A DNA stretch of 64,000 bases. It comes from Kineococcus xinjiangensis (lineage in GTDB: Bacteria > Actinomycetota > Actinomycetes > Actinomycetales > Kineococcaceae). The notes under the pieces were generated by a model. The model was not told where the DNA came from and made no database searches. It was given only the letters and a program-made list of their open reading frames with translations. The stretch spans positions 62,001 to 126,000 of the forward strand of contig NZ_PTJD01000008.1 in assembly GCF_002934625.1 (NCBI RefSeq), in the 5' to 3' direction. Position 1 is the stretch's first letter, and each line of letters starts with the position of its first letter. Made by a program: the position numbers and the translations under genes. This document shows positions 1 to 64,000 of this stretch, piece after piece.

Positions 1-11
1 GGCGCGCCCGG

Positions 12-644
12 TCAGCCCTCGACGCCCTCCCCCGCACCGGGCGGGCCGACGTTGTACTCGGCCAGCGTCCAGCCCTCCCCGCGGCGGGTGAGCACCGCCC
101 AGTGGGCGTTGGCGAAGCCCGAGAAGACCGTCCACGAGTCCAGGGGCAGGCCCAGCAGCCGCAGGAGCGCGCCCTTGAGGGCGGCCCCGTGCGCGGCGAC
201 CACGAGGAGGCCCCCGTCGGGCGCCTCCTCGGCGTGCCGGCGGATCGCCTCGGCGGCACGGGCGGCCATCTCGCTGCGCCGCTCCCCACCGCCGATGCGC
301 ACGTCGTCGCCGCGGCGCCACGCGATCAGGTCGTCGGGCCAGCGCGCGGAGATCTCCTCGTGCGTCAGTCCCTGCCACTCCCCGGCGTGGACCTCGCGCA
401 GGGCGGGGTCCAGGGTCAGCGGCAGGGCCACGCGCTCGGTGAGGGCGCGGGCGGTGTCGGCGGCGCGGCGCAGGTCCGAGGCCACCACCGCGCTGGGGCG
501 CAGCAGCGCCAGCTCGGCGGCGGAGGCCGCCACCTGCCGGCGCCCGACCGCGTCGAGGTCGACGTCGAGCTGGCCCTGGAAGCGCCGCTCGGCGTTGAAG
601 GAGGTGCGCCCGTGCCGCCAGAGGACGAGCGTGGCTGCGCCCAC
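12..644 (-). CDS. Histidine phosphatase family protein (phosphoglycerate mutase-like)
   Basis: This 210-residue protein belongs to the histidine phosphatase (phosphoglycerate mutase-like) superfamily. The phosphohistidine motif RHG sits at residues 10-12 (WRHGRTSFN), the acidic residue at LREVHAGEWQGL, and the second histidine at VVAAHGAALKG. The reading frame stays open far upstream, but the RHG motif must lie about 10 residues from the N-terminus, so I place the start at GTG 644. That is five bases after the rsfS stop, and no clear ribosome binding site is visible, which suggests translational coupling. In actinobacteria a gene of this kind commonly follows nadD-rsfS; some members are glucosyl-3-phosphoglycerate phosphatases or other small-molecule phosphatases. 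The substrate cannot be read from the sequence. Confidence 0.88.
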   Translation of the reverse strand: MGAATLVLWRHGRTSFNAERRFQGQLDVDLDAVGRRQVAASAAELALLRPSAVVASDLRRAADTARALTERVALPLTLDPALREVHAGEWQGLTHEEISARWPDDLIAWRRGDDVRIGGGERRSEMAARAAEAIRRHAEEAPDGGLLVVAAHGAALKGALLRLLGLPLDSWTVFSGFANAHWAVLTRRGEGWTLAEYNVGPPGAGEGVEG

Positions 645-649
645 CGGGA

Positions 650-1042
650 TCAGGCGTCGCTGGTGACGCCGTCGGCCACCGGCTCGATGCTCGGCAGCTC
701 GATCGGCGGGCAGTCCTTCCAGAGGCGCTCCAGGGAGTAGTACTCCCGCTCCTCCGAGTGCTGGACGTGGATCACCACGTCGATGAAGTCGAGGAGGACC
801 CACCGGCCCTCGCGCTCGCCCTCCCGGCGCACGGGCTTGGCGCCCAGGCCCAGGAGGCGCTCCTCGACGGCGTCGGCGATGGTGCGGACCTGCCGCTCGT
901 TCGGGGCGGAGGCCAGCAGGAAGGCGTCGGTGATGTACAGCTGCTCCGACACGTCGAGGGCGATGACGTCGGTGGCGAGCTTGTCGGCGGCCGCGGCGGC
1001 GGCCTGCACGACCAGCTCGAGGGCACGCTCGGATGCGGGCAC
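650..1042 (-). CDS. rsfS: Ribosomal silencing factor RsfS
   Basis: This 130-residue protein is RsfS (Iojap/YbeB/C7orf30 family). RsfS binds ribosomal protein L14 on the 50S subunit and blocks subunit joining in starvation. Family sequence is visible throughout: the helical N-terminus, DVSEQLYITDAFLLASA, then GRWVLLDFIDVVIHV and EEREYYSLERLW. The chosen start is GTG 1042, which places the family's usual N-terminus at residue 1 and has a GAGGAG ribosome binding site just upstream; the open frame continues to 1627 without family similarity. It lies between nadD and the histidine phosphatase, the usual actinobacterial order. Confidence 0.95.
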   Translation of the reverse strand: MPASERALELVVQAAAAAADKLATDVIALDVSEQLYITDAFLLASAPNERQVRTIADAVEERLLGLGAKPVRREGEREGRWVLLDFIDVVIHVQHSEEREYYSLERLWKDCPPIELPSIEPVADGVTSDA

Positions 1043-1149
1043 GGAACTCCTCGGCACACGGCCCCGCGGGGCCGGACGGTCAGACACGATCGTCGACCAG
1101 TCTCCCACGTCCCCGGGGCGGTGGGCCGACCGCGACCGCCGGGGCCGGC

Positions 1150-1737
1150 TCAGGCGCCGCGCGGGTGGCGCGGGCTGTCGTAGAGGCCGTGCTTGGTGAT
1201 GTGCTGGACGACCCCGTCGGGCACCAGGTACCAGACGGGCAGCCCCTCCTGGACCCGGCGGCGGCAGTCCGTGGAGGAGATCGCCAGCGCGGGGACCTCC
1301 AGCAGGCTCACGCCCTCGGCGGGGAGGCCGTGGTCGCTGAGGGCGTGGCCGGGACGCGTCACGCCGACGAAGTGGGCGAGGTCCCACAGCTGCTCGGCGT
1401 CCTTCCACGACAGGATCTGCGCCAGCGCGTCCGCGCCGGTGATGAAGAACAGCTCCGCGTCCGGACGTTCCGCCGCGAGCTCCCGGAGGGTGTCGATCGT
1501 GTACGTCGGCCCGGGACGGTCGATGTCGAGGCGGCTCACCGTGAACTGCGGGTTCGAGGCGGTCGCGATGACGGTCATCAGGTAGCGGTGCTCCGCGGGC
1601 GCGATGTCCTCGCGCCCCTTCTGCCACGGCCTGCCGGTGGGCACGAAGACGACCTCGTCGAGGTCGTAGCGCGCCGCCACCTCGCTCGCGGCGACGAGGT
1701 GGCCGTGGTGGATCGGGTCGAAGGTCCCGCCCATCAC
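1150..1737 (-). CDS. nadD: Nicotinate-mononucleotide adenylyltransferase
   Basis: NadD joins nicotinate mononucleotide to AMP from ATP in NAD synthesis. The nucleotidyltransferase motif [11 protein letters not shown] is at the N-terminus and the second ATP-binding motif ISSTDCR lies near the C-terminus. The length, about 195 residues, is normal. The start is uncertain. ATG 1734 or GTG 1737 would remove the first beta strand (residues RLGV before MGGTFDP) that the fold needs, yet no ATG, GTG or TTG occurs in frame between there and the upstream gene's stop; only CTG codons are present (1743, 1749, 1806). The true N-terminus is probably a little upstream, at a rare start codon. Three 9-bp repeats lie in this upstream stretch. 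Confidence 0.9.
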
Positions 1738-1764
1738 CCCCAGGCGCAGCGGGGGCGGGGGTGC

Positions 1765-1791
1765 GACGACCCCGACGACCCCGACGACCCC
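1765..1791. repeat. Three tandem copies of a 9-bp unit before nadD
   Basis: Three perfect copies of GACGACCCC (plus strand) lie just before nadD, between it and the preceding small membrane-protein gene. In the nadD frame they would read Val-Val-Gly three times. They fall in the only stretch that could hold the missing nadD start. Confidence 0.85.
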
Positions 1792-1802
1792 AGGGCCGTG
1801 GG

Positions 1803-1979
1803 TCAGTGCCGGGCTCCCATGTTGCGGAAGGCGAAGGTGATCAGCAGCAGGGCCATCAGGATGCAGAGCGCGATGACGCCGTACGCCAGCGCGGGCAGCG
1901 CCTCCTGGTGACCGGCGGCCGCGTTGATCGTGCTCGCCCCGTTCTCCTCCGCGTGGAACACGAGCGCCTGGATCGACAT
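1803..1979 (-). CDS. Small single-pass membrane protein, function unknown
   Basis: This 58-residue protein has a short polar N-terminal part ([14 protein letters not shown]) and one strongly hydrophobic segment at about residues 31-52, followed by FRNMGARH. It is probably a single-pass membrane protein with a basic C-terminal tail. ATG 1979 is preceded by GAGGGG at good spacing, which favours it over the longer open frame to 2075. It lies directly upstream of nadD on the same strand, and small membrane proteins of this shape are seen at that position in other actinobacteria. I do not recognise a function. Confidence 0.72.
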
Positions 1980-2147
1980 GCTGGAACCCCTCGGGTGTGC
2001 TTCTCCACCTGCAGCAGACCGCTCCCGGACGGGTGCGGCGACCATCCAGTCTGGCACGCCCCGCCCCGTGGGCACGGACTGGTCCCCCGGGGACCGCGCC
2101 GGCGCGCCGCAGCACCGCCGCGCGCTCGCGGACGGCCCCGGGGCTGC

Positions 2148-2531
2148 TCACCAGGCGGCGATGTTCCCCACCGGCGAGACCGGGACGGGCAGGCGCTCCC
2201 GGCGCCGGGCGGCGTGCGTCGCGGGCGCGGCCTGGGAGGCGCGGTGCTCGATGGTGCCCCGGTCGAGGACCTCCAGCCCCACCGGACGCCAGCCCGGCAG
2301 GCCCGTGCTCGGCCGGTGCTCCCCCCAGAGGCGCAGCGCCAGCGCCGCGGCGTCGTCGAGCGTCTCCGCCTCGTCCCAGTAGCGCAGCTCCGCCCGGTCG
2401 GCGCAGTAGCGGATCGCGGAGATGAAGGGCCGCTCGAGCAGCAGCCGGTCCAGCGCCGCCCGCAGCTCGGACGGCTCCACCGGGTCCCCGGCGACCGTGA
2501 GGGTCACCGACCACAGCTGCATGTCGGTCAT
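2148..2531 (-). CDS. Conserved hypothetical protein, 127 aa
   Basis: The protein has 127 residues, with no signal peptide or membrane segment. It opens [16 protein letters not shown], contains a helix-like region [16 protein letters not shown], and then [24 protein letters not shown]; the C-terminal 30 residues are basic. The alternation of strand and helix suggests a small alpha/beta fold, but I do not recognise a function. ATG 2531 has an AGGTGG ribosome binding site about nine bases upstream and is preferred to the longer open frame. It sits between proB and the nadD group, where many actinobacteria carry proA. Confidence 0.7.
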
Positions 2532-2605
2532 AGCGGTACCACCTGCGCCACCCGTTCGTCGGTCGCCGTTCTCGCCCCCACGTCTCACGTCCCGCATCCC
2601 CGCGC

Positions 2606-3781
2606 TCAGCGCGGCGCCGCTCCTCCACCGGGGAGGAGCACCAGGTGGTCGCGATGCACGACCTCCCGCTCGTAGCCCGGGCCCCACTCCCCCGCCAGGT
2701 CGCGGGTCGTGCGCCCGAGCATCGCCGGCAGCTCCTCCGACGAGTAGTTCACCAGTCCGCGGGCGAGCGCGTGACCGTTTCCGTCCACGAGGTCGACGGG
2801 ATCACCCGCCCGGAAGTCGCCGTGGACGGCGGTCAGGCCCGCGGGCAGCAGGGACGAGCGCCGATCCAGCACCGCCCGCACCGCGCCCTCGTCCAGCTGC
2901 AGGCGCCCGGCCGGTGCCGCGGCGTGAGCCAGCCAGAGCATGCGGGAGCTGCGCCGGCGGCCCCGGCTGCCCGGCGGCACCGGGAACCAGGTGCCGACGT
3001 CCGAGCCGGCCAGGGCCTCCGCGGCGAGGGCGGCGGAGGTCACGAGCGTCGGCACGCCCGCCGAGACCGCGATGTGCGCGGCCTGGACCTTGGTGGTCAT
3101 GCCGCCCGTGCCGACACCGCTGCCCGTGCTGCCGATGCGCACCCCGTCCAGGTCGTCGGGGCCGAGGACCTGCGGGATGCGCCGGGCCCCGGGCCGCTGC
3201 GGCGGGGCGTCGTAGAGGGCGTCGACGTCGGAGAGCAGCACGAGGGCGTCCGCCCGGACGAGGTGCGCCACCAGGGCGGCGAGGCGGTCGTTGTCCCCGA
3301 AGCGGATCTCGTGGGTGGCGACGGTGTCGTTCTCGTTGACCACCGGCACGACCCCCAGCGCGAGCAGCCGGTCCAGGGTGCGCTGCGCGTTGCCGTAGTG
3401 GCTGCGTCGCACCACGTCGTCGGCGGTCAGCAGAACCTGTCCCACGGTCAGCCCCGCGGCCGCGAAGGCCGCGGTGTAGCGGGCGAGCAGCAGCCCCTGC
3501 CCGACGCTGGCCGCCGCCTGCTGGCTGGCGAGGTCGCGGGGCCGGCGCTCGAGCCCGAGCGGGGCCAGGCCGGCCGCGATGGCACCGGAGGAGACGAGCA
3601 CGACCTCACGGCCGGCGGTGCGGCGCTCGGCGAGGACGGCCACCAGGGCCTCCAGCCGGGGGTCGTCGATGCCGCCCTGAGCCGTGGTCAGCGAGGAGGA
3701 CCCGATCTTCACGACGACCCGGGCGGCGGTGCGGAGGTGCTCCCTGCCCGAGGCGCCGGGCCGGTGGGCGGGCTCGTTCAC
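2606..3781 (-). CDS. proB: Glutamate 5-kinase
   Basis: ProB phosphorylates glutamate in the first step of proline synthesis. The amino-acid kinase domain covers about residues 20-260, with [11 protein letters not shown] at 22-32, [11 protein letters not shown] at 61-71, VNENDTV at 148-154 and [10 protein letters not shown] at 226-235. A C-terminal PUA domain covers about residues 290-385, so this is the long form of 391 residues. GTG 3781 overlaps the obg stop codon by four bases (GTGA), indicating coupled translation. The usual partner proA is not downstream; two small genes and nadD follow instead. Confidence 0.96.
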
Positions 3782-5337
3782 GGCGCCGGGTCCGCGGCCT
3801 CGTCGCCCTCGCGGCCGGCGCCCGCCCCCTCCTCGTCGTCGCCGGGGGTGGCCCAGTGCCCGGCGCGCCGCTCCGCGTCCAGCTCGGCGCGGGCGGCCGC
3901 CTTCGACGCCCGGCGCTCGCGCTCGTGCTCGCGCTTGGTCGCACGGGTGGGGCGCAACTGGTCCTCCAGCCGCAGGTCGCTGCCGCGCTGGCCGAGCACC
4001 TCGGCGCCGGAGACGAGGGTGGGCTCCCAGTCGAAGACGACCGCGTCGGGGCCGCCGCCGATGACGACCTCGGCGCCGGCGACCGCCCCGGCCTGGAACA
4101 GGGCGTCCTCCACACCGGCGCGCGCGAGGCGGTCCGCGAGGTAACCGACGGCCTCGTCGTTGGAGAAGTCCGTCTGGCGGACCCAGCGCTCCGGCTTGCC
4201 GCCGCGGACGACGAAGCGCTCGCCGTCCTCGGTCTCCTGGCGGGTGACGGTGAAGCCCTCGTCGTCCACCGCCTTCGGGCGCAGCACGACGCGCGTGGGC
4301 TCGGCGGCGGGGGCTGCGGCGCGTGCCTCGGCGACGAGCCCGGCCATCGCGAAGGTGAGCTCGCGCAGACCCGCGTGGGACACCGCGGAGACGAGGAAGA
4401 CGGGCGCGCCGGTGGCCTCCAGCTCCGGCCGCACGATGTCGGCCATGTCCCGGGCGTCGGGCACGTCGGCCTTGTTGATGACGATGAGCCGGGGCCGGTC
4501 CACGAGGGGGACGGCGTCCTCGCCGACGCTGTAGGCCGCCAGTTCGGCCTCGATGACGCGCAGGTCGCTCACCGGGTCCCGCTCGCTCTCCAGCGCCGCG
4601 CCGTCGAGGACGTGCACGAGGACGGAGCAACGCTCGACGTGGCGGAGGAACTCCAGGCCGAGGCCGCGACCGCGGCTGGCGCCGGGGATGAGGCCGGGGA
4701 CGTCGGCGACGGTGAAGCGGACGTCGCCGGCCTCCACGACCCCGAGGTTCGGCACGAGCGTGGTGAAGGGGTAGTCCGCGATCTTGGGGCGGGCCGCGGA
4801 GATGGCCGCGATGAGACTGGACTTGCCGGCGCTGGGGTAGCCCACGAGGGCGACGTCGGCGACGGTCTTGAGCTCCAGGACGACGTCGCCCTGCTCACCC
4901 GGCTCGCCGAGCAGCGCGAAGCCGGGGGCCTTGCGCCGCGGGGACGCCAGGGCCGCGTTGCCGAGGCCGCCGCGCCCGCCCTCCGCCACGACGAAGCGGG
5001 TGCCCACGCCGATCATGTCGGCGAGGACCTCCCCGTCGGTGCTGAGCACGACGGTGCCGTCGGGGACGGGGACCACGAGGTCGGCGCCGTCCGCGCCGTT
5101 GCGGTGGCTGCCCATGCCGAAGCGACCGCTGCCGGCCCGCCGGTGAGGACGGTGGTGGTGGTCGAGCAGCGTGGTCGTCTGCGGGTCCACCTCGAGGATG
5201 ACGCTGCCGCCGCGACCGCCGTTGCCGCCGTCCGGGCCGCCGAGGGGCTTGAACTTCTCGCGGTGGACGGAGGCGCAGCCGTTGCCCCCGTCACCGCCGG
5301 CGACGTGCAGGACGACGCGGTCGACGAAGGACGTCAT
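3778..5337 (-). CDS. obg: Obg family GTPase (CgtA)
   Basis: Obg is a 50S-associated GTPase involved in ribosome assembly and the stringent response. The 519-residue protein shows the glycine-rich Obg fold at 1-158 ([19 protein letters not shown]), the G domain with P-loop GYPSAGKS at 166-173, DVPGL at 212-216 and NKAD at 288-291, and the actinobacterial C-terminal OCT domain at about 350-440. The last 75 residues are charged and variable. It follows rplU-rpmA in the classic order, and proB overlaps its stop codon by four bases. Confidence 0.97.
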
Positions 5338-5461
5338 GGGTAACTCCCGAGGCAGGGACGCCCTCGCCGCGGTGGGCGGCTGGGTCGCCGGGTGTGCTGT
5401 GCGCGCGGACCGCGCGCCGAGTGCTGGTCGTGCGGGACCGTCGGGGCCCCGTGGACGACGA

Positions 5462-5491
5462 AGGGGCGGGCCGGTGGTCCGGCCCGCCCCT
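5462..5491 (-). terminator. Hairpin between rpmA and obg
   Basis: A perfect 13-bp stem (AGGGGCGGGCCGG with its complement) closes a four-base loop, 36 bases after the rpmA stop. There is no T-run. It may end or attenuate transcription from rplU-rpmA before obg. Confidence 0.6.
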
Positions 5492-5527
5492 CCCCGTCAT
5501 GCGACGGACGTCATGCAGAGGTGGTGC

Positions 5528-5785
5528 TCACTCGCCCGCGGAGACGATGTTGACGACCTTGCGGCCGCGACGGGTGCCGAACTGCACCGCGCCGGCCACG
5601 AGGGCGAACAGGGTGTCGTCGCCGCCGCGTCCCACACCCGCACCGGGGTGGAAGTGGGTGCCGCGCTGGCGGACCAGGATCTCGCCGGCGTTCACCTCCT
5701 GACCGCCGAAGCGCTTCACGCCCAGGCGCTGAGCGTTGGAGTCACGACCGTTGCGCGAGGAGCTCGCGCCCTTCTTGTGTGCCAT
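5528..5785 (-). CDS. rpmA: 50S ribosomal protein L27
   Basis: bL27 is an 85-residue 50S protein whose N-terminus reaches toward the peptidyl-transferase centre. The family sequence is complete: [16 protein letters not shown], then [10 protein letters not shown] and [15 protein letters not shown]. There is no N-terminal pre-sequence of the Firmicute type. It lies 10 bases after rplU and shares its promoter. Confidence 0.98.
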
Positions 5786-5795
5786 GAGTCTGTCG

Positions 5796-6104
5796 TCACT
5801 CCCCGATGCCGGTGACCTTGATGCGGGTCAGCTTCTGGCGGTGGCCCTGCCGCTTGCGGTAGCCGGTCTTGTTCTTGTACTTGAGGATGGTGATCTTGGG
5901 GCCCTTGGCCTCTTCGACCACCTCGGCGCGGACCTTGACGCTGGCCAGGGCCCCGGCGTCGCTGGTCACCGTGGTGCCGTCGACGAGGAGCAGGGGCTGC
6001 AGCTCGAGGGTCGCGCCCTTCTCACCGGACACGCGGTCGATGATCAGCATGTCGCCGACCGAGACCTTCTCCTGCCGGCCACCGGCGCGGACGATCGCGT
6101 ACAC
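5796..6104 (-). CDS. rplU: 50S ribosomal protein L21
   Basis: bL21 is a 102-residue 50S protein that binds 23S rRNA. Family sequence [18 protein letters not shown] starts the protein, and the basic motif [15 protein letters not shown] is near the C-terminus. It is the first gene of the rplU-rpmA-obg-proB group and has a strong promoter about 110 bases upstream; the leader between them is long enough for feedback control, but I cannot identify a known leader fold. Confidence 0.98.
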
Positions 6105-6212
6105 AACGAACCCGTTTCTCTCGACGAACCATCTGGTGGTGCTGAGCTCATCTGGTCCAGCCCGCCGACACCAGCAGGGCGGAAGGGCGCGATGTGGACG
6201 CGCCAGGGGACA

Positions 6213-6242
6213 ACATTACGGAGGCGGGAGAGGCCGGGTCAA
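6213..6242 (-). promoter_or_regulatory. Sigma-A type promoter for rplU-rpmA
   Basis: On the minus strand, TTGACC (6242-6237) and TAATGT (6218-6213) are separated by 18 bases. Transcription would start near 6206, leaving a leader of about 100 bases before rplU. This is a close match to the housekeeping consensus. Confidence 0.65.
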
Positions 6243-6264
6243 ACCGGCCCCTCCCACCACCGGG

Positions 6265-9200
6265 TCAGTGCACCGGCGGCCGGGGCACGGGGCGCGTGTC
6301 GGCGCCCGCGGCGACCGGCACCGCATCCGCCGTGCGCGCCGCCGAGCCCGCGGAACCGCCCCGTCCGCGCCGGCCCGTGGAACCGCTCGTGCCGCCGGCG
6401 GCCGGTGCCCCCGCGGCAGGAGGCGTCGACGACCCCGAGCGCTTCTCCACGGGCTCGTCGTGCAGGACCACGCCCCGCCCCGCGCACGCCTCGCAGGTCT
6501 CGCTGAAGGCCTCCAGCAGCCCCTGACCGGCCCGCTTGCGGGTCATCTGCACCAGGCCCAGGGAGGTGACCTCCGCCACCTGGTGCTTGGTCCGGTCGCG
6601 CCCCAGGCACTCGGTGAGCCTGCGCAGGACGAGGTCCCGGTTCGTCTCGAGCACCATGTCGATGAAGTCGATGACGATGATGCCGCCGACGTCGCGCAGG
6701 CGGAGCTGCCGGACGACCTCCTCGGCCGCCTCGAGGTTGTTGCGGGTGACGGTCTCCTCGAGGTTGCCGCCCGAACCGGTGAACTTCCCCGTGTTGACGT
6801 CGATGACCGTCATGGCCTCGGTGCGGTCGATGACGAGAGAGCCGCCCGAGGGCAGGTAGACCTTGCGGTCGAGCGCCTTGGCGAGCTGCTCGTCGATGCG
6901 GTGGGCGGCGAAGACGTCCTCCTCCTCCTCCCAGACGCGCACGCGGGGCAGCAGGTCCGGGGCGACGGACTGCACGTACTCGCGAACGGTCTGCGAGGCC
7001 TGGTCGCCGGAGACGATGAGGGAGCTGAAGTCCTCGTTGAAGACGTCGCGCACGACGCGCACGGTGAGGTCGGGCTCCCCGTGCAGCAGGGCGGGCGCGC
7101 TGCCGGAGCTCTTCGCCTGGATCTGCTCCCACCGGGCCTGCAGGCGCTCGACGTCGCCCGCCAGCTCCTCCTCGCTGATGCCCTCCGCCGCGGTGCGCAC
7201 GATGACGCCGGCCCCCTCGGGCACGACCTTCTTCAGCACCTTCTTCAGGCGGGCGCGCTCGGTGTCGGGCAGCTTGCGGCTGATGCCGGTCATGGAACCG
7301 CGCGGGACGTACACGAGGTAGCGCCCGGGGAGGGAGATCTGGCTGGTGAGCCGCGCCCCCTTGTGCCCGACCGGGTCCTTGGTGACCTGCACGAGCACGC
7401 TGTCGCCGGACTTCAGCGCCACCTCGATGCGCTTGGGCTGGCCCTCCAGCCCGGCGGCGTCCCAGTTGACCTCACCGGCGTAGAGCACGGCGTTGCGGCC
7501 CTTGCCGACGTCGACGAACGCCGCCTCCATGCTGGGGAGGACGTTCTGCACGCGGCCGAGGTAGACGTTGCCGACCATGCTCGTCTGCGTCTGACGGGCG
7601 ACGTAGTGCTCCACGAGCAGCCCGTCCTCGAGCACGCCGATCTGGGTGCGCCCCTCGCGCTCGCGCACGACCATGACCCGCTCGACGCTCTCACGCCGGG
7701 CGAGGAACTCCGCCTCGGTCAGGATGGTCCGGCGACGGCCGGCCTCCCGGCCCTCACGGCGGCGCTGCTTCTTCGCCTCCAGGCGGGTGGAGCCCTTGAG
7801 CGCAGTGATCTCGTCCTCGCCGGTGCGGGCGGCGCGGCGGGGCTCCCGCACCCTGACGACGGTGTTCGGGGGGTCGTCCGGGCTCGGCTCGTCACCGGCG
7901 TCGCCGCCGCCACGGCGACGGCGACGGCGGCGACGGCGGCTGGAGCCGCCCTCCGCACCCGCGTCGGAGGAGTCGTCGGCAGACTCCTCCTCGGCGTCGT
8001 CACCGCTGTCGTCGGTGTCCTCCGCGGTCTCCTCGGCCTCGCCGGCGGAATCGTCGCGGCCGCGACCGCGGCGACGGCGCCGGGAGCTGCGGGACCCGCT
8101 CTCGCGCGCCTCCTCCTCGGGGGCCTCCTCGGACTCGTCGTCGGCGAGGGCCTCGTCCGCACGCACGTCGTCGGCGAGGGCGTCGTCGGTGACGGCCTCC
8201 TCGCCGCCGTCGTCACCGCTCTCGTCGGTGTCGTTCTCGCGCAGGCGGCTGCGGCGGCCGCGCCCGCCGCGGCGACGGCGACGGCGGGGCGCGTCCTCGC
8301 TGTCGTCGACGTCCACCTCGTCGAGCTCGGTGGCGTCGAGGTCGAGGGCCTCGTCCTCGGCCTCGTCGGGCTCCTCCGCCACGGCGACCGAGGGCGGGCC
8401 CGCGGGGGACGAGGCCCGGCGGCTGCGCCGGGGAGCGCGCTCGGGCTCGGGGGCCTGGAAGAAGAGAGCGGTGGCGCGGGCGGCCGGGGGGAGCCCGGCC
8501 AGCGGGTCCTCCTCCTCGACGGGCTCGGAGTCCTCCTGCGCGTCGCCGGAAGCGGGCGGCTGCCCGCTCGTGCGCGAGGAGGCGGCCAGCGCGGCGAGCT
8601 CCTCGACGAGTTCCACGGCCGCCTCGGGCTGCACCGCCGCGGGGGCGTCTGCGGGGGTCGCCACCTCGGCCGCAGCCTCGGGCTCGGACGCCACCTCCGG
8701 CTCGGCGGGGGTGGCGACCTCGGCAGGCGTCACCGCCTCGGCCGACGACTGCTCCGGGCCCGCGTCGGGTGCTGCGCCGGTGTCCCCGGCGGGGGCGTCC
8801 TCGGCCGGCGCGGGGGCGGCGGTCTTGCGGGTGGCCCGCCGGGCGCGCGTGCGCGTGCGCGGCGCCTTCTCCGCGGGCTGGGGCTCCTCGGCCGCCTGCT
8901 CCGGTGCGCCCACCTCGGGCGACGCGGGCGCCTCGGCGACGGGTTCCGCCTCGGCGGTGGGCTGCGCCGCGGCGGGGGCGGGCGCCGGCTCCTCGACCGC
9001 GGCGGGCGCGCTCTCGGGCTGCTCCTCGGCGGGCGCGGGCGCGGAGGTCTTCTTGGTGGCCCGGCGGGAGCGGCGCCTGGGGGCAGGGGCCTCCCCTGCG
9101 TCCGAGGCGTCCCCTGCGTCCGGAGCCTGCGCCGCCTCCGGGGAGGCTGCCGCCTCGGGGACGGCCGCGCTCTCGGGCTGCTGGGCCGCCGCGACGGGGG

Positions 9201-9438
9201 ACGGTGCGCTCTCGGGTCGCTCCCCGGCCGTCACGGTCGCGGGGTCGGCAGCGGTGCTGCTCGTGCCGTCGGCGCCCGTCGGGCCCGTGCCGTCGGTCTC
9301 GCCGACCGGCGGTCCGGCGGGCCGGCTGGCGGCGCGGCGGCGCCGGGGGCGGGTGGGGGCGGCGTCGTCCCCCGCACCGCCCTGCAGCGCCTCGGTCCGA
9401 TCCTCGCCCTGGGTCCCGCTCTGAGGGTCCTGCTGCAT
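6265..9438 (-). CDS. rne: Ribonuclease E/G with a long acidic/arginine-rich N-terminal extension
   Basis: This 1057-residue protein is an RNase E/G family endoribonuclease for rRNA processing and mRNA decay. The C-terminal half is the catalytic core: S1 domain from about residue 615 (VGNVYLGRVQNVLPSMEAAF), metal-binding DVNTGKF near 880 and VIDFIDM near 922, and the zinc-link CEAC near 980. The first 600 residues are low-complexity Ala/Glu/Pro sequence with two imperfect repeats (ATKKTSAPAPAEE, ATRKTAAPAPAED) and three arginine-rich patches, probably disordered RNA- or partner-binding regions as in other actinobacterial RNase E proteins. ATG 9438 has a GGGAGAA ribosome binding site; ATG 9537 has none. 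Confidence 0.93.
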   Translation of the reverse strand: MQQDPQSGTQGEDRTEALQGGAGDDAAPTRPRRRRAASRPAGPPVGETDGTGPTGADGTSSTAADPATVTAGERPESAPSPVAAAQQPESAAVPEAAASPEAAQAPDAGDASDAGEAPAPRRRSRRATKKTSAPAPAEEQPESAPAAVEEPAPAPAAAQPTAEAEPVAEAPASPEVGAPEQAAEEPQPAEKAPRTRTRARRATRKTAAPAPAEDAPAGDTGAAPDAGPEQSSAEAVTPAEVATPAEPEVASEPEAAAEVATPADAPAAVQPEAAVELVEELAALAASSRTSGQPPASGDAQEDSEPVEEEDPLAGLPPAARATALFFQAPEPERAPRRSRRASSPAGPPSVAVAEEPDEAEDEALDLDATELDEVDVDDSEDAPRRRRRRGGRGRRSRLRENDTDESGDDGGEEAVTDDALADDVRADEALADDESEEAPEEEARESGSRSSRRRRRGRGRDDSAGEAEETAEDTDDSGDDAEEESADDSSDAGAEGGSSRRRRRRRRRGGGDAGDEPSPDDPPNTVVRVREPRRAARTGEDEITALKGSTRLEAKKQRRREGREAGRRRTILTEAEFLARRESVERVMVVREREGRTQIGVLEDGLLVEHYVARQTQTSMVGNVYLGRVQNVLPSMEAAFVDVGKGRNAVLYAGEVNWDAAGLEGQPKRIEVALKSGDSVLVQVTKDPVGHKGARLTSQISLPGRYLVYVPRGSMTGISRKLPDTERARLKKVLKKVVPEGAGVIVRTAAEGISEEELAGDVERLQARWEQIQAKSSGSAPALLHGEPDLTVRVVRDVFNEDFSSLIVSGDQASQTVREYVQSVAPDLLPRVRVWEEEEDVFAAHRIDEQLAKALDRKVYLPSGGSLVIDRTEAMTVIDVNTGKFTGSGGNLEETVTRNNLEAAEEVVRQLRLRDVGGIIVIDFIDMVLETNRDLVLRRLTECLGRDRTKHQVAEVTSLGLVQMTRKRAGQGLLEAFSETCEACAGRGVVLHDEPVEKRSGSSTPPAAGAPAAGGTSGSTGRRGRGGSAGSAARTADAVPVAAGADTRPVPRPPVH

Positions 9439-9959
9439 GTCGTCGGGTTCTCCCGTCACCGCACCCGGGCGACGCCACCGGGAGCCGTCGCCGGGCGTGG
9501 CGCGCTCGGTCCTGTCGTCGGATGGGATGTCCCGCACCCGACGGAAGCCTCTGTCTGCACCGCGCGAGCTCGCGTCAGCGCCGCGTCGCCCTGCAGTGCC
9601 GAGGACGCCTCAGTGGTCGACCGCCCCACTCCCGCGCAGCCGCACGGCGTCGCGCGCGCCGGCCGGACCCCGTGAAAGGTGTCGGCGGCGCGCGACCGGC
9701 GCCCTGCGCAGCACGGCGGTCACGTCCTCGGACCGTCCGCCCGGTGTGGTGCTACGGACAGCCACCGGCAGTCTCTCACAGGGCACTGAGCCCACGCCTG
9801 CCGTCGACGCGGGCAGCGGAAAGCGCCTGGCGTCGCCGCTCCGCAGCGCGGTAGCGTTCCGGCGACCCTCCGGAGCGGCCGAGGGGCCCGGCTCCCCGAC
9901 GCCGCGACAGCCCCCCGGCAGCGGGTGCGGGCGCTTCCGCCGGAATCGATGGGAGAACC
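9439..9959. other. 521-bp region between rne and a divergent small gene
   Basis: This stretch separates rne (minus) from the small gene at 9960 (plus) and should hold both promoters. A TAGCGT hexamer on the plus strand at about 9851-9856 could be the -10 element for the small gene. I see no tRNA, no riboswitch and no convincing additional gene; the open frames here are GC-rich shadows. Confidence 0.5.
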
Positions 9960-10253
9960 ATGCGCGGCACGTGCAGGACACCGGCGCACGCAGCAGGAGC
10001 GGGCACGCGGCACGGCGGCCCGGTGCGGCGCGGACGCGGCGACCTCGACCCTGCGGCCGCTGCGCGCTCCCGCCCGGCCGGCACGCGCGGGATCACGGTG
10101 ACCATCTCCGTCCCCGACGACGTCCCGGCCACCGCCTCCGACCTCCTGGCCGTGGCGGACCTCGTCACCGAGGCGGCCGCGGAGCTGCTGCCAGGATCCT
10201 CCACGTCGATGGTCGTGCGCGCGGCGCGCGACGTCCGGGACGCCGACACCTAG
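9960..10253 (+). CDS. Small hypothetical protein, 97 aa
   Basis: The protein has 97 residues. The first 43 are rich in Arg, Gly and Ala and look unstructured; the rest ([24 protein letters not shown], then AAELLPGSSTSMVVRAARDV) looks like a short folded alpha/beta segment. ATG 9960 has a GGGAGAA ribosome binding site five bases upstream, which is the main reason to call it. It stands alone, with rne divergent on its left and a strong hairpin directly after it. Function unknown; a shorter form starting at an internal GTG is possible. Confidence 0.45.
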   Translation: MRGTCRTPAHAAGAGTRHGGPVRRGRGDLDPAAAARSRPAGTRGITVTISVPDDVPATASDLLAVADLVTEAAAELLPGSSTSMVVRAARDVRDADT

Positions 10254-10279
10254 CCGGGCCGGGCGGCCCGCCGCCCGGC

Positions 10280-10343
10280 GTGAGCCCGGACGAGTCAGGG
10301 CCCCCCACCGGCGGTGGGGGGCCCTGACTCGTCCGGGGCTCAC
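10280..10343. terminator. Long bidirectional terminator hairpin
   Basis: The left arm at 10280-10309 pairs with the right arm at 10313-10343 over 30 bp with a single bulged base and a three-base loop. It lies between the convergent small gene (plus) and sseA (minus). Confidence 0.8.
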
Positions 10344-10347
10344 CGGG

Positions 10348-10381
10348 CCGGCGGGTGCACCGGTCGCGGTGCACCCGCCGG
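10348..10381 (-). terminator. Second hairpin directly after sseA
   Basis: A perfect 15-bp stem (10348-10362 with 10367-10381) and four-base loop lie just downstream of the sseA stop codon. With the 30-bp hairpin beside it, sseA transcripts meet two terminators in a row. Confidence 0.7.
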
Positions 10382-10386
10382 GGGGA

Positions 10387-11313
10387 TCAGCGGGTGGGCG
10401 CGCTGCCGCGCTCGGGGCCGGTGACGATCGGGACGCGCACCGCGTTGCCCCACTCGGTCCAGGAGCCGTCGTAGTTGCGGACCTTCTCGAGACCCAGCAG
10501 GTAGGTCAGCACGAACCACGTGTGGCTGGAGCGCTCACCGATGCGGCAGTAGGTCACGACGTCGGTGTCGGCCTGCAGGCCGGCCTCGCCGAAGTAGATG
10601 CCCTCCAGCTCCGCGCGCGGCTTGAAGGTGCCGTCCTCGGCGGCCGCCCGCGCCCACGGCACGCTCGCGGCACCGGGGATGTGCCCGCCGCGCAGGGTGC
10701 CCTCCTGGGGGTAGTCGGGCATGTGGGTGCGCTCGCCGGTGTACTCCTGCGGGGAGCGCACGTCGATGAGGGCGCCGCCGAGGTGGGCGAGCACGTCCTC
10801 CTTGAAGGCGCGGATCGCGGAGTCGTCGCGCTCGACGACGGGGTACTCGGTGCGCTCGCGCTCGGGGACCTCGCGGGTGTACTCGCGACCCTCGGCCTCC
10901 CACTTGGTGCGGCCGCCGTCGAGCAGGCGCACGTCGGCGTGCCCGAAGAGGGTGAACACCCACAGCGCGTAGGCGGCCCACCAGTTGTTCTTGTCGCCGT
11001 AGAAGACGACGGTGTCACCGCGGCTGATCCCCTTGCGGGAGAGCAGCTCCGCGAACCCCTCGGCGTCGAGGTAGTCGCGGGTGACGGTGTCGTTGAGCTC
11101 GGTGTGCCAGTCGACCTTGACCGAGCCGGGGATGTGGCCGGTGTCGTAGAGCAGGACGTCCTCGTCGCTCTCGACGACGACGAGACCGGGGGTGCCCAGG
11201 CGCTCCGCCAGCCACTCCGTGCTCACGAGGCGCTCGGGGTGCGCGTACTCGGCGAACTTCGGCTGGGTGGTGTCCGCCGGCTGGGCGCTGGTGCGGTCGT
11301 CGGTCTGCGTCAT
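10387..11313 (-). CDS. sseA: Thiosulfate sulfurtransferase (rhodanese)
   Basis: This 308-residue enzyme has two rhodanese domains, about 25-145 and 165-300. Rhodaneses transfer the outer sulfur of thiosulfate or a similar donor to a thiophilic acceptor. The catalytic loop is in the second domain, Cys256 in CRIGERSS, the form typical of actinobacterial CysA/SseA proteins; the first domain has no cysteine at the matching place (YGDKNNWW). ATG 11313 follows a GAGGAG ribosome binding site. The gene has a leader of about 380 bases that contains a SAM-I riboswitch, a 31-codon leader peptide with three Cys codons and a large hairpin, which ties it to sulfur and methionine status. Confidence 0.93.
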
Positions 11314-11422
11314 GCGTCTCTCCTCGTGGGCTGGTGCGGTGAACAACTGGTTCGGGTGGGACGGTCCGGGGCGCGCCGGGGCGGGGTTTCCGCACGCAGC
11401 GCCGCACCGGCCCGGGCGGGTG

Positions 11423-11479
11423 CCACCGGGCGCCCGCGCCCCGTCGGGGGCGGGAGCGCCCGCAGGCGCGGCCCGGTGG
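11423..11479 (-). promoter_or_regulatory. Possible attenuator hairpin in the sseA leader
   Basis: CCACCGGGC at 11423-11431 pairs with GCCCGGTGG at 11471-11479, and the enclosed GC-rich stretch can pair further. The structure lies between the leader peptide stop (11501) and the sseA start (11313), where an attenuator would be expected. There is no T-run, so Rho-dependent or translational action is as likely as intrinsic termination. Confidence 0.4.
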
Positions 11480-11500
11480 TTCGGGAACGCGGCGGGAACG

Positions 11501-11596
11501 TCAGCGAGGACAGGCGGTGGTGACGCTGCGGCACAGGTCGATGTGCCGACGGCGCCGGTGGCGCAGGCGCCGGCACTCCGCGGAGAGCCCCGTCAT
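11501..11596 (-). CDS. Cys-containing leader peptide with HIDLCR motif
   Basis: A 31-codon reading frame starts at ATG 11596 with a strong GGAGGG ribosome binding site six bases upstream. The peptide is arginine-rich in the middle and ends with RRHIDLCR (residues 16-23) followed by SVTTACPR; Cys occurs at 8, 22 and 29. Short peptides with a C-terminal HVDLCR/HIDLCR motif are known upstream of sulfur genes in actinobacteria and are thought to sense cysteine supply through ribosome stalling. Here the peptide lies between a SAM-I aptamer and sseA. Its ribosome binding site overlaps the 3' strand of aptamer helix P1. Confidence 0.75.
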
Positions 11597-11605
11597 CAAT
11601 TCCCT

Positions 11606-11691
11606 CCATCGTCCCTGGCAGGAGCACCCGCACCCGAATCGGGGGGTTGCTGCGGCGTCGTCGAGCCAGGACTCTCGGCCGCTCTTGATGG
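11606..11691 (-). promoter_or_regulatory. SAM-I (S-box) riboswitch of the sseA leader
   Basis: The minus strand carries the S-box core in order: P1 CCATC, then AGAGCGGCCGAGAG and CTGGCTCG (P2 side), GCCGCAGCAACC (P2/P3 junction), GGGTGC closing P3, and CCAGGGAC before the P1 partner GATGG. The P1 arms at 11687-11691 and 11606-11610 are perfectly complementary. A promoter lies just upstream. The bases after P1 form a GGAGGG ribosome binding site, so ligand binding should hide it. Confidence 0.88.
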
Positions 11692-11702
11692 TTGTCGGGG
11701 CA

Positions 11703-11733
11703 AAGGTAGGCGGTGGAGGGCCGGTGCTGTCAA
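11703..11733 (-). promoter_or_regulatory. Promoter of the sseA leader RNA
   Basis: On the minus strand a perfect -35 TTGACA (11733-11728) and a -10 TACCTT (11708-11703) are 19 bases apart. Transcription would start near 11696, a few bases before the riboswitch. Confidence 0.65.
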
Positions 11734-11764
11734 CTCCACCGCCGGCCCGGCACCGGTGCGGCCC

Positions 11765-12631
11765 TCAGCCGCGCCGGCGCCCGACGATCTGCCAGGACCG
11801 CGCGGTGCGCAGGTACGGCTCGCGGTCGCAGGCTGCGAGCTCCAGCCGCTCGAGGTCGGCGTAGAAACCCGGCTCGGCCTTGCGGCGGTCGTCGTCCACG
11901 AGGTCCGTGAAGCAGCGGATGCCGAAGCGGAAGTCGACGCTGCAGCGGGCCTCGACCAGCGCGGCCTCCGCCAGTTCGGGCGAGACGCGCTGCACCTCCC
12001 GGTCGAGGACGGGGTCGTGCGCGGCGGAGGCGTCCAGCAGGTGCAGCGCACCGGGCAGGTCGTGGCGGCGCACCACGGCGGCCATCACGTCGCCCGCCGG
12101 GTTGGAGGCGAGCAGGGAGACGCAGCCGCCGGGACGCACCGACGACACGAGCGTGGCGATGTCCGCGCGCACCCGCGCCTCCCCGCCCGGCCGGTGCTGC
12201 AGGACGTCGTGGCAGAGGACGAGGTCGAAGGATCCCGATCCACCGGCCCGGAAACCCGTCAGGGCGGCCAGCGCGGTGAGGTCCTCCAGGTCGGCGTCGA
12301 CGGTGCGGACGCGGTCGGCGACGCCGGCCGCGGCGGCGTTGGCCCGGGCGCGCTCCAGCAGGACCGGGGAGGTGTCGAGGACGGTCACGCGGCAACCGCG
12401 GCGCGCCAGCGCGATGGCGTCCGTCCCGTCGCCGCCACCGGCGTCGAGGACCCGCAGCGGGCGCCCGGAGACGGTGCGGCAGACCCGCTCCAGCGTGTGG
12501 TCGACGATGCGGTACCGCAGCCGGCCCCAGGGGGCGCCCTGCCAGCCGGACCAGCCCGCGATGTCCTCGACGAGGGCCGTGGGCAGGACCTCCCCGTCCC
12601 CCGGGACACCGCCCGCGCGCTCTGCCGGCAC
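11765..12631 (-). CDS. SAM-dependent methyltransferase, CmoM-like
   Basis: This 288-residue class I methyltransferase has the SAM-binding motif VLDAGGGDGTDAIALARRG, the acidic loop VTVLDTSP and the motif IV region FDLVLCHDVLQH. The order of later elements (SVRPGGCVSLLASNPAGDVM, then FRFGIRCFTD and REPYLRTARSWQIVGR) closely follows CmoM, the tRNA uridine-34 carboxymethoxy methyltransferase, so that is my best guess; other substrates remain possible. GTG 12631 has a GGAGG motif just upstream; a GTG at 12646 is the alternative. It lies directly upstream of the SAM-I controlled sseA leader but has its own start and is not under the riboswitch. Confidence 0.82.
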   Translation of the reverse strand: MPAERAGGVPGDGEVLPTALVEDIAGWSGWQGAPWGRLRYRIVDHTLERVCRTVSGRPLRVLDAGGGDGTDAIALARRGCRVTVLDTSPVLLERARANAAAAGVADRVRTVDADLEDLTALAALTGFRAGGSGSFDLVLCHDVLQHRPGGEARVRADIATLVSSVRPGGCVSLLASNPAGDVMAAVVRRHDLPGALHLLDASAAHDPVLDREVQRVSPELAEAALVEARCSVDFRFGIRCFTDLVDDDRRKAEPGFYADLERLELAACDREPYLRTARSWQIVGRRRG

Positions 12632-12832
12632 ACCGCCTCCCTCCACCGCTGACGCAACCGAGGTCGATCGTAGGCGCGCCGGGCGCGACGCACGTGGCGG
12701 CGCGGACGGCGGCGACGTCGCCGCGGCGCGCGGAACCGCCCGCCCGGAGCATCAAGGTCGGGCGGCAGGTGCCGATCCTCTGGGGCAGTGGACCGCGCGA
12801 GGAGCGGTCCACGACGAGAGGAGTTCCCCGAG

Positions 12833-13123
12833 GTGAGCGCACTCACGACCATGCTGCGGCACCAGCTCGCACCGCCCACGCTCGCCGACGTCCACACCGC
12901 GGTGCGGCAGGTCGGCGGTGACGGGGCCGAGGCCCTGTGGCAGCAGCTGTGCGCCGGCGCGGGGATCGACCCCGCCGCCTCCCACGTTCCGCTCGACCGG
13001 GTCGCGGCGCTGCTCGCAGCGCTCCGCACCACCCCCGGCGTCGTGGGGGTCGTCGGGCACTCGATGTCGGTGCGCCTGAACACCTACCGCACGCTGACCA
13101 AGCTGGAGGAGAACGACCGATGA
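12833..13123 (+). CDS. Small helical protein paired with a GAF protein
   Basis: The protein has 96 residues and looks all-helical: LTTMLRHQLAPPTLADVHTAVRQVG, EALWQQLCAGAG, then [41 protein letters not shown] 12833 has a GAGAGGAG ribosome binding site. Its stop overlaps the ATG of the GAF gene by four bases (ATGA), so the two are coupled. The leader contains an 8-bp hairpin at 12789-12811. I do not recognise a family; the constant pairing suggests it acts with the GAF protein, perhaps as a partner or output. Confidence 0.68.
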   Translation: MSALTTMLRHQLAPPTLADVHTAVRQVGGDGAEALWQQLCAGAGIDPAASHVPLDRVAALLAALRTTPGVVGVVGHSMSVRLNTYRTLTKLEENDR

Positions 13124-13650
13124 GCGAGGCACCCCGGCCCGTCGACCCCGTGCAGGACGTGGAGCGGCTGACGGAGATCGGCCGGTTCGACCTGTTCTCC
13201 GACGAGGCGCGCGCGAGGCTCGACGGGTTCGCCCGCCGCGCCGCCGAGCGCCTCGGCCTCCCGATCGGCCTCGTCAACATCGTGCTCTACGACGCGCAGC
13301 ACATGGCGGGCAGCCACGGCCTCACCGGCTGGCTGGCCGAGACCCGCGGCACGCCTGTGGAGTGGTCGTTCTGCGCCACCTCCGTGCGCACCGGCGAGGA
13401 GTACGTCGTGCCCGACGCGCAGCTCGACGAGGCCCAGTGCGACAACCCGCTGGTGACGATCGACGGCATCCGCAGCTACGCAGGGGTTCCGCTGATCACC
13501 TCCGCCGGGCACGTGCTCGGCTCGTGCTGCGTCCTCGGCACCGAGGTGCACGAGTTCACCGCCACCGAGGTCGCGGAGCTGCGGGCGATGGCCGCCGAGG
13601 TCGTGGCGGAGATCGAGTCCCTGCGCCTGCCGCAGGTCGTCGCCTCCTGA
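13120..13650 (+). CDS. GAF domain protein
   Basis: This 176-residue cytosolic protein is essentially one GAF domain (about residues 20-170). Typical pieces are LGLPIGLVNIVLYDAQHMAGSHG, the WSFCATSVRTGEEYVVPDA stretch, then YAGVPLITSAGHVLGSCCVLG. There is no kinase, cyclase or DNA-binding domain attached, so it must signal through a partner. Three cysteines line the usual ligand pocket region (FCAT, DEAQC, SCC), which would suit a redox or ligand sensor, but no ligand can be assigned. Its start overlaps the stop of the small helical protein before it. Confidence 0.82.
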   Translation: MSEAPRPVDPVQDVERLTEIGRFDLFSDEARARLDGFARRAAERLGLPIGLVNIVLYDAQHMAGSHGLTGWLAETRGTPVEWSFCATSVRTGEEYVVPDAQLDEAQCDNPLVTIDGIRSYAGVPLITSAGHVLGSCCVLGTEVHEFTATEVAELRAMAAEVVAEIESLRLPQVVAS

Positions 13651-13664
13651 GCCGCCCCGTCCTC

Positions 13665-13707
13665 CGTCGAAGGGCCCACCCGGTCTGACCGGGCGGGCCC
13701 TTCGACG
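13665..13707. terminator. Bidirectional terminator between GAF gene and GNAT gene
   Basis: A 19-bp stem with one mismatch (13665-13683 with 13689-13707) and five-base loop TCTGA lies between the convergent genes. Confidence 0.75.
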
Positions 13708-13752
13708 TCGGCGGGGCCGCTGGCGGTCCCTGCTCGCCAGGCGCGGCGGACG

Positions 13753-14391
13753 TCAGCCGCGCGGGCCCGAGGGCACCCGCGCGAGGTCGTGCGCGGGCAG
13801 CGCCTTGCCGAACGCGACGACCGGACTCGTCCCGGGACCGGGCAGGAGCTCCTGCCCCCGGGCGTAGCCGAGGGTGAGGTACAGCGCCTGGGCCGCGTGC
13901 TGGTGGACGCCGGTCGTCAGGTGGACCCGCTCGTACCCGGCGGTGGCGGCGCGCTGCTCAAGCTCCGCGAGGACCCGCCGCGCGAGGCCGCGCCGCCGGT
14001 GCGAGGGGGCGGTCCAGACGCGCTTGAGCTCCGCCACCGCGACGCCGGCGGGGCCGGGCCCGTCGAAGCGGCGGTAGGCGCCGCCGGCCACCGGCTCACC
14101 CCGGTCCAGGAGCAGCAGCAGGCAGCCCGTCGGTGCCTCGAAGTCGCTGGGCGGGTGCTCCGTGAGCTCGCGGCTGACGGCCTCGGCGGGGTGCCCGAGG
14201 ACGTCGCGGTACTCGTGTGCCAGGCCCTCCAGCAGCGGCCGCACCAGCGGATCGCCGAGCCCGGCGGTGCGGACCTCGAGGGGGGCCGGGCCGGGCCCGC
14301 GGTCCCACCCCCGGCGCTCACCCTGGCTCCGGCGGGCTCCCGGCAGCCGGGAGGCGGTCACATCGCAGACGGCAGCCACGGACGGCACCAC
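13753..14391 (-). CDS. GNAT family acetyltransferase under SAM-I riboswitch control
   Basis: This 212-residue protein carries a GNAT domain in its C-terminal 160 residues; the acetyl-CoA loop is at VWTAPSHRRRGLARRVLAELE, followed by YERVHLTTGVHQHAAQALYLTLGY. GNAT enzymes move an acetyl group from acetyl-CoA to an amine. GTG 14391 lies right after the second SAM-I aptamer, spaced correctly from its GGAGGG ribosome binding site, giving a 50-residue N-terminal segment before the domain. GTGs further in are possible starts. The riboswitch suggests a substrate linked to methionine, SAM or sulfur, but the sequence does not name it. Confidence 0.85.
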   Translation of the reverse strand: MVPSVAAVCDVTASRLPGARRSQGERRGWDRGPGPAPLEVRTAGLGDPLVRPLLEGLAHEYRDVLGHPAEAVSRELTEHPPSDFEAPTGCLLLLLDRGEPVAGGAYRRFDGPGPAGVAVAELKRVWTAPSHRRRGLARRVLAELEQRAATAGYERVHLTTGVHQHAAQALYLTLGYARGQELLPGPGTSPVVAFGKALPAHDLARVPSGPRG

Positions 14392-14402
14392 GGTCGTTCC
14401 CT

Positions 14403-14490
14403 CCATCGTTCCCGGCGGTAGCACCCGCGCCCGCGCTGCGGGGGGTTGCTGCGGCGTCGTCGAGCCAGGTCTCTCGGCCGCTCTGGATGG
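14403..14490 (-). promoter_or_regulatory. SAM-I (S-box) riboswitch before the GNAT gene
   Basis: The same S-box elements as at 11606-11691 occur here on the minus strand: P1 CCATC (14490-14486), AGAGCGGCCGAGAG, CCTGGCTCG, GCCGCAGCAACC, GGGTGCTA, GCCGGGAAC and the P1 partner GATGG (14407-14403). The central 45 bases differ from the first copy at a single position; the P3 loop has diverged. GGAGGG follows P1 and serves the GTG start at 14391. Confidence 0.9.
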
Positions 14491-14500
14491 TTGCACCGTC

Positions 14501-14529
14501 AAGTTACGTGCCGGTCAGCCCCGTGTCGA
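14501..14529 (-). promoter_or_regulatory. Promoter of the GNAT riboswitch RNA
   Basis: On the minus strand TCGACA (14529-14524) and TAACTT (14506-14501) are 17 bases apart. Transcription would begin at about 14494, four bases before the aptamer. Confidence 0.7.
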
Positions 14530-14546
14530 GCCCGGGACGGCGCCGA

Positions 14547-14578
14547 GCGGGACCGGGCACGGCCGTGCCCGGTCCCGC
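14547..14578 (-). terminator. Terminator after the hybrid kinase gene
   Basis: A perfect 32-base palindrome begins GCGGGACCGGGCAC; it can form a 14-bp stem with a GGCC loop. It lies 19 bases after the kinase stop and insulates the riboswitch promoter from read-through. Confidence 0.8.
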
Positions 14579-14596
14579 AGCGGGAGGGGCGGGCCC

Positions 14597-17460
<2,864 letters not shown>

Positions 17461-17461
<1 letters not shown>

Positions 17462-17850
17462 CACCAGCTGCCTGCGGCGCTGGCCTGGACGTTGAGGCCG
17501 CGGTCGATGGCTGCGCAGAGGGCGCTGAGCACGACCGGCTTGGTCAGGTAGGTGGCGCCGAGCGCCTGGCCGGCGGCGATGTCCTCCGGCTGCACGCGGC
17601 CGGACAGGAAGACCACCGGAACCCGCTCGAAGGAGTGGTGCCGGCGCAGCTGCTCGAGCAGCTCCAGGCCGGTCAGTCCGGGCATCGACACGTCGGAGAC
17701 CAGCACCTCCGGCGCGCCGCGATCGGCGACGATCGCGAGGGCCTCCTCGCCGGAGCCCGCTCCCACCACGCGGTGGCCCGCGGCCCGCAGCCGCACCTCC
17801 AGCAGGGTTCGGATGTCCTGGTCGTCCTCCACCACGAGCACTCTGGCCAC
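17461..17850 (-). CDS. Stand-alone response regulator receiver
   Basis: A single 129-residue receiver domain: acidic pair E8-D9-D10, phosphoacceptor Asp53 in LVSDVSMPG, conserved Ser83 in FLSGR and Lys104 in YLTKP. There is no output domain, so it acts as a phosphate shuttle or binds a partner protein. Its stop codon overlaps the kinase ATG (TGATG), so the two are made together and probably exchange phosphate. Confidence 0.92.
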
Positions 17851-18059
17851 GGTCGTGTCCTCTCCTCCGGTCGGCCCCGAGCGGCCCGCCCCCGCCCGAT
17901 GGCGGAGGAGCGAGCCTCACGAACGGGGCATCGGCAGCAGCAGCGGACGGCTTGAGCCCGGATGCGCGCCCCCGGAAGGGTGGCGACGGCACGGAGGGTG
18001 ACGAGGAGACGGGAGCGCTCGCCCGCTCGGTGAGCGGGGGAGCGCGAGGGGACGGTGGA

Positions 18060-18494
18060 TCAGCCGAGCTCGGGGAACCAGAGCGCGATCTCGCGGGCGG
18101 CGGACTCCGGGGAGTCGGAGCCGTGCACGAGGTTCTGCTGGACGGCGACGCCCCAGTCCCGCCCGAGGTCGCCGCGGATCGTGCCCGGTGCGGCGGTGGT
18201 CGGGTCGGTCGCGCCGGCGAGGCTGCGGAACCCCTCGATGGCCCGGTGCCCCTCCACCACGGCGGCGACGACGGGCCCGGAGGACATGAACTCCACCAGC
18301 GGCTCGTAGAACGGCTTCCCCTCGTGCTCGGCGTAGTGCCCGGCGAGCAGCTCCCGGTCGGCGGTGCGCAGCTGCAGCGCGACGAGGGAGTAGCCCTTCG
18401 CCTCGATGCGGCGCAGCACCTCCCCCACGAGGTTGCGGCGGACGCCGTCGGGCTTGACGAGGACGAGGGTGCGCTGGGCAGTCGTGTCGGCCAC
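18060..18494 (-). CDS. ndk: Nucleoside diphosphate kinase
   Basis: Ndk balances nucleoside triphosphate pools by moving the terminal phosphate through a phosphohistidine. The 144-residue protein shows [13 protein letters not shown] at 9-21, the nucleotide-site GTIRGDLG and the active-site His124 in NLVHGSDS, all intact. Length and sequence are standard for bacterial Ndk. The next gene to the right is divergent; about 200 bases without a gene lie to its left. Confidence 0.97.
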
Positions 18495-18576
18495 GGCGCC
18501 ACCCTAGCCGCCGGATGATCCCCGGCAGGAACCCCGCCCGGGCGGGAGATGGCGGATCGGGCGTGGCAGGTGCAGC

Positions 18577-20064
18577 ATGTCCGCCACCACAACGATGATC
18601 ACTTCCGAGCACCACGGCGGTCCGGCGGCGGTCGGGCGAGGGGGCGGCATGGCGTCGACGGATTCGGACCTGGAGCAGCGGACCACCACGAAGGTGGTGC
18701 TCATCTCGGTGGTGGCGGCGATCGGGGGCTTCCTCTTCGGCTTCGACACCGCCGTCATCAACGGCGCGGTCGTCGCCATGACGGCCGAGTTCCGGCTCAG
18801 CCCGCTGCTCAGCGGCTTCACGGTCTCCAGCGCCCTGCTCGGCGCGGCGGCGGGTGCCTGGTTCGCCGGCGGCCTCGCCGACCGGTTCGGCCGCAAGGCG
18901 GTCATGGTGATCGGTGGCGGGCTGTTCCTCGCCAGCGCCTTCGGCTCCGGCCTCGCGTTCGGGGTGTGGGACCTCATCCTCTGGCGCGTCGTCGGGGGCG
19001 TCGGCGTCGGCATCGCCTCCGTCATCGCGCCCACCTACATCGCGGAGGTCGCCCCCGCCCACATCCGGGGGCGGCTCGCCTCCCTGCAGCAGCTGATGAT
19101 CACCATCGGCATCTTCGTCGCCCTGCTCTCGGACGCCTTCATCGCCGACACGGCGGGCGGGGCGGCGGAGGAGACCTGGCTGGGCCTGACGGCCTGGCGC
19201 TGGATGTTCCTCGCCGAGGCGGTGCCGGCCGCGGTCTGGGCGCTGCTGGCCCTCACCGTTCCCGAGTCCCCGCGCCACCTGGTCGCCAAGGGTGAGACCC
19301 GCCGCGCCGGCGAGGTGCTGCGCGACGTGCTCGGCGCCCGGAGCGTGGAGGCCGTCCAGCAGAAGGTGCGCCAGATCGCCCACAGCCTGGAGCGCGAGGA
19401 CGACCCGAGCCTGAAGGACCTGCGCGGTCCCCGGTTCGGCCTGCTGCCCGTCGTCTGGGTCGGCATCGTGCTCTCCGTCCTCCAGCAGGCCGTCGGCATC
19501 AACGTGATCTTCTACTACTCCAACAGCCTGTGGCGCTCCGTCGGCTTCGACGAGTCGCAGGCGTTCACCACGTCCGTCTTCACCGCGGTCACGAACGTCG
19601 TCGTCACGTTCATCGCCATCGCGACGGTCGACAGGATCGGCCGCAAGCCGCTGCTGCTGGCGGGCTCGGTCGGCATGGTGGCGTCCCTGACGACGATGGC
19701 GGTGGCGTTCTCCCAGGCCACGGGGCCCGTGGACGACCCGTCCCTGCCGGCGCCGTGGGGCATGGTCGCCGTCGTCGCCGCGAACGTCTACGTCGTCGCG
19801 TTCGGGGCGACCTGGGGCCCGGTCGTCTGGGTCCTGCTCGGCGAGATGTTCCCCAACCGCATCCGTGCCGCGGCCCTCGCGGTGGCCGCCGCCGCGCAGT
19901 GGCTGGCGAACTTCACCGTCTCCACGACGTTCCCGACGCTGGCCGGCATCGGGCTGCCGCTGGCGTACGGGCTCTACGCGGCCTTCGCGGCCGCCTCGGT
20001 CCTCTTCGTCTGGAAGGCGGTGCGGGAGACCAAGGGCCGCGAGCTGGAGGACATGGGGACGTAG
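18577..20064 (+). CDS. Sugar porter family MFS transporter
   Basis: This 495-residue permease has about 12 transmembrane helices. Sugar-porter signatures are intact: [15 protein letters not shown] near the first helix, DRFGRK and [10 protein letters not shown] in the first half, PESPRHL after helix 6, [13 protein letters not shown] in helix 7, DRIGRKP, and a second-half loop [10 protein letters not shown]. It is most likely a proton- or facilitator-type importer of a monosaccharide such as glucose; the exact sugar cannot be read. ATG 18577 is used; ATG 18649, after a GGGCGAGGG stretch, is an alternative that would remove a 24-residue unstructured N-terminus. Confidence 0.9.
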
Positions 20065-20085
20065 GTCCCCGCCCGCCGCGGCGAG

Positions 20086-20123
20086 CGGGAGCCCCGCGGC
20101 GGCGGTCCGCTGCGGGGCTCCCG
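20086..20123. terminator. Bidirectional terminator
   Basis: A 12-bp stem CGGGAGCCCCGC with its complement at 20112-20123 lies between the convergent permease gene and the DUF4233 gene. Confidence 0.7.
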
Positions 20124-20130
20124 GCGCACG

Positions 20131-20484
20131 TCAGGAGCCCTCCAGCTTCCGGGCCACCTCCGCCCGCTCCCGCTCGATGCGCGTGCCGATGACCAGCGCC
20201 GCCACCCACAGCAGCACGAACATCCCGCCGGCGAAGAACATCTCCGGCACCCAGAAGCCCCCGGCCAGCACCGCGACCTGCAGCAGCGACCCCAGGACGT
20301 AGCCCGCCCGCGAGCGCAGCAGCCCCGCGCAGAGCAGGCACGCCAGCGCCAGCGCACCGCCCGTCACCAGCGCGGTCTGCATCCCGACCGGCGACAGCCG
20401 CATCGCCACCAGCGCCGCGAAGGCGACGACGAGGGCCTCCGAGACCAGGGTCGTCGACGCCATCATCCGCTTGGGGTCCTTCAC
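20131..20484 (-). CDS. DUF4233 membrane protein
   Basis: This 117-residue protein has four predicted transmembrane helices (about 15-32, 38-58, 65-85 and 87-103) and a basic, charged C-terminal tail (RIERERAEVARKLEGS). It matches the actinobacterial DUF4233 pattern, a family usually encoded directly after folC as it is here. No function is established for the family. Confidence 0.82.
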   Translation of the reverse strand: MKDPKRMMASTTLVSEALVVAFAALVAMRLSPVGMQTALVTGGALALACLLCAGLLRSRAGYVLGSLLQVAVLAGGFWVPEMFFAGGMFVLLWVAALVIGTRIERERAEVARKLEGS

Positions 20485-20530
20485 GACCCACCCCCCGTCC
20501 GCACCGCACCGACCACCCGCACCGCCGGGC

Positions 20531-21898
20531 TCACCGCCCGACCCGCAGCAGGGTGCGGACGTCCCCGGCCAGCACCACCGACCCGGTCACCACCACGCCA
20601 CCACCGACGTCGCCGTCCGCCTCGGCCAGGCCCAGGGCCATGTCGATGGCCTGGTCGGCGCGCTCGGCGACGTGGACCCGGTCCTCCCCGAAGACGTCCT
20701 CGGCGATCTCCGCCAGATCCGCCGGCTCCAGCGACCGGGGGGCGGAGGAGCGGGTCACCACCACCTCGGCGAACACCGGCTCCAAGGCGGCGAGGATGCC
20801 CTCGGCGTCCTTGTCGGCGGCGACCGCCACGACGCCGACGAGCCGGTTGAAGGTGAAGGCCTCCGCCAGCGCCTCCGCCAGCACCTTCGCCCCGCCGGGG
20901 TTGTGCGCGGCGTCGAGCACGACGGCCGGCGCCCGGCGCACGACCTCCATGCGCCCGGGCGAGTCCACGTCCGCGAACGCCCCCTCCACCACGGCCGCCC
21001 CGAGCGTGGAGCCCGGTTCGGCGAGCAGCGCCTCCGCCGCGCTGAGCGCGACGGCGGCGTTGTGCGCCTGGTGCACGCCGTGCAGCGGCAGGAGGACGTC
21101 GGCGTAGACCCCGCCGCGCGTCCGCAGCGACACCAGCTGCCCGCCCACGGCCAGCTGCCGGTCCACGACGCCCAGGTCGACGCCCTCGCGGACGACGGAG
21201 CAGCGCTCGGACACGACGCGCCGCATCAGCACCTCGTCGGCCTCGGGCTCCTGCGCGGCGAGGACCACCGTCGCACCGTGCTTGATGATCCCCGCCTTGT
21301 TCTCCGCGATCTCGGCGATGGTCGAACCCAGCCACGCCTCGTGGTCCACGGACACGGGCGTCACGACGCACACGTCGGGCTGCACGACGTTCGTGGTGTC
21401 CCACGTCCCGCCGAGGCCCACCTCCACGACCGCCACGTCCACCGGGGCGTCCGCGAACGCCCAGAACGCCATCAGGGTGAGGACCTCGAAGAAGCTCAGC
21501 CGCGGATCCCCCGCAGCGGCGGCCCGCTCGTCGAGGATGCGGACCACGGGCTCCACGTCCTCGAAGACGGCGACGAAGCGCTCGCGGCTGAGCGGCTCCC
21601 CGTCGATGGCGATGCGCTCGGTGATCTCCGACAGGTGCGGGCTGGTGAAGCGCCCGGTGCGCAGGTCGTGCTCGCGCACCAGCCGCTCCACCATCCGCGA
21701 CGTCGACGTCTTGCCGTTGGTGCCCGTGATGTGGACGACCCGGTACGCCAGCTGCGGGTCGCCCAGCAGGTGGCAGGCTTCCCGCACCCGCTCCAGGGTG
21801 GGGTGGATGCGGTGCTCGGGGTTGCGGGACAGGATCTCCCGCACGACCTCCGCGTAGCGGCTCCCGGGGTGGCGCCCGGTGCCCGACTGCTCGCTCAT
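20531..21898 (-). CDS. folC: Folylpolyglutamate synthase / dihydrofolate synthase
   Basis: FolC adds glutamate to (dihydro)folate, and in bacteria also makes dihydrofolate from dihydropteroate. The 455-residue protein has the Mur-ligase P-loop TGTNGKTS at 58-65, followed by TGRFTSPHL, the catalytic stretch [14 protein letters not shown], the SVDHEAWLG loop and HNPGGAKVL in the C-terminal domain. The ATG overlaps the ileS stop by four bases (ATGA), so the genes are translationally coupled; folC after valS or ileS is a familiar actinobacterial arrangement. Confidence 0.95.
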
Positions 21899-24800
21899 CG
21901 CGGGCCTTCCGCGCGCTCGACGGCGATCCGCACCTGGTGCCCCTCCACCGCGGCGGTCAGCGTGGTCCGCTCGGTGGGCAGCGCCTCCGCGGAGCCGGCC
22001 GAGCCGAACTGCTGCGCGAGCGTCTCGGAGACGACGAGGTTCTGGTGCGTCACGAGCGCCTCCCACACCGGCCCGTCGGCCGCGACGGTGAGCCGGATCC
22101 GGTCCGAGACGTGCAGGCCCGCGTCCCGGCGCGCCTGCTGCACGAGGCGGATGACGTCGCGGGCCAGGCCCTCCGCGGCCAGTTCGGGGGTGACCGCCGT
22201 GTCCAGCACCACGAACCCGCCGGACTCCAGCGGCGCGGTGCGGCGCTCCCCCGCACCGCCGCCCTCCACGACCAGGCCGACCTCGTACTCCCCCGGCTGC
22301 AGGGCGATCCCCCCGGCCACCACGCCCTCGGCGGTGCGCTGCCAGTCCCCGGCCTTCGCCGCGCGGATCGCCGTCTGCACCTCCTTGCCGATGCGGGGGC
22401 CGGCGGCGCGGGCGTTGACCGTGAGGCGCTCCACCACGCCGAACTCCGCGCCGCGGTCGGGGGTGCCCAGCGCGACCTCGCGGACGTTGACCTCCTGGGC
22501 GATGAGCTGCGCGAACGGCCGCAGCAGCTCCGGGTCGTCCAGGACCTGCACCTGGGTCAGGGGCAGCCGCACCCGCAGGTTCTCCGCCTTGCGCACCGAC
22601 AGCACCGCCGAGCACACCGCCCGCGCCCGGTCCATCGCCGCGACGAGGTCGGGGTCGGCGGGCAGGTCGGCGGCGTCGGGCCACTCCGTCAGGTGCACCG
22701 AGCGCCCGCCCGTCAGGCCGCGCCACACCTCCTCGCCGATCAGGGGCAGCAACGGCGCCAGCATCCGCGTCAGCGTCTCCAGCACCGTGTGCAGCGTGTC
22801 CAGCGCGTCGCGGGCGGCGTCGGACTCGCCGTCCCAGAACCGCTCCCGGGAACGGCGCACGTACCAGTTCGTCAGCACGTCCAGGAATTCCCGGGAGCTC
22901 GCGCACGCACCGGAGACGTCGTACTCGTCGAGCTGCGCGGTGACCGCGGCGACGGTGTCGTGCAGCTTCGCCAGGACGTAGCGGTCCAGCACGTCCTGCG
23001 ACGACGTCCGCCAGCGGGGGCGGTGGCTGGAGAGCCCGGAGTAGGTGGAGAAGAAGTACCACGTGCTCCACAACGGCATGATCACCTGCCGCACGGCGTC
23101 GCGGATGCCCTGCTCCGTGACGACGAGGTTCCCACCGCGCAGCACCGGGGACGCCATCAGGAACCAGCGCATGGCGTCGGAGCCGTCGCGGTCCAGCACC
23201 TCGGAGACGTCGGGGTAGTTGCGCAGCGACTTGCTCATCTTGCGGCCGTCGTCGCCGAGCAGGATGCCGTGCGAGACGCAGGTGCGGAACGCGGGCCGGT
23301 CGAACAGCGCGGTGGCCAGCACGTGCAGCGTGTAGAACCAGCCGCGCGTCTGCCCGATGTACTCGACGATGAAGTCGCCCGGGTAGTGGCTCTCGAACCA
23401 GTCGGTGTTCTCGAACGGGTAGTGCACCTGCGCGAAGGGCATCGCGCCGGACTCGAACCAGCAGTCGAGCACCTCCGGGACCCGGCGCATCGTCGAGCGC
23501 CCCGTCGGGTCGTCGGGGTTCGGCCGGGTGAGGGCGTCGACGTGGGGCCGGTGCAGGTCAGCCGGGCGCACGCCGAAGTCGCGCTCCAGCTCGTCGAGGG
23601 AGCCGTAGACGTCGACCCGGGGGTGCTGCGGGTCGTCCGAGACCCACACCGGGATCGGGCTGCCCCAGTAGCGGTTCCGGCTGATCGACCAGTCCCGCGC
23701 CCCCTCCAGCCACTTGCCGAAGGACCCGTCCTTGACGTGGCCGGGAACCCAGGTGATCTCCTGGTTCAGCTCGACCATGCGGTCGCGGATCTTCGTGACC
23801 TCCACGAACCAGCTGGAGACCGCCCGGTAGATCAGGGCGTTGCCGCAGCGCCAGCAGTGCGGGTACGGGTGGTCGTAGGTCTCCTGGCGCACCAGCAGGG
23901 TGCCGGGGGTGACCGAGCCGCCGTGCCGCTTGAGGTCGGCGATGATCTGCTTGTTGGCCTCGAACACCTGCGTGCCGGCGTAGTCGGGCACCTGGGAGGT
24001 GAACTCCCCGCGCGAGTCGACGGGCACGACGGCGGCGATGCCCGCCGCGTCGGTGACGGCCTTGTCCTCCTCACCGAAGGCGGGGGCGATGTGCACGGCG
24101 CCGGTGCCGTCCTCGGTGGTGACGTAGTCGGCGGGCAGCACCTGGTGGGCGTGGTCGTGGCCGGCGAAGTAGGAGAACGGCGGCACGTAGCGGGAGCCGA
24201 GCAGTTCCTCGCCGCGCAGGCGCTGCACGACGCGCACGCCCTCGGCCGTCCCGTCCTCGGACAGCTCCCGGGCGTAGGCGGCGACGCGGTCGGCGGCCAG
24301 CACGAGGCGCCGGGTGCCGTCCTGCCCGTCGGCCGCGGGCCGCTCGACCACGGCGTACTCGATCTGCGGGCCGACGGCGACGGCGAGGTTGCTCGGCAGC
24401 GTCCACGGCGTCGTCGTCCAGACGAGGATCAGCGCACCGGCCGCCGGGCCGCTGGTCAGCTCGAAGCCCACCGTGACCGCGGGGTCCTGCCGCTGCCGGT
24501 AGACGTCGTCCATGCGCGTCTCGGTGTTCGACAGGGGCGTCTCGCAGCGCCAGCAGTACGCCAGCACCCGGAAGCCCTCGTAGATGAGGCCCTTGTCGTG
24601 GAGCGTCTTGAACGCCCACATCACCGACTCCATGTAGTCGGTGTCGAGGGTCTTGTAGTCGTTCTCGAAGTCCACCCAGCGCGCCTGGCGGGTCACGTAG
24701 GACTCCCAGTCGGCGGTGTAGCGCAGCACGGACGCGCGGCAGGCCTCGTTGAACCTGTCGATGCCCATCTGCTCGATCTCGGACTTGTGGGTGATGCCGA

Positions 24801-25176
24801 GCTGGCGCTCCGCCTCCACCTCGGCGGGCAGGCCGTGGCAGTCCCAGCCGAAGCGGCGGTCGACGCGCTGGCCGCGCATCGTCCGGTAGCGGGGCACGAC
24901 GTCCTTGACGTAGCCGGTGAGCAGGTGCCCGTAGTGGGGCAGGCCGTTGGCGAAGGGCGGGCCGTCGTAGAAGACGAACTCCTCGGGGCCGCGCGGGTGC
25001 CGTTCGAGGCTCGCCTCGAAGGTCCCGTCCGCCGCCCAGGAGTCCAGCACCCGCTGCTCGATCTCCGGGAAGCGCGGGCTGGACGGCACCTGGGCGCGGC
25101 CCGCTACGGGGCCGTTCGCCGGGGCCTCGTCCGTCGCCTCGGTCATCGGGTCGTTCGTCGGGTCGTTCGCGGACAC
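21895..25176 (-). CDS. ileS: Isoleucyl-tRNA synthetase
   Basis: This 1093-residue class Ia synthetase charges tRNA-Ile. The HIGH-type motif is HYGH at 81-84 and the KMSKS motif is intact near 644; [11 protein letters not shown], the CP1 editing domain and the anticodon-binding domain ([11 protein letters not shown] onward) follow. The length and the short C-terminus without a zinc finger point to the type 2, eukaryote-like IleRS found in actinobacteria. GTG 25176 has GGAGGAG upstream. A T-box leader precedes it, so expression should rise when uncharged tRNA-Ile accumulates. Confidence 0.96.
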
Positions 25177-25409
25177 GGGTCTCCTCCAGCCGAGTGCGTC
25201 ACCACCCGCGAGGACGACGGGTGCCGGTCTCGGCCCCCACCGCGGTACCACCCCGCTTGCCGCCGCACCGGCACCGGGAGGTGCGCGCCGCGACGACCGC
25301 TCGTCGTCCGGCTGTCACGGGCCGGACCCGTCCGGGTCTACTGGGGCGCCCCCCGGGGGTGCGCCCGTTCTTCCGGAGGCTCGCCGGTGATGGCCGGGTC
25401 GACGCCTGT
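25177..25409 (-). promoter_or_regulatory. T-box riboswitch (tRNA-Ile) of ileS
   Basis: The minus strand carries the T-box sequence GGGGTGGTACCGCGG (25254-25240), whose TGG pairs with the tRNA acceptor end. Further upstream, GGCCATCACCGG holds the specifier ATC (25391-25389, Ile), followed by GAGCCTCCGGAAGAAC and GTAGACCCGGACGGG, all typical of the ultrashort actinobacterial ileS T-box. The SD GGAGGAG lies at the 3' end, so control is probably translational. A -10 hexamer TAGACT (25421-25416) fits a start near 25409. Confidence 0.88.
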
Positions 25410-25497
25410 GCCCCGAGTCTAACCGGCGGGTGCGCCGAGGTGGTCCCGCCTGCGGCGGACGGGACACCGCACCGTCGCATCCGTCGAGGGGACGGGA

Positions 25498-25575
25498 CCA
25501 CGGAGGCGGACCACGGAGGCGGACCACGGAGGCGGACCACGGAGGCGGACCACGGAGGCGGACCACGGAGGCGGG
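25498..25575. repeat. Six tandem copies of a 13-bp unit
   Basis: Six consecutive copies of CCACGGAGGCGGA lie between copC and the ileS T-box promoter; five are identical and the last ends in G instead of A. They have no spacers and no inverted symmetry. Confidence 0.95.
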
Positions 25576-25581
25576 GAGCGG

Positions 25582-26184
25582 TCAGTGCTGCCCGGGCGGG
25601 CCGTTGGGGTCGCGGTGGCGCTTGGCGAGGACGGCCGCTCCCCCGCCGAGCAGGGCGGCGATCCCGCCGACCACGAGGAGCGGCGCACCGCCCGGGCCGT
25701 CCTCCGGCTCCGCACCCCTCGGGCCCCCGTCCGCCTCCTGTCCGGCAGTGGCCTGCGGCTCGGCGGTGGCCTCCGGCTCGGCGGTGGGAGTGGCCTCCGC
25801 CGGGGCGGTGGCCCCCTCGACGCCGAAGGAGAACGAGCCCTCGATCGGGTGTCCGTCGCCGGAGACGACGCGCCACTGCACGGCGTAGGTGCCCGGCGCC
25901 AGGCCGGCGGGCAGGGCTGCGGTGACGCGGTCGCCCTCCACGACCGGCTCGGGCTCGGCGACGGTCGCGCCCGCCTGGTCCTGCACGCGGACCCGCGGCG
26001 ACAGCGCCAGGACGTCGTCGCTGAAGGCGAGCTCGACCCGGGCGGGGGCCGCGGGCAGGCGCGCGCCGTCGGCGGGGTCGCTGCTCAGGAGCCGGTCGTG
26101 GGCGGCGGCGGGGGCGGCGGCGAGGACGACGGCGAGCAGGCCGCCGGCGCCGGCGAGGAGCAGGGAGGGCACCCGGGGAGCCAT
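25582..26184 (-). CDS. CopC domain membrane-anchored copper protein
   Basis: The 200-residue protein has a signal peptide (about residues 1-28, ending AAAPAAA), a CopC beta-barrel domain (29-122), a Pro/Glu/Ala-rich linker (about 125-165) and a C-terminal transmembrane helix (about 168-187) with a basic tail. Cleavage would leave His29 at or next to the new N-terminus (AHDRLLSSDPADG), the usual Cu(II) ligand; GDGHPIEGSFSF holds the second histidine. CopC proteins bind copper outside the membrane. CopD, the usual partner, is not adjacent. The tail of 13-bp repeats lies just beyond its stop codon. Confidence 0.88.
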   Translation of the reverse strand: MAPRVPSLLLAGAGGLLAVVLAAAPAAAHDRLLSSDPADGARLPAAPARVELAFSDDVLALSPRVRVQDQAGATVAEPEPVVEGDRVTAALPAGLAPGTYAVQWRVVSGDGHPIEGSFSFGVEGATAPAEATPTAEPEATAEPQATAGQEADGGPRGAEPEDGPGGAPLLVVGGIAALLGGGAAVLAKRHRDPNGPPGQH

Positions 26185-26255
26185 GCAGGAGGACACGGCG
26201 CCCGAGCCTAGGCGGGGCCCGGCCGGCACCTCGCGGCACGTCCGGCGCAAAGAAC

Positions 26256-26275
26256 CCGGACCTGCAGTACCGGAT
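26256..26275. promoter_or_regulatory. Candidate fatty-acid operator before fadA
   Basis: CCGGACCTGCAGTACCGGAT has a CTGCAG palindrome core flanked by CCGG on both sides. The same core (TGCAGTACCGGAYAC) recurs before fadD at 34682-34697. A plausible -10 TAACCT lies at 26291-26296, so a bound protein would cover the -35 region. Confidence 0.55.
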
Positions 26276-26358
26276 ACTTCTGTTCCGGCGTAACCTGGCG
26301 TCACCGCACCGCTCCGGTGCGGCGGGCGCAGCGAGCCCGACCTCGAGGAGGAGGACCA

Positions 26359-27630
26359 GTGGCCGAGACAGCCAGCCGCCGCACGACCCGGAACGTGGTG
26401 TTCGTCGACGGTGTCCGCACGCCGTTCGGGAAGGCCCGCCCCGACGGCTACTACGCCGAGACCCGCGCCGACGACCTGGTCGTGCACTGCCTGCGGGAGC
26501 TGCTGCGCCGCAACCCCGGCCTGGCGCCCGAGCGCGTCGACGACGTCGCCATCGCGGCCGCCACCCAGAGCGGCGACCAGGGCCTCCTGCTCGGCCGCAG
26601 CGCCGCGCTGCTCGCGGGCCTGCCCGCCACCGTCCCCGGCTACTCCATCGACCGCTGGTGCGCCGGCGCCATGACCGCCGTGACGACCGCGGCCGGCAGC
26701 ATCGCCTTCGGTGCAGCCGACGTCGCCCTCGCCGGCGGCGTGGAGCACATGGGCCACCACCCCATCGGCTCGGGCACCGACCCGAACCCGCGCTTCCTGA
26801 TGGAGCGCATCGTCGCCCCCGACGCGCTGAACATGGGCATCACCGCGGAGAACCTGCACGACCGCTACCCGGCCCTCACCAAGGAGCGCGCCGACGCGTG
26901 GGCGGTGAACAGCCAGCTGCGCTTCGCCAAGGCCCAGGCCGACGGCACCATCGGCCGCGACCTCGTCCCGGTGGCGACGCGCAGCACGCAGCACGGCTAC
27001 GGTGTCGCCACGGTCGACGAGCTCGCCCGCCCGAACACCACGACGGAGGGGCTGGCGAAGCTCAAGACGCCCTTCCGTCCGCACGGGCGCGTCACCGCGG
27101 GCAACGCCTCCCCGCTCACCGACGGGGCGACGGCCTGCATCGTCGCCGCGGAGGAAACGGCTGCCGAGCTGGGGCTGCCCGCCTCGATGCGCCTGGTCAG
27201 CTACGCCTTCGCGGGCGTGGAGCCGGAGGTCATGGGCTTCGGCCCGGTGCCCTCCACGGAGAAGGCGCTGCGCCTTGCCGGTCTCGGCATCGACGACATC
27301 GGCCTCATCGAGATCAACGAGGCGTTCGCCGTGCAGGTGCTCTCCTTCCTCGACCACTACGGCATCGCCGACGACGACCCCCGGGTCAACCCCTACGGCG
27401 GCGCCATCGCGATCGGCCACCCGCTGGCCTCCTCCGGCGTCCGCCTGATGATCCAGCTCTCCCGCGCGTTCGAGCAGCGCCCCGAGGTCCGCTACGGCAT
27501 CACCACCATGTGCGTGGGCCTCGGCATGGGCGGCACCGTCGTCTGGGAGAACCTGCACCACGCCGACGCGACGAAGGGCGCCTCGGCGCAGCCCGCCACC
27601 TCCAGCGACGCCGACGGGAGCCGCGCGTGA
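26359..27630 (+). CDS. fadA: Acetyl-CoA C-acyltransferase (thiolase)
   Basis: This 423-residue thiolase carries out the last step of fatty-acid beta-oxidation, cutting 3-ketoacyl-CoA with CoA. The nucleophile is Cys101 in DRWCAGAM, with His354 in AIGHPLASSG and Cys385 in TMCVGLGMGG; all are intact. GTG 26359 follows GAGGAGGAGG. Its stop overlaps the fadB start (GTGA), so the two subunits of the oxidation complex are made together. A candidate operator lies upstream. Confidence 0.95.
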   Translation: MAETASRRTTRNVVFVDGVRTPFGKARPDGYYAETRADDLVVHCLRELLRRNPGLAPERVDDVAIAAATQSGDQGLLLGRSAALLAGLPATVPGYSIDRWCAGAMTAVTTAAGSIAFGAADVALAGGVEHMGHHPIGSGTDPNPRFLMERIVAPDALNMGITAENLHDRYPALTKERADAWAVNSQLRFAKAQADGTIGRDLVPVATRSTQHGYGVATVDELARPNTTTEGLAKLKTPFRPHGRVTAGNASPLTDGATACIVAAEETAAELGLPASMRLVSYAFAGVEPEVMGFGPVPSTEKALRLAGLGIDDIGLIEINEAFAVQVLSFLDHYGIADDDPRVNPYGGAIAIGHPLASSGVRLMIQLSRAFEQRPEVRYGITTMCVGLGMGGTVVWENLHHADATKGASAQPATSSDADGSRA

Positions 27631-29813
27631 GCACCTCCACCACCCCCCAGCCCAGCACCCGCGAGTCCGCGACCCGCGACTCGCTGACCCCGGTGCAGCC
27701 TCCGTCCACCACCACGGGCACCGGTCGCGAGGCCGAGGGCCGGCCCGCGAAGCAGGACCTGACGACCCGGGCCCTGCTGCGGGTCGTGGACCTGCCCGGT
27801 GGCCCGGGGCGCCTCGCGCTGATCACCCTGGACAACGGCGACCCGCGCCGCCCGACGCCGCTCTCGCCGGCCGCCATGGAGAGCCTGTCCGCCGCCCTCG
27901 ACGAGGCGGAGCGCGCCGGTGTCGTCGCCGTGGCCCTCACCGGCAAGCCCGGCTTCTTCTGCGCCGGGGCCGACCTCAAGCGCATCGGGGAGCTGCGCGA
28001 GCGCTCCGACGCCCTGGCCACCGCGACGCAGGGGCACGAGGTGTTCCGCCGCCTCGGCGAGATGTCCGTGCCGACGTTCGCCTACGTCAACGGCCTCGCC
28101 CTCGGCGGCGGCCTGGAGCTGGCGCTGCACTGCACCTACCGCACCGTCTCGACCTCGGCCGCGGCGCTCGGGCTGCCGGAGTGCTACCTCGGCCTCGTCC
28201 CCGGCTGGGGCGGCACCTTCCTGCTGCCCCACCTCATCGGCCCCGACGCCGCCGTCGACGTCATGATCGGCAACGCCCTCGCGAACAACCGCACCCTGCG
28301 CGGGGCGCAGGCCGCACAGGTGGGCATCGCGGACGTGGCCTTCGAGCCGGCGGACTTCCTGGAGCAGTCGCTGCGCTGGACGTCGCAGGTGCTGCGCGGG
28401 GAGGTGACGGTGGAGCGCGGGAGCGCCGACCGCAGCGACGCCGCCTGGGAGGCCGCGCTGGCCAAGGGCCGCGCCCTCGCCGACGCCCGCGTCCACGGCG
28501 CGGCACCCGCCCCCTACCGGGCGCTCGACCTCATCGCCCTGGCCCGCACCGCCGACCGGGACACCGCCTTCGCCGCCGAGGACGAGGCGCTGGGCGACCT
28601 CATCATGAGCGACGAGGCCCGGGCCTCCATCTACGCCTTCCACCTCGTGCAGCGCTTCGCCAAGTCCGCCGACGGGGCCCCGCCGAAGGAACTGGCCCGC
28701 AAGGTCACCAAGGTCGGCGTCGTGGGGGCGGGGCTGATGGCCAGCCAGCTCGCCCTGCTCTTCCTGCACCGGCTGAAGGTGCCCGTCGTCCTCACCGACC
28801 TCGACGACGCCCGCGTGCAGAAGGGCCTCGGGTTCGTCCGCGCCGGCATCGACGAGCTGCACGCCAAGGGCAGGCTCAGCGCCGACGGCCGCAACCGCCT
28901 GAACGCGCTGGTGTCCGGCTCCACGGACAAGGCCGCGATGGCCGACGCCGACTTCGTCATCGAGGCGGTGTTCGAGGACCTCGAGGTCAAGCGCACCATG
29001 CTGCGGGAGCTGGAGCCGCTGCTGCGCGAGGACTGCGTGATCGCCACGAACACCTCCTCCCTGTCGGTGACGGCGATGTCGGAGGTGCTGACGCGCCCGG
29101 AGCGCATGGTGGGCTTCCACTTCTTCAACCCCGTCGCGGTGCTGCCGCTGGTGGAGGTCGCCCGCACGCCCGCCACGGACGACGCGACCCTGGCGACAGC
29201 GTTCGCGGTGGGCAGGGAGCTGAAGAAGACCTGCGTGCTGGTGCGCGACGCCCCGGCCTTCGTGGTCAACCGTGTGAGCACCCGCCTGTTCTGCGAGGTC
29301 ATGCGGGCGATCGACGAGGGCATGCCCCTGCTGGACGCCGAGCACGCCCTGGACCCCCTGGGCCTGCCGATGTCCCCGCTGCGGCTGGCCGCCCTCGTCG
29401 GCCCGGCCGTCATGCTGCACGTCGCCGAGAGCCTGCACGAGGCGTTCCCGGACCGCTTCGCCGTCTCCCCCAACCTGCAGCGCTGGGTGGACGCCGGCAG
29501 CCCGGACCTCGTCACCCGCAAGGGAGCGGTCGAGCTGACGCCGCAGGCCGAGGGCGTGTTCGTCCAGGGCCGGAGCGCGGTGAGCCGGGAGGAGCTGCTG
29601 CAGCGGGTGCAGGACGCGCTCGCCGACGAGGTCGGCCTGGTGCTGGACGAGGGTGTCGCCGCGTCCCCGCAGGAGGTCGACGTGTGCCTGATCCTGGGCA
29701 CGGGGCACCCGCTCTTCCTCGGGGGGATCACCCCGTACCTGGACCGCACGGGCGCCTCGGAGCGGGTGCGCGGGCGCAGGTTCCTGCCGCCGGGCGTCGC
29801 CAGCGCCGGCTGA
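27627..29813 (+). CDS. fadB: Fatty-acid oxidation complex: enoyl-CoA hydratase / 3-hydroxyacyl-CoA dehydrogenase
   Basis: This 728-residue fusion carries out the two middle steps of beta-oxidation. After an unstructured Ser/Thr-rich start of about 45 residues comes the crotonase domain (oxyanion loop FFCAGADLKRI; glutamates in GGGLELALHC and LPECYLGLVPGWGG), then the NAD-binding domain beginning VGVVGAGLMASQLA near residue 362, the TNTSSLSVT and GFHFFNPV motifs and the C-terminal dehydrogenase domain. GTG 27627 overlaps the fadA stop. The long N-terminal segment is unusual; later starts are possible but no better site is evident. Confidence 0.94.
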   Translation: MSTSTTPQPSTRESATRDSLTPVQPPSTTTGTGREAEGRPAKQDLTTRALLRVVDLPGGPGRLALITLDNGDPRRPTPLSPAAMESLSAALDEAERAGVVAVALTGKPGFFCAGADLKRIGELRERSDALATATQGHEVFRRLGEMSVPTFAYVNGLALGGGLELALHCTYRTVSTSAAALGLPECYLGLVPGWGGTFLLPHLIGPDAAVDVMIGNALANNRTLRGAQAAQVGIADVAFEPADFLEQSLRWTSQVLRGEVTVERGSADRSDAAWEAALAKGRALADARVHGAAPAPYRALDLIALARTADRDTAFAAEDEALGDLIMSDEARASIYAFHLVQRFAKSADGAPPKELARKVTKVGVVGAGLMASQLALLFLHRLKVPVVLTDLDDARVQKGLGFVRAGIDELHAKGRLSADGRNRLNALVSGSTDKAAMADADFVIEAVFEDLEVKRTMLRELEPLLREDCVIATNTSSLSVTAMSEVLTRPERMVGFHFFNPVAVLPLVEVARTPATDDATLATAFAVGRELKKTCVLVRDAPAFVVNRVSTRLFCEVMRAIDEGMPLLDAEHALDPLGLPMSPLRLAALVGPAVMLHVAESLHEAFPDRFAVSPNLQRWVDAGSPDLVTRKGAVELTPQAEGVFVQGRSAVSREELLQRVQDALADEVGLVLDEGVAASPQEVDVCLILGTGHPLFLGGITPYLDRTGASERVRGRRFLPPGVASAG

Positions 29814-29838
29814 GCCGCCGCCGCCGGACCGACCGGCA

Positions 29839-29872
29839 CGAGGGCCGCTCCCCGATCGGGGAGCGGCCCTCG
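29839..29872 (+). terminator. Terminator after fadB
   Basis: A perfect 34-base palindrome, CGAGGGCCGCTCCCCGA and its complement, begins 26 bases after the fadB stop. Confidence 0.82.
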
Positions 29873-29942
29873 CCGCTCTGCTGACCGGATACCGCTCGCT
29901 GCGGGCCGTCGGCTGCACAGATTGACCAGCACGACGCCCTGC

Positions 29943-29964
29943 GTTCACCTGGTGGTCTCCGAAA
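29943..29964 (+). promoter_or_regulatory. Candidate PHO box before the 5'-nucleotidase
   Basis: GTTCACCTGGT is followed by GGTCTCCGAAA, two 11-base units; the first contains the exact GTTCACC core of the actinobacterial PHO box and the second matches it at five of seven bases. A weak -10 CATGAT at 29980-29985 is placed so that the second unit covers the -35 position, the usual layout for PhoP activation. Confidence 0.4.
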
Positions 29965-30024
29965 ACCGCCGGGAGGGCGCATGATGTCCTCGCCCACGGG
30001 TCAGAACCTCCTCCAGGAGCATCG

Positions 30025-31773
30025 ATGACGAGCACCCGCAGAACCCGGACCGTCGCAGCCGCCGCCACCACGCTGGCGATGACCGCGCTCACCGCAGCCG
30101 CCACCCTCACCCCCGCCGACGCGGCGGGCCCGAGGGGCCCCAAGCCGGTCGAGGTGCAACTCCTCGCCCTCAACGACTTCCACGGCGCCCTCGAGGAGCC
30201 CGGCGGGTCGGGCGGCCGCATCCAGACCGGCGTCGACGCCGACGGCAAGGCGGTCACGGTCAACGCCGGTGGCGCCGAGTTCCTCGCCACGCAGCTGACC
30301 CAGCTCGCGGCCGAGCAGAAGAAGAACAACACGATCACGGTGGCCGCGGGCGACCTCATCGGCGGCTCCCCGCTGCTGTCGGCCGCCTTCCACGACGAGC
30401 CGACCATCGAGTCCCTCAGCCTCGCCGGTCTCGACTACGCCGCCGTGGGCAACCACGAGTTCGACGAGGGCGCCGCCGAGCTGCTGCGCATCCAGAACGG
30501 CGGCTGCCACCCCGTCGACGGCTGCGCCGACGGCACGCCGTACGAGGGTGCGGACTTCCAGTACCTGTCCGCCAACGCCTTCGTGACGGAGACCGGCGAG
30601 CCGCTCCTGGCCCCCTACGCCATCCACAAGGTGCAGGGCGTGAAGATCGGCTTCATCGGCATGACGCTGGAGGGCACGAAGGACATCGTCAGCCAGGAGG
30701 GCGTCGCCGGCCTGGACTTCGCCGACGAGGCCGAGACCGCCAACCGCTACGTCCGCGAGCTGCAGAGCCAGGGCGTCGAGGCGATCGTCGTCCTGCTCCA
30801 CGAGGGCGGCGCGCAGAGCGGCGCCATGAAGTGGGACATCAACGGCTGCAACAACTTCGGCGGGCCCATCGTCGACATCGTCCAGCGCATGGACGACGCG
30901 GTCGACGTGGTCGTCACCGGCCACACGCACCAGGCGTACAACTGCCGCATCGACGACACGCTCGTCACCAGCGCCGCCTCGAACGGCCGCCTCGTCACCG
31001 ACATCGACCTGCGCATCGACCGCCGCAGCGGCGACGTCCTGCCCGGGGCGGAGGCGAAGAACATGATCGTCACCCGTGACGTCGCCCGGGACGCCAGCCA
31101 GACCGCTCTCATCGAGCGCTACACCCAGGCCCTGGGGCCGATCCGCGACCGGCGGGTCGGCGAGGCGGCGGAGGAGATCCTCCGCGCGCAGGAGGTCCTG
31201 CTCGGCAACGTCGGTGGCGAGTCCGCCCTCGGCAACCTCATCGCCGACGCCCAGCTCGCGGGCAGCGACGACGAGGCCGGCGCGGTCGCGGCCTTCATGA
31301 ACCCCGGCGGCGTGCGGGCCGACCTGCTCGCCGGCGAGGTGACCTACGAGGAGGCGTTCACGGTGCAGCCGTTCGCCAACAACCTCGTCACCCTCGACCT
31401 CACGGGCGCGCAGCTGAACTGCCTCCTGGAGCAGCAGTTCCAGGTCGGCAAGGTGCTCGCCCCCTCGGCCTCCGTCTCCTACCTGGTGGACCCCGCGGGC
31501 ACCACCGCCGCAGCGGGCGCCGACCCCTGCACCGGCAGCCGGGTCGTCGACTCCAGCGTCACCATCGGCGGGAGCACCGTCGAGGCCGGCGCGACCTACC
31601 GGGTCACCGTGAACAGCTTCCTCGCCGGCGGCGGGGACGGCTTCTCGGTCCTGACCGGCGGCACGAACGCCGTCACCGGCCCGATCGACCTCGACGCGTT
31701 CATCGCCTACCTCGGCGCGAACTCGCCGGTGAGCGCGCCCGAGCTGGACCGGATCGGCCTCGTCCAGCCGTGA
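30025..31773 (+). CDS. Secreted 5'-nucleotidase / metallophosphoesterase
   Basis: This 582-residue protein has a signal peptide (about 1-33) and the two-domain 5'-nucleotidase layout: metallophosphatase domain with NDFHG (50-54), GDLIGGSP, GNHEFD (about 142-147) and GHTHQ (about 299-303), then the substrate-binding domain with MNPGGVRADL and the FLAGGGDGFSV loop. It would release phosphate and a nucleoside outside the cell. There is no membrane anchor or sorting signal, so it is probably released or wall-associated. The ATG follows CAGGAG at good spacing, and a PHO box candidate upstream fits a phosphate-scavenging role. Confidence 0.92.
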   Translation: MTSTRRTRTVAAAATTLAMTALTAAATLTPADAAGPRGPKPVEVQLLALNDFHGALEEPGGSGGRIQTGVDADGKAVTVNAGGAEFLATQLTQLAAEQKKNNTITVAAGDLIGGSPLLSAAFHDEPTIESLSLAGLDYAAVGNHEFDEGAAELLRIQNGGCHPVDGCADGTPYEGADFQYLSANAFVTETGEPLLAPYAIHKVQGVKIGFIGMTLEGTKDIVSQEGVAGLDFADEAETANRYVRELQSQGVEAIVVLLHEGGAQSGAMKWDINGCNNFGGPIVDIVQRMDDAVDVVVTGHTHQAYNCRIDDTLVTSAASNGRLVTDIDLRIDRRSGDVLPGAEAKNMIVTRDVARDASQTALIERYTQALGPIRDRRVGEAAEEILRAQEVLLGNVGGESALGNLIADAQLAGSDDEAGAVAAFMNPGGVRADLLAGEVTYEEAFTVQPFANNLVTLDLTGAQLNCLLEQQFQVGKVLAPSASVSYLVDPAGTTAAAGADPCTGSRVVDSSVTIGGSTVEAGATYRVTVNSFLAGGGDGFSVLTGGTNAVTGPIDLDAFIAYLGANSPVSAPELDRIGLVQP

Positions 31774-31800
31774 GACCAGCCGTGACGCGCTGATCCGCGG

Positions 31801-31846
31801 ACGACGGAGGCGGTGGTCCCCCCAGGGGGGCCACCGCCTCCGTCGT
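31801..31846. terminator. Bidirectional terminator
   Basis: ACGACGGAGGCGGTGG (31801-31816) and CCCCCC (31818-31823) pair with 31825-31846, giving 22 bp with one bulged T and a one-base nominal loop. It separates the nucleotidase gene from the convergent acyl-CoA dehydrogenase gene. Confidence 0.78.
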
Positions 31847-31886
31847 GCGTGCGGCTGCGGCCGGGCGGACGCGTGCCGCCGGCCCG

Positions 31887-33065
31887 TCAGGCGAAGGCGC
31901 TGATGCCGGTGAGCTGCTTGCCGATGATGAGCGTCTGGATGCTCTCGGTGCCCTCGTAGGTGTGCAGGGCCTCGATGTCGGCCATGTGCCGCATGACGCG
32001 GTGCTCCAGCAGGATGCCGTTGCCGCCCATGAGGTCGCGGGCCGTGGCCAGCACCTGCCGGGCCTTGCGGGTGGCGTTCATCTTCGCCAGGGACGCCATC
32101 GTGTCCGTCAACCGGCCCTGCTCGGCGAGGCGGGAGGTGCGCAGGCAGAACAGCTGCATCGCGGTCACCTCGGCGAGCATCTGCACGAGCTTCTCCTGCA
32201 CCAGCTGGAACGAGGCGATCGGCTTGCCGAACTGCTGCCGCTGGAGGGCGTAGGACAGTGCGCACTCGTAGGCGGCGGTGGCGTGGCCGAGCGCGGACCA
32301 GGCGATGCCCGCCCGGGTGGCGGACAGCACCCGCGCGGTGTCCTTGAAGGTGCGCCCCCCGGGCAGCTTGTTCTCGGCGGGGACGCGGCAGTCCGTCAGC
32401 CGGATGTCGGCGTTCCAGACGGCGCGCAGGGATCCCTTGCCCTCGATGACGTCGGCCTCGTAGCCGGGGGTGCCCTTCTCGACGAGGAAGCCCTGGACCT
32501 GCCCGTCCTCCCCGCGCGCCCAGACGACGCACACGTCGCAGATCGTGCCGTTGCCGATCCAGCGCTTCGCGCCGTTCAGGACGTAGGAGTCCCCGTCGCG
32601 GCGGGCGGTGGTCTCCAGCGCCACGGAGTCCGAGCCGTGGTCGGGCTCGGTGAGGGCGAACGCGCCGATCGCCTCCAGCCGCGCCATCGCGGGCAACCAG
32701 CGCTCCTTCTGCTCGTCGGAGCCGCAGAAGGCGATGGAGCGCATGGCGAGCCCTGCCTGCACGCCGTGGAAGGTGGCGAAGCTGCCGTCGCCGCGGTTGA
32801 GCTCCATCGTGATGAGGCCTGCCGCGGTGACGCTCATCTCGGGGATGCCGGGGCCGACGAGCGCGTCGCCGACGACGCCGAGCTGCGCGTACTTCGGCAC
32901 GAGGTCGTAGGGGAACTCGGCCCGCTCCCAGTAGCCCCCCGCGACCGGGATGAGCTCCGCGTCGACCCAGCGGCGCATGGTGGTCCAGAGGTCCCGCTCC
33001 GCGTCGGTGAGGTCCTCCGCCAGGCCGTAGTAGTCGACTCCGAGCCCGCTGTCGGCGTCACGCAC
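31887..33065 (-). CDS. Acyl-CoA dehydrogenase
   Basis: This 392-residue flavoprotein carries out the first oxidation step on an acyl-CoA. Family signatures are AFALTEPDHGSD (135-146), RWIGNG, and the C-terminal catalytic base Glu371 in HTYEGTESIQ, the position used by glutaryl- and many other acyl-CoA dehydrogenases. Overall it is closest in pattern to the glutaryl-CoA dehydrogenase / plant ACX4 branch, but it lacks the YRS substrate arginine motif of true glutaryl-CoA dehydrogenases, so I do not assign the substrate. Its GTG overlaps the end of fadD by eight bases; the two form one operon. Confidence 0.92.
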   Translation of the reverse strand: MRDADSGLGVDYYGLAEDLTDAERDLWTTMRRWVDAELIPVAGGYWERAEFPYDLVPKYAQLGVVGDALVGPGIPEMSVTAAGLITMELNRGDGSFATFHGVQAGLAMRSIAFCGSDEQKERWLPAMARLEAIGAFALTEPDHGSDSVALETTARRDGDSYVLNGAKRWIGNGTICDVCVVWARGEDGQVQGFLVEKGTPGYEADVIEGKGSLRAVWNADIRLTDCRVPAENKLPGGRTFKDTARVLSATRAGIAWSALGHATAAYECALSYALQRQQFGKPIASFQLVQEKLVQMLAEVTAMQLFCLRTSRLAEQGRLTDTMASLAKMNATRKARQVLATARDLMGGNGILLEHRVMRHMADIEALHTYEGTESIQTLIIGKQLTGISAFA

Positions 33066-34605
33066 GTGCGTCCTCCTCCTGCGCGGCTCCCACCGCGCTG
33101 CTCGGAAGCGGCGGCGAGATGCGCCGCTTCAGGATCTTGCCGGTCGCCCCTTTGGGCATCTCGTCGACGAGCCAGAGGTGCCGGGGGTACTTGTAGGCGG
33201 CGACCTGCCCCTTCACGTGGGCCCGCAGGTCCTCCGCGGTGGTGGACGCGCCGGGCTTGAGGACGACGGCAGCGCCGACCTCCTCCCCCAGCAGCGCGTC
33301 CGGCACGGCCACGACCGCTGCCTCCGCCACGGCCGGGTGCTCGTAGAGCACCTCCTCCACCTCGCGCGGGTAGACGTTGTAGCCGCCGCGGTTGATCATG
33401 TCCTTCTTGCGGTCGACGATGGAGTAGAAGCCCTCCTCGTCGCGGGTGGCGAGGTCGCCCGTGGCGAACCAGCCGTCGGCGTCGACGGCCGCGGCGGTGG
33501 CCTCGGGGTTGCGCCAGTAGCCGCGCATGACGTTCTCGCCGCGGATGACGATCTCGCCGACCTCACCGGGACCGGCGGGCGTGCCGTCGGCGGCGCGCAG
33601 GTCCATCTCGCAGCCGCGGACGGGCCTTCCGATCGAGCCGGCCTTGCGCTCGGCGTCGGGGTGGTTGAACGAGGCGACCGGGGAGGTCTCGCTCAGCCCG
33701 TACCCCTCCAGGACCGTGCAGCCGAACGCGTTCTCGAACCCGTGCAGCACCTCCACGGGCAGCGAGGCGCCGCCGGAGATGCAGCGGCGCAGGCTGGAGA
33801 CGTCGGAGGTGCCGGCCGAGGGGCAGTTCAGCAGCGCCCCGTACATGGTGGGCACCCCGGCGAAGAGGGTGACGCGGTCGCGCTCGACGACGGCGAGGGC
33901 GTCCTCCGGGGTGAAGCGGGCCAGCAGCGACATCTGCGCCCCGGCCAGCGTGCAGGTGTTCATCACGCACGTCTGTCCGAAGGCGTGGAACAGCGGCAGC
34001 GCGCCGAGGACCACGTCGTCCGGGGTCAGCTCCACCAGGGTCGTGCAGGTGGTGCGGGCGTTGCCGACCAGGTTGGCGTGGGTCAGCTCGGCGCCCTTGG
34101 GGGCGCCTGTGGTGCCCGAGGTGTAGAGGATGACGGCGGTGTCGTCGCCGTCGACCTCGGCGACGCGGTGGTCGGGCTCCACCCCGGCGAGCAGCTGCGC
34201 CATCGTGTCGGGCGCGACGGCGATGCACTCGGCGTCCGTGTCGCGGGCGCCCTCCTCGGCGGCCGCGGCGACGGCGTGCCAGGCGAAGAGGGCGACCGCA
34301 CCGGAGTCGCGCAGGTGGTGCGCCACCTCGCGCGGCTGCAGCAGGGGGTTCATCGGGACGACGACCCCGCCGGCGCGCAGGACGCCGTAGTAGAGGACGG
34401 GGAAGGCGGGGACGTTGGGCAGCATGACGCCGACGCGGTCGCCCGGCTCCACCCCGCGGGCGCGCAGCAGCGCGGCGGCGCGGGCGGTGGCGTCGTCGAG
34501 GGCGGCGTGGCTGAGGACGTGGTCGTCGAGGCGGACGGCCGGGCGGTCGCCGAAGCGCTCGGCGTTGGCGTGGACGGCGTGGGCGAAGCTCGCGAAACCC
34601 GGCAC
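33058..34605 (-). CDS. fadD: Long-chain acyl-CoA synthetase
   Basis: This 515-residue ANL-superfamily enzyme activates a fatty acid with ATP and CoA. Visible motifs are the P-loop VILYTSGTTGAPKG, GYGLSETSP, GDLATRDEEGFYSIVDRKKDMI and the C-terminal catalytic lysine in PKGATGKILKR. There is no membrane segment. GTG 34605 has an AGGAGG ribosome binding site. It is the first gene of an operon with the acyl-CoA dehydrogenase, and its upstream region shares an operator-like sequence with fadA-fadB. Confidence 0.94.
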   Translation of the reverse strand: MPGFASFAHAVHANAERFGDRPAVRLDDHVLSHAALDDATARAAALLRARGVEPGDRVGVMLPNVPAFPVLYYGVLRAGGVVVPMNPLLQPREVAHHLRDSGAVALFAWHAVAAAAEEGARDTDAECIAVAPDTMAQLLAGVEPDHRVAEVDGDDTAVILYTSGTTGAPKGAELTHANLVGNARTTCTTLVELTPDDVVLGALPLFHAFGQTCVMNTCTLAGAQMSLLARFTPEDALAVVERDRVTLFAGVPTMYGALLNCPSAGTSDVSSLRRCISGGASLPVEVLHGFENAFGCTVLEGYGLSETSPVASFNHPDAERKAGSIGRPVRGCEMDLRAADGTPAGPGEVGEIVIRGENVMRGYWRNPEATAAAVDADGWFATGDLATRDEEGFYSIVDRKKDMINRGGYNVYPREVEEVLYEHPAVAEAAVVAVPDALLGEEVGAAVVLKPGASTTAEDLRAHVKGQVAAYKYPRHLWLVDEMPKGATGKILKRRISPPLPSSAVGAAQEEDARA

Positions 34606-35001
34606 GGGGACCTCCTGCAGGCGACGGCGGCTACAGCAGCACGAAGTCTCACACATGTCCGGCACCGGGCGTACCTGGAACTTGCAGTACCGGACACCTG
34701 GCCGGCGAGCCGCCTGCGCCGTCCGGGTGAAGCCGCCGCGGAACCGGCCGCCAGGTGGCCCGCGAGTCCTCACTCTGGGTCCACACCGCACCACGGGAGC
34801 GGGGAGCCCCCCCGTCCCGAAACCGACCGACTCCGCGCGGCGCCGTCTCCCCCGCGGCCACGCGCGGCCCGTGCCACCGTTCCCCCGGTGGCCCTCGCCC
34901 CGCCCTCCCCTCCCCAGGGAGGGCGGGGCGACGCGCGTCCGGGCGGGTGATGCTCCCCGCGACCCGGCACCGCGGGCGCCGCCGCCGTCCACGCTGGGTC
35001 C
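34606..35001. other. 396-bp divergent region between fadD and a membrane protein gene
   Basis: This stretch holds the fadD upstream sequences, including the shared operator candidate at 34675-34697, and a perfect 14-bp stem at 34896-34909 with 34917-34930. The hairpin is 72 bases before the divergent gene and could be a terminator of a short upstream transcript or part of its leader. I see no convincing gene here. Confidence 0.5.
34675..34697. promoter_or_regulatory. Candidate fatty-acid operator before fadD
   Basis: On the minus strand the sequence reads GTGTCCGGTACTGCAAGTTC. It shares TCCGGTACTGCA-GT with the element before fadA (read on the same strand). It lies 70 bases upstream of the fadD start. 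Confidence 0.5.
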
Positions 35002-35700
35002 ATGCCGCTCCGGACCGGCGAGGAGCCCGCTCCCGCCCGCACCGCCCGCCCGGTGCCCCCGTACGACTTCTACGCCGGAGCCGTGACCCCGGCGGCCGTC
35101 GTCCCGGTCCCCGGGCAGGAGCGCCGGGCCCCGGGCGGACCGGCGCGCAGGCCGCTCGCCGTCGCCCTCGCCCTCGCCGTGGCGGTCGTCGTAGCGGTCG
35201 TCGCCTGCGGCGCCTGGTGGGCGGTGGGGCAGCGTCCGGCCCCGGCCGCCGCGAAGCGCCCGGTGGTGCTGCCCGAGGTCGTGGCGGGGTTCGCGCCCCC
35301 TGCGCCGGAGGAGGACTTCGGGCGGCAGGAGGACTGGATCCGCATGCAGGCGGACCTGCGGCGCGGGGAGGCCTTCGCCGGGCGCGCCTACTGGGCCCCG
35401 GGCCCTCACCGCCTCCCGCGGCTCAACGTGGCCGCCGGGCGAACCGGCGCAGCGGACTTCGCCGACCGCATCCTGGCCGCCGGGGCCGAACTGCGATTCG
35501 GCGAGGTCACGTGCACGCGGCGGATCCACTTCCCCGCCGTCGGGGACCACCCGGCGGCCACGCACGTCTCCGACACCATGGTCCTCTGCTGGCGCAGCAC
35601 CGACGACCTCACCGTCACCGTGCTCGGCCTGGGCTCCCAGGACGGCGTCGACGCCCTCGCGGCGCAGGCCGTCGAGGAGGTCTGGGCCGCCGTGCGCTGA
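35002..35700 (+). CDS. Membrane-anchored extracellular protein, function unknown
   Basis: The 232-residue protein has a Pro-rich cytosolic N-terminus of about 50 residues, one transmembrane helix (about 51-74) and an external domain of about 155 residues with two cysteines (VTCTRR and VLCWRS) that could form a disulfide. The external part ends with a repeated valine/leucine strand pattern (LTVTVLGLGS) and a helix (DALAAQAVEEVWAAV). I do not recognise the domain. The next gene, valS, starts 63 bases later on the same strand but need not be co-regulated. Confidence 0.72.
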   Translation: MPLRTGEEPAPARTARPVPPYDFYAGAVTPAAVVPVPGQERRAPGGPARRPLAVALALAVAVVVAVVACGAWWAVGQRPAPAAAKRPVVLPEVVAGFAPPAPEEDFGRQEDWIRMQADLRRGEAFAGRAYWAPGPHRLPRLNVAAGRTGAADFADRILAAGAELRFGEVTCTRRIHFPAVGDHPAATHVSDTMVLCWRSTDDLTVTVLGLGSQDGVDALAAQAVEEVWAAVR

Positions 35701-35762
35701 CCCGGACCCCGGGGACGGGCGGGTCGCGGCCGGCGCCGGCACCCGCCTGGGATGATGGCGCC

Positions 35763-38414
35763 ATGCCAGACGCCCAGCCGCAGACCGCCCCGCCGCAGAC
35801 CGCGCAGTCGCCCGCCACCGCCGCCGCCGGCGTCGCTGTCCCGGACAAGCCGACGGTCGACGGCCTCGAGGAGCGCTGGGCGCCGCGCTGGGAGGACCAG
35901 GGGACCTACCGCTTCGACCGCAGCGCCGAGCGCGGCGACGTCTACTCCATCGACACCCCGCCGCCCACCGTCTCCGGCTCCCTGCACGTCGGCCACGTGT
36001 TCAGCTACACCCACACCGACGTGGTGGCCCGCTACCGGCGCATGCGGGGCAAGGTCGTCTTCTACCCGATGGGCTGGGACGACAACGGCCTGCCCACCGA
36101 GCGCCGGGTGCAGAACTACTTCGGCGTGCGCTGCGACCCCTCGCTGCCCTACGACCCGCAGTTCCAGCCGCCGGCCAGCGCACCCAAGAGCGACCGTGAC
36201 TACGCGCAGGTCTCCCGCCGCAACTTCGTCGAGCTGTGCGAGCGGCTGACCGGCGAGGACGAGCGCGTCTTCGAGGCGCTGTGGCGGCGCCTGGGGCTGT
36301 CGGTGGACTGGTCGCACACCTACTCCACCATCGGCCCGGACAGCCGCGCCACCGCCCAGCGCGCGTTCCTGCGCAACCTCGCCCGCGGGGAGGCCTACGC
36401 CGCCGAGGCACCGACCCTGTGGGACACCACCTTCCGCACTGCCGTCGCGCAGGCGGAGCTGGAGGACCGCGAGCGCCCCGGCGCCTACCACCGCGTCGCG
36501 TTCGCCCGCGCCGGCGGTGGCGAGCCCGTGTTCATCGAGACGACCCGCCCCGAGCTGATCCCGGCCGTGGTCGCGCTGGTGGCGCACCCCGACGACGAGC
36601 GCTACCAGCCGCTGTTCGGCAGCTCGGTGGTCTCCCCCCTCTTCGGCGTCGAGGTGCCCGTGGTCGCCCACCGCCTCGCCGACCCGGAGAAGGGCTCCGG
36701 CATCGCGATGATCTGCACCTTCGGCGACGTCACCGACGTCACCTGGTGGCGGGAGCTGCAGCTGCCGACGCGCGCCGTCATCGGCTGGGACGGCCGGCTG
36801 CAGCGCGAGGTGCCGGAGTGGATCGCCGGTGGCCCCGGCGAGGCCCTGTGGGAGCAGCTCGCGGGCACCACCGTGCACACCGCCAAGGAGCGCATCGTCG
36901 CCGCCCTGGGCGAGTCCGGCGACCTCGTCGGGGAGCCGAAGTCCATCACGCACCCCGTGAAGTTCTACGAGAAGGGCGACAAGCCCCTCGAGATCATCAC
37001 CACCCGCCAGTGGTACCTGCGCAACGGTGGCCGCGACGCCGACCTGCGCGAGGCGCTGCTCGCACGCGGCAAGGAGCTCGACTGGCACCCCGACCACATG
37101 CGCCACCGCTACGAGCACTGGGTCACGGGCCTCAACGGCGACTGGCTCGTCTCGCGCCAGCGGTTCTTCGGCGTGCCCTTCCCCGTCTGGTACCCGCTGG
37201 ACGCCGACGGCAACCCGGTGCACGACTCCCCGATCGTGCCCGAGGAGTCGGCGCTGCCCGTCGACCCCGCCTCGGAGCCCGCCCCCGGCTACTCCGAGGA
37301 CCAGCGCGGCGTGCCGGGCGGGTTCACCGGTGACCCCGACGTCATGGACACGTGGGCGACCTCCTCCCTGACCCCGCAGATCGCCGGCGGCTGGGAGCGC
37401 GACGAGGACCTCTTCGCCAGGGTGTTCCCCATGGACCTGCGCCCGCAGGGGCAGGACATCATCCGCACCTGGCTGTTCTCCACGGTGGTCCGCGCGCACC
37501 TGGAGCACGGGCAGGTGCCGTGGGCGCACACCGCGATCTCGGGGTGGATCCTCGACCCGGACCGCAAGAAGATGAGCAAGTCCAAGGGCAACGTCGTCAC
37601 CCCGATGGCGCTGCTGGAGGAGTTCGGCTCCGACGCCGTGCGCTACTGGGCGGCGACCGCCCGCCTCGGCACCGACGCGACCTTCGACACCGGCCAGATG
37701 AAGATCGGCCGGCGGCTGGCGATGAAGCTCCTCAACGCCTCGAAGTTCGTCCTCGGCCTCGGGGCCTCCCGCGACGACGCCGACGCCTCGAAGGTCACCG
37801 ACCCCCTCGACGTCAGCCTCCTCGCCAACCTGGCCGCGGTCGTGCGCACAGCCACCGACGCGTTCGAGCGCTACGACCACGCCCAGGCGCTGGACCGCAC
37901 GGAGCAGTTCTTCTGGACGTTCTGCGACGACTGGGTGGAGCTCGTCAAGGACCGCGCCTACGGGGCCCGCGGCGAGGAGGCGGCAGCCTCGGCCCGCACC
38001 ACCGCGGCGATCGCCCTGCGGACGCTGCTGCGGCTGCTCGCCCCCTTCCTGCCCTTCGCGGCGGAGGAGGTCTGGTCGTGGTGGCAGGAGGGCTCGGTGC
38101 ACCGGGCGAGCTGGCCCACCACCGAGGAGCTCGGCCACGCCGCGGACGCCGCGGAGCTGCTCCCGGTGCTCGCGGGCGCGGGCGCCGCGCTGTCGACGCT
38201 GCGCAAGGTCAAGAGCGAGGCGAAGGTCTCCCAGCGCACCGAGCTCGCCACGGCGACGATCACCGGCCCGTCCGACCTGGTCGCCGCCGCGCGCAGGGCG
38301 GAGGCCGACATCGCCGCCGCCGGGCGGGTGCGCCACCTGCAGTGGGCCGAGGACGCCGACGCCACCGAGGCGGTCCTGCGGGCCGAGGCGGAGTTCGCCA
38401 CCACCGAGGAGTGA
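35763..38414 (+). CDS. valS: Valyl-tRNA synthetase, archaeal-like short form
   Basis: This 883-residue class Ia synthetase charges tRNA-Val. It shows PPPTVSGSLHVGHVFSYTHTD (HIGH-type motif HVGH), the editing domain with IETTRPELIP, WATSSLTPQ, and KMSKSKGN. The N-terminal block GSLHVGHVFSYTHTDVVARY and NGLPTERRVQ are of the archaeal/rickettsial subtype rather than the usual bacterial one, and the C-terminal coiled-coil arm of standard bacterial ValRS is very short. ATG 35763 begins a variable Gln/Ala-rich segment of about 27 residues before the family region. There is no T-box. Confidence 0.95.
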   Translation: MPDAQPQTAPPQTAQSPATAAAGVAVPDKPTVDGLEERWAPRWEDQGTYRFDRSAERGDVYSIDTPPPTVSGSLHVGHVFSYTHTDVVARYRRMRGKVVFYPMGWDDNGLPTERRVQNYFGVRCDPSLPYDPQFQPPASAPKSDRDYAQVSRRNFVELCERLTGEDERVFEALWRRLGLSVDWSHTYSTIGPDSRATAQRAFLRNLARGEAYAAEAPTLWDTTFRTAVAQAELEDRERPGAYHRVAFARAGGGEPVFIETTRPELIPAVVALVAHPDDERYQPLFGSSVVSPLFGVEVPVVAHRLADPEKGSGIAMICTFGDVTDVTWWRELQLPTRAVIGWDGRLQREVPEWIAGGPGEALWEQLAGTTVHTAKERIVAALGESGDLVGEPKSITHPVKFYEKGDKPLEIITTRQWYLRNGGRDADLREALLARGKELDWHPDHMRHRYEHWVTGLNGDWLVSRQRFFGVPFPVWYPLDADGNPVHDSPIVPEESALPVDPASEPAPGYSEDQRGVPGGFTGDPDVMDTWATSSLTPQIAGGWERDEDLFARVFPMDLRPQGQDIIRTWLFSTVVRAHLEHGQVPWAHTAISGWILDPDRKKMSKSKGNVVTPMALLEEFGSDAVRYWAATARLGTDATFDTGQMKIGRRLAMKLLNASKFVLGLGASRDDADASKVTDPLDVSLLANLAAVVRTATDAFERYDHAQALDRTEQFFWTFCDDWVELVKDRAYGARGEEAAASARTTAAIALRTLLRLLAPFLPFAAEEVWSWWQEGSVHRASWPTTEELGHAADAAELLPVLAGAGAALSTLRKVKSEAKVSQRTELATATITGPSDLVAAARRAEADIAAAGRVRHLQWAEDADATEAVLRAEAEFATTEE

Positions 38415-38427
38415 ACCGCCCCGGAGG

Positions 38428-38477
38428 AACGGCGGAGGGCCGCCCGGAGCAGGTGCTCCGGGCGGCCCTCCGCCGTT
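38428..38477. terminator. Bidirectional terminator
   Basis: A perfect 23-bp stem (38428-38450 with 38455-38477) and an AGGT loop lie between the convergent valS and ino1. Confidence 0.85.
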
Positions 38478-38510
38478 CGTGACGGCTCAGCCGTGCGCGC
38501 GGTGGCGCGC

Positions 38511-39590
38511 TCAGCGCTCGATCTCGCCGCGGATGAACGCCTCCAGCTGAGCGCGTCCCTCCTCGTCGGCGCGCTGCTCCGGCGGGGACTTCATGAAGTA
38601 CGCCGAGGCGGACAGCAGGGGGCCGCCCACGCCGCGGTCGAGGCCGATCTTCGCCGCGCGGATGGCGTCGATGATCACGCCCGCGGAGTTCGGGGAGTCC
38701 CAGACCTCGAGCTTGTACTCGATGTTCAGCGGGACCCCGCCGAAGGCCTCGCCCTCCAGGCGCACGTAGGCCCACTTGCGGTCGTCGAGCCACTGGACGT
38801 AGTCGCTGGGGCCGATGTGCACGTTGCGCTCGCCGAGGTCGGCCTGCACGTTGCTCGTGACGGCCTGCGTCTTCGAGATCTTCTTGGACTCCAGCCGGTC
38901 GCGCTCCAGCATGTTCTTGAAGTCCATGTTGCCGCCGACGTTGAGCTGGTACGTGCGCTTCAGCTCGATGCCGCGGTCCTCCAGCAGCTTGGCCAGCACC
39001 CGGTGGGTGATGGTCGCACCGACCTGGGACTTGATGTCGTCGCCGACGATGGGCAGGCCCGCGTCGGCGAACTTCTGCGCCCACTCGGGGGTGCCGGCGA
39101 TGAAGACGGGCAGGGCGTTGACGAAGGCCACGCCCGCGTCGATCGCGCACTGGGCGTAGTAGCGCGCCGCGTCCTCGGAGCCGACGGGCAGGTAGCAGAC
39201 GAGCACGTCGGCGCGCGCCTCGCGCAGCGCGGCGACCACGTCCACGGGCTCGGCGGGCGACTCGGTGATGGTCTCGCGGTAGTAGCGGCCGAGACCGTCG
39301 AGGGTGGGGCCGCGCAGGACGGTCACGCCCGTGGAGGGCACGTCGCAGATCTTGATGGTGTTGTTCTCGCTCGCGCCGATGGCGTCGGCGAGGTCGGTGC
39401 CCACCTTCTTGTCGTCCACGTCGAACGCCGCCACGAACTCGACGTCGCCGACGTGGTAGTCGCCGAACTGCACGTGCATCAGGCCGGGGACGGTGCTCGC
39501 CGGGTCGGCGTCGCGGTAGTACTGGACTCCCTGGACGAGCGAGGCGGCGCAGTTGCCCACCCCGACGATCGCCACGCGCACTGCTGGCAT
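38511..39590 (-). CDS. ino1: Inositol-3-phosphate synthase
   Basis: This 359-residue enzyme turns glucose 6-phosphate into 1L-myo-inositol 3-phosphate, the entry to mycothiol and phosphatidylinositol. The NAD-binding stretch [16 protein letters not shown] opens the protein, and the family core [13 protein letters not shown] plus [13 protein letters not shown] are present. ATG 39590 has CAGGAG upstream; the longer open frame is not needed. It is next to a PadR regulator on the same strand, an arrangement also found in mycobacteria, which suggests direct regulation. A 17-bp direct repeat lies in its upstream region. Confidence 0.95.
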
Positions 39591-39613
39591 CGAGTTCTCC
39601 TGTCGCTGTCGTT

Positions 39614-39647
39614 CGGTCGTGTCGTGCGGTCGGTCGTGTCGTGCGGT
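39614..39647. repeat. Two direct copies of a 17-bp sequence before ino1
   Basis: CGGTCGTGTCGTGCGGT occurs twice without a gap, starting 24 bases upstream of the ino1 start and between it and the padR stop. It could be a regulatory site or simply a slippage duplication. Confidence 0.9.
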
Positions 39648-39670
39648 CGTGCTGGTCCTGCAGGGGCGGG

Positions 39671-40231
39671 TCACTGCTGTCCCCGGCGCCCCTCGGCATT
39701 GATCAGCCCTTCGATCCAGTCCACCTCGCGGCGGGCGGTCTCCAGGCCGTGGCGCTGGTACTCGTACGTGTAGGTGTCGAGCTGCTCGCGGGCCCGCTCG
39801 ATGGAGCGGGTCAGCTCCTCCACGCGCTCCTGGAGGCGGGCCTTGCGGCCCTCGAGGATGCGCAGCCTGGTGCGGGGGTCGGTGCGGGTGAAGAGGGCGA
39901 AGTGGACGCTGAAGGCGTCGTCGTCCCAGGCCGCCGGGCCCGCCTGCTTCAGCAGTTCCCGCAACCGCTCCCGGCCGCTCTCCGTGATCTCGTAGACGAC
40001 CCGCTCCCGCCGGCGGGTCGCACGGTCGGGATCGGCCGCCGCGCTCAGCTCACGGACCCAGCCCTCGGCCTGCAGGGTGCGCAGGCAGGGGTAGAGGGTG
40101 CCGTAGGACAGCGCCCGGAAGATCCCGAGCTGGACGTCGAGCCTGCGCCGCACCTCGTAGCCGTGCAGGGGGCCCTCCGAGAGGAGCCCGAGGACCGCGA
40201 GCTGCAGCGAGTCGGCCCGGCGGCGCACCAC
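39671..40231 (-). CDS. PadR family transcriptional regulator
   Basis: This 186-residue protein has an N-terminal PadR winged helix-turn-helix ([21 protein letters not shown], then [18 protein letters not shown]) and a long C-terminal helical part ([20 protein letters not shown]) that probably forms a dimer coiled coil. GTG 40231 is chosen because the frame's earlier ATG overlaps a perfect palindrome at 40284-40304 that looks like the operator. It stands 80 bases upstream of ino1 on the same strand and is a good candidate for controlling both. Confidence 0.9.
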
Positions 40232-40283
40232 GGTGGCCCCCCGTTCCGCGCTCCTGGTCCGCCCGGGAGCGCTCTTCCGTCCT

Positions 40284-40304
40284 GATGCATCGCTTCGATG
40301 CATC
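40284..40304. promoter_or_regulatory. Perfect palindrome, likely PadR operator
   Basis: GATGCATCG, three bases, CGATGCATC: a perfect 9-bp inverted repeat located 53 bases upstream of the padR start. PadR proteins usually bind such ATGC-rich palindromes in their own promoters. Confidence 0.7.
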
Positions 40305-40412
40305 GGCTGACCGTACCCGGTCGCGCCCACCGGAGCCAGCAGCCCCCCGGCGCGCCGCGACGAACCCCCGACGGTGACGCCCCGGCCCCGCAGCGCCCGG
40401 TACGGTCGGGAC

Positions 40413-40838
40413 ATGTCGACCCCGGCCGACCGGCTCGAGCGTGAACTGGCAGTGCTGCTCCGCAGGTCGCGGGCGATCTCACGGGACGTGGCGCGGACGG
40501 TCCACCCCGACCTCGAGCCGGAGGCGTACAGCCTGCTCATCCGCCTCGACGACGTCGGATCGGCCAGGCCCTCCGACCTCGCCGCCTTCTTCGGCATCGG
40601 CAAGCCCACCCTCAGCCGCCAGGTGCAACTGCTGGAGCGGCTCGGGCTCGTCACCCGCACCGACGACCCCTCCGACCGGCGCGCGGTCGTGCTGGCGCTG
40701 TCCGAGACCGGGCGCGCGCAGGTGCACTCCGCCCGCGAGGCCCGGCGCCGCCAGCTCCGCGAGATCATCGCCGACTGGGACGAGGCGGACGTCGAGCAGT
40801 TCGCGACGTTCCTGCACCGCCTGACCAGCGCCGTCTGA
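40413..40838 (+). CDS. MarR family transcriptional regulator
   Basis: This 141-residue protein is a MarR-type winged helix regulator: helical N-terminus, recognition region PSDLAAFFGIGKPTLSRQVQLLERLGLV, wing RTDDPSDRRAVVLALSETG and C-terminal dimer helices. There is no ribosome binding site before ATG 40413; instead TACGGT, a -10-like hexamer, lies seven bases ahead, which suggests a leaderless mRNA. The ligand and targets are unknown. It is divergent from padR-ino1 and convergent with clpX. Confidence 0.9.
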   Translation: MSTPADRLERELAVLLRRSRAISRDVARTVHPDLEPEAYSLLIRLDDVGSARPSDLAAFFGIGKPTLSRQVQLLERLGLVTRTDDPSDRRAVVLALSETGRAQVHSAREARRRQLREIIADWDEADVEQFATFLHRLTSAV

Positions 40839-40862
40839 CCGGCCGCGCCCGGGCAGTCCCTC

Positions 40863-40924
40863 CCCCGCACGCACGAGCGCCGCCGCTCCCCTCCCGGGGT
40901 GCGGCGGCGCTCGTGCGTGCGGGG
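40863..40924. terminator. Bidirectional terminator
   Basis: A perfect 24-bp stem (40863-40886 with 40901-40924) with a 14-base loop lies between the convergent marR gene and clpX. Confidence 0.82.
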
Positions 40925-40931
40925 ACCGGCC

Positions 40932-42212
<1,281 letters not shown>

Positions 42213-42315
42213 CGACGGAGTCCTTTCCTCGGTCTTCCTCGAGAGCGAGCCCCACGAGGTGGGCGAGCCCTCCTGCGCGCAGTGTCACACGACCACCACA
42301 GCGCCTCCACGGTAC

Positions 42316-42384
42316 CCGGCGCGGAAGCGTCCACACCCCGGATGGCCCCCTCTGGAGGCACCTGGGTGGGCACTTCCGCGCCGG
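42316..42384 (-). terminator. Long hairpin after clpP2
   Basis: CCGGCGCGGAAG (42316-42327) pairs with CTTCCGCGCCGG (42373-42384) around a 45-base GC-rich loop that can pair further. It starts 24 bases after the clpP2 stop (transcription runs right to left). Confidence 0.5.
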
Positions 42385-42407
42385 ACCCCGCCATCAGCTA
42401 CGGACGG

Positions 42408-43058
42408 TCACTTCAGAGGCGCGGGCTGTGACGCCTTGCGGCTCGCGAGGACCTCGTCGATCAAGCCGTAGTCGACCGCCTCGGCGGCCGTGAGGAACTT
42501 GTCGCGCTCGATGTCGGTGCGCACCTGGTCCACCGTGCGCTTCGAGTGCGCGGCGAGGGTCTCCTCCAGCCAGGAGCGCATCCGCAGGATCTCCTTGGCC
42601 TGGATCTCCAGGTCGCTGGCCTGGCCGTAGTCGCCACCCGCCATCGCCGGCTGGTGGATCAGGATGCGCGAGTTCGGCAGCGCGAACCGCTTGCCCGGCG
42701 CACCCGCGGACAGCAGCACCGCCGCCGCCGACGCCGCCTGCCCCATGCAGTACGTCTGGATGTCGGGACGGATGTACTGCATCGTGTCGTAGATCGCCGT
42801 CAGGGCCGTGAAGGAGCCGCCCGGCGAGTTGATGTACATGATGATGTCGCGCTCGGTGTCCTGGGACTCCAGCACGATCAGCTGGGCGATGACGTCGTCC
42901 GCCGAGGCGTCGTCCACCTGCACGCCGAGGAAGATGATCCGGTCCTCGAAGAGCTTGGTGTACGGGTCGCTGCGCTTCATCCCGTAGGACGTGCGCTCCT
43001 CGAACTGCGGGAGCACGTAGCGGGCGGAGGGCGGGTACATCGGGCCGTTCGACGTCAT
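42408..43058 (-). CDS. clpP2: ATP-dependent Clp protease proteolytic subunit ClpP2
   Basis: This 216-residue serine protease subunit has Ser110 in CMGQAASAAAV and His135 in SRILIHQP; the catalytic Asp lies in the TDIERD segment at about 181-186. Actinobacteria usually have two different ClpP subunits that form a mixed ring and need each other; the more distal, longer one next to clpX matches ClpP2. ATG 43058 follows AGGAG. Confidence 0.95.
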   Translation of the reverse strand: MTSNGPMYPPSARYVLPQFEERTSYGMKRSDPYTKLFEDRIIFLGVQVDDASADDVIAQLIVLESQDTERDIIMYINSPGGSFTALTAIYDTMQYIRPDIQTYCMGQAASAAAVLLSAGAPGKRFALPNSRILIHQPAMAGGDYGQASDLEIQAKEILRMRSWLEETLAAHSKRTVDQVRTDIERDKFLTAAEAVDYGLIDEVLASRKASQPAPLK

Positions 43059-43107
43059 GGCGCGGATCTCCTGCGGCTGGGGGACGGCGGGGACGAGGCG
43101 GGAAGGA

Positions 43108-43749
43108 TCAGGCACCCGTGCCGCCCCCTCCGGAGACCTCGCTGGAGCGGCCCACCACGTGGTCGATGAGCCCGTACTGGCGGGCCTCCTCGGGGCTGAA
43201 CCAGCGGTCGCGGTCGGAGTCGCGCGAGATGTTCTCCACCGGCTGCCCGGTGTGCAGGGCGATGAGCTCGGCGAGCTGGTTCTTGGTGTAGATGATCTGC
43301 TCGGCGAGGATCTTGATGTCGCTGGCCGTGCCGCCCAGGCCACCGAGCGGCTGGTGCATCATGATCCGCGAGTGCGGCAGCGCCGAGCGCTTGCCCTTGG
43401 CCCCCGCGCACAGCAGGAACTGGCCCATCGAGGCCGCCAGGCCCGTGGCGATCGTCGCCACGTCCGGCTTGATGAACTGCATGGTGTCGTAGATCGCCAT
43501 GCCCGCCGTCACCGAGCCGCCCGGCGAGTTGATGTAGAGGTAGATGTCCTTCTCGGGGTCCTCCGCCGCCAGCAGCAGCAGCTGCGCGCAGATGGCGTTG
43601 GCCATCTCGTCGCGGACCTCCGAGGCCAGGAAGACGATGCGCTGCTGGAGCAGCCGCTGGTAGACGTTGTCGTCGAGCCCCGTGGGGGCCGCCGGCGTGC
43701 GTGCATAGGCAGGCGCCGCCAGTCCTGGCGTGATGATCCCGTCGCTCAC
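43108..43749 (-). CDS. clpP1: ATP-dependent Clp protease proteolytic subunit ClpP1
   Basis: This 213-residue subunit has Ser107 in GLAASMGQ, His132 in [11 protein letters not shown] and an Asp in the SRDSDRD segment (about 175-180). It lies 49 bases upstream of clpP2, so the two form the usual mixed ClpP1P2 ring. GTG 43749 is the start; the N-terminal propeptide region (about 1-25) is removed in homologues. A TAGGGT hexamer about 80 bases upstream could be the -10 element. Confidence 0.95.
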
Positions 43750-43881
43750 GATCTCTCCCGGCCCTTCCTGCAGATCGAGACTGCCCCGAGTCCTCGGGGC
43801 CGGCGGAGGGCTCCGCCGATCTGTCTCGACCCTAACGGTCCGCGTGCGGGGGGCACTCCGGGAGCCCGATCTTTTCGCTGT

Positions 43882-43917
43882 GGGCGCACCCGGGGCGGCA
43901 GTGCCCCGGGTGCACCC
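43882..43917 (-). terminator. Terminator after tig
   Basis: A 15-bp stem with one G-T pair and a six-base loop (43882-43896 with 43903-43917) starts 13 bases after the tig stop. Confidence 0.75.
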
Positions 43918-43929
43918 GCAGCGGCGACC

Positions 43930-45411
43930 TCAGGCCTTCTCGGCGTCGCCCTCGCTCGCAGCGGCGGTCTCGTCGCCGATCACGGCGTCCCCGGGGAACG
44001 GGTCGACCGTCTGGCCCTCGGGGCTGTCGGCCGCGGGCGCCTCGTCCTGGGTGCCCTCGTCCTGGGTGCCCTCGTCCTGGGTGCCCTCGTCCTGGGTGCC
44101 CTCGTCCTCGCCGGCCACACCCTCCTCGTCGTCCTCGTCGGCGCCGCCGACGAGCTCCTCGAGGTTGATCAGGTTGCCGGAGGCGTCCTTGACGGTGGCC
44201 TTCTCCATGGCGACGGCCAGCGCCTTGCGGCGGGCGACCTCGCCGATCATCGCCGGCACCTGCCCGGCGCCGTCCATGGCACGGGCGAACTCGTTCGGGT
44301 CCATCCCGTACTGCTGCGCCTGCCCGAGCAGGTACTCCACGAGCTCGGCCTGCTCCACGCGCACCTGCTCGCGCTCGGCGAGGGCGTCCAGGAGGAGCTG
44401 GCCGCGCAGCGCGACGCGCGCCTGCTCCGTCACCTCGACGCGGTGCTCGGCGTCCTCCAGGCGCTGCTCCTGCTCCAGGTGGCGGTGCACCTCCCCCTCC
44501 ACGAGGGAGTCGGGCACGGGCACCTCGGTGACCTCCAGGAGGCGGGCGAGGACGCGGTCGCGGGCCTGCAGGCCCTGGGCGAACTTCTTCTGCTGCTCGA
44601 CCTGCTTGGTCAGGTCGGCACGCAGCTCCTCGAGGGTGTCGAACTCGCTCGCGAGCTGGGCGAAGTCGTCGTCCGCCTCCGGCAGCACGCGCTCCTTCAC
44701 CGACTGCAGGACGACCGTGATGTCGGCCTCCTGGCCGGCGCGCTCGCCACCCGCCAGCGGGGCCTTGAAGGTGCGGGTCTCCTCGGCGGAGGCGCCGATC
44801 AGGGCCTCGTCGAGACCGGGCAGCATGTTGCCGGCGCCGATCTGGTACGAGATGCCCTTGGCGCTCTCGATCTCCTCGCCGTCGATCTCGGCCCGCAGGT
44901 CGATGGAGACGAAGTCGCCGTCCTGGGCGGCGCGGTCCACGCCGGAGAGCGTGCCGAAGCGCTCGCGCAGGGAGGTCAGGCGCGCCTCGACGTCCTCGTC
45001 GGACAGCTCCAGGTCGTCGACGGAGACCTCGAGGTCCTCCAGCACGGGCAGCTCGAGGGTGGGCCGGACGTCGACCTCCACCGTGAACTTCAGGTCGCCG
45101 CCCTTGACCGGGTCCGGCACCTCCTCGACCCCGACGGTGGGCTGGCCGAGCGGGCGCAGCTCCGACTCCTCCACCGCGCGCTGGTAGAACTTCGGCAGCG
45201 CGTCGTTGACGGCCTCCTGCAGCACCGCCGCGCGGCCGTAGCGCTGGTCGATGACCCGGGGGGGCACCTTGCCCTTGCGGAAGCCGGGCACCTGGATCTG
45301 ACCCGCGATGGTCTTGTAGGCGGCGTCGAGGCTCGGCTTCAGCTCGTCGTAGCCGACCTCAACGGTCAGCTTCACCCGGGTCGGGTTGAGGGTCTCGAGG
45401 TCGCTCTTCAC
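43930..45411 (-). CDS. tig: Trigger factor (ribosome-bound chaperone / prolyl isomerase)
   Basis: This 493-residue chaperone greets nascent chains at the ribosome tunnel. The ribosome-docking signature GFRKGKVPPRV is at about 43-53, the FKBP-type isomerase domain follows at about 165-250 (ISYQIGAGNMLPGLDEAL), then the C-terminal arm. The last 70 residues are an acidic tail with four perfect GTQDE repeats encoded by a 15-bp tandem repeat. GTG 45411 has AGGAG upstream. It precedes clpP1-clpP2 on the same strand, a common arrangement linking folding and proteolysis. Confidence 0.95.
   Translation of the reverse strand: MKSDLETLNPTRVKLTVEVGYDELKPSLDAAYKTIAGQIQVPGFRKGKVPPRVIDQRYGRAAVLQEAVNDALPKFYQRAVEESELRPLGQPTVGVEEVPDPVKGGDLKFTVEVDVRPTLELPVLEDLEVSVDDLELSDEDVEARLTSLRERFGTLSGVDRAAQDGDFVSIDLRAEIDGEEIESAKGISYQIGAGNMLPGLDEALIGASAEETRTFKAPLAGGERAGQEADITVVLQSVKERVLPEADDDFAQLASEFDTLEELRADLTKQVEQQKKFAQGLQARDRVLARLLEVTEVPVPDSLVEGEVHRHLEQEQRLEDAEHRVEVTEQARVALRGQLLLDALAEREQVRVEQAELVEYLLGQAQQYGMDPNEFARAMDGAGQVPAMIGEVARRKALAVAMEKATVKDASGNLINLEELVGGADEDDEEGVAGEDEGTQDEGTQDEGTQDEGTQDEAPAADSPEGQTVDPFPGDAVIGDETAAASEGDAEKA
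44041..44100. repeat. Four perfect 15-bp repeats inside tig
   Basis: CTCGTCCTGGGTGCC occurs four times in tandem, with an eight-base partial fifth copy after it. It encodes the GTQDE repeats of the acidic trigger-factor tail. Being a multiple of three, copy-number change would keep the frame. Confidence 0.97.
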
Positions 45412-45568
45412 AGCGTGGGTCTCCTGGTATCCCCGCCCGGCGGCGGAGGTCGGCTTCGGACGGCTGGTGCTCGGGCGTCTGGAAGCCGCGAAGCCCCAGC
45501 GCACCGCAGCATGCTAGCCGTCGACGAGCGCCGCGCAGAGACCCCCGGGCAGCGCGGGCCGGCCGACG

Positions 45569-45642
45569 TCGGGGTACCCGGATTCGAACCGGGGGCCTTC
45601 CGCTCCCAAAGCGGACGCGCTACCAAGCTGCGCCATACCCCG
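45569..45642 (-). tRNA. tRNA-Pro (anticodon TGG)
   Basis: The minus strand folds as a cloverleaf: acceptor CGGGGTA with TACCCCG, T-arm sequence GGTTCGAATCC, and anticodon stem TCCGC/GCGGA around loop TTTGGGA, giving anticodon TGG. The CCA end is not encoded. Confidence 0.95.
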
Positions 45643-45787
45643 GTGCCCCGCTCCGGGGCGCCACCGCAAGGCTAGCGCCGCGGACCGGATAGGCTGTCCA
45701 CGGCTGCACGGACCGCACAGCGTCCGCCGCCGCGGCCCGGCGACGTCCGGGGGCCGCGGGGTGGCGTGAGCCAGTGCCGGCAGTCGC

Positions 45788-45861
45788 GCGGGTGTAGCTC
45801 AATGGTAGAGCTCCAGTCTTCCAAACTGGTGGTGCGGGTTCGATTCCCGTCACCCGCTCCA
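45788..45861 (+). tRNA. tRNA-Gly (anticodon TCC)
   Basis: Acceptor GCGGGTG pairs with CACCCGC, the anticodon stem CCAGT/ACTGG encloses loop CTTCCAA, so the anticodon is TCC (reads GGA/GGG). The T-arm is GGTTCGATTCC. CCA is encoded at 45859-45861. Confidence 0.96.
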
Positions 45862-45927
45862 CAGCGCACCGTCGGCCTGCGGCGGGCGTCGCGCCCGCCC
45901 GGCACCGGGCTCTGACAAGCTCAGCCC

Positions 45928-47124
45928 GTGCCTGACTGCCGCTCCCCGTACCGCCTCGTGGTCGCGCCCGACAAGTTCAAGGGCTCCCTCACCGCCGTGC
46001 AGGTGGCCGAGCGCGTGGCCGCCGGCTTCGAGGCCGGCTTCACCCGCGCCCTGGCTCCCGGCACGGCCGTGGACCTCGCCGTCGAGCGCGTCCCGGTGGC
46101 CGACGGCGGGGAGGGCACCGTCGCCGCCGCGCTCGCCGCCGGCTGGCGCCCGCTCACCGCCACCGTCGCGGGGCCGACCGGGGAACCCGTGCGGGCCACC
46201 TGCGCCCGCTCGGGCGACGCCGCGATCGTCGAGCTGGCCGAGGCGTCCGGACTGGACCTGCTGCCCGGTGGGGTGCTGGCACCGCTTGCGGCCGGCACCC
46301 GCGGCACCGGGGAGCTGCTCCTCGCCGCCCTGGACGACGGCGCCCGCGAGGTCGTCCTCGCCGTCGGCGGCAGCGCCTCCACCGACGGCGGCGCCGGGCT
46401 GCTCGCCGCCTGCGGTGCGCGGCTGCTCGACGAGCGCGGGGAGGAGCTGCCCGACGGCGGGGGCGCGCTCGCCGCGCTGGAGCGCGTCGACCTCGCGGGC
46501 CTCGACCCCCGCCTGGCCTCGGTGCGCACCGTGCTGGCCGCCGACGTCGACAACCCGCTGCTCGGCCCGCGCGGGGCGGCCGCGGTCTTCGGGCCGCAGA
46601 AGGGCGCCTCGCCCGAGGACGTCGCGCTGCTGGAGACGGGCCTCGCCCGCTTCGCCGCCGCCCTGAGCGCCGCCGGTGCCCCCGACGCCCGCGCCCTGCC
46701 CGGCGCCGGCGCGGCCGGCGGCACCGGGCTGGTGGCCCTCGGGGTGCTGCGCGGCCGGCGGCGGCCCGGCATCGACGTCGTCCTGGAGCTGACGCGGTTC
46801 GCGGAGCGCGCCGCGGGCGCCGACCTCGTCGTCACCGGGGAGGGCAGCTTCGACGAGCAGTCGCTCGGCGGGAAGACCCCCGTGGGCGTCGCGCTCGCCG
46901 CCGCCCGGCTGGGCGTCCCCGTGGTGGCGATGAGCGGCCGGCGTGCGCTGGAGGAGCGGCAGTGGCGCGCGGCCGGGTTCGCCGGCGCGCACGCCCTCAC
47001 CGACCTGGAGCCGGAACCCGCCCGGTGCATCGCCGAGGCCGGCCCGCTGCTGGAGCGCCTCGCGGCCGGTCTCGGCGAGCGCACGGCGCGCGAGCTGACC
47101 TCGCGGCCGTGCCCGCAGGGGTGA
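45928..47124 (+). CDS. glxK: Glycerate kinase
   Basis: This 398-residue kinase phosphorylates glycerate with ATP. Family sequence begins LVVAPDKFKGSLTAVQVAE and includes PVADGGEGTV, VLAVGGSASTDGGAGLL and TGEGSFDEQSLGGKTPVGVA near the C-terminus, the usual signature of the GlxK/GarK family. GTG 45928 is the start and no clear ribosome binding site is seen. It stands alone between tRNA-Gly and the convergent DNA-repair gene, with a terminator hairpin immediately after its stop. Confidence 0.93.
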   Translation: MPDCRSPYRLVVAPDKFKGSLTAVQVAERVAAGFEAGFTRALAPGTAVDLAVERVPVADGGEGTVAAALAAGWRPLTATVAGPTGEPVRATCARSGDAAIVELAEASGLDLLPGGVLAPLAAGTRGTGELLLAALDDGAREVVLAVGGSASTDGGAGLLAACGARLLDERGEELPDGGGALAALERVDLAGLDPRLASVRTVLAADVDNPLLGPRGAAAVFGPQKGASPEDVALLETGLARFAAALSAAGAPDARALPGAGAAGGTGLVALGVLRGRRRPGIDVVLELTRFAERAAGADLVVTGEGSFDEQSLGGKTPVGVALAAARLGVPVVAMSGRRALEERQWRAAGFAGAHALTDLEPEPARCIAEAGPLLERLAAGLGERTARELTSRPCPQG

Positions 47125-47125
47125 G

Positions 47126-47159
47126 CGGGCGCGTCAGCGCACCGGGCTGAGCGCGCCCG
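47126..47159. terminator. Hairpin between glxK and the convergent glycosylase gene
   Basis: CGGGCGCGTCAGC (47126-47138) pairs with GCTGAGCGCGCCCG (47146-47159), 13 bp with one bulged base. It fills the gap between the two stop codons. Confidence 0.65.
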
Positions 47160-47957
47160 TCAGCGCGGCTGGCAGCCGGGGCACCAGTTGAGGTGGCGGG
47201 TGGCCATCAGCTCGTGCGCGACCGCCTCGCCGCACGCCCGGCACGGCTCCCCGGTGCGGCGGAAGACGTAGAAGCGCTCGCCCCGCCCCGGCACAGCGCG
47301 GGCGAGCTCGCGGTCCTGCGGCCGCGTCGTCTCGATGCGGCCCTCCTCGTAGCTGGTGCGCATCAGCAGGACGAGGTCCTCCCAGATGCGGCCCCACTCC
47401 TCGCGGGTCAGGTCCCGGCCCGGACGGTGGGGCGAGACGCCCACCCGGAAGAGCACCTCCGCCCGGTAGATCGCCCCGACGCCGGAGACGACGTCCTGCT
47501 GCATCAGCAGGACCCCGACGCTGGTGCGGGAGCGGCTGATGCGGGCCCAGGCGAGGTCGGGGTCGGCGTCCGCCCGCAACGGGTCGGGCCCCAGCCGCTC
47601 GTGGACCCGCCGCGCCCCCGCCTCGTCGAGCACCTCGCAGGCCGTCGGACCGCGCAGCTCCGCCCACCCCCCGGGGCCCTGCAGGCGCACCCGCACGGCC
47701 CCACGGGGTTGCGGAGGCGTGCCCTCGCCCGTGGTCCAGGACCCGTACAGGCCCAGGTGCACGTGCAGCCACCGCTCCTGTGCGAAGCGCAGCAGCAGGT
47801 GCTTGCCGTGGGCGTCGGCCTCCTCCAGGACCCGGGAGTCGAGGAGGGCGGCGCCCGCCTCGAACCGGCCCTGCGGACTGTCCACGCGGACGGCGCGCCC
47901 GGCGAACCGGGCACGCATCTCGTCGGCGTTGCGGTGGACGACGTTCCCCTCAGGCAC
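47160..47957 (-). CDS. Endonuclease VIII-like DNA glycosylase/AP lyase
   Basis: This 265-residue Fpg/Nei-family enzyme removes oxidised bases and cuts the abasic site. The family N-terminus PEGN with catalytic Pro2 and Glu3, the helix-two-turn-helix and the C-terminal zinc finger (CRAC...CPGC in PCRACG and NWCPGC) are complete. PEGN rather than PELP marks it as a Nei-type protein, like mycobacterial Nei2. GTG 47957 is forced by the need for Pro2. It lies head-to-tail after rpiB, 24 bases away, as in several actinobacteria. Confidence 0.93.
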   Translation of the reverse strand: MPEGNVVHRNADEMRARFAGRAVRVDSPQGRFEAGAALLDSRVLEEADAHGKHLLLRFAQERWLHVHLGLYGSWTTGEGTPPQPRGAVRVRLQGPGGWAELRGPTACEVLDEAGARRVHERLGPDPLRADADPDLAWARISRSRTSVGVLLMQQDVVSGVGAIYRAEVLFRVGVSPHRPGRDLTREEWGRIWEDLVLLMRTSYEEGRIETTRPQDRELARAVPGRGERFYVFRRTGEPCRACGEAVAHELMATRHLNWCPGCQPR

Positions 47958-47981
47958 CGCTCGCCTCAGGCACCGCTCACC

Positions 47982-48464
47982 TCAGGCCCGCGCCTCACCG
48001 GGCAGCGGGGGCAGCTCGCCGCTCGCCTCGAAGTCGCTGATCATGGCGATGCGGCGGATGTGGCGCGGGTCGTCCGAGAACGGGGTGGAGACGAAGGCCT
48101 CCGCGATCTGCGCGGCGGTGGCGGCGTCGTGCATCCGCGCGCCGATGCCCACGACCTGCGCGTCGTTGTGCTCGCGCGCGAGCTTCGCCGTCTCCACCGA
48201 CCAGGCCAGGGCGGCGCGGATCCCCGGCACGGCGTTGGCGGCGATCTGCTCGCCGTTGCCGGAGCCGCCGATGACGATCCCGAGGCTGCCGGGCTCGTCT
48301 GCCACGGCCTTCGCGGCCCGCAGGCAGAACGGGGGGTAGTCGTCGACCGCGTCGTACTCGAGGGCCCCGTGGTCGACCACGTCGTGGCCGAGGGAGCGCA
48401 GGTGCTCCACGAGGTGCTGCTTGAGCTCGAAGCCCGCGTGGTCGGTGCCGATGTGAACGCGCAT
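47982..48464 (-). CDS. rpiB: Ribose-5-phosphate isomerase B
   Basis: RpiB interconverts ribose 5-phosphate and ribulose 5-phosphate in the pentose phosphate pathway. The 160-residue protein has IGTDHAGFELK and GIVIGGSGNGEQIAANAVPGIRA. The base-supplying residue that is Cys in enterobacterial RpiB is Glu72 here, as in the mycobacterial enzyme. ATG 48464 has GGGAAG at good spacing; GTG 48470 is only two codons upstream. The glycosylase gene follows on the same strand. Confidence 0.94.
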   Translation of the reverse strand: MRVHIGTDHAGFELKQHLVEHLRSLGHDVVDHGALEYDAVDDYPPFCLRAAKAVADEPGSLGIVIGGSGNGEQIAANAVPGIRAALAWSVETAKLAREHNDAQVVGIGARMHDAATAAQIAEAFVSTPFSDDPRHIRRIAMISDFEASGELPPLPGEARA

Positions 48465-48491
48465 GACCACAGCTTCCCAGGCCGCTCCCGG

Positions 48492-48524
48492 CGACGCCCG
48501 GAGGGGATGCCCCTCCGGGCGTCG
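48492..48524 (-). terminator. Terminator after the nitroreductase-like gene
   Basis: A perfect 15-bp stem with loop ATG (48492-48506 with 48510-48524) lies 71 bases after the stop of the DsbA-fold gene. Confidence 0.7.
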
Positions 48525-48594
48525 GGCGCCCCCGGGCCGGGGCGGCGCCGCGGGCCGGCGGAGGGGTGCCCGCGGCCCACGGCGGCCAGCCGGC

Positions 48595-49230
48595 TCAGTC
48601 GAAGACGGGGCCCTGGGTCCGGGTGCGCTTCAGCTCGAAGAAGCCCGGGGTGCCCGCGACGAGCACGCAGCCGTCCCACAGGCGGCCCGCGGCCTCGCCC
48701 TTCGGCGCGGGCGTCACGACGGGGCCGAAGAACGCGACGCCGCCGAACGCCACGACCGGCGTGCCGACGTCCTCGCCGACCTTGCCGATGCCCTCCGCGT
48801 GCGAGGCGCGCAGCTGCTCGTCGTAGGTGTCGGCGTGCGCGTGGCGGGCCAGCTCCGCCGGCAGGCCGACCTCCTCCAGCGCGGCGGCGACGACGCGGTC
48901 GAAGTCGTCGTCCCCGCCGGGGTGGATGCGGGTGCCCATCGCGGTGTAGAGCGGCAGCACCACGTCGTCGCCGTGCTCGGCGCGCGCGGCGGTGACCACG
49001 CGCACGGGGCCCCAGCCCTTGTCCATGAGGGTGCGGTACTCCTCGGGCAGGTCCCTGCCCTCGTTGAGCACCGAGAGGCTCATGACGTGCCAGCGCACGT
49101 CGATGTCGCGCACCCGCTCGACCTCCAGCATCCAGCGGGAGGTCATCCAGGCCCAGGGGCACAGGGGGTCGAACCAGAAGTCCGCGACCTGCCGGCCACC
49201 GGCTCCGCTCGTCTGCGGCTCACTCGTCAT
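48595..49230 (-). CDS. Mycothiol-dependent nitroreductase-like DsbA-fold protein
   Basis: The 211-residue thioredoxin/DsbA-fold protein is a full-length relative of the mycobacterial mycothiol-dependent nitroreductase Rv2466c: [19 protein letters not shown] at the active site, [30 protein letters not shown] and the C-terminal FELKRTRTQ. The active-site motif is CPWA with a single Cys24; the second cysteine of the CPWC form is Ala27. It would therefore work through a mycothiol adduct rather than an internal disulfide. ATG 49230 is preferred to the longer frame. Confidence 0.9.
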
Positions 49231-49342
49231 GGGTCCATCCTGCGCCGTGCCGCCGCGGCGCACTCCCCCGGCCCCGCGAGGCGCCCCGGCCCCGCGGAGA
49301 TCAGCGTGGGAGCATGGGCGGACCCACAGGAAGGAAGCAACG

Positions 49343-51901
49343 GTGCCCGGTGAGAACCTGACGCGCTCGGAGGCCCGGGAGCGCGCGGCCCTCGTCTCCG
49401 TCGAGAGCTACGACATCGACCTCGACCTCACGACCGGCCCGGAGACGTTCCGCTCGCGCACGACCGTCCGCTTCCGCAGTCGCCCCGGCGCCTCCACCTT
49501 CATCGACCTCCTCAGCGCCGCGGTGCACGAGGTGCGCCTCAACGGCCGCGCCCTGGACCCGGCCGCGGTCTCCGACGGCACCCGCATCGCCCTCGACGAC
49601 CTCGCCGAGGACAACGAGCTGCTCGTGGTCGCCGACTGCCGGTACATGAACACGGGCGAGGGCCTGCACCGCTTCGTCGACCCGGTCGACGACGAGGTCT
49701 ACCTCTACTCGCAGTTCGAGGTCGCCGACTCCCGCCGCGTCTACGCGGTGTTCGAGCAGCCGGACCTGAAGGCGACGTTCGCCTTCGCGGTCACGGCGCC
49801 CGCGCACTGGACCGTCGTCTCCAACAGCGCGACGCCGAAGGCCGAGCCCCTCGAGGCCGGGCGCTCGCGCTGGACCTTCGAGCCGACGCCGCGGCTGTCG
49901 TCCTACGTGACGGCCGTCATCGCGGGCCCGTACCACGCGGTGCGCTCGGAGCTGACCAGCTCCGACGGGCGCACCATCCCCCTGTCGGTCATGTGCCGGC
50001 GCTCCCTCGCGCAGCACCTCGACGCCGAGGAGATCTTCGACGTCACCCGCCGGGGCTTCGAGTTCTTCGAACGCATCTTCGAGCTGCCCTACCCCTTCGG
50101 CACCTACGACCAGATCTTCGTGCCGGAGTTCAACGCGGGCGCCATGGAGAACGCGGGCGCCGTGACGTTCGTGGAGTCCTACGTCTTCCGCTCCAAGGTC
50201 AGCGAGGCCCTCGTCGAGCGGCGGGCCATCACGGTCCTGCACGAGCTGGCACACATGTGGTTCGGCGACCTGGTGACGATGCGCTGGTGGAACGACCTGT
50301 GGCTCAACGAGTCCTTCGCCGAGTTCGCCAGCACCCTCGCCGCGGCCGAGGCGACCCGCTGGAGCGGCGCCTGGACCACCTTCAACAGCCTGGAGAAGTC
50401 CTGGGCGCTGCGGCAGGACCAGCTGCCCACGACCCACCCGATCGTCGCGGAGATCAACGACCTCGAGGACGTCGAGGTCAACTTCGACGGCATCACCTAC
50501 GCCAAGGGCGCGTCGGTCCTCAAGCAGCTCGTCGCCTACGTCGGCCGTGAGGAGTTCCTGGCCGGGGTGCGGGCGTACTTCCGGCGCCACGCCTGGGGCA
50601 ACACCGAGCTGGCCGACCTGCTCACCGAGCTGGAGGCCACCTCCGGGCGGGACCTGAAGGGCTGGGCCGCGGAGTGGCTGGAGACGGCCGGCGTCGCGAC
50701 GCTGCGCCCGGAGGTGGAGGTGGACGCCGACGGGGTCATCACCTCCGCGCGGGTCCTGCAGCAGGCCACCGCCGAGCACCCGCACCTGCGCACGCACCGG
50801 ATGGCCGTCGGCTGCTACGACCTCGTCGACGGGCAGCTGCGCCGCACCCAGCGCGTCGAGCTGGACGTCTCCGGTGAGAGCACGGAGCTGAGCGAGCTCG
50901 TGGGGCGCCGCCGCCCGGACCTGCTGCTCGTCAACGACGAGGACCTCGCCTACGCGAAGATCCGCCTCGACGAGCACTCCCTCGCCACGGCCGTGCGCCA
51001 CCTCGACGACTTCGCCGACCCGCTGGCCCGCTCCCTCGTCGCAGCGGCGGCCTGGGACATGACCCGCGACGGGGAGCTGCCCGCCCGCGCCTACGTGGAG
51101 ATCCTCACCGCGCTGCTGGCCGGCGACGGCGCCCGCGGCGACTCCACGGTGCTGATGGTCCTGCTGCGCCAGCTCGCCACGACCGTGCAGCTGTTCACCA
51201 CCCCGGAGCACCAGGAGGAGCTGGCCGCCCGCACCGCCACGACCCTGCTGGAGGTGCTGCGCGGCGCCCCGCCGGGCAGCGACGTCCAGCTGCAGCTCGC
51301 GCGGGCGTTCGCCTCCGCCGCGCGCAGCGAGGAGCACCTCGCCGTGCTGCGCGGGCTGCTGGACGGCTCCGAGGAGCTGTCGGGCCTGGTGGTGGACACC
51401 GACATGCGCTGGGACCTGCTGACGGGCCTGGCCGCCGGCGGCGCGGCCGGCGAGGCGGAGATCGAGGCCGAACTGGCCCGCGACCGCACCGCCACCGGGC
51501 AGCGGGCGGCCACCGCGGCCCGCGCCTCCCGTCCGACGCGGGAGGCGAAGGACGAGGCGTGGCGGGAGGTCGTCGAGCGTGGCCAGCTGCCCAACGCGCT
51601 GCAGGCCGCGGTGATCACCGGCTTCGGGCGGGTGCACGACCCCGAGCTGCTGCGCCCCTACGTGGAGCCGTACTTCGCGGCCCTGCGGCGGGTGTGGGCG
51701 GAGCGCACCAACGAGATGGCCCAGCAGATCGTCACGGGCATGTACCCGGCGCGGCTGGTGGAGCAGGAGCTGCTGGAGCGCACCGACGCGTGGCTGGAGG
51801 CCGAGACCGACGCCCCGCCCGCGCTGCGGCGCCTCGTGCTGGAGAACCGCGACGCCGTGGCCCGTTCGCTGCGGGCGCGCGAACGCGACCGGCTGGGCTG
51901 A
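49343..51901 (+). CDS. pepN: Aminopeptidase N (M1 family)
   Basis: This 852-residue zinc aminopeptidase trims N-terminal residues from peptides. The exopeptidase motif GAMEN is at about 266-270, the zinc site HELAH at 300-304 and the third ligand Glu323 in NESFAEF; the C-terminal helical ERAP1-like domain follows. GTG 49343 has GGAAGGAAG upstream. No signal peptide, so it is cytosolic. It starts 112 bases from the divergent nitroreductase-like gene. Confidence 0.96.
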
Positions 51902-51949
51902 CGCAGCCGCCCGCGCGGCGGGGCGCGTCGGGCCGGCAGGGCGGTCGGC

Positions 51950-53017
51950 TCAGCGCGCCCGGAGGGCGGTGGCGGCCAGTTCGACGTCCTCCTCGTCGTT
52001 CCACCAGTGGAACGCCAGCCGGACCCGGCCCCCGCGCAGCGACGTCCGCAGCCCCGCGGCGGCGAGCGCCGCACGTGCCGCCTCGGAGGCCGGGACGCTC
52101 ACGACGGCGGACCCGGCGGGCGGGGAGCCCAGGGCCTGCAGCAGCGCGTCGGCGAGACGCACGTCGTGGGCGTGCACCGCCTCGACGCCGAGCGCGAGGG
52201 CGGTCTCCAGCGCGGGGACGGCCCCTGCCCAGGCGGCCCAGGCGGGCGCGACGTCGAAGCGGCGCGCGTCGGGGCGCAGCCGCGGCGGCCAGCCGTAGAA
52301 GGGGTCGCTGCCCTCGGCTGCGGCCCGGGCGGCGGCGGCCGAGGGCCGCAGCTCGGCGAGTGCGCGTTCGCCGAAGGTGGTGAGGCAGGCGCCCCGCGGT
52401 GCGGGCACCCACTTGTAGAGGGACGTCACGGTCACGTCGGCGGTATCGGCGCGCAGCGGTAGCCAGCCCACGGCCTGGGTGGTGTCCAGCAGCACGCGGG
52501 CACCGGCCTCCGCGGCCGCTGCCCGCAGCCGGGCGAGGTCCAGCACGCGACCGTCCGCGGACTGCACGGCGCTGACCGCCACCCAGTCGTGGCGGCCTGC
52601 GGCGAGGACCTCCGGCAGGTGCGCCAGGGGCGCGGTCTCCACCCGGACGCCGCGGTGCGCGTGCGCGGCGAAGGGCCAGGTGAGGGAGGTGTAGTCGCCC
52701 TCGGCGCAGAGGACCCGGCCGCCGTCGGGGACGCAGGCGGCGACCACGCCCACCGCGACGGAGGCCTGCGACCCGGCCGCCACCCGGTCCGGGGTCGTCG
52801 CCAGCAGCCGGGCGAACAGCCCCCGGGCGCGCTCGACGAGGGCCACGGCCTCCTCCGGGCCGAGCCGCCCGCCGGCCCAGGCCGCCAGGGCGTTCTGGAC
52901 CGCGGCCAGCACCGCCTGCGAGGGCAGGCCGGTGCTGGCGGTGGCCAGGTAGCCGCGGCGCGCGGCCACCGTGGAGGCGGCCGCGGCCAGCGCGGCGGTG
53001 GGGTCCGGGGTGGTCAC
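51950..53017 (-). CDS. Class V aminotransferase-fold PLP enzyme
   Basis: This 355-residue fold-type I PLP enzyme belongs to the class V aminotransferase / cysteine desulfurase group. The PLP lysine is Lys202 in SLYKWVPAPRG, with Asp178 in LLDTTQAVGW contacting the pyridine nitrogen. It has no active-site cysteine loop of the desulfurase kind that I can identify, so kynureninase-like, isopenicillin-epimerase-like or transaminase activity are all possible. Ala and Val dominate its composition, as in its neighbours. GTG start at 53017; malQ follows 53 bases beyond on the same strand and may share regulation. Confidence 0.82.
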   Translation of the reverse strand: MTTPDPTAALAAAASTVAARRGYLATASTGLPSQAVLAAVQNALAAWAGGRLGPEEAVALVERARGLFARLLATTPDRVAAGSQASVAVGVVAACVPDGGRVLCAEGDYTSLTWPFAAHAHRGVRVETAPLAHLPEVLAAGRHDWVAVSAVQSADGRVLDLARLRAAAAEAGARVLLDTTQAVGWLPLRADTADVTVTSLYKWVPAPRGACLTTFGERALAELRPSAAAARAAAEGSDPFYGWPPRLRPDARRFDVAPAWAAWAGAVPALETALALGVEAVHAHDVRLADALLQALGSPPAGSAVVSVPASEAARAALAAAGLRTSLRGGRVRLAFHWWNDEEDVELAATALRAR

Positions 53018-53069
53018 GACGCGACCCTACGGGCGGCGCGCGGACGGGGGCTCCCCACCGGCGCGGCGG

Positions 53070-55241
53070 TCAGGACCGCCGCGCCGCCGCCTGCGCCATC
53101 GTCTCCGACACCGCCCGCGCCAGCGACGCCGCGCGCTCGTTGCCGGGCAGGTCGTCCACGAGCACGACCTTCCCCTCGGAGTCGGTCAGCGGCATCCGCC
53201 AGTTCGGGTACTCCAGGGCCGTGCCGGGCTGGTTCTGCGTGCGCCGGTCTCCGACCGCGTCGACGAGCGCGACCCCCACCATGCGCGCCGGGGCGAGGGC
53301 GATGTGCCGGTGCAGGGCCTCCACGACCTCCTGCTCCCCCGCGCCCTCGGCGAGCAGGCCCTCCTCGCGCAGCAGCGCCAGCACGCTCTCCTGCTCGGCT
53401 CGGTCGGCGGCGTGCTCCTCCTCGGCGGGCCGGGTCAGCAGCCCCAGCCGCTCGCGCAGCTTGACGTGCTCGCCGGCCAGGTAACCGGCTGTCGGGGGCA
53501 GGTCGTGCACGGTCACGCTGGCCAGCGCCAGCTCCCGGTAGTCCTCGGGCGGCGTCGGCCGGCCGCTGTCCCAGTCCCGCTCGAACCACAGCACGGCGCT
53601 GCCGAGGATGCCGCGTTCGGACAGGTAGCGCCGCACCCAGGGCTCGACGGTGCCGAGGTCCTCGCCGATGACGACGGCGCCGGCCCGGTGCGCCTCCAGG
53701 GCGAGGATGCCGATCATCGCCTCGTGGTCGTAGCGGACGTAGGTGCCGTTCTGCGGCCCCTGCCCGGCCGGCACCCACCACAGGCGGAAGAGGCCGAGGA
53801 CGTGGTCGACGCGCAGGCCACCGGCGTGGCGCAGGATGGTGCGGACCATGTCGCGGAAGGGCGCGTAGGCCAGCTCGGCGAGCCGGTCGGGGCGCCACGG
53901 CGGCTGGCTCCAGTCCTGGCCCTGCTGGTTGAAGGCGTCCGGGGGCGCGCCGACGCTCACGCCGCGCGCGAGGACGTCGCCGAGAGCCCACACGTCGGCG
54001 CCCTCGGGGTGCACCCCGACGGCGAGGTCGTGGACGATCCCGACGGGCATGCCCGCCGCGGTGGCGGTGGCCTGGGCGTCCTCGAGCTGCTCGTCGGCCA
54101 CCCACTGCAGCCAGCGGTGGAACTCGACGCGGTCCGCGAGCTGCTCGGCGAGCTCCGCGACGGCGGGCGAGGTGGGGTCGGCGTACTCCTGCGGCCACTG
54201 CGACGCCGGCAGGCCGAGGCGCTCGGCGAGGGCGCACCAGGTGGCGAAGCCGGTGAGGCCGGGGTCCTCGGTGGCGACGTACTCGCGGAAGGCGGCCTCG
54301 CGGGCGCCGCTGCGGGGGTGGGCGAAGACGATCTCCAGGGCCTGCCGCTTGGCCGCCCAGACCGCGTCGCGGTCGATCTCCCCGGGGCTGCCGTTGGCCT
54401 TGCGCAGCTCCTTGGCGCACTTGCGCAGCTCGGCCTGCGCCTTGGCGGGCAGGTAGGCGCTCTCGCGGACGTCCTCCACCCGGATGTAGATGGGGTTGAC
54501 GAACCGACGGGTGACGGGCAGGTACGGCGACGCCTCCATGGGCCCGACGGGCTGCGCGGCGGCGAGGGGGTTGACGAGCACCCAGCCGGCGCCCTGCTCC
54601 CGCCCGGCCCAGGAGGTGAGCTCCATGAGGTCGGCGATGTCGCCGAAGCCCCAGGAGGCCCTCGATCGCACGGAGTACAGCTGCGTCATGTAGCCCCAGG
54701 CGCGGCCGCCGGGCTCCCCGAGGACGCCCGGCAGCGGGAGCACGTCCGGGGTGATGACCAGCGGCGTGCGGGCCTCCGCGTCACCGCTGCGGGCGACGAG
54801 CGCGTGCCAGCCCAGGGGCAGGTCGTCGGGGACCTCGAAGGTGGCGCGGCCGGTGAGGACGCCGTCGACGTGCCGGGGGTCCACCCAGCGGTCGAGCTGG
54901 CGCAGGGGGGCCTCGCCGGCCCCGCCCTCCAGCTCGACGCGCACGTCGACGGGGGCGCCGTGCACGACGTGGACGGGGACGTCGACGGTGCGCCCCTCGC
55001 GCACGACGACCACGGGGGGCAGCATCCGCCGCCACGGCCGCTGCCGGACCTCGGCGAGGGCGTCGGCCGCCGCGTCCGGTGTGGAGGCGTCCACTCCGAG
55101 CGCCGCGAGCACGGCGACCACGGTCGCTGCGGACACGTCGCTGGCTTGTCCCTGCCAGTCCGTGAAGGAGGTGGCTACCCCCAGGGCCTCGGCGAGGTCG
55201 CGCAGTTGCGGGGTCAGGGTGGGCTGGCTGTCCTGCGACAC
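53070..55241 (-). CDS. malQ: 4-alpha-glucanotransferase (amylomaltase)
   Basis: This 723-residue GH77 enzyme moves alpha-1,4-glucan chains between maltodextrins. A long N-terminal region with a beta-sandwich (about 70-160), as in actinobacterial MalQ, precedes the catalytic barrel. Barrel signatures include [16 protein letters not shown]-type sequence ([16 protein letters not shown]), [17 protein letters not shown] and [13 protein letters not shown], which hold the catalytic Asp and Glu. GTG 55241 is the start; its ribosome binding site is weak. The divergent oligopeptidase gene begins 146 bases away. Confidence 0.94.
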
Positions 55242-55375
55242 GATCAGGAACTCTGCCAGAGGCCGTGGGCGACGGCTTCCCGAGGTCCGCCACGACGCGC
55301 TGATCCCTGCCCCACGCAGCGCGATGATGAGACCGGTTCCCGACAAGCCGGGCGGGCGGGCACCGCTGCGCTGCC

Positions 55376-55381
55376 TAGGGT
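55376..55381 (+). promoter_or_regulatory. -10 element fused to a leaderless start
   Basis: TAGGGT lies seven bases upstream of ATG 55388 with no ribosome binding site between them. Transcription should start at or next to the A of the ATG. Confidence 0.5.
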
Positions 55382-55387
55382 GGGGGC

Positions 55388-57595
55388 ATGGACAGCCCGA
55401 CTGCCACGACCGGAGCCCCCACCCCTCCCCCGGCCCCGCGCCTGGACCTCGTGGAGGAGCTGCACGGGCAGCCCGTCGCCGACCCCTACCGGTGGCTGGA
55501 GGACGCCGACGACCCGCGCACCGTCGCGTGGTCCGCGGCCCAGGACCGGCTCTTCGACGCCTACGCCGCGGCGCTGCCGGCCCGCGACGCCGTGGCCGAA
55601 CGCGTCCGCCGGCTGATGTCCACCGGGTCGGTGGGCGCCCCCGTGCACCGCGGCGAGCGCGTCTTCCGCACCCGCCGGACCCCCGAGCAGGAGCTGTCCG
55701 TGCTCGTCGTGACCGAGGGGGGCGAGGAGCGCGTCCTCGTCGACCCCCTGGCGCTCGACCCGGCCGGCACCACCACCCTCGACGCGTGGCGCCCGGACGC
55801 CGAGGGCCGCCTGCTGGCCTACCAGCTCTCCGAGGGCGGCACGGAGGAGAGCGCCCTGCGCGTCCTCGACGTCGCCACCGGCGAGGTCGTCGACGGTCCC
55901 GTCGACCGCACCCGCTACTCGCCCGTGGCGTGGCTGCCGGCCGCCGAGGGCGAGGCGCCCGCCTTCTACTACGTGCGCCGCCTCGCGCCGGAGCTGCTGC
56001 CGGAGGACGAGCGGCAGTACCACCGCCGGGTCTACCTCCACCGCGTCGGCACGGACCCGGCCGAGGACGTCGAGGTGTTCGGCGCGGGGATGTCGAAGAC
56101 CAACTACTACGGCGTGTGGACCTCCCGCGACGGGCGCTGGCTCGTCGTGACCGCCTCCGACGGCACCGCTCCCCGCAACGACGTGTGGCTCGCGGACCTG
56201 GCCGCCACCGGCCCCGCCGCACCGCGGCTGCGGGAGGTCGTCACCGGCCGCGACGCCCAGAGCAGCGCCTGGGTGGGGCGCGACGGGCGGCTGTACGTGT
56301 TCACCGACCTCGACGCCCCCCGCGGCCGCCTCGCCGTCGCGGACCCCGAGCAGCCCGGCCCCGAGCACTGGCGGGACCTGGTCCCGCAGTCCCCCGACGC
56401 CGTGCTCGACGACGTGGCGCTGCTCGACGGGGAGGAGATGCGGCTGGCGGGGCGGGAGCCGCTGCTGGTCGTGGGCTGGACCCGGCACGCGGTGTCGGAG
56501 ATCACCGTGCACTCCCTGGCCTCCGGCGAGCGCCTGCCGGGTGGGCGCGGCACCGTCTCGCTGCCCGGGGTCGGCACGATCGGCGGGCTCCTGGCGCGCC
56601 CCGAGGGCGGGCACGAGGTGTGGTTCGCCCACACCGACACCACCACGCCGGCGAAGGTGTGGCGCTTCGACGGCCGGGACGGCTCCCTCGCGCTGGAGGC
56701 CGAGCCCCCCGGGGCCGTGGAGGTGCCCGACGTCGTCAGCCGCCTGGTGGACTTCCCCGGCGCCGACGGCACGACGGTCCGCATGCTGGTCGTCGCCCGC
56801 GCCGACTCCCTGGCGGCGGACGGCTCCCCGCTGGCCCCCGCCCCGGCCATCCTCTACGGCTACGGCGGCTTCGGGATCAGCCTCAGCCCGCACTACTCCC
56901 CCGAGGCGCTGGCGTGGGTGGAGGCGGGCGGCGTCCACGTCGTGGCCAACCTGCGCGGCGGCGGCGAGGAGGGCGAGGAGTGGCACCGCGCCGGCATGCG
57001 CGGGTCCAAGCAGAACGTCTTCGACGACCTGCACGCGGCCGCGCGGGCGCTCGTCGCGGGCGGCTGGACGACGCCCGCGCAGCTGTGCATCGAGGGCGGC
57101 TCCAACGGGGGCCTGCTGGTCGGGGCGGCGCTGACGCAGGAGCCGGGCCTGTACCGTGCTGTGGTCTGCTCCGCTCCGCTGCTGGACATGGTCCGCTACG
57201 AGCTGCACGGCCTGGGCGCGACGTGGAGCGACGAGTACGGCAGCGCGGCGGTCCCCGAGGAGTTCGGCTGGCTGCTGGCCTACTCCCCGTACCACCGCGT
57301 GAGCGAGGGCACCGCGTACCCGGCGGTGCTGTTCACGGTCTTCGACAGCGACACCCGCGTGGACCCGCTGCACGCCCGCAAGCTGTGCGCGGCGCTGCAG
57401 CACGCCACGTCGTCGCAGCACCCGGTGCTGCTGCGGCGGGAGAAGGACGTCGGCCACGGCGCCCGCTCCCTGTCGCGGTCGGTGGCCCTGCTGCGCGACA
57501 CCCTCTCGTTCGCGGCCGCGGAGACCGGGCTGGACCTCACGGCCCGCCGCCCCGCCCCGAACGATCCCGCCCCGAACGATCCCGCACCCGTCTGA
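55388..57595 (+). CDS. Prolyl oligopeptidase family serine peptidase (S9A)
   Basis: This 735-residue peptidase has a seven-bladed propeller and an alpha/beta-hydrolase domain. The catalytic Ser is in EGGSNGGL (about 571), Asp in FDSDTRVDP (about 653) and His in DVGHGARSL (about 688); [13 protein letters not shown] is also family-typical. It follows the oligopeptidase B / prolyl oligopeptidase pattern and would cut short peptides in the cytosol, as no signal peptide is present. The mRNA is probably leaderless. The C-terminal [10 protein letters not shown] repeat comes from a 15-bp duplication. Confidence 0.93.
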
Positions 57596-57622
57596 CGACC
57601 GACCGAGGAGGAGCCGCCCGTC

Positions 57623-58819
57623 GTGACCCTTGCACCCACGCTCATGCCCACCCCGCCGAAGCCGCCCGGCCCGGCCGCCGAACCGGAGTCCGCCGAGTCC
57701 GTCGAGCCCGCCGAGGCCCTCGGGGCCCTCAAGGCCGAGGTGGTCGGCGAGGAGTGCGTCCGGGGCGAGACCAGCGTCTGCGGTTACGTCTACGACTGGA
57801 CCGACAACGAGCTGGTCGGACGCATCGCCGGGATCCTCGTCGACTGGCCCTTCAAGATCGCGCTGATCCTGCTGATCGGCTTCGTGGTCCGCTACCTGCT
57901 GATGCGGGTGATCGACCGCGTCACGACGAGCATCAGCGAGGGCGCGGAACGCCTCGGCGGCGGGCGGCGCAACCCCCTGCTGGACTCGAGCCCGCTGCTG
58001 TCGGAGCGGCGCAACCAGCGCGCCCGCACCATCGGCTCGGTGCTCAAGAGCGTCGTCACCCTGCTCGTGGCGGTCACCGCAGGCCTCATGGTGCTGGACA
58101 CGATCGGGCTGCCCATCGGCCCGTTCCTGGCCTCGGCGGGGATCGCCGGTGTGGCGCTCGGCTTCGGCGCGCAGAGCCTCGTCAAGGACTTCCTCTCCGG
58201 CATCTTCATGCTCGCCGAGGACCAGTACGGCGTCGGCGACGTCGTCGACGTGGGCGACGCCTCCGGCACGGTCGAGGCGGTCGGCCTGCGCGTGACGCGG
58301 CTGCGCGACGTCAACGGCACCGTCTGGTACGTCCGCAACGGCGAGATCCTGCGGGTGGGCAACCAGAGCCAGGGCTGGGCGCGGGCCGTGCTCGACGTCG
58401 CCGTCGCCTACGAGGAGGACGTCGCCCGCGTCAGCGACCTGCTGGAGCGCATCGGCCGGCGCCTGGCCGAGGACGAGGACTGGAAGGACCTCGTCCTGGA
58501 GGAGCCGGAGGTGTGGGGCGTGGAGCAGATGGCCCCGGACTCCGTCGTCCTCCGCGTCGTGGTCAAGACCGCGCCGCTGGAGCAGTGGAAGGTCGCCCGC
58601 GAGATGCGCCGGCGGATCAAGGCGGCGTTCGACGCGGAGGGCATCGAGTTCCCCTTCCCGCAGCGCACGGTGTGGCTGCGGCAGGCGGAGCCGGGCGGGG
58701 CGCACCCGCCGGTGCAGCACACCGGCGACTCGGCCGAGGCGGCGCCCGCCCAGCCGCCGCCGTCCGGGGAGTCGCGCGTGGCCAAGGACCTCGACGCCGC
58801 GGCGGCCCGGGGCCTGTAG
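57623..58819 (+). CDS. MscS family mechanosensitive channel
   Basis: This 398-residue small-conductance mechanosensitive channel has three transmembrane helices (about 75-95, 137-157 and 162-190); the pore helix reads [21 protein letters not shown], followed by the MscS beta domain ([12 protein letters not shown]) and C-terminal alpha/beta domain ending WLRQAE. A Pro/Glu-rich cytosolic N-terminus of about 40 residues and a C-terminal variable tail of about 50 flank it. GTG 57623 has GAGGAGGAG upstream. It would release solutes on hypo-osmotic shock. Confidence 0.92.
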
Positions 58820-58876
58820 GACGCGCTCGCCGCGGTTGCGCTCGCCGTGGCTCCCCCGCGCTCGCACACTGGCCCG

Positions 58877-60421
58877 GTGGACGCAGACGAGCACGCGGGC
58901 GACGACCAGCAGCAGCGGCCCGGTCCCCCCGCGGGGGCCGGGCCGCTGACGCTCGTGACGGGCGCGACCGGCTACATCGGCGGCCGCCTGGTGCCGGAGC
59001 TGCTGCGGGCGGGGTTCCGGGTGCGGGCGATGGCGCGCAACCCGGAGGCGCTGCGCGAGCGCCCGTGGTCGGGACGGGTGGAGGTGGTCCGTGCCGACGC
59101 GTCGAAGCCGGAGGACCTGGCACGCGCGCTGGAGGGCGTGGACGTCGCCTACTACCTGCTGCACTCGATGAACGACTCCCGCCGCTTCGCCGCGGCCGAG
59201 CGGCGCACCGCCCGCGGCTTCGGGCGGGCGGCGCGGGCGGCGGGGGTGGGACGCATCGTCTACCTCGGCGGTCTGCACCCGGAGGGCGAGGAGCTCTCGC
59301 AGCACCTGGAGTCGCGTCGCGAGGTGGGCGAGGTCCTGCTCGACTCGGGCGTGCCGACCACCGCCCTGCAGGCCGCCGTGATCCTGGGTTCCGGCTCGGC
59401 GAGCTTCGAGATGCTGCGCTACCTCACCGAACGGCTCCCCGTGATGATCACCCCGCGCTGGGTGCACAACCGGATCCAGCCGATCGCCATCCGCGACGTC
59501 CTGCGGTACCTGGTGGAGTCGGCGCGGATGCCGCCGGAGGTGTCGCGGACCTTCGACATCGGCGGGCCGGACGTCATGACGTACCTGGACATGATGCGCG
59601 GCTACGCCCGGGTGGCGGGTCTGCGGCCGCGGCGCATCCTCCCGGTCAACGTCCTGACGCCGAGCCTGTCCAGCCACTGGGTGGGGGTGGTCACCCCGGT
59701 GCCGAGCAGCATCGCCCGCCCGCTCGTCGACAGCCTCGTGCACGAGGTGGTCTGCTCCGAGCGCGACATCGCCCGTTGGGTGCCCGACCCGCCGGAGGGG
59801 CTGCTGGGCTTCGACGACGCGGTGCGCCTGGCGCTGCAGCGGGTGCGGGAGGCGGACGTCGTCACCAGGTGGAGCTCGGCGTCGGTGCCGGGGGCGCCCA
59901 GCGACCCGCTGCCGACCGATCCGGACTGGGCGGGCGGGAGCCTGCACGTGGACGAGCGCACGACGGCGGTGGCCGCGTCGCCGCGGTGCCTGTGGGAGGT
60001 CGTGGAGGGCATCGGCGGGGAGAACGGCTGGTACTCCTGGCCGCTGGCGTGGACGGTCCGCGGTCTGCTGGACCGCGCCTCCGGGGGGCCGGGCCTGCGC
60101 AGGGGGCGGCGGGACCCGCACGCGGTGCGGGTGGGCGACGCGGTGGACTTCTGGCGGGTGGAGGCGCGCGAGGAGGGCCGGCTGCTGCGGCTGCGGGCGG
60201 AGATGCGGCTGCCGGGCCTGGCGTGGCTGGAGCTGCACGTGGAGCGCGACCCCGCGGGCGGGACGGTGTTCCGGCAGCGGGCGCTGTTCCACCCGCGCGG
60301 GCTGGCGGGGCAGCTGTACTGGTGGTCGGTGACGCCCTTCCACGGCGTGGTGTTCGGCGCGATGCAGCGCAACGTGGCGCGCGCGGCGGAGCGGCGGGCG
60401 CGGGGCACACTGGTCGGGTGA
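58877..60421 (+). CDS. Two-part NAD(P)-binding SDR / DUF2867 protein
   Basis: This 514-residue protein joins an atypical short-chain dehydrogenase domain (about 25-310; [15 protein letters not shown] nucleotide motif, then YYLLHSMND and [10 protein letters not shown]) to a C-terminal DUF2867-like domain (about 355-510; [49 protein letters not shown]). This architecture is widespread in actinobacteria and has no assigned reaction. GTG 58877 is chosen over 58847. The stop overlaps the glbO start by three bases, so the two genes are translationally coupled. Confidence 0.85.
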
Positions 60422-60861
60422 GCCAGCAGCCGAACCTGCCCTTCGTCCGCCCGGTGGCCCTGAGCGGGCGCACCCCCGGGGAGGCCCGGACGTTCTACGA
60501 CGAGGTGGGCGGCGCGGAGACGTTCGAGCGGCTGGTGGCGCGCTTCTACGAGGGCGTGGCCGGTGACGAGGTGCTGCGCCCGATGTACCCGGAGGCGGAC
60601 CTGGCCCCGGCGGCGGAGCGGCTGCGGATGTTCCTGGAGCAGTACTGGGGCGGGCCGACGACGTACTCGGAGCAGCGGGGCCACCCGCGGCTGCGGATGC
60701 GGCACGCCTCCTTCACGGTCGGCCCCCTCGCTCGGGACCGGTGGCTGCTGCACATGCGCGCGGCCGTGGACTCCCTGGGGCTGCCGCCGGCGCAGGAGGC
60801 GGTGCTGTGGGACTACCTGGAGCGGGCGGCGCACAGCCTGCTGAACTCGTTCGAGGACTGA
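60418..60861 (+). CDS. glbO: Group II truncated haemoglobin (GlbO-like)
   Basis: This 147-residue protein is a 2-over-2 truncated haemoglobin of group II. The proximal His is His96 in RMRHASF, and the distal pocket residues are Tyr44 (B10), Tyr57 (CD1) and Trp109 (G8), the set typical of mycobacterial trHbO; MYPE and QYWGGP are also family sequence. It binds haem and O2 or NO. GTG 60418 overlaps the SDR stop (GTGA), which couples the two genes; SDR-glbO overlap suggests a shared redox or oxygen-related job, but this is inference. Confidence 0.93.
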
Positions 60862-60925
60862 GCGGGACGGCGCTGCTCCAGACGGGTGGCTCAAGCGGCC
60901 CCGTCCGGCCGCCGATGGACGGAGC

Positions 60926-63565
60926 GTGACCTCCGACACCACCGCATCCCGCGCCGTCCGCCGTCCCCGCCGCCGCGCGGCCGCCTGGCTGATCGCCCTG
61001 GCGGCGCCCGCGCTGGCGTTCGCGGGGGCGGTCCCCGCGCAGGCGAGCGGGAGCGGCTACACCGTGACCGTGCGCGCCGGCACCGGCACGGCGGAGGCCC
61101 TGGTGGGGCCGTCGGGCGTCGCCTCGGACGCGGCCGGGAACCTCTACATCGCGGACACCGCGGACCACCGGGTGTGGAAGCTCTCCCGCGGCGGGACGCT
61201 GTCGGCCGTGGCCGGCGACGGCACGCAGGGCCCGTCCGTGGCGGGGCCGGCCACGGCCTCTCCGCTGAGCTCCCCGGCCGGGGTGGCCGTGGACGCCGCG
61301 GGCACGGTGTACATCGCCGACACGGGCAACCACCGCGTCCTGAGAGTGACGTCGAGCGGGGCGCTGACCTTCCTCGCCGGCACCGGCGTCGCGGGGGCCC
61401 CGCAGCCCGGCACCGCCGCCACCTCCCCGCTGTCCTCCCCCGGCGGCGTCGCGGTCGACGCGGTGGGGGCCGTCTACATCGCCGACACCGGCAACAACCA
61501 GGTGGAGAAGGTGACCGGGACGACGCTCTCGGTGGTCGCGGGCACCGGTCGGGCGGCGGCCCCGGTGCCGGGGGCGGCGACCGCCTCGCCGCTGTCGGCG
61601 CCCAGCGGCGTGGCCGTCGACGCCCTCGGCGACCTCTTCATCGCCGACCGCGGCAACCACCGCATCGAGAAGGTCACCGTCGCGGGCGTGCTGTCCGTCG
61701 TCGCGGGCACCGGCACGGCCGGAGCGGCGACGGCCGGGGCGGCGCTCTCCTCGCCGCTGTCCAGCCCCACGGGCGTGGCCGTCGACGCGGGAGGCAACCT
61801 CTTCATCGCCGACCGCGGCAACCACCGCGTGGAGAAGGTGGCGCCCACGGGGTCGCTCTCCCTCGTCGCGGGCACCGGCACCGCTGGAGCGGCGACGGCC
61901 GGCGCGGCGCTGTCCGCGCCGCTGGACGCCCCCGGAGGGGTCGCCGTCGACCGCGAGGAGCGCGTCTACGTGGCGACCGCCGGGACGTCCCCGCAGGTGG
62001 TGGAGCTGACGTCGACCGCCGCCGCGACCGGGCCGCACGTGACGTCCGCGGCACCGCCGGTGGCCGCGGTCGGCGCCGCCTACTCGCACCGGTTCACGGC
62101 GACGGGCTTCCCCACCCCGTCGTGGACGGTGCTGGGGACGCTTCCCGCGGGCATGGTGTTCAACGGCAGCACCGGCGTCCTCTCCGGCGCACCCACCACC
62201 AAGGGCAGCACGACGTTCACGGTGCGCGCCACCAACTCCACCGGGCACGACGACCAGATCGTGACGCTCGTCGTCGGCACCCCCCCGGGCGCGCCGGCGA
62301 AGCCCACGGCGGTCGACGCCCCTGCCGGCGTGACGCTCACCTGGACCGCACCGACCGCCGCGGGCGACTCCCCCGTCACCGGGTACTCCGTCATCCCGCA
62401 CCGCGCGGGCACGGCGGGCACCCCGGTGGTGTTCACGAGCACCGCCACCACCCAGAAGGTGACGGGGCTGGAGGCAGGCGCCTCGTACACGTTCACCGTC
62501 GCGGCGGTGAACTCCTTCGGTACCGGTGCGGCCTCGCCCGCCTCGGACGCGGTCGTGCCCGCACCCTCCGGCGGCGCGGTCGTGCCCCCGGCCGCGGGGC
62601 TGCACCGCTTCGACGGGGCGGACCGGGTGGCGACGTCGGTGCGGGTCTCGAAGGCGCTCTTCCCCGCGGCCGGCTCGGCGAGGGCCGTGGTCGTGGCGAC
62701 CTCCACCAGCTACGCGGACGCCCTCGGGGGGGCTCGGCTGGCCTCGGCGTCCGCCGCCCCGCTCCTGCTGACGGGCACCGGCACGCTGCAGGCGGACGTC
62801 GCGGCGGAGGTGAAGCGCCTGCTGGCGGAGGACGGCACCGTCTACGTCCTCGGCGGCCCGGGCGCCCTCTCGGCTCCGGTGGAGTCCGCCCTGAAGGCGC
62901 TGTCGGCGAAGTACGTCGTCAAGCGGCTCTCGGGTGGCGACCGGTACGCGACGAGCATCGCCATCGCCGACGCGGTGGCCGCACCGGCGACCGCCCCGAT
63001 CTACCTGGCCAGCGGCACCGCCTACCCGGACGGGCTGGCCGTCTCCGCACTGGCCGCCCGCACGGGCGGGGTGGTGGTCCTCACGGAGGGCCCGGTGATG
63101 CCGACGGCGACGCGGGCGTACCTGGAGAAGCACGACCCGACCGGGGCGCGCACGGTGCCCGTCGGTGGCCCGGCGGCCGCAGCGGCGGCGCAGCTGCCGA
63201 CCGCGGCGGCGATCGCGCCGCGCGCCCTCGTGGGTGCGGACCGCTACGACACCGCCCGTCTCGTGGCGGAGCGCTTCGTCACGGCGCCCGCGCCGGGTTC
63301 CCCGACTCCCGCGCCCGTGAAGGTCGTCGGCCTGGCCCCGGGCCAGAACTGGCCGGACGCCCTGGTGGGTTCCGCCGCGATGGGCAACCTCGCCGGCCCC
63401 CTGCTGCTCAACATCGGCGACACGCTGCAGCCGGCGACGAAGACGGCCCTGACGACGCTGACGAAGGGCGGCGCGGTGAGCACGGGCGTCGTCTTCGGCG
63501 GGCGCGACGCGCTCAACGAGGGCGCGGCGACCGCCTTCGACGCGATGGTGCCGGACCCCAAGTAG
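60926..63565 (+). CDS. Secreted NHL-propeller / Ig / FN3 / cell wall-binding repeat protein
   Basis: This 879-residue secreted protein has a signal peptide (about 1-41), five to six NHL-type propeller repeats (about 50-345; GVAVDAAGTVYIADTGNHRV and similar units), an Ig-like putative domain (365-450), a fibronectin type III domain (about 455-545) and three cell wall-binding type 2 repeats (about 557-875, each with a DRYAT/DRVAT-like segment). The CWB2 repeats should hold it on the wall. GTG 60926 is the start. No enzyme motif is seen; a binding or adhesion role is likely. It has no neighbour of obvious partner function. Confidence 0.88.
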   Translation: MTSDTTASRAVRRPRRRAAAWLIALAAPALAFAGAVPAQASGSGYTVTVRAGTGTAEALVGPSGVASDAAGNLYIADTADHRVWKLSRGGTLSAVAGDGTQGPSVAGPATASPLSSPAGVAVDAAGTVYIADTGNHRVLRVTSSGALTFLAGTGVAGAPQPGTAATSPLSSPGGVAVDAVGAVYIADTGNNQVEKVTGTTLSVVAGTGRAAAPVPGAATASPLSAPSGVAVDALGDLFIADRGNHRIEKVTVAGVLSVVAGTGTAGAATAGAALSSPLSSPTGVAVDAGGNLFIADRGNHRVEKVAPTGSLSLVAGTGTAGAATAGAALSAPLDAPGGVAVDREERVYVATAGTSPQVVELTSTAAATGPHVTSAAPPVAAVGAAYSHRFTATGFPTPSWTVLGTLPAGMVFNGSTGVLSGAPTTKGSTTFTVRATNSTGHDDQIVTLVVGTPPGAPAKPTAVDAPAGVTLTWTAPTAAGDSPVTGYSVIPHRAGTAGTPVVFTSTATTQKVTGLEAGASYTFTVAAVNSFGTGAASPASDAVVPAPSGGAVVPPAAGLHRFDGADRVATSVRVSKALFPAAGSARAVVVATSTSYADALGGARLASASAAPLLLTGTGTLQADVAAEVKRLLAEDGTVYVLGGPGALSAPVESALKALSAKYVVKRLSGGDRYATSIAIADAVAAPATAPIYLASGTAYPDGLAVSALAARTGGVVVLTEGPVMPTATRAYLEKHDPTGARTVPVGGPAAAAAAQLPTAAAIAPRALVGADRYDTARLVAERFVTAPAPGSPTPAPVKVVGLAPGQNWPDALVGSAAMGNLAGPLLLNIGDTLQPATKTALTTLTKGGAVSTGVVFGGRDALNEGAATAFDAMVPDPK

Positions 63566-63587
63566 GCCCGCTGCCACCCGCTCCCCC

Positions 63588-63651
63588 CGGCGGCGGTGAC
63601 GTCCTGCCGCGCGACACGCCCGTGTCGCGCGGTGGGACGTCACCGCCGCCG
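63588..63651. terminator. Bidirectional terminator
   Basis: A 30-bp stem with two mismatches (63588-63617 with 63622-63651) and loop GCCC separates the surface-protein gene from the convergent partial gene. Confidence 0.8.
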
Positions 63652-63684
63652 CGTCCTCGCCGTCACTCGCGGGTGGCGTGCTCC

Positions 63685-63999
63685 TCAGTCGCGGGGTGCG
63701 TGCTTCTCCAGGAAGGCGTACACCTCGGCGTCGTCGACGCCGGGGAACGTGCCGGCGGGCAGCGGCGCGAGGATCTGCGCGTGCAGGGCGGCGCTGGGCC
63801 AGGCCCTCCCCTCCCACTGCCGCGTCAGGTCCACCGGGGGGCGACGGCAGCAGGACTCGTCGGGGCAGCGCGACACCTGCCGCACGCTGGTGTCGCGGCC
63901 GCGGAACCACTTCGCGTGCAGGTAGGGCACGCCGACGGTGATGGAGAACTGCCCCGCGGTCTGGGTGCCCGTCTGGCTGGAGCACCAGTACGTCCCGGC
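63685..63999 (-). CDS. Partial hypothetical protein, runs past the right edge
   Basis: Only the C-terminal 104 residues lie in the window; the frame is open to the edge. The visible part has a cysteine-rich stretch RCPDESCCRRPPVD, preceded by YLHAKWFRGRDTSVRQ, and ends DDAEVYAFLEKHAPRD. The three closely spaced cysteines with a further one near the edge (YWCSS) suggest metal binding, but I do not recognise the family. GTG 63930 could make a short protein, but sequence upstream of it is equally coding-like, so the true start is probably outside. Confidence 0.55.
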   Translation of the reverse strand, partial: AGTYWCSSQTGTQTAGQFSITVGVPYLHAKWFRGRDTSVRQVSRCPDESCCRRPPVDLTRQWEGRAWPSAALHAQILAPLPAGTFPGVDDAEVYAFLEKHAPRD

Positions 64000-64000
64000 G

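Follow-up and report, generated by a model that had tools for sequence, protein, structure and literature searches.

The sulfurtransferase gene sseA in the 64,000-nucleotide stretch of Kineococcus xinjiangensis DNA that we analyzed (the window) is preceded by a leader in which a SAM-I riboswitch aptamer is followed by a short, conserved, cysteine-containing peptide. We believe, with a probability of roughly 0.62, that this is a two-input leader RNA: SAM would gate translation of the peptide, and a ribosome waiting at one UGU codon of the peptide would open sseA, so that the gene is on if SAM and cysteine are both low. Both halves, the SAM-I aptamer and the Cys leader peptide, are already known. 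In the open-access literature we found no description of the two joined together.

Read 5' to 3' on the minus strand, the order is promoter, SAM-I aptamer, 31-codon open reading frame (ORF), gap and sseA, and positions 11501-11733 run from the stop codon of the peptide to the -35 box. The promoter, recognized from its sequence, has a -35 box TTGACA at 11733-11728 and a -10 box TACCTT at 11708-11703, which ends 8 nt before the aptamer; the spacer is 19 nt, and because of this spacing a strict sigma-70 scan missed it. Promoter-like sites directly 5' of the aptamer were found for 44 of 124 SAM-I elements, compared to 1.4 in shuffles. An outer helix around P1 (GCCCCG/CGGGGC) was considered and rejected, as its full transcription is improbable with the -10 box ending so close to the aptamer. 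The peptide ORF runs from an ATG at 11596 to a stop ending at 11501 (31 codons plus the stop) and has Cys at codons 8, 22 and 29. The HIDL codons of its conserved RRHIDL motif are at 11545-11534, and the conserved Cys codon, a UGU at codon 29 (11512-11510), follows the Asp by 9 codons and precedes the stop by two sense codons; this is the proposed sensor codon. After a gap of 187 nt comes sseA (ATG at 11313, to 10387), which encodes a sulfurtransferase related to 3-mercaptopyruvate sulfurtransferase and has its own Shine-Dalgarno (SD) sequence, GAGGAG, at about 11325-11320.

Between the peptide and sseA there is a 57-base GC-rich hairpin at 11479-11423 (-44 kcal/mol). The initial annotation listed the promoter, the aptamer, the peptide with Cys at 8, 22 and 29, the hairpin and sseA, and we located all of these on the minus strand. 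The hairpin is not a fixed part of the arrangement, given that the leaders of two other sseA genes of the family (L285 and L286) have no such hairpin. It can also be ruled out as a terminator: it lacks a U run and is not conserved, so the hairpin and U tract that follow the leader ORF in a classical intrinsic-terminator attenuator do not occur together here, and no terminator-like site was found anywhere in 11250-11850. Taken by itself, the leader does not fold more stably than its shuffles.

The aptamer (11694-11603, minus strand) matches the Rfam SAM-I (S-box) model RF00162 at 54.6 bits and an E-value of 7.9e-10, where the gathering cut-off is 44.4 bits, and it has the aptamer fold, the conserved core and the pseudoknot in common with that family. 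Unlike the norm for RF00162, the start codon under apparent control belongs to a regulatory peptide and not to the metabolic gene. The 3' arm of P1, GATGGAGG (11610-11603), includes the sequence GGAGG, which is the SD of the peptide, and the ATG lies 6 nt further on. Because the SD is itself part of the P1 arm, ligand-stabilized P1 would mask the peptide's ribosome-binding site and not the one of sseA, which agrees with the earlier suggestion that the aptamer is placed to shut off the peptide. The same arm is identical in 26 of 37 peptide-linked elements, with variants in the others, and the start codon is 3-12 nt past the aptamer in every one of the 37 peptides examined.

A check for covariation in relatives had been proposed, and the aptamer came through it well. 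We aligned 38 peptide-linked aptamers, covering P1, P2, P2b, P3 and the P2-loop pseudoknot. P2, P2b, P3 and the pseudoknot are paired in all 38, with changes on both sides at two P2 pairs and at three of the five pseudoknot pairs, while slid controls of the same alignment are only 28-55% paired. The inner 5 pairs of P1 are constant and never broken; the outer three are weak and often broken. Throughout the order to which the Kineococcaceae belong, whichever start codon comes first 3' of P1 seems to be the one on which a SAM-I element acts. For about three in ten of them that start codon is the one of this peptide. The remaining elements directly precede either a gene (for rhodanese, an ABC ATPase, a luciferase-like protein, metF and others) or a short ORF of a different type.

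To see how general the arrangement is, we searched 99 genomes of the order, which yielded about 133 SAM-I elements, and analyzed 124 of these together with their downstream DNA. An ORF with the peptide motif starts 0-20 nt after the aptamer in 36 of the 124, counted with a regular expression (R..[HV]VDL type) that we composed after viewing these peptides; NF042934, an independent NCBI model, matches 25 of 33 SAM-linked peptides with E-values down to 1.4e-8. Two or three further composites (L149, L234, L195) are evident by eye. The composites stem from several families of the order, and many of the leaders share descent, so that fewer than 36 fusions will have been independent. Open frames are common in very GC-rich DNA, and a chance ORF beside a riboswitch therefore has to be considered. 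Shuffling the downstream sequence gave a mean of 0.175 motif ORFs and a maximum of 1 in 40 runs, and the motif occurred at none of 720 other sense positions and none of 1247 antisense positions. With 36 observed against 0.2 expected, with the codon and the spacing fixed, and with the arrangement recurring before other sseA genes, we regard chance as so improbable that it is ruled out. Lack of conservation of the peptide in relatives had been named as a refutation of the proposal, but the peptide is conserved: three further family genomes have the arrangement in front of sseA, and in the order it precedes many other genes.

The genes 3' of the composites encode sulfite/nitrite-reductase-like proteins, Cys/Met PLP enzymes, a flavin reductase, a luciferase-like monooxygenase, ABC ATPases, solute-binding proteins, an FAD-NAD(P)-binding protein, an isochorismatase, an aminotransferase and SseA. 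They mostly fit sulfur acquisition, and a few do not clearly do so. Outside the order there was no composite in about 47 SAM-I elements, a limited sample biased to high-scoring elements; two 'HVDL' matches there are located in long frames and were discarded, as they are not short motif-bearing leader ORFs. We noted that the high-scoring SAM-I elements from other orders of the class (L290-L339) nearly always stand in front of what, by eye, is a threonine synthase-like gene, and have the P1 arm AGATGAGGA or a similar one.

The peptides share the consensus RRRHVDLxRxxSxxCR. In 33 aligned peptides the Asp is invariant, and in more than 90% of them a Cys stands nine residues after it. At V, L and R the residue is kept although the codon changes, indicating selection at the level of the peptide. 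The Cys behaves differently: in 33 of 35 SAM-linked peptides the conserved Cys is encoded by UGU, while the non-conserved Cys codons of SAM-linked peptides are UGC in 35 of 36 cases (Fisher 1e-16). Among 35 distinct SAM-linked peptide cores, 31 have UGU. In a class-wide search we obtained 27 peptides of the NF042934 type, and a simple pattern detected no evident SAM-I core close upstream of those 27, which lie outside the order. Their conserved Cys is UGU in all 27, and their other Cys codons are 13 UGU and 48 UGC. When both sets are pooled, 60 of the 62 peptides use UGU for the conserved Cys, and the other Cys codons of the same peptides are UGU in 14 of 97 and UGC in 83 of 97; the Fisher p of 1.7e-27 comes from related sequences and should thus be read as the strength of the contrast, not as a probability.

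From this pattern we take UGU to mark the sensor codon, and it points to a cysteine sensor that would operate at the level of the codon. Cys at positions 8, 22 and 29 had been given equal weight; the positions stand, but the decisive Cys would seem to be the last one, the UGU at codon 29. UGU and UGC are normally decoded by one tRNA, so slower wobble decoding is a likely reason for UGU to have been kept. RNA pairing with the Asp codon was tried as another explanation for UGU, and it breaks down wherever a base other than C comes next. On the evidence of these sequences, the conservation of UGU in such peptides is new. A single Cys codon is all that 14 of 37 peptides have, and one of the 37 (L123) has no Cys at all. 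In five SAM-linked Cys leaders without HVDL (L189, L213, L190, L219 and L220) the last Cys codon is likewise UGU, and these are possibly a second type of Cys leader. Two of them, L189 and L213, are similar in sequence (RTS[HY]RxRV...).

In a search for SseA in 12 genomes of the family Kineococcaceae, a copy of sseA with the SAM-I and peptide leader was found in four: the window, L284, L285/L136 (leader peptide MQHRTSRAPRRRPGRPFHARSRRVVDLCRRASSACR) and L286 (leader peptide MQHRTPCVPARHFHASNRRVVDLCRRCSSACS). Rfam confirms SAM-I in L284, L285 and L286. It finds none in L283, which is a second SseA in the genome of the window (C5:19968-20870), 82% identical and with neither aptamer nor peptide. 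A copy of sseA with neither part is present in all 12 genomes, either in addition or as the only copy. The leader, present in four genomes and absent from the other sseA copies, thus marks one regulated paralog. The SseA of the window is up to 79% identical to actinobacterial orthologs, and among 80 orthologs from other actinobacteria none had an aptamer-peptide leader before sseA. One further locus (L155) had been suggested as an sseA case by its peptide, and its gene turned out to encode an aminotransferase.

We propose that the leader works as follows. Plentiful SAM would bind the aptamer, P1 would form, and the peptide, its SD hidden, would go untranslated. When SAM is low, the peptide would be translated and the ribosome would arrive at the UGU. 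If charged tRNA-Cys is scarce, the ribosome would wait there, near the stop codon, and would prevent the leader's end from pairing with the region that silences sseA, or from exposing that region to Rho; with ample cysteine it would finish and leave, and sseA would be silent. The output would be that of an AND gate, the sulfur gene being on only at low SAM and low cysteine. That the aptamer binds SAM, that control has this sign, that cysteine is sensed and that a stalled ribosome opens sseA are inferences from the sequences compared. As to the sign, the other SAM-I elements here that lie directly before gene starts would silence the gene, so an untranslated leader should mean 'off'.

How the waiting ribosome would reach sseA can be approached through predicted folding. 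In the predicted fold of the window, UGUCCUCG (11512-11505, minus strand), which begins with the UGU, pairs with the sseA ribosome-binding site at about 11326-11318 with a probability of about 1.0, and a ribosome on the UGU would therefore free that site. The predicted cost of opening the sseA SD drops from 6.9 to 2.0 kcal/mol with a stalled ribosome. This helix does not appear in the folds predicted for the other three sseA leaders. When 32 leaders are taken together, a stalled ribosome cuts the predicted opening cost of the main SD from 6.2 to 5.0 kcal/mol (p 0.008), a drop not greater than that in shuffled gaps (p 0.15). Any output signal has to bridge gaps between peptide and gene of 39-271 nt.

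A variant compatible with the two-input leader is that the C-rich gap is a site of Rho-dependent termination, which a stalled ribosome would block. In the E. coli tnaC leader, a stalled ribosome does block Rho-dependent termination. The gaps average 51% C and 30% G, with more C than G in 32 of 32, while the C/G ratio is 1.0 upstream of the promoters, and the lack of an intrinsic terminator in 11250-11850 would also fit. Rho has been proposed for mycobacterial cys leaders (Seliverstov et al. 2005, PMC1262725), but such leaders have also been described as working by translational attenuation (PMC13236596). Base composition is in any case a weak argument by itself, and the downstream coding regions are likewise C-biased (1.21). 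We regard termination by Rho as a serious alternative for the output step, though less likely than not.

The leader might instead have a single input, with SAM-I controlling a short ORF whose translation couples to, or protects, the downstream gene and with no role for cysteine. There are precedents for this: at metF, both in this genome and in relatives, the SAM-I element is followed by a short ORF that runs into the gene's start or right up to it, and a riboswitch-controlled uORF acting by termination-reinitiation has been reported (Kipkorir et al. 2024, PMC11260477). Yet gaps of 39-271 nt exceed the distance for simple coupling, and the metF coupling ORFs are unconserved and without UGU (the one in this genome, L002, has three UGC), in contrast to the HVDL and UGU kept in the peptides described here. 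Relatives of these peptides also precede other genes with no evident SAM-I, and altogether we think a leader without a cysteine input improbable. About equally improbable, in our opinion, is an arrest peptide, in which nascent RRHVDL in the exit tunnel would halt the ribosome on the Cys codon when a small molecule, or Cys itself, is sensed. It would account for the invariant Asp and for the HVDL-Cys distance fixed at 9 residues, neither of which a plain hungry-codon attenuator needs, and for the frequency of peptides with a single Cys codon (14 of 37). What it does not account for is that the synonymous choice of UGU is as conserved as the residues, which suggests decoding, and that SAM-linked Cys leaders without HVDL (L189, L213, L190 and L220) end in UGU as well.

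Among known leader peptides, a close one is NF042934, a putative leader peptide labeled 'cis_reg_atten', which has the RRHVDLxRxxSxxC motif in common with the peptides studied here; its family model, unlike the present leader, carries no riboswitch. The window peptide has the RR(H)(V/I)DL motif of this type and a Cys nine residues past the Asp, near the stop, but it scores 19.4 bits (18.2 from the ATG) where the cut-off is 27, and we therefore call it a relative and not a formal member. Two models of mycobacterial Cys-rich leader peptides, NF042936 (Ms4527A) and NF042933 (Ms5788A), match 10 and 7 of the 33 peptides. For cys operons of actinobacteria, preceding Cys leader peptides were already suggested in 2005 (PMC1262725), and cysteine-responsive short ORFs of M. 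smegmatis were reported by Canestrari et al. 2020, whose work we cite through the accounts given in PMC9031893, PMC9094748 and PMC13236596. According to those accounts, the mycobacterial polycysteine sORF attenuators are likewise Cys peptides before sulfur genes, with related sequences, but they are leaderless and have runs of Cys codons, whereas here translation would start behind an SD that is part of an aptamer helix, and the Cys codons do not adjoin one another. The window peptide has no polycysteine run, only Cys 8, 22 and 29, and it is probably not leaderless, with a predicted promoter upstream of the aptamer and an SD present.

A parallel for a riboswitch acting on a short translated uORF that governs a gene is the B12 riboswitch of the M. 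tuberculosis ppe2 leader (PMC11260477). In that case the uORF overlaps the gene start and works by termination-reinitiation, and no amino-acid sensing is described. The Salmonella mgtCBR and mgtA leaders (PMC3641672) also combine leader ORF translation and a metabolic signal in one leader, but with other signals and with unrelated architecture and peptides. In the SAM-II metA leader of Sinorhizobium (PMC9373788), a start codon further away depends on the SD of a SAM riboswitch; the aptamer is of another class and there is no Cys leader peptide.

Riboswitches and leader peptides are usually studied as alternatives, and here one would gate the other, repeatedly and with conserved geometry. If so, the composite is an RNA logic element with two inputs that occurs in nature in numerous versions, which can be compared. 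The near-invariant UGU bears on an old question about attenuation, whether regulatory codons are chosen for slow decoding, beyond the amino acid that they specify. The UGU peptide also flags, genome by genome, likely cysteine sensors among the unannotated short ORFs before sulfur genes. A wider reading, which we hold tentatively and at slightly below even odds, is that this lineage has repeatedly wired an expanded SAM-I family to older cysteine leaders, giving an AND-gate regulon in which low SAM would permit a cysteine sensor to be read, the sensor being a dedicated, wobble-read UGU codon, perhaps assisted by an HVDL arrest segment, that has been kept throughout the class despite strong GC pressure.

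We noted several other loci of these kinds. The window has a second SAM-I aptamer at 14400-14493 (minus strand, 52.0 bits), which has no leader peptide and lies directly before a gene that looks like a GNAT acetyltransferase (about 14390 to 13753). Elsewhere in the same genome, the metF aptamer (L002, C4:122255-122349) is followed by an 18-codon ORF, MNCTCPAAGRACPREVRP, which shares the letters GTGA with the start of metF; in relatives the short ORF before metF has no Cys, so the ORF of L002 looks like a coupling ORF. A SAM-I-like element just under the Rfam cut-off (L004, C8:49578-49674) is directly 5' of a rhodanese-like gene, a pairing that recurs across the order. HVDL-type leaders without SAM-I precede a TauE-like transporter gene (L005, C8:138170) and a nitrite/sulfite-reductase-like gene (L006, C3:109660), both named by eye. 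In genome G180, a SAM-I element and an HVDL peptide (C5:84567-84695 and 84807-84863) are arranged divergently, about 110 nt apart.

What the first reader, a model, noticed from the sequence alone, without database searches (positions are those of the whole stretch)
14391..14529. SAM-I riboswitch directly controlling a GNAT acetyltransferase
A strong promoter, a complete SAM-I aptamer and a GGAGGG ribosome binding site lead straight into the GTG start of a GNAT gene. SAM-I switches normally control methionine, cysteine or SAM transport and synthesis genes; an acetyltransferase as the only target points to an unrecognised step, perhaps acetylation of methionine, a SAM breakdown product or another sulfur amine.
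Basis: partly seen in the sequence, partly recalled or inferred. Interest (0 to 1): 0.75.

Follow-up and report, generated by a model that had tools for sequence, protein, structure and literature searches.

The report
SAM riboswitch driving sulfur-salvage acetyltransferase

Summary
A complete SAM-I (S-box) aptamer lies on the minus strand at 14493-14400 (Rfam RF00162, 52.0 bits, cut-off 44.4, E 4.5e-9). The 3' strand of its P1 helix overlaps GGAGGG, seven bases before the GTG at 14391 of a GNAT gene (14391-13753). No terminator is seen, so translational repression by SAM is the likely mechanism.

In six of six sister-genus genomes with the complete region, the GNAT orthologue is in an S-box-led operon: peptide-type binding protein, two permeases, ABC ATPase, GNAT, sometimes followed by FMN monooxygenases. 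The S-box also heads GNAT operons in a Rhodococcus and a Pseudonocardia, and SAM-IV heads one in Cellulosimicrobium. Of 79 named relatives, 68 sit near an amino-acid/cystine-type ABC transporter and 60 near luciferase-like monooxygenases; rhizobial/Devosia copies add an M20 deacetylase. This matches the acetylate / cleave C-S / deacetylate salvage of S-substituted cysteines known in Bacillus.

In this genome the operon is reduced to S-box plus GNAT. The GNAT is very divergent, has lost residues invariant in the family, and the NtaA/DmoA monooxygenase and transporter orthologues were not found. Function here may therefore be altered or relict. SAM binding and substrate are untested.

The parts
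14524..14529 (-). -35-like element TCGACA
   Evidence: Sequence read directly; 17 nt from the -10-like box; not reported by the consensus scan; similar boxes before other S-boxes of the family (by eye)
14501..14506 (-). -10-like element TAACTT, ending 7 nt before the aptamer
   Evidence: Sequence read directly; weak match
14400..14493 (-). SAM-I (S-box) riboswitch aptamer
   Evidence: RF00162 52.0 bits, E 4.5e-9; R1 model 102.7 bits; pair conservation and covariation
14486..14490 (-). P1 helix, 5' strand CCAUC
   Evidence: Pairs with 14407-14403 in 98.1% of cells over 31 distinct S-boxes
14403..14407 (-). P1 helix, 3' strand GAUGG, sharing GG with the Shine-Dalgarno sequence
14465..14469 (-). 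Pseudoknot strand CCUGG (P2 loop), pairing with CCGGG 14415-14411
   Evidence: 100% paired, two pairs with changes on both sides
14411..14415 (-). Pseudoknot partner CCGGG
14399..14404 (-). Shine-Dalgarno GGAGGG, 7 nt before GTG 14391
   Evidence: Sequence; GATGGAG(G) ends most S-boxes of the order
13753..14391 (-). GNAT acetyltransferase gene, 212 aa, GTG start
   Evidence: PF00583 62.2 bits; confident GNAT fold from about residue 37; nearest solved fold 3lod
14284..14391 (-). 36-residue N-terminal extension encoded between the RBS and the GNAT domain; no family match, predicted disordered
   Evidence: pLDDT under 50 for residues 1-30; no NCBIfam match
11603..11694 (-). Second S-box of the window, upstream of a leader peptide and a sulfurtransferase
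   Evidence: RF00162 54.6 bits
11501..11596 (-). Leader peptide [31 protein letters not shown] after the second S-box
   Evidence: Weak match to NF042934 'putative leader peptide' (18.2 bits, cut-off 27); sequence
10387..11313 (-). Rhodanese-domain thiosulfate/3-mercaptopyruvate-type sulfurtransferase
   Evidence: PF00581, 112.4 bits, two stretches

Best explanation
The leader is a translational SAM-I off-switch. When SAM is plentiful it stabilises P1, whose 3' strand contains the first bases of the Shine-Dalgarno sequence, and translation of the GNAT is reduced; when SAM (methionine and cysteine supply) is low, the GNAT is made. The GNAT descends from the N-acetyltransferase of an actinobacterial sulfur-scavenging module. 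There, an ABC importer brings in an S-substituted cysteine or similar thioether/sulfoxide amino acid, the GNAT acetylates its amino group, FMN-dependent luciferase-like (NtaA/DmoA) monooxygenases cleave the C-S bond, and a deacetylase frees the amino acid. In this genome the transporter and NtaA/DmoA monooxygenase are missing and only the S-box-GNAT unit remains. The likeliest role here is acetylation of a sulfur amino acid for detoxification, or salvage with unlinked enzymes. Shown by sequence: the aptamer, the SD geometry, and the conserved S-box/SAM-IV-led operons with GNAT, transporter and monooxygenase. Inferred: SAM binding, direction of regulation, substrate, and the operon-reduction scenario.
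For: Aptamer. SD overlapping P1 and followed within 1-10 nt by a start codon in most S-boxes of the family; no terminator found here. Sister genus: six of six genomes with the full region have S-box -> SBP_bac_5 -> permease -> permease -> ATPase -> GNAT with adjoining or overlapping genes, and in G011 (and the truncated G002 contig) the GNAT is followed directly by an LLM monooxygenase. Independent lineages: S-box heads PAAT transporter-GNAT-SBP5 transporter in a Rhodococcus (L081) and leader peptide-GNAT-transporter-LLM-LLM in Pseudonocardia (L150). It faces the LLM pair divergent from the GNAT in L097. SAM-IV heads LLM-LLM-DUF1684-GNAT-transporter in Cellulosimicrobium (L121). Wider family: 68 of 79 loci with PAAT transporter, 60 with LLM, 4 rhizobial/Devosia loci with M20 amidohydrolase. 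The transporter permease and SBP are nearest to cystine-type models. The same enzyme set defines the Bacillus S-(2-succino)cysteine / S-alkylcysteine loci (PMC12757645; PMC9706529). Other S-boxes of this genome precede metF, a rhodanese and a sulfurtransferase, so the regulon is sulfur metabolism.
Against: The window GNAT has the longest branch of 90 family members (1.86 changes per column; its place is unsure). It lacks residues that are 97-100% conserved elsewhere: R64, Y65, T119, R163, P165, E166 of the alignment are V, L, V, H, H, A here. The genome has no NtaA/DmoA (TIGR03860) enzyme above cut-off, no close transporter and no match to the PF13454 partner (an empty answer is weak evidence). 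Most family members (for example Arthrobacter and Streptomyces loci) show no S-box or SAM-IV within about 8 kb. Free folding of the leader RNA does not recover the aptamer and is no more stable than shuffles, and ViennaRNA does not show a clear change in SD accessibility. Homology of this GNAT to B. subtilis ScmL/YtmI was not tested.
Confidence: 0.55

Rival explanations
1. Decaying remnant: the S-box operon was deleted down to its leader and last gene, and the GNAT is now under relaxed selection with no real sulfur role.
For: Partners missing in the genome; family-invariant residues lost and very long branch; another S-box in the window already looks decayed (9863-9955).
Against: The ORF is intact with strong third-position GC; GNAT motif RRRGLA and core residues are kept and the fold is predicted with high confidence; the aptamer keeps every P1, P2, P3 and pseudoknot pair.
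Confidence: 0.25
2. New function: after losing its partners the GNAT changed substrate (for example methionine, methionine sulfoximine-like or other toxic amino acids, polyamines) while keeping SAM control.
For: Specific loss of invariant residues in two loops (R64-Y65 and R163/P165-E166) while the catalytic core is kept. PaiA polyamine acetyltransferase and glyphosate N-acetyltransferase are among the structural matches.
Against: No positive evidence for any such substrate; GNAT structural matches are unspecific.
Confidence: 0.15
3. Chance juxtaposition: the S-box belongs to something else and the GNAT is downstream by accident.
For: The GNAT stands alone in this window, without sulfur genes on its transcript.
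Against: The SD inside the aptamer end is correctly placed for the GNAT start and no other ORF intervenes. The S-box-GNAT linkage recurs in the sister genus and in Rhodococcus and Pseudonocardia.
Confidence: 0.03

Closest known systems
SAM-I riboswitch (S box leader, RF00162)
   Same: Full-length aptamer above the gathering score, with P1-P3, pseudoknot and conserved core
   Different: Target is a GNAT rather than a methionine/cysteine gene; no terminator, SD overlaps P1. A translational SAM-I is known from Xanthomonas campestris (PMC7270179)
B. subtilis scm (yxe) and ytn/yha S-alkylcysteine breakdown loci (PMC12757645, PMC9706529)
   Same: GNAT + FMN monooxygenase + ABC importer (+ M20-type deacetylase in Devosia and rhizobia) found together in the GNAT's relatives
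   Different: In the window only the GNAT remains; in the sister genus and some other lineages the operon is under SAM riboswitches; direct homology of the GNAT to ScmL/YtmI not tested
KPN_01854/KPN_01858 cluster (TIGR04028 binding protein, TIGR04027 monooxygenase)
   Same: Sister-genus binding protein scores 303 bits to TIGR04028; closest solved fold of the window GNAT is 3lod, a Klebsiella acyltransferase
   Different: Below the TIGR04028 curated cut-off (468.5); whether 3lod comes from that cluster was not checked
Actinobacterial Cys-rich leader peptides (NF042934, NF042933)
   Same: Follow the S-box in the sister-genus GNAT operon and before the window's sulfurtransferase
   Different: The window GNAT has none; its start codon is driven directly by the S-box SD

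Membership tests
SAM-I riboswitch RF00162 | Covariance-model score at or above the gathering score | tested here: met
   52.0 against 44.4 bits
SAM-I riboswitch RF00162 | P1, P2, P3 and P2-loop pseudoknot conserved with compensatory changes | tested here: met
   98.8% of cells paired; 7 pairs with changes on both sides; 0 of 500 shuffles
SAM-I riboswitch RF00162 | Binds SAM and discriminates against SAH | not testable with these tools
   Needs in-line probing or ITC
SAM-I riboswitch RF00162 | Expression platform (terminator or SD sequestration) controlling the next gene | tested here: inconclusive
   SD overlaps P1 3' strand and no terminator, but folding gives no clear switch
GNAT superfamily (PF00583) | Profile match and R/Q-x-x-G-x-G/A acetyl-CoA motif | tested here: met
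   62.2 bits; RRRGLA conserved
S-box-linked GNAT family of sulfur operons | Orthology or close kinship to operonic GNATs | tested here: met
   51-57% identity to sister-genus copies, other GNATs of that genus 42% or less; placed with them and with Cellulomonas-type copies, on a long branch
S-box-linked GNAT family of sulfur operons | Family-invariant residues R64, Y65, P165, E166 | tested here: not met
   V, L, H, A in the window
scm/yxe-type N-acetyl salvage locus | At least three of acetyltransferase, monooxygenase, ABC importer, deacetylase clustered | tested here: not met
   Window: GNAT alone. Met in many relatives
scm/yxe-type N-acetyl salvage locus | GNAT homologous to ScmL/YtmI and active on S-substituted cysteine | not tested
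   No sequence comparison or assay made

The most novel reading that the evidence does not exclude
Actinobacteria use SAM riboswitches of two classes (SAM-I and SAM-IV) to control an undescribed N-acetylation-dependent organosulfur salvage module, and in this lineage the module has collapsed to a single SAM-switched acetyltransferase that has taken a new sulfur-related substrate.
Probability: 0.3. Interest if true: 0.75.

Novelty: new variant of a known kind. Interest (0 to 1): 0.52.

Why it matters
It assigns a GNAT family that carries no specific name in the libraries searched to sulfur salvage through regulatory and operon evidence, and it makes the substrate question directly testable: the operons in the sister genus, Rhodococcus, Pseudonocardia and Cellulosimicrobium give enzymes, transporter and switch together. 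It would extend the SAM riboswitch regulon from making or importing methionine to scavenging S-substituted amino acids, and suggests that the acetylate-cleave-deacetylate strategy of Bacillus is widespread in soil Actinobacteria.

Tried and rejected
Fold of the free leader RNA: minimum-energy structure is not the aptamer, z +1.6, and SD accessibility computed with and without the aptamer fold was uninformative; not used as evidence. Consensus promoter scan found nothing. Idea that the 36-residue N-terminal extension is a fused leader peptide: no profile match, resemblance too weak; dropped. Idea that the own genome keeps the rest of the pathway elsewhere: binding protein only 28% identical, no NtaA/DmoA above cut-off, no match for the PF13454 protein; an M20 amidohydrolase (37%) and CE1758-like monooxygenases (up to 41%) exist but are unlinked and generic. 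Chance placement of the S-box was rejected by its recurrence. Broad literature searches found no report of SAM-riboswitch control of such an acetyltransferase; the library is open-access only.

Full report
What is there. On the minus strand, cmscan finds a complete SAM-I aptamer at 14493-14400 (52.0 bits, gathering score 44.4, E 4.5e-9) and a second at 11694-11603 (54.6 bits). A model built from 34 S-boxes of the same order scores the first 102.7 bits and finds four intact S-boxes in the whole genome plus one degenerate copy. Pair counting supports P1, P2, P3 and the kissing pseudoknot: 98.8% of cells paired, and the two varying pseudoknot pairs change together (CCTGG/CCAGG, CTTGG/CCAAG, CCCGG/CCGGG). 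The P1 3' strand GATGG shares its GG with the Shine-Dalgarno GGAGGG; seven bases later comes GTG 14391, which opens a 212-residue GNAT (PF00583, 62.2 bits). AlphaFold gives a confident GNAT core from about residue 37 and a disordered N-terminus. A TCGACA-17-TAACTT promoter-like pair ends 7 nt before the aptamer; it is not a consensus sigma-70 site.

How the switch most likely works. No terminator-like hairpin follows. The arrangement aptamer end / SD / start is shared by S-boxes of the order, whether the first ORF is a leader peptide, a rhodanese, a monooxygenase or, here, the GNAT. The simplest mechanism is SAM-stabilised P1 hindering ribosome binding, as for the translational SAM-I of Xanthomonas (PMC7270179, abstract only). 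This is inference: thermodynamic folding of this G+C-rich leader neither recovers the aptamer nor shows a clear SD change.

Orthologues. The GNAT has 51-57% identical relatives in seven genomes of the sister genus, with a clear gap to other GNATs. In all six genomes where the region is complete, the S-box heads a tight operon: SBP_bac_5 binding protein (nearest NCBIfam model TIGR04028), two permeases, a double ATPase, then the GNAT. The seventh is cut by the contig end. In G011 and G002 a CE1758-family FMN monooxygenase follows the GNAT at once, and in G011 a second luciferase-like enzyme follows that. Between S-box and operon lies a short leader peptide such as MDRTSHVAVLRRVVDLCRTGATSCR, resembling Cys-rich actinobacterial leaders at low score.

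Wider family. A scan of 84,980 species genomes returned 80 loci; one, labelled Vibrio cholerae, is probably contamination and was left out. Of 79, 68 have a PAAT (cystine-type) transporter, 60 a luciferase-like monooxygenase and 38 the PF13454 FAD/NAD(P) protein within about 8 kb, and four rhizobial/Devosia loci have an M20 amidohydrolase. S-boxes lie at the head of the GNAT operon in a Rhodococcus (L081) and Pseudonocardia kujensis (L150), and before the divergent monooxygenase pair in P. spinosispora (L097). A SAM-IV heads the Cellulosimicrobium operon (L121). Most Arthrobacter and Streptomyces members have neither, so SAM control is recurrent, not universal.

Reading. Acetyltransferase, FMN monooxygenase, ABC importer and deacetylase are the set that breaks down S-(2-succino)cysteine and other S-alkylcysteines in B. 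subtilis: the amine is acetylated, the C-S bond cleaved, and N-acetylcysteine deacetylated (PMC12757645; PMC9706529). The GNAT here is best seen as a descendant of such an enzyme under SAM control. The evidence for the function is regulatory and contextual; no substrate has been shown.

The window copy is unusual. The transporter orthologue and any NtaA/DmoA enzyme above cut-off are absent from its genome, the PF13454 partner gives no match, and the S-box is joined directly to the GNAT. The protein has the longest branch in the family tree and lacks residues conserved in 97-100% of relatives in two loops, while keeping the acetyl-CoA motif and core. So it is either retained for a changed or detoxifying role, or is on the way to decay. 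No second genome of its genus was available to measure selection.

Verdict. Observation confirmed; interpretation right in outline (real S-box, conserved link to this GNAT, sulfur-related role) but the specific substrates proposed have no support, and the chemistry suggested by context is of a known kind. Novel points are the SAM-riboswitch control, by two riboswitch classes, of this acetyltransferase module, and its collapse to a single gene here.

Noticed in passing
window 9863-9955 (+): Degenerate S-box (R1 55.6 bits against over 88 for intact ones; not found by Rfam at E up to 1) just before ORF 9960-10253, with altered core and P1; looks like a decayed riboswitch.
   Followed up: partly
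window 11694-10387 (-): S-box followed by an Arg/Cys leader peptide and then a sulfurtransferase: apparent double control by SAM and, probably, translation of the leader.
   Followed up: partly
L064-L069 (sister genus): Up to 13 S-boxes per genome plus SAM-IV elements clustered in a sulfur island with metF, metE-like, cysteine desulfurase-like, monooxygenase and FAD/NAD(P) genes; SAM-I and SAM-IV even occur back to back on opposite strands.
   Followed up: partly
L069 2518-4930 (+): S-box, leader peptide MRSTATRTPLTRRRHVDLGRLSSATCSGH, then a PF13454 FAD/NAD(P)-binding protein; in two same-order genomes this protein is fused or adjacent to the GNAT.
   Followed up: partly
L100 (WNZI01000021.1): Contig labelled Vibrio cholerae 35D carries an Arthrobacter-like GNAT/monooxygenase/FAD cluster; probably contamination.
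   Followed up: no
L076 (NZ_JADHDY010000007.1): Contig labelled Sporosarcina groups inside Micrococcaceae in the GNAT tree; transfer or mislabelling.
   Followed up: no
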